Shown: in pieces, positions 1-36,723 of the stretch | Layout of the letters: the number at the start of each line of letters is the position of its first letter | How positions within the stretch are numbered: the first letter of the stretch is position 1 | Origin: a virus | IMG/VR virus record: IMGVR_UViG_3300013132_005653 | Coordinates: 1-36,723 of that record | DNA: 36,723 nt | Direction: 5' to 3' (one strand) | Program-made: the position numbers and the translations under genes | Notes under the pieces: generated by a model | Database searches by the model: none | Seen by the model: the letters and a program-made list of their open reading frames with translations, nothing else | Told to the model about the DNA's origin: nothing

Positions 1-1437
1 CGTTCACACGCAGAGGGTGATAGCACAACCGCCTCAGGCAACTTCTCACACGCAGAGGGATTTGGGACAACTGCTTCAGGTTACGCCTCACACGCAGAGG
101 GAGGTAGCACAACTGCTTCAGGTTCGGGCTCACACGCAGAGGGTGGAAGCACAACTGCCTCAGGTGTTGTCTCACACGCCGAGGGTGGAAGCACAGCCGC
201 CTCAGGTGAGGCCTCACACGCAGAGGGAGAGAGCACAACCGCCTCAGGCAACTTCTCACACGCAGAGGGCACTGGCACAACTGCCTCAGGCTTCGCCTCA
301 CACGCCGAGGGTCGGAACACAACTGCCTCAGGCAACTTCTCACACGCAGAGGGAGAGAGCACAACTGCCTTAGGCAACTACTCACACGCAGGAGGCGACT
401 TCACCATCGCCTCTGGATCCGGACAGACCGTCTTTGGCAAGTACAACAGGCGCAACAACACGAACTCGCTGTTCATCATAGGCAACGGAGATGGCGACGG
501 CGATCTGAACAGGAGCGACATTCTCCTCATCAACTCCGAGTCACTAGTGGTCTCAGCCTCATCCATCACATTCCGCTCCAAGGACGGAGAGTTTCTGATG
601 GAGGCAGCTCTTCCAAATGGTGCCGGCAGTCCTCAAGTCCTGTTTGCCGGGTACGCTGACTCGATCTTTGATCCCACCCTTTATCCCCAGATCTCTTTCA
701 ACGGTGACGATACAACAGGCATATGGAATGCGGGAGGCGTGGGGCAATTAGGATTCTCCTCTTACACGAATATTGTCGCCATATTCAGCGGGTCCTACGC
801 AGATTTTAAGGGTACACTGCTCGCCTCCGGAGGCCTCACCGGTTCTCTCACAAAGGTGATCGACGGCACATCATACCTGATCGCTGGGTCGGGAATACAG
901 ATCGCCTCGAACTCCAATGGATCAGTCACGATATCACAGGCAGGTGGAGGTGGAGGAGGAAATGAGTACTGGCAGTCAACCACTGCTAATCAGATCTTCA
1001 CCACGGCTTCGCTCACACAGATGCAGCAAATATCTGCGTCCAATGGCGGTCAAATAACAGGCTCACTCAGTGTGAGCGGAACGAATGCCCAGGGATCCAC
1101 GCTCACTCTGTTCACGGGCCTAAGTTACTCCCCTGACATTGTGACCACCCTACCATTCACAGCATCACTCACAGACTACATCGTCGCCGTGAGCTCCTCC
1201 AATCCCGCCGCTGCGACTAATTACGGCGTCGAGCTGCCAGGTGCGGAGTTCGGCAGGACCTTCGTGGTGAAGGACATCAGCGGATCCGCCGCCGCTAGCA
1301 ACATCACGGTGACGGCATCAGGATCCACAGATCTGCAGCGATCTATAGACGGAGCCTCAAGTTATATCATCTCGATCAACAGGGGCTCGGCAACATTTGT
1401 CTACTTCGGTGACACAAGGGGATGGGGAGTGATCTGA
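1..1437 (+). CDS. Tail fibre / trimeric adhesin-like protein, 5' end missing
   Basis: The reading frame is open from the first base, so the gene begins upstream of the window; the first internal ATG of any use is far inside the protein. The visible part is about 478 residues. It opens with ten 14-residue units of the form SHAEGxxTTASGxx, the pattern of YadA-like head repeats in trimeric autotransporters and phage fibres. A segment containing QTVFGKYN and LFIIGNG follows, which is the usual transition after such repeats. A six-glycine hinge (near base 945) leads to a beta-rich C-terminus ending in GDTRGWGVI. The composition is rich in Ser, Thr, Gly and Ala, with no cysteine cluster or membrane segment. 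The likely role is a trimeric distal fibre that contacts the host. The next gene starts one base after the stop. Fibre or adhesin identity is secure; the exact T4 counterpart is not. Confidence 0.85.
   Translation, partial: RSHAEGDSTTASGNFSHAEGFGTTASGYASHAEGGSTTASGSGSHAEGGSTTASGVVSHAEGGSTAASGEASHAEGESTTASGNFSHAEGTGTTASGFASHAEGRNTTASGNFSHAEGESTTALGNYSHAGGDFTIASGSGQTVFGKYNRRNNTNSLFIIGNGDGDGDLNRSDILLINSESLVVSASSITFRSKDGEFLMEAALPNGAGSPQVLFAGYADSIFDPTLYPQISFNGDDTTGIWNAGGVGQLGFSSYTNIVAIFSGSYADFKGTLLASGGLTGSLTKVIDGTSYLIAGSGIQIASNSNGSVTISQAGGGGGGNEYWQSTTANQIFTTASLTQMQQISASNGGQITGSLSVSGTNAQGSTLTLFTGLSYSPDIVTTLPFTASLTDYIVAVSSSNPAAATNYGVELPGAEFGRTFVVKDISGSAAASNITVTASGSTDLQRSIDGASSYIISINRGSATFVYFGDTRGWGVI
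4..423 (+). repeat. Ten tandem 42-bp coding repeats (YadA-head-like)
   Basis: Units begin at 4, 46, 88, 130, 172, 214, 256, 298, 340 and 382 with exact 42-bp spacing and no indels. The fixed part is SHAEG..TTASG. The variable pairs are DS, FG, GS, GS, GS, ES, TG, RN, ES, DF at unit positions 6-7 and NF, YA, SG, VV, EA, NF, FA, NF, NY, SG at positions 13-14. The last two units are degenerate (TTALG; SHAGG and TIASG), as expected at the edge of an array. The array continues upstream out of the window. Confidence 0.95.
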
Positions 1438-1438
1438 T

Positions 1439-1906
1439 ATGACGTACATTGGAAGACCTGTAACTAGTGGCAGTGCGGTGACGTGGAATGGGAATAGCTT
1501 TGTGTTTGATACGACAGTGCCCGCTGGCGGCTCTAGCGCCTTTGCGATCAATTCTCATCTTGCTGTTGGCTCTACCGGCGGCGCCGGCGGCTCTACTTTT
1601 GTAGATGCAGGCGCATTTTATGTCCCAACAGCATCCTCATTTACCACGATTGAAGCAGCCATGATGAGTGCGGCGGTGGGAAATCCTAGAGTTCGAATTT
1701 ACAACGCTACGACCAATACGTTAATTTATGACTGGTATGCAGGAGGAAACACAGGGCCAGGGTGGCGTATATCTAATTTGGCTACAGCTGTGAATGGAAC
1801 TACTGCCCCTCCATATGTTTTTAATCCTGGATGGTATAGATTAGAATTCAATAATTCATCAGGAAATGGAAATTTACAAGTTTTGATGAACTTAAGAATG
1901 GTCTAA
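1439..1906 (+). CDS. Small probable virion/fibre-associated protein
   Basis: A 155-residue protein whose ATG lies one base after the stop of the fibre gene, so the two are translationally linked. It is rich in Gly, Ala, Thr and Asn, has no cysteine or membrane segment, and its C-terminal half has alternating polar/aromatic beta-strand character (for example NPGWYRLEFNNSSG). This looks like a jelly-roll or beta-sandwich tip protein, and I infer a fibre tip or receptor-binding module from position and composition. I do not recognise a named family. Codon use is more A/T-rich than in the fibre gene, suggesting independent acquisition. Confidence 0.6.
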   Translation: MTYIGRPVTSGSAVTWNGNSFVFDTTVPAGGSSAFAINSHLAVGSTGGAGGSTFVDAGAFYVPTASSFTTIEAAMMSAAVGNPRVRIYNATTNTLIYDWYAGGNTGPGWRISNLATAVNGTTAPPYVFNPGWYRLEFNNSSGNGNLQVLMNLRMV

Positions 1907-1987
1907 GCAAAATGTAGCGCGGCGTGGATTAGGCAGGCGTGGCTCGATGCCCAGGGCCGGCCTTCACAGTAGAAATTTTAGACCATT
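1897..1987. repeat. Inverted repeat spanning the junction of two convergent genes
   Basis: The ten bases AATGGTCTAA at 1897-1906, which end the plus-strand gene including its stop, recur inverted at 1978-1987, where they end the minus-strand gene including its stop. Both proteins therefore end in Met-Val. The 71 bases between the stops contain a GGCCGGCC palindrome at 1955-1962 but no clear U-tract terminator. Confidence 0.6.
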
Positions 1988-2247
1988 GATCCCGATGTTG
2001 TTGTGATTGCGCGATAATGGATTGTGATATTGGGAGCGCTAGTAATTATCTTTGCTGTCCATGAAGACCCTGCGAAGGCGAGGTCTGTAAGGTTTGCGTT
2101 CGCATTTCCAGTCGTGTCGAAGCTTGTAAGGATCACGCAGGGGGTCTCATCAGACCTGAAGCAACCGAGAGTAATATTGGCCTCGCTGTTTGAATCAGTC
2201 GTGGCGACTCCTGTCTCGAATACGAAATCTCTAGGTCCTGTAGGCAT
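1978..2247 (-). CDS. Small H-type-lectin-like protein (third of three paralogues)
   Basis: An 89-residue minus-strand protein. The ATG at 2247 is preferred over a TTG two codons upstream because an AGAGGA element precedes it at good spacing on the minus strand. Its second half (NANANLTDLAFAGSSWTAKI...) aligns by eye with the NVNVYTLSIS...KTSAP part of the two upstream neighbours, so it is a shorter, more diverged paralogue. H-type lectin modules are small beta-sandwich sugar binders that trimerise; that assignment comes from pattern and is not certain. The position next to the fibre gene fits a role in receptor binding. Confidence 0.55.
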   Translation of the reverse strand: MPTGPRDFVFETGVATTDSNSEANITLGCFRSDETPCVILTSFDTTGNANANLTDLAFAGSSWTAKIITSAPNITIHYRAITTTSGSMV

Positions 2248-2268
2248 ATACAATCCTCTTCTGCTCTA

Positions 2269-2628
2269 TCACGGAGCAACCTCAACCGGTGTGCAATCTT
2301 CAATATAAATCGCCTGCACAGCGATCTTCCCTACTACAGGAGCTGAGGTCTTGACAGTTACGCTGGTCGTCGAGATGCTCAGGACGTATACATTGACGTT
2401 ACCATGTTCGCTAATGGAAATAAAGTTCGCGACGACGCTAGGAATTCCGGTAAAGGGACTGGCAAAGTTGATGACGTGCGTATCCTCGAGGACAGAAACA
2501 TCGTGGATGATGTTCTCTATCTCATAGCCAGTATTGGCTATGAGCTTTGTCTTTGGTAGGTTGCGGACCAGCGGGTACTTTTTACGGTACTTGCCAAAGT
2601 CAGCCAACGACACTCGGTTGCATGCCAC
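2269..2628 (-). CDS. H-type-lectin-like protein (second paralogue)
   Basis: A 119-residue minus-strand protein with a GTG start at 2628 and a strong AGGAG site 8 bases upstream. The C-terminal 70 residues carry the series VINFASPFTGIPSV...NVNVYVLSIS...KTSAP...IAVQAIYIE, resembling the H-type lectin layout: a hydrophobic strand ending in F, then PF..xP.V, then late strands with V.A.Y. It is close to the protein encoded at 2674-3006, with a shared N-terminal RKKYPL/DKRYRL element. Probably a tail-fibre tip or accessory adhesin; the function is inferred from fold pattern and neighbourhood. Confidence 0.6.
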   Translation of the reverse strand: MACNRVSLADFGKYRKKYPLVRNLPKTKLIANTGYEIENIIHDVSVLEDTHVINFASPFTGIPSVVANFISISEHGNVNVYVLSISTTSVTVKTSAPVVGKIAVQAIYIEDCTPVEVAP

Positions 2629-2673
2629 GTTCTCTACTCCTAGCCTCCATAAGTATGGGCGGAGACGAATGAC

Positions 2674-3006
2674 TCACGGCTCAAAGTATACTGCCTGGAC
2701 CACCACAGTCGCCGTGATAGGAGCGCTCGTCTTAAGGACCCCTCCGGTGGGGCTTATAGACAGGGTGTATACATTGACATTTCCAACTGCGTTGTCGACA
2801 GTGAGAAGCCCGGCCATCACATTTGGAACCCCAGAAAAAGGCTCCGTGAATGAAAAGTTTGCCGTGTCAGACTCGACCAGGTTAACCAAAATGTACCCCA
2901 TTTCGAAAGGCTTGTTTCCTGTGAGGCGGTATCTCTTGTCAGGTCTAGTGAGCGAATACTGGATCTGATATCTGTTCAGATCTATGGGCCTTAGTTTTAG
3001 ACACAT
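2674..3006 (-). CDS. H-type-lectin-like protein (first paralogue)
   Basis: A 110-residue minus-strand protein with an ATG at 3006 preceded by AGGAG at about 7 bases. Shared signatures with the next gene include FTEPFSGVPNV, GNVNVYTLSIS, KTSAPI and VVVQAVYFE. The three minus-strand genes form a small tandem family in an otherwise plus-strand window, diverging from the glycosyltransferase gene at 3149. There is no signal peptide or membrane segment. A host-surface glycan-binding role is inferred. Confidence 0.6.
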   Translation of the reverse strand: MCLKLRPIDLNRYQIQYSLTRPDKRYRLTGNKPFEMGYILVNLVESDTANFSFTEPFSGVPNVMAGLLTVDNAVGNVNVYTLSISPTGGVLKTSAPITATVVVQAVYFEP

Positions 3007-3088
3007 GTCAGATCTCCTGGTTCTAAGTATCTAGATCCAGTATCTTAAAGATTAAGAACTTAAGAAGAGATACAGATCTGAAAGTGTT

Positions 3089-3116
3089 TGTACAATCAGG
3101 TACCTGATCTTGTACA
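3089..3116. promoter_or_regulatory. Palindromic element in the divergent intergenic region
   Basis: A perfect 14-bp palindrome ATCAGGTACCTGAT lies at 3095-3108, flanked by TGTACA on both sides (3089-3094 and 3111-3116), so the whole element is an interrupted dyad. It sits between the minus-strand lectin-like operon (start 3006) and the plus-strand glycosyltransferase (start 3149). No U-tract follows. It could be an operator for one or both directions or an RNA hairpin in the leader. I saw no convincing -35/-10 pair or T4 late TATAAATA in 3007-3148. Confidence 0.45.
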
Positions 3117-3148
3117 CTCTGGCCGGTCAGGATAGATTCAGGAGATAT

Positions 3149-5050
3149 ATGTTCAAAAGTCCATTCACCGACCAGGCTACAGGACCGGCCATCGATCCTG
3201 AGTCTCGTATCGTATTTGTAGCTGACCTCTTTGCTGAAGACTACGTCGGCGGAGCTGAGCTAACCACACAAGCCCTGATCGACTCTTCCCCTCTCAGAGT
3301 GCAGAAAGTTCGATCCCGTGAGCTGACTCTTGAACTGATGGAGCAGCTGCAGGATCGCTTCTGGGTCTTCGGTAACTTCAGCCAGATGAAGCTGGACCTG
3401 ATCCCGACCATCATAGCCAACCTCAGTTATTCAGTCCTCGAGTACGACTACAAGTACTGCAAGTACCGTTCCCACCAGAAGCACGAGCTCGCCGAGGGTC
3501 ATCCTTGTGACTGCCACGAACAGATGCACGGTAAGCTGGTCTCCGCCTTCTACTACGGTGCTAAGCACCTGTGGTGGATGTCCGAGAAGCAGATGGACCA
3601 CTACCACAAGCTGTTCCCCTTCCTCAGCGAGCGGCCCAACACCGTCCTCAGCTCGGTCTTCGACGACCGGTTCTTCCTTTCGCTCAAGATCCTCAGGAAG
3701 AAGTGGGGCGGTGAGGAGAATGTGGATAATAGGAAGAAGTGGCTGGTCCTCGGATCCGACTCCTGGGTCAAGGGCTACGAGGCGGCCCTCGAGCACTGCA
3801 AGGCCCACGCGCTGGACCACGAGGTGGTGTGGAACCTACCCTACGACCAGATGCTGGAGAAGCTGGCACAGTCGGCCGGCCTCGTCTACCTCCCAGCAGG
3901 TTGGGACACCTGTCCACGCCTGGTGATCGAGGCGAAGCTGCTGGGCTGCAAGCTGGTCCTCAACGACAACGTCCAGCACAAGGATGAAGAGTGGTTCGAC
4001 ACGGACAACACCCTTCACATCGAGGAGTACTTGTACGCTGCTCGTGAGCTCTTCTGGAATGGTATCAAGACTGCGATGGACTTCAAGCCTACAATCAGCG
4101 GATACACGACCACCAAGGACTGCATCAAGGCCCAGTATCCCTGGAGCCAGTGCATTGGATCGATGCTTGAGTTTTGTGACGAAGTCGTTGTCGTTGATGG
4201 AGGCTCTACTGATGGCACGCTCGAACAGCTGTACCAGTGGGCAGAGACGGAGCCCAAGCTGAAGGTGCACGTGGTCGAACGTGACTGGAACCACCCACGC
4301 TTCGCAGTGTTTGACGGGGCCCAGAAGGCCGAGGCCCGCAAGCGCTGTGCGGGGCAGTTCCTGTGGCAGATGGATGCCGATGAGATCGTACCTCCAGGTG
4401 ACGGAGAGAAGATCGTCCAGCTCTGCAGGAACTTTCCCCGCGAGGTCGACCTGGTCTCCCTGCCAGTCGTTGAGTACTGGGGCGGTCCCCACAAAGCCCG
4501 GGTCGACGTGAATCCGTGGAAATGGAGGTTGTCTAGGAACCTTCCGCACATCATCCATGGTATACCTGGTCCGCTCAGGAAGAGTGATTCTGAGGGTCAC
4601 GTGTATGCCTCTCCTGGCACGGACGGGTGTGACTATGTCCATGCTAAGACCGGTCTTCCCATTCCACATGCGTCGTTCTACACAGAGGAAGTCCACCGCG
4701 CCCGCGTTGCGGCAACATTGGGAAACCTCGAGGCTCTCAAGGCCTATGAGGACTGGTTCAAGCGGGTGACCGAGGCTCTACCCGGTGTCCTGCACTTCTC
4801 CTGGTATGACATTCCTCGCAAGATCCGCACCTACCGGGACTACTGGTCCAAGCACTGGCAGAGCCTCTACGACATCAAGCAGGAGGACACGGCTGAGAAC
4901 AACATGTTCTTCGACAAGCCCTGGTCCGAGGTCACCGAGGAGGAGATCGAGGCAATGGGCAAGAGGCTGGCCGAAGAGCTCGGCGGCCACGTGTTCCACA
5001 GCAAGGTGGATTGGAGCCGACCCACTCCCTGGATCGAGCTTGGATCATGA
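3149..5050 (+). CDS. Bifunctional glycosyltransferase: GT4-like domain fused to GT2 domain
   Basis: A protein of about 633 residues. The ATG at 3149 is chosen because AGGAG ends 4 bases before it; an upstream in-frame TTG at 3110 falls inside the palindrome. The N-terminal half has the GT-B (GT4-like) layout, with SDSWVKGYEAAL and LVYLPAGWDTCPRLVIEAKLLG in the donor-binding position. From about residue 325 a GT2 (GT-A) domain begins, with VVVDGGSTDGT around residue 350 and the metal/nucleotide motif MDADE at 408-412. The enzyme would add two sugars in series. The gene is strongly G/C-rich at third positions, unlike the genes from 5.7 kb on. The C-terminal region resembles the tail of phage GT2 proteins. 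It heads the glycan gene run and overlaps the next gene by four bases. Confidence 0.85.
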   Translation: MFKSPFTDQATGPAIDPESRIVFVADLFAEDYVGGAELTTQALIDSSPLRVQKVRSRELTLELMEQLQDRFWVFGNFSQMKLDLIPTIIANLSYSVLEYDYKYCKYRSHQKHELAEGHPCDCHEQMHGKLVSAFYYGAKHLWWMSEKQMDHYHKLFPFLSERPNTVLSSVFDDRFFLSLKILRKKWGGEENVDNRKKWLVLGSDSWVKGYEAALEHCKAHALDHEVVWNLPYDQMLEKLAQSAGLVYLPAGWDTCPRLVIEAKLLGCKLVLNDNVQHKDEEWFDTDNTLHIEEYLYAARELFWNGIKTAMDFKPTISGYTTTKDCIKAQYPWSQCIGSMLEFCDEVVVVDGGSTDGTLEQLYQWAETEPKLKVHVVERDWNHPRFAVFDGAQKAEARKRCAGQFLWQMDADEIVPPGDGEKIVQLCRNFPREVDLVSLPVVEYWGGPHKARVDVNPWKWRLSRNLPHIIHGIPGPLRKSDSEGHVYASPGTDGCDYVHAKTGLPIPHASFYTEEVHRARVAATLGNLEALKAYEDWFKRVTEALPGVLHFSWYDIPRKIRTYRDYWSKHWQSLYDIKQEDTAENNMFFDKPWSEVTEEEIEAMGKRLAEELGGHVFHSKVDWSRPTPWIELGS

Positions 5051-5772
5051 GCTCTCCAACACCTAAAATTTGTGTAGCTATCTGTAGTTACAATCACAGC
5101 GACTATCTCCAGCAATCACTGCGCAGCATTGTTGAGCAAGACTATGGTAACCTTGACATTGTCGTGATCGATGACGCATCCAAAGACATGAGATCTCAGG
5201 AAATTGCATCGTCATTCTGCGACTCTAGGATTAGACACCATCGATTCGAGTCCAATCGAGGAAAATGGCATGGGCTCAACTATGCATTTTCAACGACCCA
5301 GGCTGCAATTTGCACTGCCCACGACGCTGATGATATATCGCTTCCATGGCGTATTGGAGCGCAATTGACTGCGATGCAGGCGACCGACACTGTACACAAC
5401 CTGTGTGGATTCATTCACTGCTGGGAAGAGTCTGATGTCCTTAAGGGCCTCGAAACTAAGAGACCTGAATCAATGCGCTGCATTTCGAAAGATGATGTTT
5501 CTAGGCTGGTAAGGACTGGGTACCAGTCACCAGGATGTAACCACTATTACACGGGTAATTTTGAGACCGCCGGCGTGAGCGCAATGTTCTTCAAGTGGGT
5601 GTGGGACATGGGGTTTAGGTTCAACCCTCCTGGAGCCGGACTTCGAGTATTGCACAGCGAGGACTCAGACTTCAACTGCCGAGTGACCCTAGCCCTACAA
5701 TCAACGTCAATTCTAGCTGAAACTCCATATCTCTATCGTAGAAATACCAGCACGAACAGGGAGGAAGTGTGA
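5047..5772 (+). CDS. GT2-family glycosyltransferase
   Basis: A 241-residue GT-A fold enzyme. The ATG at 5047 overlaps the previous stop (ATGA), better than the longer upstream start. It begins with the canonical CVAICSYN strand, has the IDDASKD nucleotide-sugar site (Asp42/Asp43) and the metal-binding DAD at residues 93-95, so donor binding looks intact. An acidic ...LHSEDSDFN stretch sits where GT2 enzymes carry the catalytic ED. There is no membrane anchor, so it should act in the cytoplasm. Acceptor and donor are unknown. It overlaps the next gene by four bases. Confidence 0.85.
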   Translation: MSSPTPKICVAICSYNHSDYLQQSLRSIVEQDYGNLDIVVIDDASKDMRSQEIASSFCDSRIRHHRFESNRGKWHGLNYAFSTTQAAICTAHDADDISLPWRIGAQLTAMQATDTVHNLCGFIHCWEESDVLKGLETKRPESMRCISKDDVSRLVRTGYQSPGCNHYYTGNFETAGVSAMFFKWVWDMGFRFNPPGAGLRVLHSEDSDFNCRVTLALQSTSILAETPYLYRRNTSTNREEV

Positions 5773-6698
5773 AGATTCTTACAATATCTTCTCCTGGCGG
5801 TGACAGGGGACCGGCAATTGGCTATAAAAATCACCTGAGCGCGCTGAGGTCAGGTGGGATCGACATTGTTGATATCAATCAAGATATCTGGAACTCATCA
5901 TCAAAAATGAAAGCTTTCGATGTTGCATGGGCCTATGTCAGATTCAATCAGATCATATACGATCGATGCATGGAGTTAGGCATACCAATAATTGGAGGTC
6001 CCAATATCGCACTCGAGAGAGCTGACTTGGGAATATCTGACGCGTGGGAGCGTTGGTACCTTACTAGATCTGGTGTGAGCATCAATCTAAATGTCGCTGA
6101 CTACTATTCTGATCATGTAAGAAAATTTGTCACTAGTAACATGAGCTGCAAGACGCTTGAGTACTGTTATGAATCCAATGATGTTTTGAGCGCGTCACGT
6201 AGTGAAGATCAGGTTGATGTCTTGATCTATGAGAAGGATAGAGTCAATGATGGCAAGTCTAGTTCCAGAGTCGTTGCACTTCAACTTGAGCTGAATAGGG
6301 CTGGCTTGAGTCATCGAACTGTCGTATACGGTAGTCATACAAGGGAAGAGTACATTAAAGAGTGTCTCGGCGCCAGAGTTTGTGCATGGCTTAGCATTGA
6401 AGACTATTGTAGCCTTGCACAGATAGAGTCTCATTTAGCTGGTTGTTGTGTTGTGGGGACTCAATACAATCTAACAATTCCTACTATCCGTGATTGTTTA
6501 GTTGATGATGCGCAGTATACTGACAACTGGATAACGTGGTCTGACGATGAAACAGTAGCCAGGGCATATGTGAATTCAATCCAAAAAGTTATCTCCACGC
6601 CTGCCCTAGACAAGGCTACAAGAGACGCGGCTAAACTTAGACATTCTTATGACTATTATTGCAAAAGATCGACCCAATTAATACAAGAGGTTCTATGA
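5769..6698 (+). CDS. GT4-like (GT-B fold) glycosyltransferase
   Basis: A 309-residue protein with a GTG start overlapping the previous stop (GTGA). The N-terminus MKILTISSPGGDRG and the following YKNHLSAL match the start of group 1 glycosyltransferases, where a Gly-rich loop is followed by a helix. The C-terminal Rossmann half carries YGSHTREEYIKECLGARVCAW and a SLAQIESHLAGCCVVGT element standing in for the usual E..A.G.P...T donor site. The catalytic E-x7-E motif is not clear, so divergence or an atypical donor is possible. A/T-rich codon use marks the start of the low-GC block. Confidence 0.65.
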   Translation: MKILTISSPGGDRGPAIGYKNHLSALRSGGIDIVDINQDIWNSSSKMKAFDVAWAYVRFNQIIYDRCMELGIPIIGGPNIALERADLGISDAWERWYLTRSGVSINLNVADYYSDHVRKFVTSNMSCKTLEYCYESNDVLSASRSEDQVDVLIYEKDRVNDGKSSSRVVALQLELNRAGLSHRTVVYGSHTREEYIKECLGARVCAWLSIEDYCSLAQIESHLAGCCVVGTQYNLTIPTIRDCLVDDAQYTDNWITWSDDETVARAYVNSIQKVISTPALDKATRDAAKLRHSYDYYCKRSTQLIQEVL

Positions 6699-7102
6699 CA
6701 GAAGACAGACGATATTTGCCAACGTTGTCTGAGCTAGTTGACAGGCTCTCAATTGTGCAGCTCAAGGAAGTTTTCATTCCAGATCACAAAGATGAGTATT
6801 CACATGAGATTAGTGATATTGTGCATGATATTCAGCTCTTACTGGATCAGAGCAACGCCAGACTCACAGCAGACGTTGTCAGGGCAATTGTTGTGCTTTC
6901 ACAAATGAACCTTCACATATGGCACAACGAATCAAATTACCGGAAGGGAATCAAGGACGGCAACAATTTAGAGCTTACGCATGGGCTCAATGGTATTAGA
7001 AACACTGCGAAAAACCGCATACAGGAAGTTGTTGGGGGAAGAAAAGACTATAAGATTGACTGCCTTGCGGCTGAGTTTAGCGATTGGGAGGTTAGCTGGT
7101 GA
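6695..7102 (+). CDS. DUF4254-like protein of glycan clusters
   Basis: A 135-residue protein; the ATG at 6695 overlaps the previous stop. It starts with TLSELVDRLSIVQLKEVF and contains MNLHIWHNESNYRKG and LNGIRNTAKNRI. The pattern of Asn-x-x-x-Trp-His followed by a charged pair and then N..RN...N.I resembles DUF4254 proteins, which sit beside glycosyltransferase genes and have no assigned reaction. It is mostly helical with no membrane segment. Its location between two sugar genes fits that context. The family call is by eye and only moderately certain. Confidence 0.5.
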   Translation: MTEDRRYLPTLSELVDRLSIVQLKEVFIPDHKDEYSHEISDIVHDIQLLLDQSNARLTADVVRAIVVLSQMNLHIWHNESNYRKGIKDGNNLELTHGLNGIRNTAKNRIQEVVGGRKDYKIDCLAAEFSDWEVSW

Positions 7103-7104
7103 GT

Positions 7105-7410
7105 ATGGAGAGTCAACCAAAGACACTAGATGAATACTATCACTACTATCTGACTCTTCACACTAACAAGATGTGCCGTCGTCTTCATGCGCTGGGACAG
7201 ATTTCCACGATTCTATTTGTCATTGCAGTACTGGCATATGGTCACCCTCTAATGCTTTTAGCAACACCATTTATCGTGTATCCATTTGCATGGACAGGGC
7301 ATTTCTTTTTCGAAAAGAACAAGCCGGCAGCGTTCAAGGATCCAGTTAAGGCCAAGATCTGTGACTGGATTATGCTCAAAGACATGATAATTGGGAGAAT
7401 ACCTCTATGA
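7105..7410 (+). CDS. DUF962 / Mpo1-like small membrane protein
   Basis: A 101-residue protein (103 if the GTG at 7099, which overlaps the previous stop, is used). It has the DUF962 layout: an N-terminal amphipathic part YYHYYLTLHTNKMCRRLHALG with His19 and His28, two hydrophobic segments at about 32-45 and 48-64, then FAWTGHFFFEKNKPAAF with His66 and a WIMLKDMIIG end. In yeast the family member Mpo1 is an Fe-dependent dioxygenase acting on 2-hydroxy fatty acids; bacterial members are mostly uncharacterised. The histidines expected to bind metal are present. A lipid-modifying role near the host membrane is inference. It is unusual inside a phage glycan operon. Confidence 0.8.
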   Translation: MESQPKTLDEYYHYYLTLHTNKMCRRLHALGQISTILFVIAVLAYGHPLMLLATPFIVYPFAWTGHFFFEKNKPAAFKDPVKAKICDWIMLKDMIIGRIPL

Positions 7411-8336
7411 AAAAAGTTCTGATCACCGGCGGCGCCGGTTACATTGGCAGTCATCTCATACAACACTTTATTGACGATCACCACGTAACCGTGGTTGACA
7501 GTCTAATGTATGAAAAGACCAGCCTGTTAGGGTACATCACAAAGAGAAATTTTGAGTTTGTCAAGGCTGATGTGAGAGACTCCAGGGTTCTAGAGCCTCT
7601 AATTCAGAGATCTGATATTGTGATTCCCTTGGCTGCTCTGGTTGGATTTCCACTCTGCGACAAGCATCCTCGCGATGCAATTGAAGTCAATCGTGATGTA
7701 AATGTTACGCTAGCAAAGAGTAAGAGCAAGGATCAGATTGTAGTGTATCCATGCACAAATTCAGGATATGGAGCGTCTGATAGCACAAAGCCATGCACCG
7801 AAGATTCTCCCATGAATCCTATCACCCTTTATGGTCGCACGAAGGTTGAAGCTGAGAATGCATTTCGTGAATCTGCAAACTGTACAACCCTTAGGCTGGC
7901 GACCGTCTTTGGTCCATCCCCCAGGATGAGAACAGATCTTCTTGTGAATAACTTTGTTCTCAAGGCCCTCAGGGATAGGTCACTAGTGCTTTATGAGGAT
8001 TCATACAAGCGAAATTATGTCCACATCCATGATGTATCCAGGGCTTTCAGGTTTATTATCGACAATTGGGATAAATGCTCCAATCAGACATTCAACGTAG
8101 GTAATGACTCCCTCAACTGCACGAAGAGAGAGTTAGCTGATCAAATTTCCGACATGATTCCGTCCAAGATCTATATTGCTAACAATGCAAAAGACCCAGA
8201 TCAGAGAGACTATGTTGTGTCAAGTCAGAGAATCTATGAAAAGGGATTTAGCTGTTCCATGAACCTCAAGGATGGCATTGAGCAGCTAAAGGTTGCATAC
8301 TCTTTGATAGACGGGCCGTGGCATGCCAATTACTGA
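7407..8336 (+). CDS. NAD-dependent sugar epimerase/dehydratase (extended SDR)
   Basis: A 309-residue extended SDR enzyme overlapping its neighbour by four bases. The NAD-binding GGAGYIGSH lies at the N-terminus, the active-site YGRTK has Tyr142 and Lys146, and the upstream CTNSGYG loop supplies the Ser/Thr. Length is normal for the family. It would act on a nucleotide sugar, for example by 4-epimerisation or dehydration; the substrate cannot be read from these motifs. The gene overlaps the following glycosyltransferase by 14 bases. Confidence 0.88.
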   Translation: MKKVLITGGAGYIGSHLIQHFIDDHHVTVVDSLMYEKTSLLGYITKRNFEFVKADVRDSRVLEPLIQRSDIVIPLAALVGFPLCDKHPRDAIEVNRDVNVTLAKSKSKDQIVVYPCTNSGYGASDSTKPCTEDSPMNPITLYGRTKVEAENAFRESANCTTLRLATVFGPSPRMRTDLLVNNFVLKALRDRSLVLYEDSYKRNYVHIHDVSRAFRFIIDNWDKCSNQTFNVGNDSLNCTKRELADQISDMIPSKIYIANNAKDPDQRDYVVSSQRIYEKGFSCSMNLKDGIEQLKVAYSLIDGPWHANY

Positions 8337-9072
8337 ATCGACATCGCCTAGCATTGGTATATTCTGCCCTACTAGAAAAAGACCGGCAATGCTATTGAGG
8401 CTCATCGATAGTATTGCTACAAACGCTACAAATATTGAGAGAGTTCACTTTGCCTTTTACGTAGACAGCGATGATGAATTGACACAGGGATTTATCAAAG
8501 ATCTCCGTGAAAAAACAAGTCTAAATGTGACGGCCGTGATCGAGCCTCATGGAAGCCGTCCCCTATCTGACATGTACAATGTTCTGTACAAGCATTGTCC
8601 AGTTGACATCATGATGCAGTTCGGAGATGACACCGTCATGAGGACGATGGGATGGGATGTCATGATAGAGGAAGCATTCTCTTCTTATCATGATAGACTA
8701 GTCCTTGTCTATGGCAAAGATGGAATTCACAATGAGGGATTTGCTCCTCACTATGCTCTTCACAAAAACTGGATTGAAACTTTAGGATATGCATCTCCTC
8801 CCTATTTCACAGCAGACTGGTCTGACACATGGATGTTCGAAATTGCTAAGCAGATTGGTAGAAACATGTTCTTGCCAGGCCTTATGATAGAGCACATGCA
8901 CTGGTCTCAAGGAAAATCAAGCGTTGATGAGACAACCGTGATCTCAGAAATTAGAAGAAGAAATCACAACAATGAAGCCCTATACAGGTCAGAAAGAATG
9001 CAGAACGAGCGCGCTCTGGCTGTCTCTAGGCTTAGGGAAAAGTTGATTGTTCAAACTGGAAATAAACAATGA
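8323..9072 (+). CDS. GT2-like glycosyltransferase
   Basis: A 249-residue protein with a typical GT-A start (IGIFCPTRKRPAML), a YVDSDDEL loop and the metal-binding FGDDTVM (Asp102/Asp103). The C-terminal part is long, helical and charged. The sequence resembles short phage and bacterial GT2-like proteins for which the donor is unknown. The ATG at 8323 overlaps the preceding gene and the stop overlaps the following ATG, so expression must be coupled. Confidence 0.8.
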   Translation: MPITESTSPSIGIFCPTRKRPAMLLRLIDSIATNATNIERVHFAFYVDSDDELTQGFIKDLREKTSLNVTAVIEPHGSRPLSDMYNVLYKHCPVDIMMQFGDDTVMRTMGWDVMIEEAFSSYHDRLVLVYGKDGIHNEGFAPHYALHKNWIETLGYASPPYFTADWSDTWMFEIAKQIGRNMFLPGLMIEHMHWSQGKSSVDETTVISEIRRRNHNNEALYRSERMQNERALAVSRLREKLIVQTGNKQ

Positions 9073-10592
9073 TTGACATTCTTTTTGTACACCCAAATGC
9101 GTCTAAGATAATCTACCAAGACCTTAGCGAGAAGCATGCAGCTATAGAGCCGCCCATATGGGCGGCAATGCTAGCAAATTCCGTTAGATCAGCCGGCCGC
9201 TCTACTGCTATTCTGGACGCGGAGGTGGAAAATCTCACCAGCGAAGGTGCAGCCAAGCGGGCCCTTGAGTATGGTGCAAGAATTATTTGTTTTGTTGTTT
9301 ACGGACAGCAGCCTAGTGCATCATCACAGAACATGACTGGAGCTGTTGCAACGGCCAATGAGATAAAGAAAATTGATCCGGAGTCATTCATCCTGTTTGT
9401 CGGTGGACATGTAGCCGCCCTTCCTAGATTGACATTGGAAGATGAGCCTTCAATCGATGCTGTCTGTCAGAACGAAGGTGTGTATACAATTCGCAACCTA
9501 TTGCAGGTTGTGGATCTCACTAGTGACAGTCAATTGAGTAAGGTGGCCGGCCTAGGATTTAGAAGCTCCTTGGGAATTCCAGTGATCAATGCACCAGAAA
9601 AAATTGTGCCAAGGTCACAGCTACACATAGATCTGCCTGGAATGGCGTGGGATCTGTTGCCAGACCTATCCAGGTACAGAACTGCAGGATGGCACTCGTG
9701 GTCTAACAATTCTCAAAAGGCGCCATTTGCCTCCATCTACACATCACTCGGCTGTCCCTATCGCTGTTCATTTTGTATGATCAACATCATCAACAGGACA
9801 AGTAACTCTGAATCAGCGACCAGTGCCGACAGCAACACATTCAGGTACTGGGATCCTGAGTTTATCATCGGTCAGTTTGATCACATTGCAAAAATGGGTG
9901 TCCGCAATGTGAAGATAGCAGATGAACTATTTGTCCTCAACCCACGTCACTTTGAGACAATTTGCGACATGATCATTGAGAGGGGTTATGACTTCAACAT
10001 TTGGGCCTACTCTCGAATTGATACGTGCAAGCCACAGTACCTTGAAAAGCTAAAGAAGGCCGGCATCAATTGGTTGGCTTTAGGAATTGAAAATCCTAGC
10101 ACTATTCTACGCAAAGAAATCCACAAGGACGGATACAAGGAGATTCGAATCATAGACATCATGAATTCCATGAAAGACTCAGGGATTCATGTGGCTGCAA
10201 ACTACATCTTTGGCTTGCCACTAGACACCCACGACTCTATGAAAGAGACTCTAGATTTTGCAATGAGTAATATGACCGAGATGGTCAATGTCTATTCTGC
10301 CATGGCATACCCAGGCAGTCCACTCTATATGGAAGCAAAGAAAAGAGGCGTTGCACTTCCTGATCGATATGAGGGTTATAGCCAGCACTCATACATGACT
10401 CAGAATTTGTCAAATGAGAACCTTACTGCCGCCGAAATTCTCAAGTTTAGAGATGATGCTTGGATGAAGTATCACACGCATGAGCCTTATCTCAAAATGC
10501 TAGAAGGCACATTTGGCATTGAGGCTAGAAATGACGTTGAGCAGACGTCTAAAATTAGACTAAAGCGAAAACTTCTAAATGATCCAGAGTGA
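9069..10592 (+). CDS. Radical SAM protein with an N-terminal B12-binding-like domain
   Basis: A 507-residue protein. Residues 1-160 form a Rossmann-like domain with ILFVHPN, the IEPPIWAAMLA turn and the FVGGHVAALPRLTLEDEP strand, which is the layout of cobalamin-binding domains of class B radical SAM enzymes, but no DxHxxG cobalamin histidine motif is visible. The radical SAM core begins at YTSLGCPYRCSFC, with Cys229, Cys233 and Cys236 in CxxxCxxC spacing for the [4Fe-4S] cluster. Later strands (WLALGIENPS, NYIFGLPLDT) match the TIM-barrel core. Members modify lipids, sugars, peptides or cofactors, often by methylation. The substrate is unknown; the setting suggests a sugar or lipid. Confidence 0.85.
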   Translation: MIDILFVHPNASKIIYQDLSEKHAAIEPPIWAAMLANSVRSAGRSTAILDAEVENLTSEGAAKRALEYGARIICFVVYGQQPSASSQNMTGAVATANEIKKIDPESFILFVGGHVAALPRLTLEDEPSIDAVCQNEGVYTIRNLLQVVDLTSDSQLSKVAGLGFRSSLGIPVINAPEKIVPRSQLHIDLPGMAWDLLPDLSRYRTAGWHSWSNNSQKAPFASIYTSLGCPYRCSFCMINIINRTSNSESATSADSNTFRYWDPEFIIGQFDHIAKMGVRNVKIADELFVLNPRHFETICDMIIERGYDFNIWAYSRIDTCKPQYLEKLKKAGINWLALGIENPSTILRKEIHKDGYKEIRIIDIMNSMKDSGIHVAANYIFGLPLDTHDSMKETLDFAMSNMTEMVNVYSAMAYPGSPLYMEAKKRGVALPDRYEGYSQHSYMTQNLSNENLTAAEILKFRDDAWMKYHTHEPYLKMLEGTFGIEARNDVEQTSKIRLKRKLLNDPE

Positions 10593-10602
10593 GAGGTTAT
10601 AA

Positions 10603-11217
10603 ATGAAGACAAATTGGACGAAGGAGTCTCTAATTGAGTTTGAGAACTCTGTGGCAGAGAAATTCAACCAATCAATGATCAGGGCTCCTGTTCATCTTCA
10701 CAACGGAAATGAAGATCAGTTGCTTGAATTATTCGAGGACATTAGCGAAGATGACTGGGTCTTCTCTAGTTGGAGAAGTCATTATCACTGTTTGCTAAAG
10801 GGTGTCCCTCCGGAAGAGCTAATGGCAGACATTCTAGCTGGTAGATCTATTTCTCTCTGCTTTGATAAGCAGAGAGTCGTCTGTTCGGGTATTGTCACAG
10901 GTACCGTTCCTATCGCACTAGGAACTGCTCTTGACATAAAGCGCTCAGGAGGTAGCGAGAGAGTCTGGTGCTTCATGGGTGACATGACTAGTGAAACTGG
11001 CATTGCTCATGAGTGCATTAAGTACGCCAGAAACTTTGACCTTCCTATCACGTATGTCATAGAAGACAATGGAAAGTCAGTCTGCACAGACACCAGGAAG
11101 ACGTGGGGCTTGAAAAGCTTGACTAACTCTGCTAAACTTGACAAGCACGTGAGGTACTATAGCTATGAGCTGAACAAGTATCCACACGCTGGAGCAGGGA
11201 AGAGAGTGCAATTTTGA
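10603..11217 (+). CDS. Thiamine-diphosphate enzyme, E1-alpha-like subunit (short)
   Basis: A 204-residue protein. After WRSHYHCLLKG and the ...GRSIS turn comes a glycine-rich VTGTVPIALGTALDIKRSGG segment, as in E1-alpha of 2-oxoacid dehydrogenases. The thiamine-diphosphate motif runs from Gly126-Asp127 to Asn156 within IEDNGKSV, although the usual GDG is GDM here. It stops soon after the cofactor site, about 120 residues shorter than full E1-alpha. It overlaps the gene for the partner domain, so the two polypeptides probably form one enzyme. An RBS GAGAGG precedes the ATG. Chemistry is likely a 2-oxo acid decarboxylation or ketol transfer; the substrate is unknown. Confidence 0.82.
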   Translation: MKTNWTKESLIEFENSVAEKFNQSMIRAPVHLHNGNEDQLLELFEDISEDDWVFSSWRSHYHCLLKGVPPEELMADILAGRSISLCFDKQRVVCSGIVTGTVPIALGTALDIKRSGGSERVWCFMGDMTSETGIAHECIKYARNFDLPITYVIEDNGKSVCTDTRKTWGLKSLTNSAKLDKHVRYYSYELNKYPHAGAGKRVQF

Positions 11218-11753
11218 TGAAGTACTTTGATGAACTCAAGAAATCTATGACCTGGCTTGGTGAAAAATCCAATACTGTTTTTATTGGCCAGGCCGTAGAA
11301 TATGCTGGGACTGCAATGACTAACACATTGACGGATGTGTCGGCCTCTAAGAAAATTGAAATGCCAGTCAGCGAAGAAATGCAGACAGGCATGACTTTAG
11401 GAATGTCTCTCACAGGGACAGTTCCTATTTCCATCTATCCTCGATGGAATTTTCTTCTATTAGGCGTAAATCAACTCGTTAATCACATTGATAAGCTACC
11501 TGAATATTCATGCGGTCGCTACATGCCTCGAATCATCATTCGAACCGGCATAGGTTCAGTAAGACCTCTACACCCCCAGCACCAACATGTAGGAGACTTT
11601 ACTGAGCCGTTTAGAATGATGCTTAGAAATGTAGACGTCATTAGATTAGATGAGCCGGAGATGATTTTTGAGTCATACCAAAAAGCATATGAAAGAACTG
11701 ACGGCAAGAGCACAATTTTGGTGGAGTGGGGAGACTATTACAGCGAAAAGTGA
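11217..11753 (+). CDS. Thiamine-diphosphate enzyme, E1-beta-like subunit (pyrimidine domain only)
   Basis: A 178-residue protein; the ATG at 11217 shares its first base with the stop of the alpha-like gene. The segment MPVSEEMQTGMTLGMSLTG contains Glu53 in the position of the glutamate that activates the cofactor's aminopyrimidine. The PRWNFLLLGVNQLVNH and LHPQHQHVGDFTEPF elements match the dimer-facing part of E1-beta. The protein ends where the C-terminal transketolase-like domain of E1-beta would begin, so only the pyrimidine domain is kept. Together with the previous gene this is a minimal two-polypeptide enzyme. Confidence 0.82.
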   Translation: MKYFDELKKSMTWLGEKSNTVFIGQAVEYAGTAMTNTLTDVSASKKIEMPVSEEMQTGMTLGMSLTGTVPISIYPRWNFLLLGVNQLVNHIDKLPEYSCGRYMPRIIIRTGIGSVRPLHPQHQHVGDFTEPFRMMLRNVDVIRLDEPEMIFESYQKAYERTDGKSTILVEWGDYYSEK

Positions 11754-11759
11754 GAGATT

Positions 11760-12695
11760 ATGAAAGGCTTAGTTGTATACAACACGTGCGGTTTGGGCGG
11801 AAATGAGAACGTCAGGTGGTATATTGACTGCCTAAAGTCGATTCTCAACCAAAGAGGAAATTTTGATACGGTTGTTTCAAGTTGCTGTAACTCAACAGAT
11901 GTAAGAAGTCTCATAAAGAGAACTTTTGGAGATAAGGTTTCCATCAATTGTATCGATGGAAAAGTTCCTGTCAATATCACTTTCAATTCGACCGCGCAGA
12001 CTTTCACAAAGCTGAATGGTCCTTATGACTGGTATCTTTACGTAGATTCAGGAATCAACTTTGCTACAAATAGTGAGATAGTCAACGAAATTGAGCGTCG
12101 ATTTGAAACTGGAAACTATAGTATGGTGACCATACAGGCTAGCAATGACAACGGTTTCTTGCCTTGGTTAGGAATTCCGGGGTTTGTGACAGGGAATGAT
12201 GTTGAGATTCCCCCGGGAAAGGCGTGCAATGCTCACGTATTTGCATACACAAGAGAATTCTATGAAAATTTCAATGGCAAGCTGTGGCCTGACATTTTTG
12301 CAGCCTACTGTACAGAGTCAGTTTTTTCATTCATGAATGCGGCGTTAGGGAAAAAGTGGGTCATTGTGAAGGATCACATTGTCTATCACGCAAAAGGTGC
12401 TATAGGTGCCGATGGAGCCTCTGCAGGATTTGATCACGTGGGTCCTAAGGGGCATCCTTGGAATAATCTATTAGGAGGCCTAGACATGAATGTCATACTT
12501 TCAAATCCAGAAGCCTGGAATTCAGGGTTTGGATATGAAGAGGTCAACCAAGTCTTTCTTCACAACTCAAGCGCATACAACGAGGACGGAACTCTAAAAG
12601 ACAAGGGCAGGCTTCTCAAGTTTCTGAATGAGAACATCTTCTTACCCGAGGCTGCCCTAAAGTATGAAGACATTCCCAATCTTGTCATAAAGTGA
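11760..12695 (+). CDS. Probable GT-A glycosyltransferase
   Basis: A 311-residue protein with an N-terminal strand MKGLVVYNTCGLGGNENVRWY, a DTVVSSCCNSTD strand-turn and YDWYLYVDSGINF, which resembles the acidic DxD-type metal-binding turn of GT-A enzymes though the second Asp is replaced. Later WPDIFAAYCTESVFSF may hold the catalytic acid. A GAGAG element sits 6 bases before the ATG. The family is not one I can name with certainty; neighbours and fold cues support a glycosyltransferase or closely related protein. It is followed at once by a frameshifted gene. Confidence 0.6.
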   Translation: MKGLVVYNTCGLGGNENVRWYIDCLKSILNQRGNFDTVVSSCCNSTDVRSLIKRTFGDKVSINCIDGKVPVNITFNSTAQTFTKLNGPYDWYLYVDSGINFATNSEIVNEIERRFETGNYSMVTIQASNDNGFLPWLGIPGFVTGNDVEIPPGKACNAHVFAYTREFYENFNGKLWPDIFAAYCTESVFSFMNAALGKKWVIVKDHIVYHAKGAIGADGASAGFDHVGPKGHPWNNLLGGLDMNVILSNPEAWNSGFGYEEVNQVFLHNSSAYNEDGTLKDKGRLLKFLNENIFLPEAALKYEDIPNLVIK

Positions 12696-12699
12696 TTCA

Positions 12700-13015
12700 A
12701 TGAACAAACCAAAAGTTTACGTATACCCAAGCGCGTTCGACCACACGCACGACTCAACCCAGCGCCCTGTAGGAGTAGTGCCTTTTTCGAAAGCCGGCAT
12801 TAACTTACCACTTTGAAAGGACGGAGAATCCTGACAACGCAGACTTCTATTACATAGGACAATTCTCCTACGGTAATACGTGGTACGCAATGAGCGACAC
12901 TGAGATCTTGAGAAGACAGAAAAGCGCTCGTGATTACTTTGAGACAAAGGTCAAGGAATACATCGATGACCCGACTCTTATATTCATGAAGTGGATTGAA
13001 AAAGTGAGGAGTTAA
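12700..13015 (+). pseudogene. Exostosin-like gene fragment with a frameshift
   Basis: From the ATG at 12700 the protein reads MNKPKVYVYPSAFDHTHDST and on to SKAGINLPL, stopping at TGA 12814-12816. One frame over, from about 12806, it continues YHFERTENPDNADFYYIGQF through YGNTWYAM to TAA at 13013-13015. The two halves join as ...GIN-YHFERTENP..., consistent with one extra base near 12805-12806 (AACTTACC). The second half has the exostosin-type NPxxADFYY pattern of GT47 glycosyltransferases, in the N-terminal nucleotide-distal part. About 104 residues would result, much shorter than a full enzyme, so it may be decay, a remnant, or a sequencing error. No standard slippery heptamer is visible. 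Confidence 0.65.
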
Positions 13016-13016
13016 G

Positions 13017-13562
13017 GTGGCGTATAAATTCTTCTACCCAAGCAGGGGTGAAACTCTCGATCTGAACCCAGATTTCAAGAGAAAGATAGACCTGCTTGCT
13101 GCAAGAGCATCGGTCATAACATTTGTCGGCTGGAGACCTGACGCCGGTCTTGACCTGTTTCATCTGCTTCGTTCCAATTGCCAGACTCCCATTGTCATCG
13201 AGATATTTGAACAAAATTGTAAGGCTCTTGCGTCAGCCAGGATTTGTCAGGTCATATGCGATGACGTGAGAAACTTTGACAGAAGACTGGACAGTTCCCA
13301 GAAAGAGCTTCTGGTTTGGCAAGATGGACCAGAACACCTCGAGAAGAGTGACTCGATTGAAGTTCTTAAGAAAGCCCAGGAGCACTTCAAGTCAATAGTC
13401 ATTGCTACTCCTGACGGATTCTGTGAACAGGATGAGCTTTACGGAAACATACACGAAAGACACTTGAGCAGCTGGTATAAAGATGACTACGAGTCACTCG
13501 GCTTCCGAGTTTCTTCGCTTGATCAACCTGGTTTCTTGACAGGTTACTGGACAAGAGACTAA
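13017..13562 (+). CDS. Methyltransferase-like protein without the glycine motif
   Basis: A 181-residue protein. The GTG start has GAGGAG 7 bases upstream. The C-terminal half matches class I methyltransferases late in the fold: QDGPEHLEKSDSIEVLKKAQ, SIVIATPDG, then NIHERHLSSWYKDDYESLGF. The first strand (VITFVGWRPDAGLDL) lacks the GxGxG of an S-adenosylmethionine site, so binding may be weak, altered or lost. Without that motif, activity is an open question. It lies between the frameshifted gene and the nucleotide-sugar dehydrogenase. Confidence 0.6.
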   Translation: MAYKFFYPSRGETLDLNPDFKRKIDLLAARASVITFVGWRPDAGLDLFHLLRSNCQTPIVIEIFEQNCKALASARICQVICDDVRNFDRRLDSSQKELLVWQDGPEHLEKSDSIEVLKKAQEHFKSIVIATPDGFCEQDELYGNIHERHLSSWYKDDYESLGFRVSSLDQPGFLTGYWTRD

Positions 13563-13572
13563 CTTGGAAAAA

Positions 13573-14385
13573 ATGTCTAGAAACCCTTCCTATAAAGTCG
13601 GTATTGTGGGTCTTGGTGTTGTAGGTTCTGCCTGCAAGTTTGGTTTCGAAAAGCTTGGTCACCAGACAAGATTCCACGACCCCAAGCTCGGTACGAGTCT
13701 AAGCGATGTTCTTGACACCGACATGGTTTTCCTCTGTGTGCCGACACCGCCCTGCGACGACGGCTCATGTGATATCTCTATAGTCGATGAAACAATTTCA
13801 AGGTTGGACGATGCAAGATACAGCGGGCTGATAGTGATAAAGTCGACTGTTTCACCTGGAACCACGGCTCGTCTATCCCAAAAGTACCCAAACCGCAGGA
13901 TCGGATTTGTACCAGAGTTCCTGAGAGAGAGGTGCGCAATCTCTGACTTTGTCGAGAACCACAGGCTTCTTGCGGTCGGATGCGCCAACGAAGAAGACTA
14001 CAGGCTTGTTGTCAGCGTTCACGGTCACTATCCCAAGAAAACTAGACGCATGGGAGTCTCTGAGGCTGAAATGCTCAAGTACTATTCCAACGTCTTCAAT
14101 GCACTGAGAATCATCTTTGCCAATGAAGTCTACGAAGTCTGCAATGCAATAGGAGTCGATTACGATGAAGTTAAAAACGCGTACATTGAAACTGGTGCAG
14201 TACCGGATGTCTACCTTGACGTGAATGAAAATTTCAGAGGGTATGGAGGCATTTGCTTGCCGAAAGACGTGAAGGCACTTGCAAATCTAATCGAGAGTCT
14301 TGGGCTAGACCATGAACTCATCAGGACAATCGACAAGGAAAACTCCAAGTACAAGACAACCGTCTTCAGTGGGATGAGACTATGA
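13573..14385 (+). CDS. Short UDP-glucose/GDP-mannose 6-dehydrogenase family protein
   Basis: A 270-residue protein; the ATG at 13573 is preferred to the TTG three codons upstream. The N-terminal Rossmann motif GLGVVG, FLCVPTP and IKSTVSPGTT are standard for the family, and the catalytic GGICLPKD with Cys228 is intact. The full enzyme has about 430 residues including a C-terminal nucleotide-sugar-binding domain, which is missing here. The central helical region that forms the dimer is present. It may oxidise a sugar nucleotide to the uronate with altered substrate binding, or need a partner. It overlaps the following SDR gene by four bases. Confidence 0.85.
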   Translation: MSRNPSYKVGIVGLGVVGSACKFGFEKLGHQTRFHDPKLGTSLSDVLDTDMVFLCVPTPPCDDGSCDISIVDETISRLDDARYSGLIVIKSTVSPGTTARLSQKYPNRRIGFVPEFLRERCAISDFVENHRLLAVGCANEEDYRLVVSVHGHYPKKTRRMGVSEAEMLKYYSNVFNALRIIFANEVYEVCNAIGVDYDEVKNAYIETGAVPDVYLDVNENFRGYGGICLPKDVKALANLIESLGLDHELIRTIDKENSKYKTTVFSGMRL

Positions 14386-15392
14386 GCGTGATTCTAGTAA
14401 CAGGTAGCCAGGGATTCATCGGTTCGTACATATGCGCGGAGCTTCTGTCACAGGGTCACAGAGTTATCGGAGTTGATAACTACTCGAAATATGGACCTGT
14501 TATCAGGCCTCATGACTCTCATGAGAATTTCAGGCTCTATGTCGAGGATGTGATAGGGATCGAAAGTAGAGATCTCCAGAGATTCTCAGAAGTCGACTAC
14601 ATTGTCGCGAACGCTGCAATGATTGGCGGAATTTCGTACTTTCATGAGTATGCTTACGATCTGCTTTCTAACAACGAGAGGATCACCGCATCGACTTTTG
14701 ATCTTGCCATCAAGCTGAAAAGCTCAAGTGTTTTGAAGAGGATAGTGGTTCTGTCCAGTAGTATGGTGTACGAGAATACTGAGATCTACCCTACGCCTGA
14801 GTCGTCACTGCCCACTACTCCGCCTCCTTCAAGCACTTATGGGTTTCAGAAACTCGCTTGCGAGTACTTCTGCAAAGGCGCATGGGAGCAGTACAGACTA
14901 CCGTACACCATCGTCAGACCTTTCAACGCCGTCGGAGTAGGAGAAGACGAGGCTCTCGGATCTTCTGAGATTCTCAGCGGGAATGTCAAGCTCATGATGA
15001 GCCATGTCTTACCTGACATCATCAACAAGTGCCTCAAGGGGCAGTATCCGCTCCGCATTCTTGGAAGCGGAGATCAGGTGAGGTGTTACACAAACGGTAA
15101 GGACATTGCAAGGGGGATCTCTGCGATACTGAGTTCTGATACTGCAATTAACAAGGACTACAACATCTCAACTCCTCGATCCACCACGGTGAAAGAGCTT
15201 GCAAGGCTAGTCTGGTCCGAGCTGGGAGAAGACAGGGAACTTCTTCTAGAGCATGATGATCCTTTTATCTACGATGTACAGCACCGAGTGCCTGACACGA
15301 GCAAGGCACTTGCGGATCTCGGTTTCGAAGCCCAGATATCGCTTGAGGAGTCAGTGAGGGAAGTAGTTTCCTGGTTCAAGAATAGGAGCTGA
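14382..15392 (+). CDS. NAD-dependent sugar epimerase/dehydratase (extended SDR)
   Basis: A 336-residue extended SDR. The N-terminal VTGSQGFIGS binds NAD, the Ser-rich SSSMVYEN strand sets the active-site serine, and the catalytic pair in YGFQK is Tyr153/Lys157. The downstream RPFNAVGVGE and CYTNGKDIARG elements match epimerase C-terminal substrate lobes. Placed directly after the 6-dehydrogenase, it could act on the resulting uronate (for example decarboxylation or 4-epimerisation), but that is inference. Confidence 0.87.
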   Translation: MSVILVTGSQGFIGSYICAELLSQGHRVIGVDNYSKYGPVIRPHDSHENFRLYVEDVIGIESRDLQRFSEVDYIVANAAMIGGISYFHEYAYDLLSNNERITASTFDLAIKLKSSSVLKRIVVLSSSMVYENTEIYPTPESSLPTTPPPSSTYGFQKLACEYFCKGAWEQYRLPYTIVRPFNAVGVGEDEALGSSEILSGNVKLMMSHVLPDIINKCLKGQYPLRILGSGDQVRCYTNGKDIARGISAILSSDTAINKDYNISTPRSTTVKELARLVWSELGEDRELLLEHDDPFIYDVQHRVPDTSKALADLGFEAQISLEESVREVVSWFKNRS

Positions 15393-15393
15393 A

Positions 15394-16179
15394 GTGTACA
15401 AATACGACGTTTCAATAGTAGTACCAGGCATTCGTACAGGAGCTTGGAGAAATCTTTACGAGTCTGCTGTGCTTGCATGCGGTAGTAAGTCTTATGAGAT
15501 GGTTTTTGTTGGACCCAACAAGCCTGATGACAAATTTCTTTCAAATGAGAACGTGAAGTTCATTGAAGATTTTGGATCTCCTAACAGGTGTCAGCAGATC
15601 GGTGTAGCTCACTCTGAAGGAAAGTACATAACTTGGGGGTCTGATGATGCGCCCCTGACTCCTAACACTCTGGGAAGAACAATAGAATTCCTCGATGAAA
15701 GGGATGAAATGCATGCTGCATGTATGAAGTTCCTTGAAAGCTCCAACCCGAGTCCTTCGATGTGGGGAGATGAGTATTATCACGTGAACCACTCAACCTG
15801 GACCAGGGCTCCTTTTATCTCAGATGACCAGCTGATCATGAATACAGGTGTAGTTCATGAAAAGACTTTCAGAGACATTGGCGGATTTGACGCTGAGCTT
15901 TTCGAGACAACTGCAATGGCTCATTCGGATCTTGCAATACGTCTCACGCATCACGGTGTAAAAATACACTTGGTCAATATGATTTTTGCACATGCAGACT
16001 TCTCACCAGGTGACACAGGCGATCACGGTCCTGTCTTTGCAGCTCATCATGACTCTGACATACCGAAGTTTGTGGCAACCTACTCTAAACCAGAGTCATT
16101 GGGAAGGTGTAGAATCGATTTTGACAACTGGAAAAGAACTCCTTCGCGTTGGACCAGAAGATTTGGGAGCGGAACATGA
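15394..16179 (+). CDS. GT2-like glycosyltransferase (tandem paralogue A)
   Basis: A 261-residue protein with a GTG start just after the preceding stop. The N-terminus YDVSIVVPGIRTGAW and the GSDDAPL turn give the GT-A nucleotide and DxD-type sites. It shares with the next gene the opening YD(V/I)S...P.IRT, NVKFI at about residue 50, a GGFD block and the closing W.RRFG, so the two arose by duplication. Acceptor and donor are unknown. It overlaps the next gene by four bases. Confidence 0.78.
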   Translation: MYKYDVSIVVPGIRTGAWRNLYESAVLACGSKSYEMVFVGPNKPDDKFLSNENVKFIEDFGSPNRCQQIGVAHSEGKYITWGSDDAPLTPNTLGRTIEFLDERDEMHAACMKFLESSNPSPSMWGDEYYHVNHSTWTRAPFISDDQLIMNTGVVHEKTFRDIGGFDAELFETTAMAHSDLAIRLTHHGVKIHLVNMIFAHADFSPGDTGDHGPVFAAHHDSDIPKFVATYSKPESLGRCRIDFDNWKRTPSRWTRRFGSGT

Positions 16180-17009
16180 ACAACTACGACATCAGCGTAT
16201 TCATGCCTTCGATCAGAACTCATAAACAACCTGGGTGGTATGAAAGCATCTCTCGTTCCTGCAAGAATCACTCTTTCCAAGCCGTGATTGCTGGTCCTTT
16301 TGAGCTTCACGAAGAGATACGAGGGCTTTCTAATGTGAAGTTCATCAAGACATACAGCCACCCAACCAAGTCTGCACAACTTGCAGCAATTGAATGCGAC
16401 GGTGATCTCATCTATCACACGACTGATGATGTTCTGTTCTACGAGGACGCAATTGACAAGTGCATCTGGTACTTCAAGTCAGTTTGTAGCAATGTTGACA
16501 TTGTCTCCATGAGATACATTGAGGGTGCAAATCACTCCAATCAGTCCACATACCCACCAGAGTACTGGTCCATGCAAAATTTCTTGGATGGAAACGGCGC
16601 ACCGCATGTCAGAGTACCAGATCACTGGCGCACCAATGCCCAGTTCTTGATGAAAAAGCAGGCCTTTGTCGACCTCGGAGGTTTTGACTGCGCTCTAGAG
16701 TATCTCACACACGCAGCTGCAGATCTTGAGCTTCGTTCCCAGATTACAGGTGCTAGAGTTTATGACAGCCCTATTGACGTCTGCAACGCAGACTGGTATG
16801 AAGGCACCACGGTAGATCACGCACCGATACACTACGCGCAGATAGAACATGACGCCGTAAAGTTCAGAGATATTTGGGCTGCTGCGGCACAGGCTAACAA
16901 GCGTGAAATTGTCGCCCTTGATAACTACAAGAACTACCCTGAGCACTGGGTTCGTAGGTTCGGAAACGAAAATCCGAGCGGTTACCATGAGCTGAAGATA
17001 GCGAAGTAG
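16176..17009 (+). CDS. GT2-like glycosyltransferase (tandem paralogue B)
   Basis: A 277-residue protein; the ATG at 16176 overlaps the upstream stop (ATGA), which is better than the earlier in-frame start nine codons before. It has the YDISVFMPSIRT start, the HTTDDVLFY acidic turn and DLGGFDCAL, and it ends WVRRFG like its neighbour. The middle is strongly diverged from paralogue A, which suggests a different acceptor. Confidence 0.78.
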   Translation: MNNYDISVFMPSIRTHKQPGWYESISRSCKNHSFQAVIAGPFELHEEIRGLSNVKFIKTYSHPTKSAQLAAIECDGDLIYHTTDDVLFYEDAIDKCIWYFKSVCSNVDIVSMRYIEGANHSNQSTYPPEYWSMQNFLDGNGAPHVRVPDHWRTNAQFLMKKQAFVDLGGFDCALEYLTHAAADLELRSQITGARVYDSPIDVCNADWYEGTTVDHAPIHYAQIEHDAVKFRDIWAAAAQANKREIVALDNYKNYPEHWVRRFGNENPSGYHELKIAK

Positions 17010-17016
17010 GTGAAAA

Positions 17017-17568
17017 GTGTTGAAACTGAACGTTGGCTGTGGCAGCAGAAAGATTCACGGTTTCGTGAATCTTGACGCTAGAAGTGACGTCAATCCTGAT
17101 GCCGTCTGCGACGTGTCTTCAGTGTCAAAGTCTTACTCTAATGTTGACTTGATCTACGCTTGTCATGTTCTTGAACACTTCTCCAAGAAGCAGTCAAGTC
17201 ACAGTACACTCACGTGGAATGACATCCTCAAGGACTGGTACAGCGCTCTAAGAGAGGGCGGAATTCTCAGGATATCTGTCCCAGATTTTAAGAAGGTATG
17301 CGATCACTATAGAGAGAATAAGAACCTTGACGCAATCATGTGCTTGATCTATGGGGGGCAAAATTACGATTTTGACTTTCATTTTCATGCTTGGGACTTT
17401 GAGACGCTAAAAAGAGATCTCAAGTCGGTCGGTTTTAGGGAAGTGAGAGCTTATGACTGGAGAAACACCGAACATCACTACGTTGATGACTACAGCCAGT
17501 CATATCTTCCACACATGGACAAGCTCAACGGAATGCCCATGAGTCTCAATGTGGAAGCTGTCAAATGA
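17017..17568 (+). CDS. Class I SAM-dependent methyltransferase
   Basis: A 183-residue protein with a GTG start and an AGGTGA site. LNVGCGSRKIHGFVNLD is the S-adenosylmethionine-binding loop and first acidic strand; CHVLEHFS is motif III and GGILRISVPD is the later strand. Such small methyltransferases next to glycosyltransferases often cap or methylate a sugar. The His-rich FDFHFHAWDFETLKRDL and the WRNTEHHY end are consistent with this sub-family. It overlaps the RmlC-like gene by four bases. Confidence 0.85.
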   Translation: MLKLNVGCGSRKIHGFVNLDARSDVNPDAVCDVSSVSKSYSNVDLIYACHVLEHFSKKQSSHSTLTWNDILKDWYSALREGGILRISVPDFKKVCDHYRENKNLDAIMCLIYGGQNYDFDFHFHAWDFETLKRDLKSVGFREVRAYDWRNTEHHYVDDYSQSYLPHMDKLNGMPMSLNVEAVK

Positions 17569-18095
17569 GTTACATTGTCACTAAGACAGAGATACCCGGG
17601 ACTTTGATCATAGATTCTGACTCCTTTGACGATAGCAGGGGCTCTCTTTGGACACTCTACGAGGAAGGATCAATCGAGGTTCCAAGATTCATTCAGGACA
17701 AGGTCTCTGTGTCAAATCCCAAAGTGATCAGAGGGCTTCACGGTGATCCTGATACCGGTAAGTTGATCACCTGTTTTGCGGGTGAGTGTTTTCTTGCAGT
17801 CGTAGACGCTAGAAAAGAATCAGAGACTTTCATGAAGCACTTCACAGTGACCTTGCGCTCGTGTGACAGAAAGTCGGTGTATGTCCCGCCTGGTTGTCTG
17901 AATGGTCATGCAGTGATCTCACAAGACCCTTGTGTGTTCTTCTACAAGTGGACACACAGATATACAGGGCCATCTTCTCAATATACCGTTCATTACGGAG
18001 ATCCTGATCTTTCTATCAAGTGGCCGATTGAATCTCCGATAATCTCTGATAGAGACAAAAAGGCTTCAACTTTCAAGGAAGTTCTATGCAGATAA
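17565..18095 (+). CDS. RmlC-like nucleotide-sugar 3,5-epimerase
   Basis: A 176-residue cupin-fold protein matching dTDP-4-dehydrorhamnose 3,5-epimerase in length and layout. The segment VIRGLHGDPDTGKLI contains the catalytic-histidine RGLH motif (His59); the FAGECFLAVVDAR strand and VYVPPGCLNGHAVIS follow as in RmlC. It would epimerise a 4-keto sugar. Whether the substrate is dTDP- or GDP-linked cannot be read from sequence. It overlaps the following PLP-enzyme gene by ten bases. Confidence 0.85.
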   Translation: MSYIVTKTEIPGTLIIDSDSFDDSRGSLWTLYEEGSIEVPRFIQDKVSVSNPKVIRGLHGDPDTGKLITCFAGECFLAVVDARKESETFMKHFTVTLRSCDRKSVYVPPGCLNGHAVISQDPCVFFYKWTHRYTGPSSQYTVHYGDPDLSIKWPIESPIISDRDKKASTFKEVLCR

Positions 18096-19249
18096 AGTAC
18101 CCGCTTGCCAAGGAAACCATCAACGCTGAAGACATCAACGCGTTGATTGAGTGGTTGAAGACCGGACCGCGACTGACAAAGGGAAATCTCACTCTTCAAG
18201 TTGAGAGAAAGTGGGCAGACTTTGTCGGAACCAAGTACTCCGTCTTCTGCAACTCCGGGTCATCCGCAAATCTCTTGATGGCATATGCTCTCAAGTGTTC
18301 TCAGCCAAGAAACATGAAGGTCGTTGTCCCGTCAGTCGGGTGGGTCACGACAATCGCGCCATTTATGCAATTTGGGTTTGAGACAATCATGGTCGGAGCT
18401 GACAGCAAGACATTTGGGATTGATCTTGACGATCTTGAGAGAGTCTGTGTTGAGCATTCTCCTGCTGCAGTGATCTTTGTGCAGGTTCTAGGGGTTCCTC
18501 ACTACAAGGATCGTCTCATTGAACTGTCGAAGAAGTACGACTTTGCGATACTTGAGGACGCCTGTGCTGCCCTCGGTGCTGAGTATTCAGATGGTTCCAA
18601 GGTCGGCACTGTCGGAAAGATGTCGAGCTTCTCATTCTACTTTGGTCACCAGCTTTCTACCATTGAGGGTGGAATGGTGAACACAGACGACTATGAGACG
18701 TACCAGACACTCCTGATGCTGAGAAGTCACGGCTGGGGGAAGGACCTTGATTCTCAGAAGCACGAAGAGCTTGTGAATGAGCACTGCGTAGATGACTTTC
18801 ACAAGCCTTTCACTTTCTTCCTCCCCGGATTTAATGTTCGTGCTACAGATCTCCAGGCGTTCATCGGACTCAGACAGGTGGAGAAGGCTGGCTGGGTCTC
18901 TGAGAGACGTAACTCAAATCACAGGCGTTATGCTCACAACCTGAACGGTCTCCTGCAGTTTCAGGAGTGGGGTGACAACGTACCAGTGTCAATCTCTTTC
19001 GGTGCTCTTGCAGCCTCGAAAGAACAGCGCACTCGGATCGTGAATGCCCTTGTTCAGGCCGGCATCGAGACAAGAATCTTCAGCGCAGGGAATCTTGGTT
19101 GCCATCCTTTTTGGACCAAGGAGAACGGAGAGTTTCGGCACGACTTCTCTGACAGGATTCACTCTTGTGGATTCTTTGTCCCAAACTACCCGGAGCTGAC
19201 TGACTCCGAGGTGGATCATATCTGTGAAGTGATAAAGAGCGCACTTTGA
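18086..19249 (+). CDS. DegT/DnrJ-family PLP enzyme with His188 (ColD-like sugar 3-dehydratase)
   Basis: A 387-residue member of the DegT/DnrJ/EryC1/StrS fold. NSGSSANLLM binds the phosphate of PLP and EDACAALGAEY contains the aspartate for the pyridine nitrogen. Where aminotransferases carry the Schiff-base lysine, this protein has histidine (residue 188, in FYFGHQLSTIEGGM). That is the signature of GDP-4-keto-6-deoxymannose 3-dehydratase (ColD) and related 3-dehydratases making 3,6-dideoxy sugars such as colitose, and the residue number coincides with ColD. It therefore most likely removes the 3-OH of a 4-keto-6-deoxy sugar rather than adding an amino group. A partner 4,6-dehydratase is not evident in the window. 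Confidence 0.85.
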   Translation: MQIKYPLAKETINAEDINALIEWLKTGPRLTKGNLTLQVERKWADFVGTKYSVFCNSGSSANLLMAYALKCSQPRNMKVVVPSVGWVTTIAPFMQFGFETIMVGADSKTFGIDLDDLERVCVEHSPAAVIFVQVLGVPHYKDRLIELSKKYDFAILEDACAALGAEYSDGSKVGTVGKMSSFSFYFGHQLSTIEGGMVNTDDYETYQTLLMLRSHGWGKDLDSQKHEELVNEHCVDDFHKPFTFFLPGFNVRATDLQAFIGLRQVEKAGWVSERRNSNHRRYAHNLNGLLQFQEWGDNVPVSISFGALAASKEQRTRIVNALVQAGIETRIFSAGNLGCHPFWTKENGEFRHDFSDRIHSCGFFVPNYPELTDSEVDHICEVIKSAL

Positions 19250-19980
19250 GATTTCTAGTTATTGGAGAGTCTTGTCTTGACGTGTTTGTCTATGGAGGGG
19301 TTTCAAGGATAGCACCTGAAGCTCCAATTCCTGTCCTCGTCAAGGAAAGCACGAATAAGAATGCTGGGATGGCTTCTAATGTTGCAAACAATCTCATAGC
19401 CCTTGGCTGCCATGTCACGCTTCACACCAACTCAAACTGGCAGACTATCAAGAAAACACGTTTTGTTGAGTCTAAGAGCAATCACATGTTCATGAGACTT
19501 GATGAAAATGATGAAGATTATGGCTCTTGCGACCTCTCATCCGTGAATATTGAGTCTTACGATTGTGTGATTGTGTCAGACTACAATAAGGGATGGTTAT
19601 CGTCCGACCAGATACGCGAAATTGGTGATAGATCAAAGCTTTGCTTTTTAGATACGAAGAAGATACTTGGCAAGTGGGCAGAGACAGTCACGTTTATCAA
19701 GATCAATGAGAATGAGTATGAGAGAACAAAGGATGTCCTAGGCGATAATGTCAATGAAAAGCTTATAATCACCCTAGGTCCTCTGGGCGCTAGTCACAAA
19801 GGTACAGTATACCCGTGCCCATCAGTACAAAGACTAGACTCAGCCGGAGCAGGTGATACTTTTGTGTCTGGTCTTGCTAAAATGTACTGTGAAACTCGTG
19901 ATGTATCGAGGTCGATTGAGTTTGCGAATGAATGTGCCTCAATTGTCGTGCAGAAAAAAGGGGTTTCAACAATAAGATGA
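19246..19980 (+). CDS. PfkB-family kinase, HldE kinase-domain-like
   Basis: A 244-residue protein. The TTG start overlaps the previous stop. The opening VIGESCLDVFVYG...SRIAPEAPIPV matches the heptose-7-phosphate kinase half of HldE, NAGMASNVANNLIALG is the substrate-binding loop, and the PfkB catalytic GAGD lies at residues 201-204. It is shorter than the usual 310-320 residues. With the next gene it reproduces the two halves of HldE as separate proteins, which make ADP-heptose from heptose 7-phosphate. A GmhA isomerase is not seen in the window. Confidence 0.83.
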   Translation: MRFLVIGESCLDVFVYGGVSRIAPEAPIPVLVKESTNKNAGMASNVANNLIALGCHVTLHTNSNWQTIKKTRFVESKSNHMFMRLDENDEDYGSCDLSSVNIESYDCVIVSDYNKGWLSSDQIREIGDRSKLCFLDTKKILGKWAETVTFIKINENEYERTKDVLGDNVNEKLIITLGPLGASHKGTVYPCPSVQRLDSAGAGDTFVSGLAKMYCETRDVSRSIEFANECASIVVQKKGVSTIR

Positions 19981-20366
19981 TTGTCTGGACAAATGGATGC
20001 TTTGATATCATACACGCAGGGCATGTGTATTTGTTAGAGTATGCTAGGGGTTTAGGCAGTAAGCTAATTGTGGGACTAGATACTGATGATCGGGTGAAAT
20101 CAAACAAGGGATTGGCTAGGCCTATTCACACCTTAGAGCAAAGAATGAAAGTTGTATCGTCTTTGCGACCGGTCGACAAAGTTGTCAGTTTTTCAAGTGA
20201 TGATGAATTAGTCGATAGAATTAGGCAAGAAAGTGCCTCACTGATAGTTGTCGGCAGTGACTACGTTGGGCGACGTGTTCTTGGTAGCGACATTGCTGAC
20301 GTTCATTATTTCAAGAGAATACCTGATCTTTCTAGCACAAGGATTATCAATGCGAATAGTCTTTGA
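19977..20366 (+). CDS. HldE adenylyltransferase-domain-like nucleotidyltransferase
   Basis: A 129-residue protein; the ATG at 19977 overlaps the previous stop (ATGA), and upstream in-frame starts are out of context. It shows the nucleotidyltransferase HxGH motif (HAGH, residues 13-16) within TNGCFDIIHAGHVYLLEYA, then GLDTDDRVKSNKG and RPVDKVVSF. This is the layout of the second half of HldE (RfaE2), which transfers AMP to heptose 1-phosphate; glycerol-3-phosphate cytidylyltransferases share the fold and remain a weaker alternative. It overlaps the HAD gene by 17 bases. Confidence 0.85.
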   Translation: MIVWTNGCFDIIHAGHVYLLEYARGLGSKLIVGLDTDDRVKSNKGLARPIHTLEQRMKVVSSLRPVDKVVSFSSDDELVDRIRQESASLIVVGSDYVGRRVLGSDIADVHYFKRIPDLSSTRIINANSL

Positions 20367-20676
20367 CCTAGATGGGACCCTGTGTACTAATACAGAGGGT
20401 GAGTACAAAGACGCAAAGCCTCTCTACGAAAGAATTGCCGTAGTGAATTCTCACTATAGCGCCGGTGATCATATTACCATCATGACCGCCCGCGGAATGG
20501 GCAGAACTAACAATAATGTCGACTTGGCAAAAGAATTATTCGAGGAGTTGACAAAGAAACAGCTTTTTGATTGGGGCGTAAACTATCATAGTCTCATTCT
20601 AGGAAAGCCATCTGCCGACTTGTACGTTGATGATAAAGGGGTAAAAGATGTCGAATTTTTTAAAAACTCGAGGTGA
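20350..20676 (+). CDS. Small HAD-superfamily phosphatase
   Basis: A 108-residue protein; the ATG at 20350 directly starts MRIVFDLDGTLC, so the longer upstream frame is not needed. Motif I has Asp6/Asp8, motif II is MTARG, Lys86 in GKPSAD is motif III and VDDKG (Asp94/Asp95) is motif IV. The cap domain is minimal. Small HADs of this type occur in capsule clusters. In this setting it may remove a phosphate from a sugar phosphate (compare GmhB, a HAD-family heptose bisphosphatase), but it is not recognisably GmhB. It overlaps the cupin gene by 29 bases. Confidence 0.82.
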   Translation: MRIVFDLDGTLCTNTEGEYKDAKPLYERIAVVNSHYSAGDHITIMTARGMGRTNNNVDLAKELFEELTKKQLFDWGVNYHSLILGKPSADLYVDDKGVKDVEFFKNSR

Positions 20677-21013
20677 AGTTCATCCTAAAGGTTGGGGGCA
20701 CGAAGAGTGGATCGTCAACTCTGACCTATATTGCGGAAAGATACTGAGGTTTGAGAAAGATAAGCGCTGTAGTTGGCATTATCACAACATCAAAGATGAG
20801 GTCTTCTATCTTCTCAGCGGAAAGATAGAGTTGAAAGTCTCTGACGGCGATGACTTAGAGAATTCTCAAACACTGACTCTTGAAGTGGGTGACGTTTTTC
20901 ATGTAAAGACTGGCATGCGGCATCAAATGATTGCCCTTGAATCTTCAGAGCTACTTGAAATATCAACAACGCACTATGAAAACGACTCCGTCAGGATCCT
21001 CAAGGGAGATTAG
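20648..21013 (+). CDS. Cupin protein (sugar-isomerase-like)
   Basis: A 121-residue single-domain cupin. Metal-ligand pattern: WHYH (His44/His46) and Glu51 in motif 1, and GDVFHVKTGMRHQM in motif 2. It resembles the cupin half of phosphomannose isomerase/guanylyltransferase and small sugar-phosphate isomerases. The reaction is not determined. The long overlap with the previous gene (29 bases) suggests coupled expression. Confidence 0.75.
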   Translation: MSNFLKTRGEVHPKGWGHEEWIVNSDLYCGKILRFEKDKRCSWHYHNIKDEVFYLLSGKIELKVSDGDDLENSQTLTLEVGDVFHVKTGMRHQMIALESSELLEISTTHYENDSVRILKGD

Positions 21014-21047
21014 TCCAATATTTCAACTCAGCGAGTTTGAAGATGAT

Positions 21048-21920
21048 ATGAGCAGAGTACTAGTAACGGGTGGTCTTGGATTTATTGGATCTCATTTAGT
21101 TGAATTACTACTGAGTGAGAATCACAGAGTCGTCGTGATCGACAACCTCTCCTCCGAGAGCTCGTCACGCTCGAACATGAGAGACGGCGTCGAGTATTGG
21201 ATCGATGATATTCGAAACATCAACTCCTACAAGTACGTCGAGGAGAAGTTCGACGCTGTGTACCACCTCGCCGCGCTCTCGAGGATCCAGCCCAGTTTTC
21301 AGGCGCCATTAGACACACTCTCGATCAACATCCAGGGTACTGCCTGCGTCCTCGAGTTTGCTCGTCGGTGCGGCGCCAACGTGGTCTACGCTGGATCCAG
21401 CTCCGCCTATGCAGGACCCATGCTCAATCCATATGCGTATGCCAAGTACACCGGTGAGCAGGTGTGCGAGATGTATTCCAAGATCTACAACATGAATACT
21501 GTCACGGCTCGCTTCTTCAATGTATATGGTGCTCGCCAACCCACCATGGGTCCATACGCAACTGTCGTAGGCATCTTCGAGGGGCAGAAGAGACAAAATA
21601 TTCCGCTAACTGTGACTGGAGACGGAGAGCAGCGCCGGGACTTTACACATGTCTCAGATATCGTCCGCGGGCTCTACACTCTCTCAAAGTGCGATTGTCG
21701 AGGCGAGGTCTACAATTTGGGAACAGGCAGAAATCATTCAATCAATGAGCTAGCTGGTCTCTTTGACCCTGTAGAAGTCAAGTATATTCCTCCTCGTCCG
21801 GGAGAGGCAAGAACAACGCTAGCCGATATCAGCCTTACTACGGAGAAGTCGGGCTGGACTCCAGGTATGACTTTAGAAAAGTATGTGAGTGATTTTCTGC
21901 AGCGCCTAAGCATGCGTTGA
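21048..21920 (+). CDS. NAD-dependent nucleotide-sugar epimerase (GalE/UDP-glucuronate epimerase-like)
   Basis: A 290-residue extended SDR. The ATG at 21048 starts right at MSRVLVTGGLGFIGSHLVE; a longer upstream frame overlaps the cupin and has no RBS. Catalytic Tyr129 and Lys133 lie in YAYAKYTGE, followed by RFFNVYGARQP typical of UDP-glucose 4-epimerase and relatives. Its middle part is clearly more G/C-rich than the genes before it, like the glycosyltransferases downstream, so it seems to belong to the older gene set. It ends just before a sigma70-type promoter. Confidence 0.87.
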   Translation: MSRVLVTGGLGFIGSHLVELLLSENHRVVVIDNLSSESSSRSNMRDGVEYWIDDIRNINSYKYVEEKFDAVYHLAALSRIQPSFQAPLDTLSINIQGTACVLEFARRCGANVVYAGSSSAYAGPMLNPYAYAKYTGEQVCEMYSKIYNMNTVTARFFNVYGARQPTMGPYATVVGIFEGQKRQNIPLTVTGDGEQRRDFTHVSDIVRGLYTLSKCDCRGEVYNLGTGRNHSINELAGLFDPVEVKYIPPRPGEARTTLADISLTTEKSGWTPGMTLEKYVSDFLQRLSMR

Positions 21921-21945
21921 ATATTTGTCGACCAGTGTCTATAAT
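21917..21945 (+). promoter_or_regulatory. Sigma70-type promoter (TTGAAT, 17-base spacer, TATAAT)
   Basis: TTGAAT at 21917-21922 and a perfect TATAAT at 21940-21945 are separated by 17 bases, the optimal spacing. The -35 box overlaps the stop of the epimerase gene. The ATG of the nuclease gene is at 21952, about where transcription would start, and no Shine-Dalgarno sequence lies between. The transcript could be leaderless, or translation may rely on read-through from upstream. Confidence 0.65.
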
Positions 21946-21951
21946 CAGTAG

Positions 21952-22806
21952 ATGACAGACACCGACAACAAAATTTCCTTACCTCTCCTTCCAACAGGCA
22001 AGCCTCACGTCTCTTTCTCTGAGGTGAAGTGTTGGAAGGAGTGCTCGTTTCGCCACAAGCTCACGTACATCGACAAGATTGAGATGGGCGAGCCATCTCC
22101 GTACTTGCCCTTTGGCACTGCCGTGCACGCTGGTTGCGAGTCCCTCATTGAGACGAAGCAGGTCGACCGGGACAAGATCGTGAGCGAGTTCAAGGAGGCC
22201 TGGCTCCAGTCGAAGTTCGATGATCCCGCCTGGATTGCGAAGCAGCCCGGCTGGTACAAGCACGAGCCAGTTGATAAGTGGGTCGAGTGGGCCAACAACA
22301 TGTGGAACGACGTCCTGGCATTCCTCGATGGAGAGTTTCCTGGCTGGGAGATCTTCAAGGCGGAGGAAGAGCTCTATGAGGACATCGAGGAGATGGACGC
22401 CAAGTTCAAGGGCTTCATCGACGGTGTCCTCAAGGTGCCCAACAAGAAGGGCACCGGCCACCTCTATTGGATCATCGACTGGAAGACGGCGCAGTCCTAC
22501 GGCTGGAAGCGCGAGAAGAAGCAGGACATCCTGATGACCGCCCAGCTCATTCTCTACAAGCACTTCTGGGCCAAGAAGCACGGCGTGCCCCTCGAGGACA
22601 TTCGGTGCGGCTTCATCCTCCTCAAGCGCGGAGCCAAGCCCGGTAACATCTGCGAGCTGGTGCCAGTCTCAGTCGGGCCTAAGTCTCTCGAAAAGGCGAC
22701 CAAAATCGTGCGCAGCATGATCACGACTGTTCGAAAGGGTATGTATCTCAAGAATCGAGATGCCTGTGGATTCTGCCCTTACAAGGCCACCCAGCACTGC
22801 CCGTAG
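21952..22806 (+). CDS. Cas4/RecB-like PD-(D/E)XK nuclease with a probable Fe-S cluster
   Basis: A 284-residue protein. FGTAVH (His59) opens the nuclease fold; FKGFIDGVL supplies Asp157 and WIIDWKTA supplies Asp176-x-Lys178, the PD-(D/E)XK active site. Cysteines at 27 or 31 (KCWKEC) plus 272, 275 and 283 (CGFCPYKATQHC) match the four-cysteine [4Fe-4S] clasp of Cas4/AddB-type nucleases. It likely acts on phage DNA ends during recombination or replication. The high third-position G/C and its own promoter set it apart from the glycan genes upstream. Confidence 0.88.
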   Translation: MTDTDNKISLPLLPTGKPHVSFSEVKCWKECSFRHKLTYIDKIEMGEPSPYLPFGTAVHAGCESLIETKQVDRDKIVSEFKEAWLQSKFDDPAWIAKQPGWYKHEPVDKWVEWANNMWNDVLAFLDGEFPGWEIFKAEEELYEDIEEMDAKFKGFIDGVLKVPNKKGTGHLYWIIDWKTAQSYGWKREKKQDILMTAQLILYKHFWAKKHGVPLEDIRCGFILLKRGAKPGNICELVPVSVGPKSLEKATKIVRSMITTVRKGMYLKNRDACGFCPYKATQHCP

Positions 22807-22813
22807 GGTGGCC
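22785..22813 (+). terminator. Stem-loop at the end of the nuclease gene
   Basis: A perfect 8-bp stem GGCCACCC (22785-22792) and GGGTGGCC (22806-22813) encloses a 13-base loop and spans the stop codon. The following AGATTTACTT is only weakly U-rich, so this could be a weak terminator, an RNA stabiliser or both. The next gene starts 60 bases on. Confidence 0.5.
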
Positions 22814-22873
22814 AGATTTACTTCTGAGCCTCTGTTCGTACGTTTGTGAGGATTACCTAGGAACAGTCTCTGC

Positions 22874-24121
22874 ATGACAAAGAAGAAGATTCTAATGCTG
22901 TCTGACCACGCCCTCTCCACCTCAGGTGTAGGCTGTCAGAGTCGCTACCTCATCGACGGCCTGGTCCGCACTGGCAAGTGGTCCGTGAGGCAGTTTGGCG
23001 CCGCTATCAAGCACTCGAACTATGATATAGTGAAGGTCACCGACGACTTCATCATCAAGCCTGTCGACGGATTTGGCACCCCTGAGATGCTGCGTCAGGC
23101 CCTGGCGATGGAGCGTCCGGATGTCCTCTTCCTCTTCACCGACCCCCGCTTCTTCACATGGGTCTGGGAGATGGAAGACGAGGTCCACCAGATCTGTCCC
23201 ATTGCCTACTGGCACGTCTGGGACAACCTCCCAGTGCCCAAGTTCAACCAGGTCCTCTACGACTCGACCGACCTGATCAACTGCCACTCGCATGCGACAT
23301 ACAGCTATGTGAAGGACATGGCACCTGGGCGCGCCAACTTCATCCCGCACGCGCTTCCCAAGGAGGTGTTCTTCCCCATCGAGGACGAGGTACAGGTTCG
23401 CAACCTCAAGGTGCAGGTCCTCGGCCCCCAGAGACAGGACCACTTCGTCCTCTTCTGGGTCAACAGAAACGCCAAGAGGAAGCGTCCTAACGACCTCCTC
23501 TGGGCCTGGCAGCTCTTCATGAAGATGCTGGAGGAGAAGCACGGCAAGTCCGATGCGACGCTCCTAATGCACACGCAGCCAGACGACCAGGAGGGTCCAC
23601 ACTTGCCCTCGACGGCAGAGATGCTGGGCATCACTAGCTCTGTAGTCTTCTCGCCTGAGCGCATCGACTTCCAAAAGATGAACATCCTGCACAACATCTC
23701 CGACGCTTGTATCAACGTCTCCTACGCTGAGGGGTTCGGCCTGGCGACGCTCGAGGCGATGCAGTGTGCCCGACCCATCATCGCCCTGAAGACCGGCGGC
23801 CTGACGCGGCAGGTGGTCGATCACCGCGACGGATCTGAGAATGGAGTCTCACTGCCAGTTGAGATGCAGAGCCTGGTGGGCTCGCAGCAAGTCCCATACA
23901 TCTACGAGGACTACTGCTCGGCACAGACGACGGCCGAGGCAATCCTCAAGATGTATGAGATGGGACGCCAGGGTCGAAGAGACCTGGGCCAGAAGGCACG
24001 CCAGTATGCGCTCTCCGAGTTCTCGCTGGAAAAGACGGTACAGGATTGGGATCAGACTCTCACAGATCTCACTGAGAACTGGAGTGAAAAGTCAAGATCA
24101 TGGGAGGCGAAGGAGCTCTGA
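22874..24121 (+). CDS. GT4-family glycosyltransferase
   Basis: A 415-residue GT-B enzyme. The opening ILMLSDHALSTSGVGCQSRYL is the acceptor-side Gly loop, WVNRNAKRKRPNDLLWAW begins the nucleotide-binding half, and VSYAEGFGLATLEAMQCARP has the E-x7-E catalytic/donor motif. A closing KTGGLTRQV matches the usual end of the donor site. The full length and intact motifs make activity likely. It is G/C-rich with the phage's conserved codon style. It follows a 67-base gap and ends as the next gene begins (TGATG). Confidence 0.9.
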   Translation: MTKKKILMLSDHALSTSGVGCQSRYLIDGLVRTGKWSVRQFGAAIKHSNYDIVKVTDDFIIKPVDGFGTPEMLRQALAMERPDVLFLFTDPRFFTWVWEMEDEVHQICPIAYWHVWDNLPVPKFNQVLYDSTDLINCHSHATYSYVKDMAPGRANFIPHALPKEVFFPIEDEVQVRNLKVQVLGPQRQDHFVLFWVNRNAKRKRPNDLLWAWQLFMKMLEEKHGKSDATLLMHTQPDDQEGPHLPSTAEMLGITSSVVFSPERIDFQKMNILHNISDACINVSYAEGFGLATLEAMQCARPIIALKTGGLTRQVVDHRDGSENGVSLPVEMQSLVGSQQVPYIYEDYCSAQTTAEAILKMYEMGRQGRRDLGQKARQYALSEFSLEKTVQDWDQTLTDLTENWSEKSRSWEAKEL

Positions 24122-25287
24122 TGAAGAACGTGCTGCTTAGAGGTCCATTCCTCACGAACTCAGGCTACGGTGTGCATGCCCGGCAGATCGCCAGGTGGGC
24201 CATCTCAAAGAAAGATTGGACTGTCAAGGTGCAGGCACTGCCATGGGGCATCACACCATGGCTAGTCGACAGGAACCTCGAGGATGGTCTGATTGGCCAG
24301 ATCATGGACAGGACTGGAATCAATCCAAACGCCAGGTTCGACCTCTCCATCCAGGTCCAGCTTCCAAACGAGTGGGATGAGAGGCTGGCAACAAAGAACG
24401 TGGGAGTCACTGCCGCCGTCGAGACGGATCGGTGCAACCCTGCCTGGATTGATAAGTGCAATAAGATGTCGATTGTTGTAGTGCCCTCGAAACATGCCAA
24501 GCTGAATCTGGAGAACACCGGTGGGACTGGACTCAGGACTCCTGTTATTGTTGTCCCCGAGTCATTTCACGACGAGGTTGCCCAAGAGGTGCCTGTCCTG
24601 GACATTGAGTTTTCGACCAAGTTCAACTTCTTGATCTTTGGACAGTTGACTGGCAACAATCCTGAGAACGATCGCAAGAATCTTTTCTATACCCTCAAGT
24701 GGATGTTCGAAGAATTTGCAGCAGACTCTGATGTTGGAATCGTTCTCAAGACAAATAGCGGTCGAACTACTAAAATAGATAGACTAATGACCGAGCGGAT
24801 CGTCAGGCAGCTGGTCAAGGAAGTTCGAAAGGCCGAGTTTCCGCGAGTGCACTTTGTCCACGGAAAAATGTCGAACAGAGAAATTGCAGGCCTCATGAGG
24901 CACCCAAGCGTGAAGGCTCTTGTGAGCCTTACTCGTGGAGAAGGATATGGGCTTCCAATCCTCGAGGCCGCCGCAGCCGGGCTTCCAGTAATAGCGACCG
25001 GGTGGTCAGGCTATACAGACTTCCTCAAGCAGGGGGACTACATCAGCGTCGACTATACGCTCGGGCCCATTCACAAGTCTCGCGTCGATGGCGGCATTTT
25101 TATGGAAGGCTCCAAATGGGCCCATCCAGATGAGAAGGATGCCAAGAGAAAGCTTCGTAGATTTTATCAAAAGTCCGTGATGCCTCAGCACCGCGCTCAA
25201 GAAGTGGCAAATAGAATTCGAAAAGATCTGTCCTTTGAGACCATTGCAGGAATTTATGACAGCGCTCTCCAAGAGATGATCCAGTGA
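24121..25287 (+). CDS. GT4-family glycosyltransferase
   Basis: A 388-residue GT-B enzyme; the ATG at 24121 shares its A with the previous stop (TGATG). The N-terminal RGPFLTNSGYGVHARQ loop, FLIFGQLTGNNPENDRKNL and SLTRGEGYGLPILEAAAAG with the E-x7-E motif are standard for group 1 transferases, followed by ATGWSGYTDFL. Probably adds a sugar in the same pathway as its upstream neighbour. It ends 10 bases before the small membrane protein. Confidence 0.9.
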   Translation: MKNVLLRGPFLTNSGYGVHARQIARWAISKKDWTVKVQALPWGITPWLVDRNLEDGLIGQIMDRTGINPNARFDLSIQVQLPNEWDERLATKNVGVTAAVETDRCNPAWIDKCNKMSIVVVPSKHAKLNLENTGGTGLRTPVIVVPESFHDEVAQEVPVLDIEFSTKFNFLIFGQLTGNNPENDRKNLFYTLKWMFEEFAADSDVGIVLKTNSGRTTKIDRLMTERIVRQLVKEVRKAEFPRVHFVHGKMSNREIAGLMRHPSVKALVSLTRGEGYGLPILEAAAAGLPVIATGWSGYTDFLKQGDYISVDYTLGPIHKSRVDGGIFMEGSKWAHPDEKDAKRKLRRFYQKSVMPQHRAQEVANRIRKDLSFETIAGIYDSALQEMIQ

Positions 25288-25297
25288 GCCTTGTTTC

Positions 25298-25642
25298 ATG
25301 ACACCTCTTGTTCTTGCATATCTGATCATCGGGATACTGTCGGTACTACTTGCGATTAGCATATATTATGTAATCAAGTTTTCTCTGATCATTCTCAAGA
25401 TCGAAGATGCGATTGAAGAATCTCTAGATGTCATTGACGAACGATATCGTTCGATCAGCAAAATATTGGAAATACCTCTTTTCTTTGATAGCCCACAGAT
25501 TAGGCAGGTGATCAATGATATCAGGGTCACCAGAGACACTTTGCTGCTCATAGCAAACAAGTTCGCTTCGATCGATGAAAAGGCCGTTGAGGACGATCGT
25601 GAGTCGGACGCCCAGGAAGACAGCGATGCTAAAAAAGGTTAA
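25298..25642 (+). CDS. Small single-span membrane protein
   Basis: A 114-residue protein. Residues about 5-33 are a hydrophobic membrane segment, followed by a charged helical region (KIEDAIEESLDVIDERYRS) that could form a coiled coil and an acidic Asp/Glu/Lys tail. It overlaps the sigma-factor gene by 17 bases. The family is not recognised. The predicted topology has a short N-terminus outside and a cytoplasmic helix. Confidence 0.7.
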   Translation: MTPLVLAYLIIGILSVLLAISIYYVIKFSLIILKIEDAIEESLDVIDERYRSISKILEIPLFFDSPQIRQVINDIRVTRDTLLLIANKFASIDEKAVEDDRESDAQEDSDAKKG

Positions 25643-26354
25643 GAGAAAGATCAAGAGAAAGCCCGGAGGCGGCGGGCACATGTATTTCTCAGACGATACA
25701 CAGGCTGCTATTGTAATGTTTCAGGGCGAAGACGATACTAAGAGACAGCACGAGATCTACATCAAATCAATACACTCTGCCTTCGATTCTCTAGTAGAAA
25801 ACCTGATCTTGGTCTATGGATTCAGCAATCCAGGCGAACCCATTGAAGAGCTCAAGAGCGACTGCATCTCATTTCTCTATAGCTCGATGCACAAGTGGTC
25901 CCCTGATAAAGGGACAAAGGCTTTTTCCTATTTTAATGTGGTTGCAAAGAACTTTCTAATCTGCAATTCCAGAAAGTCGATCAAGCGCACCAAGCGCTAT
26001 CTTTCCATGGACCATCCAGAGCTCCTATCCATAGAGCAGACTGAGGAGGTCGAATCCTACGCCATTGCTCAGGCTCCGGATGAAGTCCTAATAGAGAAGG
26101 ACCGCCGCGATGAGATTCGAAAGGTTCTCTCTGAGATAGAGAAGAGAGTCATGTCCGAATCCGAGGTGGCTTGCATTAAGGCTATCATTGCTGTATTCGA
26201 AAAGATCGATGACCTGGATTTTTTGAACAAGCGCGCGCTGAGAATATATGTGAGGGACATATCAGGCCTGACTTCTAAAAAGCTTTCGATCGCGATGACT
26301 TCCATCAGAGGGCACTACAAGAGCATATCGCAGCGCTCTGAGGAACTGTTCTAG
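25626..26354 (+). CDS. 55: T4 gp55-like late sigma factor
   Basis: A 242-residue protein. The ATG at 25626 removes an implausible N-terminal extension. After a very basic start (KKVKRKIKRKP) comes the sigma region 2-like core: SAFDSLVENLILVYGFSNP, then MHKWSPDKGTKAFSYFNVVAKNFLI (about residues 89-112), as in gp55, which directs host RNA polymerase to late promoters. The remaining C-terminus is helical. T4 gp55 is about 185 residues; this one is longer. T4-type TATAAATA sites were not found near starts in this window, so its late promoter may differ. Confidence 0.78.
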   Translation: MLKKVKRKIKRKPGGGGHMYFSDDTQAAIVMFQGEDDTKRQHEIYIKSIHSAFDSLVENLILVYGFSNPGEPIEELKSDCISFLYSSMHKWSPDKGTKAFSYFNVVAKNFLICNSRKSIKRTKRYLSMDHPELLSIEQTEEVESYAIAQAPDEVLIEKDRRDEIRKVLSEIEKRVMSESEVACIKAIIAVFEKIDDLDFLNKRALRIYVRDISGLTSKKLSIAMTSIRGHYKSISQRSEELF

Positions 26355-26362
26355 GAGACAAT

Positions 26363-26731
26363 ATGGCTGACAAGTTAGAAAAGGCGCTCGACGGTTCGAC
26401 AAAGCTCAAGAAGAAGCTCGAGGCGTTTTCAGATATTCTCGATGATCTCAGCACGACCGAGGATAAGAAGAAGCTCCTGTGGAAGGAAGTCTATGAGAAT
26501 GCGCTCACCGACCGTGAGAATGCCGGCATGCTCTTCACAGATGCCTGGTCCCGCATGGGCACGGGCTCCACTGAGCATGCGACCCTAGGCACCACACTGA
26601 CCAAGTACATAGAGCGGATGAGCAAGTCCAATGAGCAGATCTTGAAGCTTGTCGAGCTGATCACAAAGGCCGAAGAGCAGTCGACCAAGATCGAGCCTGA
26701 AGACATATTCACAAACATCAGCGATGACTGA
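26363..26731 (+). CDS. Small helical protein, possible gp16-like small terminase
   Basis: A 122-residue protein with an AGGAG site and ATG. It is almost wholly helical. The middle, DRENAGMLFTDAWSRMG...EHATLGTTLTKYIERM, then NEQILKLVELITKAEEQ, resembles the central region of T4 gp16 in its pattern of D..A...F then a long helix with N.(E)ILKL. The similarity is by eye and limited. Alternatively it is an unrelated phage protein. No large terminase lies in the window to support it. Confidence 0.4.
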   Translation: MADKLEKALDGSTKLKKKLEAFSDILDDLSTTEDKKKLLWKEVYENALTDRENAGMLFTDAWSRMGTGSTEHATLGTTLTKYIERMSKSNEQILKLVELITKAEEQSTKIEPEDIFTNISDD

Positions 26732-26742
26732 GGGGGCCAAAT

Positions 26743-28398
26743 ATGCCATCGAGTAGACTTGGAATAATGGATCCCATACGCGCTGGTACGAGTACCAGCA
26801 CGTCCGGTATCGGCGCAGAAATTGCGAATATTCGGAGGCAGAGTCCGTCCGCAGGTTCATTTTCTAGAGCTCTGGTTCTTGATGTCCTATTGGACCCTTC
26901 ACTCCTGAGCGATGAAGAGCTTACGATCGTCTCGTCTAGGATTTCAGGAGGCATTAATTCTATTAGAAGAGCCCCTAGAAATAGCCTTTTGGTTGCGCTG
27001 CAGTCAGGTGTTGGCTCATCTATCGCAGCTAGTCCTGTCTTGTGTTACCCATTTTTTTCTCCACATCTCTGCATTCCTGTAAAGCCTGGAGAGAGTGTCT
27101 GGATCTACAATGATGCGCCTGAGGGTACCTCAGATCACCTGTATTGGATGTCTAGAGTTGCTGAGCCAAGTTTTTGTGATGATGTCAATTACACACATTC
27201 TGAGAGAAAATTTGACATATACATCGATAAGGTTACGTCAGACGGAACGCTGATTGCAGCAAGTGGGGATAACGACAATAGCGAAGAGACCCGCCCATTC
27301 GATGGACTTAAGGATCCAGAAAAAGTACCAGGACCTCCCACATTCACAGACCGACCTATCGACGACGACAGCGCCGATCCGGCAATTCCTGTCATCACCG
27401 GTGAAGCAAACATCAATATACACGATCTAATACGCGAACAATCATTTGCGACCAGATACGCCGTGTATGAAGTTGTTCCAAGATACACACGACGAACAGG
27501 CGATCTGGTCTTGCAGGGCTCAAATAATGCTTTGATTTGCTTAGGGCAAGACAGAGGGTGGAGCCTGGGTCTTCGACCTGACGACACAATTTCCAGCAAC
27601 GCCTCGACCACCCCTGCTGGTTATAGTGGCACTGTCGATATTGTCACAGGCAGGGGAAGATTTTTCGAAAATTCGCGACCTGACCCGGATTCCACTAGTG
27701 TTCCAGACACACAGCCACGTGTCATTAGAAATACCAGAGACTATCTAGAAGTCGATAAAAATCCGGCGTCTTACACAAGCGACGCTGCAAGATCTTCGAT
27801 CGAGTGGAACCGACGGGATCGACCTCAGGAGGGTGATCCTGACTTTCTTACCGATGCCAGCAGAATATACGTGAGCATGAATGCCCCTGCTGACGTCTCC
27901 TTTAATATTGGAGCCGACGTCGTATCTCCTCTTTTCGAAGGCGATATTGTTGACATGGCCGGCCCTTTTATCGTGCTTAAGTCAGACGAGGTTAGGATTG
28001 TTGCCCGCAAAGAGACAGAGCGGCAAGAAATAAATGGTAGCATTCGCATCATCAAAGAAGGCACAGTGGGAGAAGACTTTGCGTCAGTGTATCTCCTACC
28101 CGACGGCGTGGTCCAGATCACGGGATCTAAAATTTACATTGGCCAACCTGATCAGGGCAATGGACCTGGAGAAAAAAAGTCAGAACCCTATGTGAAGTAC
28201 TCAGAGCTCGAAAAACTTTTGGAGAAGACATACGACGCGATAGACCAGTTCTGTCAAAAGCTATTGACGCACGTGACACCAGGATATGGATCCCCATCGC
28301 CCCAAATCAATATGGGCGCGACCGAACTACAGACTCAGATCCTGCAAAGAAAGCAGGAGATCATAAACCTCAAGTCAACCAGAGTATTTGGAGAGTAA
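26743..28398 (+). CDS. Baseplate hub/central spike-like protein
   Basis: A 551-residue protein with a GGGGG-type RBS. The first 100 residues are polar; residues about 109-160 (CIPVKPGESVWIYND...LYWMSRV) have the OB-fold-like style of spike hub proteins. The end (about 445-470: LLPDGVVQITGSKIYIG) has the repeated dG.v.I.G..I.I beta-helix style of spike tips. Its position directly upstream of the gp25-like and gp6-like genes fits a T4 gp5 role. The family is not named with certainty. Confidence 0.6.
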   Translation: MPSSRLGIMDPIRAGTSTSTSGIGAEIANIRRQSPSAGSFSRALVLDVLLDPSLLSDEELTIVSSRISGGINSIRRAPRNSLLVALQSGVGSSIAASPVLCYPFFSPHLCIPVKPGESVWIYNDAPEGTSDHLYWMSRVAEPSFCDDVNYTHSERKFDIYIDKVTSDGTLIAASGDNDNSEETRPFDGLKDPEKVPGPPTFTDRPIDDDSADPAIPVITGEANINIHDLIREQSFATRYAVYEVVPRYTRRTGDLVLQGSNNALICLGQDRGWSLGLRPDDTISSNASTTPAGYSGTVDIVTGRGRFFENSRPDPDSTSVPDTQPRVIRNTRDYLEVDKNPASYTSDAARSSIEWNRRDRPQEGDPDFLTDASRIYVSMNAPADVSFNIGADVVSPLFEGDIVDMAGPFIVLKSDEVRIVARKETERQEINGSIRIIKEGTVGEDFASVYLLPDGVVQITGSKIYIGQPDQGNGPGEKKSEPYVKYSELEKLLEKTYDAIDQFCQKLLTHVTPGYGSPSPQINMGATELQTQILQRKQEIINLKSTRVFGE

Positions 28399-28399
28399 T

Positions 28400-28699
28400 A
28401 TGGCACTAGACGCATCAAAGATAGCCCTCGCCCAGGCCATCGCCCAGGCCTTTATCACGATCAATAGCGCCGGCGCCACCGATGGATCTGATCCTGACGC
28501 AAATATTCGAGCCTTGGGAAATGCCCTATCAGAAGCAATTCATACCTACGTGACGTCGGCCCAGGTGGACATCACACAGGTAAATTCGACAGTACCACCA
28601 GGCGTTCTCGTTTCCACAACAGGAAGTCCTGCCGCTCAAGCCGGCGCGACGACTGCACCAGGTATTGCGACCCACGTGGGGTTTGGAAGACTTCTGTGA
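28400..28699 (+). CDS. Small baseplate-associated protein
   Basis: A 99-residue protein; the ATG at 28400 follows GGAGAG at good spacing. It is Ala-rich with ALGNALSEAIHTYVTSAQVDI, a pattern common in small phage proteins encoded next to spike and baseplate genes. No cofactor or membrane motif. The role is unknown, though the position hints at a spike-capping or assembly function. Confidence 0.6.
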   Translation: MALDASKIALAQAIAQAFITINSAGATDGSDPDANIRALGNALSEAIHTYVTSAQVDITQVNSTVPPGVLVSTTGSPAAQAGATTAPGIATHVGFGRLL

Positions 28700-28726
28700 C
28701 TTGATTTCGACTGATAATTAGCTCGT

Positions 28727-29218
28727 ATGCAGGTAAGAAAAAAATACGACTTCTCATCAGTCGGCGAGCTCAAGGAAGATTTAGACAAGACGAGGTCCGC
28801 CCGCGGACAAGAGCGTAGGCAGATTCCCTATGGAATCAAATTACCTCTGGAATATGGTACAGACTCCGACGGCATCTTCAAGATGCACTATAGCGCCGAT
28901 GATGCTCTGGCCGACAACTTTCGCAATATGATTATGACAAATCATGGAGAGCGCCTAGGCCTCTATGACTTTGGGGCCAATTTGGCTGAGCTCGCATTTG
29001 AGCTAGGCACTGACGAATTCGACTCTGAGGCGATCAGGAGAATTAGAAGGACGACAGAGAAGTATATGCCGTACGTCCAGCTTCTTACTTTTGAGCCTCT
29101 TGTGGATAGAAATGACAACAAGGAAGTCGCAAAAGTAGGCGTCCGCATTACTTACAAGGTGAGCGCGCTTTCTCAGAGAGATAGAGTGATCGAAGCAATC
29201 GTCTTCGTGGCAGGATAA
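28727..29218 (+). CDS. 25: gp25-like baseplate wedge protein
   Basis: A 163-residue GPW/gp25 protein. The signature TNHGERLGLYDFGANLAELAFE includes Gly-Glu-Arg at residues 74-76, and the C-terminus (VGVRITYKVSAL) matches the family end. In T4, gp25 sits in the baseplate wedge and links it to sheath assembly. It is followed three bases on by the gp6-like gene, the conserved neighbour in many contractile-tail phages. Confidence 0.88.
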   Translation: MQVRKKYDFSSVGELKEDLDKTRSARGQERRQIPYGIKLPLEYGTDSDGIFKMHYSADDALADNFRNMIMTNHGERLGLYDFGANLAELAFELGTDEFDSEAIRRIRRTTEKYMPYVQLLTFEPLVDRNDNKEVAKVGVRITYKVSALSQRDRVIEAIVFVAG

Positions 29219-29220
29219 AA

Positions 29221-31068
29221 ATGGCAATAGACGTCAAGAAGAAGCTGAGGAAGGAGAGGAACAGGACTTTCCTCGCCAAGGACTTTGATTCGTTTAGAGC
29301 CGAGCTCCTCACATACGCCCGCGCCTATTTTCCTGACAAGATTCAGGACTTCTCAGAGGCATCACTCGGGGGCCTCTTGCTCGATATGGCGTCATTTGTG
29401 GGAGACTCTCTCTCATATTATCTCGACCATCAATTCACTGAGCTCAATCCTCTCACAGCCACCGAGCGCCGCAACATACTCCTCCACCTCAGGAATGCCG
29501 GCGTCAAGCCTGTAGGCTCGAGCCCTGCGTCGACAAGGGTCAAATTCTATGTTCGTGTTCCTGCAGAGCAGACGTCCGGCGGCTCATATAGACCTAAGCT
29601 TAGCTGTCTTCCTGTTATTAGGTCTGGAACGACGTGCTCATCCGTCACTGGCATTCGATTCAATCTAACTGAAGATCTTGACTTTTCTGAGACCGATGAT
29701 GATGGAGTGCTGCTTGCTTCAACAAGCGTGCTGAGATCCTCTTCTGCCGGTAATCCTATTGACTATGTGATGTCGCTAGAGGGATTGTGCATTTCCGGTG
29801 AGGAGACGACCGACAGCTACAACCTCTCGAGCCAGCATGTCCCCTTTAGAGAGCTGACACTGACCAGCGTCGACGTCAGCGATATTATTTCAGTCACCGA
29901 CTCAGAGGGAAATGAGTACTACCAGGTCGAGACCCTCTCTCAAGACACAGTCTATAGAGCCATAGAGAACCATGGACCTGATGGGCTAATGGTCTCCATG
30001 AACCTCGAGATTGTACCAGCGCCTCGTAGATTTACGGCTTCGTTCGATCCCATCGCACGCCTGACAACAGTCAGGTTTGGTTCTGGTAACGCCGATACGC
30101 TCGATGACGATATTGTACCAGACCCAAGTGAGCTTTCACTACCCCTGTATGGTAAAAAGCACTTTTCTAGATTCTCAATCGACCCCAATTCTCTATTACA
30201 GACCCAGACGCTTGGAATCAGTCCTAAAGGAACGACAATAAGCATTAGGTATCGCCATGGAGGCGGCCTAAATCACAACGTGGCTGCAGGTTCGATTAGA
30301 AACCTAGGCACGCTCAATATGCAGTTTGAAAATTTCCCGTCCTCGGGAGAGGCGCAGGCAGTCCGGGCCAGTATCGAGCTTCGAAATATGGATCCAGCTC
30401 GCGGCGGAGATATCGCGCCGTCTCTAGAGGACTTGAGGACCAGAATTCCGAGCGCAAAGCAAATGCAGTCGAGAATCGTCAGTCGACAAGATCTCATATC
30501 GAGAATTTACACGATGCCAAACTCTTTTGGCAGGGTCTTCAGAGCAGGAATCTCTGATAATCCTATCAATCCGCTCTCTGCCCAGCTCTATATCATTAGT
30601 CGCGATCGAAACGGCAATCTCACCCAGTCACCAGACGCTCTAAAGTTGAACCTCAGCAAATATCTCAATGACTTCAGGCTCATATCTGATGCGATAGACG
30701 TCCTTGACGCTCGAGTTGCAAACTTTGAGGTCAGGTTTGGAATTATGACAGCCCCCACTGCGAATAAGGGCGGCACAGTGCAAACGGTAATCTCTAGACT
30801 GCGCAATATCCTTAAGGTCGAAAACTTTCAAATCGATCAGCCCATCGTGATAGATGACATGATTAACGTCATCATCAACACGCCTGGTGTGGTGTCTCTG
30901 ATTAGCCTCGACGTTCTGAGTAAAAATGGAGTCGAAGAAGATCGCGCCTACTCAGACTTTTACTTCGACTACGAGAGTGCCACGAGGAACAAGATCATCA
31001 CAGCGCCACGAGGGACCATGTTCGAGCTCAAGTATCCTGACTTTGATATCGTTGGCACGGCCATCTAA
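29221..31068 (+). CDS. 6: gp6-like baseplate wedge protein
   Basis: A 615-residue protein. The N-terminal DFDSFRAELLTYARAYFPD, SLGGLLLDMASFVGDSLSYYLDHQFTE and the NPLTATERRNILLHL segment are characteristic of gp6 (baseplate J-like) proteins, which form the wedge ring. Later VRFGSGN and YRHGGGLNHNV-type strands are also family-like. Full length and intact. It lies within the gp25-gp6 pair typical of T4-like tails. Confidence 0.88.
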   Translation: MAIDVKKKLRKERNRTFLAKDFDSFRAELLTYARAYFPDKIQDFSEASLGGLLLDMASFVGDSLSYYLDHQFTELNPLTATERRNILLHLRNAGVKPVGSSPASTRVKFYVRVPAEQTSGGSYRPKLSCLPVIRSGTTCSSVTGIRFNLTEDLDFSETDDDGVLLASTSVLRSSSAGNPIDYVMSLEGLCISGEETTDSYNLSSQHVPFRELTLTSVDVSDIISVTDSEGNEYYQVETLSQDTVYRAIENHGPDGLMVSMNLEIVPAPRRFTASFDPIARLTTVRFGSGNADTLDDDIVPDPSELSLPLYGKKHFSRFSIDPNSLLQTQTLGISPKGTTISIRYRHGGGLNHNVAAGSIRNLGTLNMQFENFPSSGEAQAVRASIELRNMDPARGGDIAPSLEDLRTRIPSAKQMQSRIVSRQDLISRIYTMPNSFGRVFRAGISDNPINPLSAQLYIISRDRNGNLTQSPDALKLNLSKYLNDFRLISDAIDVLDARVANFEVRFGIMTAPTANKGGTVQTVISRLRNILKVENFQIDQPIVIDDMINVIINTPGVVSLISLDVLSKNGVEEDRAYSDFYFDYESATRNKIITAPRGTMFELKYPDFDIVGTAI

Positions 31069-31079
31069 GGAGTCTCGAA

Positions 31080-32621
31080 GTGTACCTTATACTCAGCTCA
31101 TCCAAAGACGCATACATCACTGACAAGATTCAAGGCACTTTTCGCGCCATGGATGCAAACACAGGCCGTGCCGGCACGCTGGATCTTTTTAAGCTCTATG
31201 ATGAGTCTACGATATCGGGCTCAGATGCACCAATCGAGCTGTCCAGAGCACTGGTAAAGTTCGACCTATCAAGGCTTCATAAGCTCACAGGGAGTATTCT
31301 CGACATTAATGACTCGTCCTTTAAGTGTTTTCTCACGCTCAAAAGCGTCAATGGAACACAGGCAGTACCTAGAAATTTTAGTCTAATTTCATATCCTTTG
31401 TCGCAATCTTTTGATGAGGGCGACGGTCGAGACGTGGGCTCATTTTCTGACCTAGACGTCTGTAACTTTTTGACAGCCTCATATTCAGGAGGCACGACGT
31501 ACCCTTGGTTTGCCTCAGGCGCCAACGCAGTTGGACTTCTTGGATCGAGCGACATCGACGTCATTGGCTCTGGAAATTTAGGCGCCGGTGTAGTCCAATT
31601 TGGGTCGAGCCAGCTATTCGATGTGGGGATAGAAGACTTTAGAGTTGATGTGACGCAGGTCGTGTCAGGCGTGCTAGCTGGTCTTATCCCTGACCATGGG
31701 TTTAGAATCTCTTTCACTTCGGCCGAAGAAAACGATGGAAGGACCAGGTTCGTAAAGAGATTTGGTTCTAGACACGCGAAAAATCCATTCCTCAGGCCGT
31801 CTTTACACGTCCAGTTTGATGACGTGTTGACCGACAATCATTCGAACTTTGTCTTTGATTTGACCGGATCTCTATTTCTCAGCAATTATCACAGGGGAGT
31901 TCCGAGCAATATCTTGTCAGGATCAGCACTGGCGCATGTTACAGGTCAAAATTCTCTGAAGGTAACTCTCAATCTACAAGACTTTTCTAAGACGGTCTTT
32001 GCCAGTCAGTACACTGGCAGCACATCGGGTGTTGGGCTACCAGGCACATATCAGGCTTTGCTTGCGCTGTCATCAGTCGATACGACTGTCGTAACAGGAA
32101 CAGTCACGCTTAAAGACGTAATCAACGCCAGTGGATCGATCACTTTCAACGAAGTGTGGGGTTCAGTCGATGGCACTGTGCCCTACTACTCAGGAACGCT
32201 GACTGTCAAGGTGCCCCAGCGTGTCGCATATAGCTCGATCCCATCTGCGCCTGTTCTTAAGGTAATCAATATGAACAGTAGCTATCGCACTTGCGATGAT
32301 GTGAAGGTGAGGCTCTTCGGGCTCGATACCACCGCAGTCCAGAACAGGCCTGCCAAATCTTCTAAAGACCTGATAAGCGAAATTTTCGATGCGATCTATT
32401 ATCGTGTGGTAGACTCAGACACCGGCGCTGTCGTCATCCCTTTCACCAAGGAAGGAAATGGAACCCGGTGCTCTGTAGACTCTGAGAGCATGTACTTTAG
32501 ATTCCTGATGTCGAATCTTCCTCCTGGTCGAGTCTACTACTTTGAGTTCCTGGTCAACGATCGGGGCTCAGAGAATATCCTGCCAAACAAGGGCCCCCTG
32601 TTCAGGGTTGATCCTGCATGA
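31080..32621 (+). CDS. Structural protein with a DNRLRE-like domain
   Basis: A 513-residue protein with a GTG start and TAAGGAG upstream. The N-terminal region (AYITDKI, then SRALVKFDLSRL and beta-rich strands) resembles DNRLRE beta-sandwich domains that occur in secreted and virion proteins. It is rich in Ser, Thr, Val and Asp, without cofactor motifs. Located between gp6-like and the large LamG protein, it is likely a baseplate or tail-side structural component; the T4 counterpart is not obvious. It overlaps the next gene by four bases. Confidence 0.65.
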   Translation: MYLILSSSKDAYITDKIQGTFRAMDANTGRAGTLDLFKLYDESTISGSDAPIELSRALVKFDLSRLHKLTGSILDINDSSFKCFLTLKSVNGTQAVPRNFSLISYPLSQSFDEGDGRDVGSFSDLDVCNFLTASYSGGTTYPWFASGANAVGLLGSSDIDVIGSGNLGAGVVQFGSSQLFDVGIEDFRVDVTQVVSGVLAGLIPDHGFRISFTSAEENDGRTRFVKRFGSRHAKNPFLRPSLHVQFDDVLTDNHSNFVFDLTGSLFLSNYHRGVPSNILSGSALAHVTGQNSLKVTLNLQDFSKTVFASQYTGSTSGVGLPGTYQALLALSSVDTTVVTGTVTLKDVINASGSITFNEVWGSVDGTVPYYSGTLTVKVPQRVAYSSIPSAPVLKVINMNSSYRTCDDVKVRLFGLDTTAVQNRPAKSSKDLISEIFDAIYYRVVDSDTGAVVIPFTKEGNGTRCSVDSESMYFRFLMSNLPPGRVYYFEFLVNDRGSENILPNKGPLFRVDPA

Positions 32622-35600
32622 GAAAAGCTGGGAATACATTTGCACCAGGCTCTTCTCTATTCAGCCCCAGTATCATTAGGGGTCTGACAGGGGAAGCGTC
32701 GGCTCTTGTCAATGTAACTGCTGCCTCTTTGAGCGGATCATCACAAGATCAAACTGGGTCATTCAGGTTCGATCCTCCTGGAGCTCCAATCAAGTCGACA
32801 CAACAGATTCCTGTCGACTGGAGCAAGTTCGAAAATCACACGTTCTTCAACTCCGCCGAAGCGAAGGTCAATACAGCGTTCGATCTAATTATCAACAGCT
32901 ATCCTTTCGACGGCTCGCGCTCTGAACTGCTGCAGTACCTAGATGGACTCACAGGCTTTGAGCGCTATGTCCTCGATCGCTTTCCAAAGAGCGTCGGGCA
33001 CATTCACTTTTCAGGCAGCGGAGTCCCGGCAGGTGGAACATATGTTGCCGTCAAGGATCTCGAAGGATCTTCAATTCCAACTCTGGCTCGGTCCGCTAGC
33101 GGAAAAAAGGTGCTCGATCAGGGCACAGGACCTATCACATTCGAATTTCATCTCAAGGTACCTGAAAACCTATCGCAGGGAAATCAGGTGGTCATTCAGA
33201 GGCTTCAGGGCTCAGACTATGGTATAACCTTGGCGCTCAGCTCGACCTTGAGTACAGACGTCTCAGGGACACTCTTAATGATGGTGTCTTCTGGAAGTTC
33301 GGCTTTTTTGAGCGCGTCGATGTCTATTACCAAGGGCGAGTTCCAGCACGTGTGTGCCACGTATGACGCTCGCCCCTCCTACAATCGTGTTTATCTCTAT
33401 CGTAACGCAAAGTTTACTGCGCAGTCCGCACAGTTGGAGATGGGCGACCTGGGTTATGGCACCAGTCTTCTTATGGTTGGTTCTGGCACCAATCACCTGG
33501 TCGGCACATTCGGATCTCTTACACCTGGAATTACATTTGCACAGACACTTTCTGGATCGATCGATGAGCTGAGGGTATATCACAGCGTGCCGTCGGAGGA
33601 CTATCAGAAGAAGTATATGTTGCGCAGCGTCTATCCCAGCGATGACCTGCGGCTCTACTACAAGTTTAATGAAGCGACAGGCAGTTATCCTGGTAACGCG
33701 TCAGTAATAGATAGCAGCGGCCGGGCTCTACACTCAGTTCTATCAAATTTTTCGACTCCGTCGCGGGTCGACACAACACCTCTTGCAAATGAGCTCCCTA
33801 AAGAGACGCCGGTCCTATTCCCATCACACCCCGATGTCATATCTCTGAATGAAGACCTATTGGCTTCAGCATCACAATATGACATCAACAACCCCAATAT
33901 GGTCACCAAGCTCATCCCAAGGCACTACCTCCAAGAGGCAAGCGTATTCGAGGGTTTTGGGCAGAACAATGAGCTGGGAGACATCGACGAGCCATATAGC
34001 ACACGACAAGATTTCCCTGGCGGTGGAAACCTAGGGTCAGCCCAGATCATTGCATCTTTTCTATTCGTGTGGGCCAAGCAGTTCGACGAGCTAAAGATGC
34101 ACCTGGACCAGTTTGGTCGGCAGAATCGGGTCGATCCGCTCGAACCCGGGACAGTCGCTTCCACCTTCCTACCATATCTTGCAGAGTCATATGGCATATC
34201 ACTGCCAGAGATGTTCCCCAACGCGTCGTATGACCAATTCTACGAAGGGATCAATCTCACGACTAGTCCTGCACTCTCAGAGACAGGTCTGCAGTATGTG
34301 CAGAACCAGATCTGGCGCCGTGTCCTGGCAGACCTTGTAGAGATCTTTCGCTCGAAGGGCACTGTACACAGCATCAAGTCTCTGATTCGAGACATGGGCA
34401 TCAATCCCGACTCCAATTTCAGGTTCAGGGAGTTCGGAGGCTCGCGATCAGGACGTCTCTCAGACCAGCGCGTAAAGAAATCAAAGCTGCTTCGTGCGCT
34501 AGATTTTTCAGGGTCATTTGGTTTTACGACACAGCCTCTAGATATCCAGGGAACTCCAATAGACTTGCCTCACTTTAGATCTCCTGGGCTCTTTGAGACT
34601 GCGCCAAGAGTCGAGCCTGGATATCCTGAGCCAAGTGGCGCGCCTTCGCAGGATGGCGTCTTGACGTCTGGTTCTTGGACCTTCGAAGCTACGTACCGAA
34701 TGACGCCCCCACAAGGCCAAATCAACTCTGTGACATCAAGTCTCGTCAGATTTATGACGTCAGGGACTCTAGGATTGTCGGTTAAAGACTCGACAGTACT
34801 CAACCTTTTAGCATTTTCAGGCTCTGTAGCAACTTCCACGACGTCATCTCTTTCTCTTATATTTCGAGACACTTGGTCGCAGGCCGCCGCACCAACCCTT
34901 GTGCTTCCCTTGACAGGCGTCAACATATTCGATGGCGAGAGGTGGCACATATCATTTGGTCGCGAGAGAAATGATTCATTTGACTCGGTGGTCTCTTCAT
35001 CATGGTTCCTCAGGGCAGGAAAGCAGCAAGATGGTCGGCTCATAGAATATCACACGACCTCGACCTATTTTGACGATTCAGTCCCCGGTGCTTATACAGA
35101 CACGAGCATTTTGACGACGACAGGATCTGTTTCAGGAAATTCTCTTAACACGACTGGAACCGTCATTCATATAGGCAGTCAGTCTATTCCTAATGGGGCA
35201 TCTCTATATGGTCTGTCCCACTCATCGGCCGCCTCGCCTCTCAATCTTGCTTCATTTTTTGGAGGCAAGGTTCTAAATCTCAGGTTCTGGTCGAAGGCAC
35301 TAAGCGAAGTTGAGACTCGAGAGCACACTGCCAACCCGCTGTCAGTCGGCGCAGATGATGCCAAGAAGAACTTCAACTTCAATACTTCAGTTTCAGGAAC
35401 ATGGGAGAGAGTAAGACTGGATCTCGATCTCATACAAGAGACAAGCGATTCAGATACATCTGGAAATATCGATCTCGTGGACATGTCCCAAAATGACCGT
35501 GACTGTGCTGCCACAGGGCTCGAGCCGAGCGTGAATGTGCTCAATCCAGAGCCTGTCACATACTCGACCATCAACCCCAATTTCGACCAGTCTTCAGACT

Positions 35601-36133
35601 CGAATAAGGTCCGCGTGAGATCCTGGAATAGACAGGAGAACGTCGACCTCTATGGAGGCGTCCTCGGTTCTCTGTATGAGATACCCGAGGATGAGACGCC
35701 AATCGATGACACCAGATTCTCGATCGAGATGAATGCGGTGCAGGCCCTGAACGAGGACATCATCCGCATCTTCTCGTCGCTCGACGCCTTCGACGGCTAC
35801 ATCGGTCGACCGGAGCTCCAGTTCTCCGAGGACTACCCAGACCTGGCGGCTCTCAGAGATGTGTACTTCGATAGGCTCGAAGGCAAGGTCAACTTCAAGA
35901 CCTTCTTCGAGTTCTTCAAGTGGTTCGACGGCACGATCTCTCACCTGATTGAGATGCTCATCCCACGCAAGACCAAGTTCTTAGGCGTCAACTTCGTCAT
36001 CGAGCCTCACATGCTCGAGCGTCCGAAGATAAGATACAACACTTTCGATCTCTACCTCGGCCCCAATGACCGCAATAGAGATCTCAGCCAGCTGCTCGTA
36101 CAGCAGCTCGTCGCCGAGCTTAAGAGGTACTAA
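32618..36133 (+). CDS. Giant LamG-domain baseplate/tail protein
   Basis: A 1171-residue protein. Two concanavalin/LamG-like beta-sandwich domains occur at about 170-350 (GPITFEFHLKV to LSGSIDELRVYH) and 684-900 (SGSWTFEATYRM to VLNLRFWSKALSE). Between them, around 500-605, is a baseplate-type segment ending in IFRSKGTVHSIKSLIRDMGI, a pattern seen in phage tail/baseplate proteins. The C-terminal 80 residues (NFKTFFEFFKWFDGTISHLIEMLIPRK) look like a tail-attachment module. Position after gp6 and size recall T4 gp7 (about 1030 residues). LamG folds bind glycans, so it may also contact the host surface. It shares one base with the next ATG. Confidence 0.72.
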   Translation: MRKAGNTFAPGSSLFSPSIIRGLTGEASALVNVTAASLSGSSQDQTGSFRFDPPGAPIKSTQQIPVDWSKFENHTFFNSAEAKVNTAFDLIINSYPFDGSRSELLQYLDGLTGFERYVLDRFPKSVGHIHFSGSGVPAGGTYVAVKDLEGSSIPTLARSASGKKVLDQGTGPITFEFHLKVPENLSQGNQVVIQRLQGSDYGITLALSSTLSTDVSGTLLMMVSSGSSAFLSASMSITKGEFQHVCATYDARPSYNRVYLYRNAKFTAQSAQLEMGDLGYGTSLLMVGSGTNHLVGTFGSLTPGITFAQTLSGSIDELRVYHSVPSEDYQKKYMLRSVYPSDDLRLYYKFNEATGSYPGNASVIDSSGRALHSVLSNFSTPSRVDTTPLANELPKETPVLFPSHPDVISLNEDLLASASQYDINNPNMVTKLIPRHYLQEASVFEGFGQNNELGDIDEPYSTRQDFPGGGNLGSAQIIASFLFVWAKQFDELKMHLDQFGRQNRVDPLEPGTVASTFLPYLAESYGISLPEMFPNASYDQFYEGINLTTSPALSETGLQYVQNQIWRRVLADLVEIFRSKGTVHSIKSLIRDMGINPDSNFRFREFGGSRSGRLSDQRVKKSKLLRALDFSGSFGFTTQPLDIQGTPIDLPHFRSPGLFETAPRVEPGYPEPSGAPSQDGVLTSGSWTFEATYRMTPPQGQINSVTSSLVRFMTSGTLGLSVKDSTVLNLLAFSGSVATSTTSSLSLIFRDTWSQAAAPTLVLPLTGVNIFDGERWHISFGRERNDSFDSVVSSSWFLRAGKQQDGRLIEYHTTSTYFDDSVPGAYTDTSILTTTGSVSGNSLNTTGTVIHIGSQSIPNGASLYGLSHSSAASPLNLASFFGGKVLNLRFWSKALSEVETREHTANPLSVGADDAKKNFNFNTSVSGTWERVRLDLDLIQETSDSDTSGNIDLVDMSQNDRDCAATGLEPSVNVLNPEPVTYSTINPNFDQSSDSNKVRVRSWNRQENVDLYGGVLGSLYEIPEDETPIDDTRFSIEMNAVQALNEDIIRIFSSLDAFDGYIGRPELQFSEDYPDLAALRDVYFDRLEGKVNFKTFFEFFKWFDGTISHLIEMLIPRKTKFLGVNFVIEPHMLERPKIRYNTFDLYLGPNDRNRDLSQLLVQQLVAELKRY

Positions 36134-36723
36134 TGTTGTCCGCCAGAGCGCTAGCAGGATTCAAGACGAAGGGAAGCCAGGCCGAGATCGTTCTGCCGGT
36201 TGAGTTTTCAGGTTCGAACACACTTGAGAAGTACGATCAAGGTGTACACGTCAATGACATTTCTGTCCTAATCAATCCTGCGACTGTCAGGCTCAGGCCC
36301 AACAACGACTTTCTCAAGATCAAGAATGGCGTCCCGGTCCAGATCACTGTGGGATCTTACGATGACACAGAGGCTCCTGTGCCTTTGGTTTGGGTCAGCG
36401 GATCTGTCGGAACTGTGTACCAAAAGTCCCAGATTCCGGTTAGCTTCTTTGCCAAGTCACACCCTGAGGGGGGCAAAGGATCCGGATTTGCAGTCGCACC
36501 GTCCCACTTTCAGATGGACAATGACTTCGGCCAGCCTGACGCCTACCAGGATGGAACAGCCTACGAGGAGATCACGACCAAGATCGACCCAGTCGTCATA
36601 ATTGAGACGCCCCCGGAGGATTTCTTCGTTCCACTTAACGTCGTCAATGCGTCAGAGCAGACCTCGGTCGATGGATTGATCGACGTCTTCGACACGAGAA
36701 AAAAGGTCGACAGGGACCTCGAG
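36133..36723 (+). CDS. Structural protein, 3' end missing
   Basis: The ATG at 36133 overlaps the stop TAA and the frame stays open to the last base (197 codons), so the protein is truncated by the window. It is polar, with a beta-strand character in the first half (QAEIVLPVEFSGSNTLEKYD, VPVQITVGSYDD), no membrane segment and no recognised catalytic motif. Its place after the LamG gene fits another baseplate or tail protein. I cannot name the family. Confidence 0.7.
   Translation, partial: MLSARALAGFKTKGSQAEIVLPVEFSGSNTLEKYDQGVHVNDISVLINPATVRLRPNNDFLKIKNGVPVQITVGSYDDTEAPVPLVWVSGSVGTVYQKSQIPVSFFAKSHPEGGKGSGFAVAPSHFQMDNDFGQPDAYQDGTAYEEITTKIDPVVIIETPPEDFFVPLNVVNASEQTSVDGLIDVFDTRKKVDRDLE

Follow-up and report, generated by a model that had tools for sequence, protein, structure and literature searches.

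A phage-encoded protein of the DegT/DnrJ/EryC1 family that carries a histidine in place of the lysine of its aminotransferase relatives raises two questions, namely which reaction it catalyzes and which sugar it acts on. The gene lies on the plus strand at 18086-19249 of the window, meaning here the whole 36,723-base stretch of a virus record that encodes tailed-phage baseplate genes. It is an exact open reading frame of 387 codons plus stop, and its product of 387 amino acids matches the Pfam family PF01041 (DegT/DnrJ/EryC1; 2e-63). Residue 188, within FSFYFGHQLSTIEGGM in the translation of 18086-19249, is a histidine (codon 18647-18649, plus strand), and lysine is missing from the position that forms the internal aldimine in the aminotransferases of this family. 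In the alignment, the counterpart of this residue in ColD is the catalytic His188, and ColD mutants deposited in the PDB alter the same column, either to asparagine (3b8x, H188N) or to lysine (2r0t and 3gr9, H188K). The reading frame and its histidine, both reported in a preliminary description of this DNA, are thus real. The gene belongs to a tight series, in which its first 10 bases are shared with an RmlC-like gene upstream and a kinase gene begins at its stop.

For a comparison, 53 viral and 57 bacterial relatives of the protein were retrieved. All 54 viral rows, the window included, have histidine at the column of residue 188, and this invariance argues that His188 is due to neither chance nor error. 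Since one of the search patterns itself contained the His188 motif, the count was repeated on viral loci found through the adjacent kinase, about eight of which sit on contigs already present in the first viral set; here the aligned DegT proteins carry histidine in 40 cases out of 42 and lysine in the other two. These loci were obtained with an alignment query, and a reverse search with a single kinase sequence gave no match. Across 161 DegT rows, which include the DegT proteins of six bacterial whole genomes, position 188 is occupied by histidine (139) or lysine (22) and by no other residue.

A maximum-likelihood tree places the window protein within the clade of His-bearing 3-dehydratases, together with ColD, with a single change between lysine and histidine, and its placement among the His-bearing rows is unchanged when residues 155-200 are removed. 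Uniting the protein with the lysine rows, again with the active-site columns removed, lowers the log-likelihood by 138 and is rejected (AU test, p 0.0003), so that an aminotransferase with a shifted lysine is ruled out. The fine placement of ColD is less sure, because the tree comes from a quick search and some rows have long branches. ColD is also the best sequence match (4e-53), followed by E1 (7e-32) and by aminotransferases (1e-26 or weaker), and it is the closest solved structure to an AlphaFold2 model of the protein (pLDDT 94; VIA Z 47.5). The runners-up in structure are the next family (Z 44.7) and E1 (Z 44.0), a modest margin given that the whole superfamily has the same fold. Taken together, His188, the tree with its AU test and the top rank of ColD in both structure and sequence make it very probable that the protein is a PMP-dependent nucleotide-sugar 3-dehydratase and not an aminotransferase. 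The same had been proposed in the preliminary description, and the proposal is borne out by the predicted structure as well as by the phylogeny against ColD, RfbH and DegT aminotransferases.

Within the His-bearing enzymes, two characterised types come into question. E1 (RfbH, CDP-4-keto-6-deoxyglucose 3-dehydrase, PDB 3bcx) shares the superfamily and the catalytic histidine. It carries an iron-sulfur cluster ([2Fe-2S], four cysteines) and needs the reductase E3; a sequence comparison with E1 finds no counterpart of the Cys segment in the window protein, and the score against the E1/RfbH model NF011936 is 186, compared with a cut-off of 423. The missing segment and the different clade in the tree rule out this type. 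With ColD (E. coli GDP-4-keto-6-deoxy-D-mannose 3-dehydratase, PDB 2gms) the protein has in common the fold, His188 in place of lysine and the lack of an E1-type Cys segment, and its Asp158 and Arg330 are in register with Asp159 and Arg331 of ColD. By analogy with the mechanism of the ColD family (PMC8987622), a 4-keto nucleotide sugar would be bound by PMP as a Schiff base, and His188 would then take the proton from C4' of the cofactor. Loss of the hydroxyl at C3 and hydrolysis of the intermediate would follow, after which glutamate would regenerate PMP and yield 2-oxoglutarate. These steps are known for ColD. As in ColD and unlike in E1, an iron-sulfur reductase partner would not be needed.

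The window protein differs from ColD at two positions, where Ala161 and Gln189 replace Glu162 and His189. The two residues occur paired in 102 out of 102 sampled clade members besides the window, whereas other ColD-like and E1-like rows pair glutamate or aspartate with histidine. Both are adjacent to the cofactor, both differ from every characterised 3-dehydratase examined, and the clade that they mark corresponds to one side of a starred branch in the tree. The separate clade, the identity of 31% to ColD and the Ala161/Gln189 pair mean that the substrate of ColD is not transferable to the window enzyme by homology. The pair might also mark an altered chemistry, i.e., a PLP enzyme devoid of the lysine but with another outcome, for instance an aminotransferase or epimerase, and SpnQ is indeed able to transaminate without its reductase (PMC8987622). 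Such an outcome is considered highly improbable: the protein retains His188 as well as the remaining ColD-like positions, its clade nests with 3-dehydratases, and no transamination was seen with ColD or E1 under conditions that allowed it in SpnQ (PMC8987622).

The neighbouring genes, all on the plus strand, give indications of the sugar on which the predicted 3-dehydratase would act. The presumed source of its 4-keto substrate is an SDR protein (7407-8336) related to Cj1427, the GDP-heptose C4-dehydrogenase of the Campylobacter jejuni capsule; it is similar to the Cj1427 structures 6vo6/6vo8 over its full length (45% identity, E 3e-84) and has the residues TNSGYG where 4,6-dehydratases carry an acidic motif. 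The RmlC-type 3- and/or 5-epimerase (17565-18095) finds its best PDB match in the C. jejuni GDP-4-keto-heptose 3-epimerase (8dak, E 5e-29). The gene coupled to the dehydratase stop codon (19246-19980) encodes a compact PfkB-type sugar kinase similar to HldE/HldA (heptose 7-phosphate kinase), with HldA as best PDB match by profile and rfaE_dom_I as best model (126 bits, curated cut-off 345). It is followed by a candidate nucleotidyltransferase resembling the C-terminal part of HldE (19932-20366), which matches the HldE nucleotidyltransferase model below the curated cut-off, and by a small HAD phosphatase-like protein of the EcbF/BcbF type (20248-20676; weak match) that possibly fills the role of GmhB. 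The kinase and nucleotidyltransferase genes together resemble an HldE divided in two. Neither a GMD-type 4,6-dehydratase nor an Fcl/ColC-type (colitose synthase) gene is recognisable in the 36,723-base window, which is a fragment.

The linkage to these partners was followed through the relatives. A strong Cj1427-like gene occurs in 42 of the 50 viral records with the dehydratase, and its absence from the remaining eight says little because the records are 13.9-45.4 kb in length. Bacterial dehydratase loci possess a Cj1427-like gene in 53 out of 57 cases, or in 53 of the 55 with the Ala/Gln signature; a GMD-like gene was found in none of these 55 within the retrieved flanks. The genome of Nitrospira defluvii contains the bacterial form of the cluster (L075). 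In 39 of 53 viral loci, a PfkB kinase lies directly downstream of the dehydratase. Cellular homologues of this kinase were not found beside the bacterial dehydratase, where a different kinase family is present: 46 of the 57 bacterial loci encode a kinase of the GHMP family, which is unrelated to the PfkB fold and most similar to heptose kinases of the HddA type, and 41 encode an HddC/ManC-like nucleotidyltransferase. The principal argument for a heptose substrate is that one dehydratase clade is accompanied by heptose-type kinases of two unrelated families; such a substrate is also suggested by the near-constant Cj1427-like gene and by the best match of the RmlC-like protein. A heptose is therefore considered likely to be the substrate, in preference to a hexose. 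Several observations point in the other direction. The matches of the kinase and the nucleotidyltransferase to heptose families remain below the curated cut-offs, by similarity the viral nucleotidyltransferase belongs with the ADP-heptose type whereas Cj1427 uses GDP-heptose, and GMD-like genes occur near the dehydratase in some viral relatives. Furthermore, a GmhA-type isomerase was not found in 30 viral records, so that the host would have to supply heptose 7-phosphate.

About a dozen viral relatives (L001, L012-L014, L018, L019, L026, L028, L034, L049, L135) have a gene for a GMD-like 4,6-dehydratase with an SSSE motif in the vicinity of the dehydratase, and in L001, the nearest viral relative, that gene lies directly upstream. 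The idea that 4,6-dehydratases are absent from all related viral clusters was consequently dropped, and 3,6-dideoxy products become possible. One such product would be a 3,6-dideoxyhexose such as colitose, to which the preliminary description had assigned the pathway. The window enzyme would then dehydrate GDP-4-keto-6-deoxymannose, or a 6-deoxyhexose bound to another nucleotide, in the manner of ColD, and a host gene, or a gene beyond the 36.7-kb fragment, would supply the 4,6-dehydratase. In favour of this reading, no characterised enzyme is nearer than ColD, a GMD-like gene stands beside the dehydratase in L001, L012-L014, L018, L028 and L034, and phages can carry gene trios of the colitose type. 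One example is cyanophage ACG-2014f, in which, as in its sister records, an annotated aminotransferase (L323:13974-15167; NC_026927.1 162882-164075) has the active-site residues of ColD (His, Glu, His-His) and adjoins a GMD gene scoring above the curated cut-off and a GDP-fucose-synthase (Fcl)-like gene. From their sequences, these three genes probably represent a misannotated colitose-type trio. The window differs from it in having neither recognisable GMD/Fcl-like partners nor the Glu/His pair of ColD; its dehydratase is accompanied instead by a Cj1427-like dehydrogenase, and its neighbours resemble GDP-heptose genes. With the separate Ala161/Gln189 clade and the distribution of Cj1427-like and GMD-like genes in its 55 bacterial loci, this leaves the assignment to a colitose-like pathway unlikely. 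A plain colitose pathway was rejected for the window itself, in which GMD and Fcl are missing, and is kept as a rival owing to L001 and the other relatives.

The chemistry required for a heptose substrate has been described in vitro by the Raushel group. According to their report (PMC10680097), the C3-dehydratase of C. jejuni HS:5, supplied with PLP and glutamate, deoxygenates GDP-6-deoxy-4-keto-heptose; it takes both 6-deoxy and 6-hydroxy substrates and, when combined with Cj1427, yields GDP-3-deoxy-4-keto-heptose, for which an m/z of about 616 is reported. A second report (PMC10440746) gives 62-67% identity between the HS:5 enzyme and two earlier characterised C3-dehydratases, from which it would group with ColD and outside the clade of the window enzyme. 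The HS:5/HS:11 system for 3,6-dideoxy-heptose resembles the window in the types of partner enzymes and in the glutamate-driven C3 deoxygenation of a 4-keto-heptose nucleotide predicted here; the difference is that the natural substrate of the HS:5 enzyme is supplied by a 4,6-dehydratase (PMC10440746). A similar route in the phage would convert a 6-deoxy-4-keto-heptose into a 3,6-dideoxy-heptose, with a GMD/DmhA-like enzyme missing from the fragment. The heptose-type neighbours, the GMD-like genes of close viral relatives and the tolerance of the HS:5 enzyme for 6-deoxy and 6-hydroxy substrates alike (PMC10680097) are consistent with this route, which is nevertheless judged improbable in view of a window in which no 4,6-dehydratase is recognisable and of a near-constant partner that is a C4-dehydrogenase.

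The combined explanation that fits best, and that is held to be somewhat more probable than its negation on the basis of gene content and sequence, is that the window dehydratase forms an NDP-3-deoxy-4-keto-heptose from a 4-keto-heptose nucleotide provided by the Cj1427-like C4-dehydrogenase at 7407-8336. The product would keep its C6 hydroxyl, given that the window shows no 4,6-dehydratase; the chances of this detail are about even. From there, the RmlC-type enzyme could epimerise the NDP-3-deoxy-4-keto-heptose ahead of a reduction, or a thiamine-diphosphate enzyme could introduce a branch at C4. The dehydratase and dehydrogenase steps could feed each other, since the former would release 2-oxoglutarate and published Cj1427 assays were supplied with 2-oxoglutarate. 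The Cj1427 module of the C. jejuni capsule combines a C4-dehydrogenase, an RmlC-type epimerase and GDP-heptose, and relatives of both enzymes are encoded in the window; the C. jejuni papers, in the parts available, give Cj1427 no natural 3-dehydratase partner and combine the two activities only in vitro, whereas in the window the same two types of activity appear, judging by the genes, to be paired naturally. In the open-licence full-text literature, GDP-3-deoxy-heptoses were found only in PMC10680097, as in vitro products of mixed C. jejuni enzymes, the one other match being an unrelated use of the terms; no natural pathway was found.

The candidate for the branching step is encoded by two overlapping small genes on the plus strand, which together specify a minimal split thiamine-diphosphate enzyme of 204 + 179 amino acids devoid of the transketolase C-terminal domain. 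The first (10603-11217) resembles, by profile similarity, the PP-binding part of an E1-alpha-like subunit, and the second (11214-11753) an E1-beta-like subunit without C-terminal domain. There is a precedent in paulomycin biosynthesis, where a 4-keto deoxysugar receives a two-carbon unit from an E1 alpha/beta-like pair; avilamycin and kosinostatin are named as comparable cases, and for yersiniose the enzyme is instead a thiamine-diphosphate flavoprotein (PMC4802897). As in the yersiniose, avilamycin and paulomycin cases, a 4-keto deoxysugar and a thiamine-diphosphate enzyme would be associated in one cluster; unlike in those cases, the viral subunits lack the C-terminal domain. By this analogy, one may speculate that the viral pair attaches a two-carbon unit to C4 of the 4-keto sugar. 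A natural sequence of C4 oxidation and C3 deoxygenation of a nucleotide-heptose, carried out by the Ala161/Gln189 clade, common to marine phages and Nitrospira/Elusimicrobia-type bacteria and perhaps followed by C4 branching through this minimal enzyme, is put forward tentatively, as a proposal that may well prove wrong in this full form. If true, phages and environmental bacteria carry out naturally a reaction sequence known so far from the test tube (PMC10680097), and they do so with a novel clade of 3-dehydratases that departs from the active site of ColD at two coupled positions. The proposal would also provide a testable substrate for many phage sugar genes whose annotation goes no further than aminotransferase, epimerase or unknown, and would recommend that phage DegT "aminotransferases" be checked for a histidine at the lysine position.

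The linkage between the dehydratase and its partners is strong in one direction only, because the kinase block and the Cj1427-like gene are often found without it. Out of 80 viral loci collected through their Cj1427-like gene, 60 have no DegT gene within 10 kb and only 16 have a His-type DegT within that distance; an E1-alpha-like gene occurs in 44 and an RmlC-like gene in 42. As a predictor of the dehydratase, the Cj1427-like gene therefore failed, and the kinase block is likewise present in many viral clusters that lack the dehydratase. On this pattern, the C4-dehydrogenase seems to serve as a general entry to the pathway, from which the dehydratase would be an optional branch.

A megablast search of the gene cluster against phage records gave no match. 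A contig binned as a Chlamydiia MAG encodes a dehydratase (L055:9998-11173) that is 66-67% identical and nested in the viral clade, which points to a link with a host or else to a viral contig placed in the wrong bin. Further genes of the window recur in related clusters. A protein of 147 amino acids (6659-7102), for which neither Pfam nor PHROG gave a match at the chosen thresholds, is found in 56 of the 80 viral Cj1427-like loci and is likely a member of the sugar pathway. Directly before the Cj1427-like gene lies an Mpo1-like gene (7099-7410; 2-hydroxy-palmitic acid dioxygenase family) that recurs in viral sugar clusters. A UDP-glucose/GDP-mannose dehydrogenase-like protein of 273 amino acids (13564-14385), comprising the N-terminal and central domains only, occurs in 15 of 53 viral loci. 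A B12-binding radical SAM enzyme (9069-10592, plus strand) is encoded in 15 of the 53 viral loci and also in the bacterial clusters (37 of 57).
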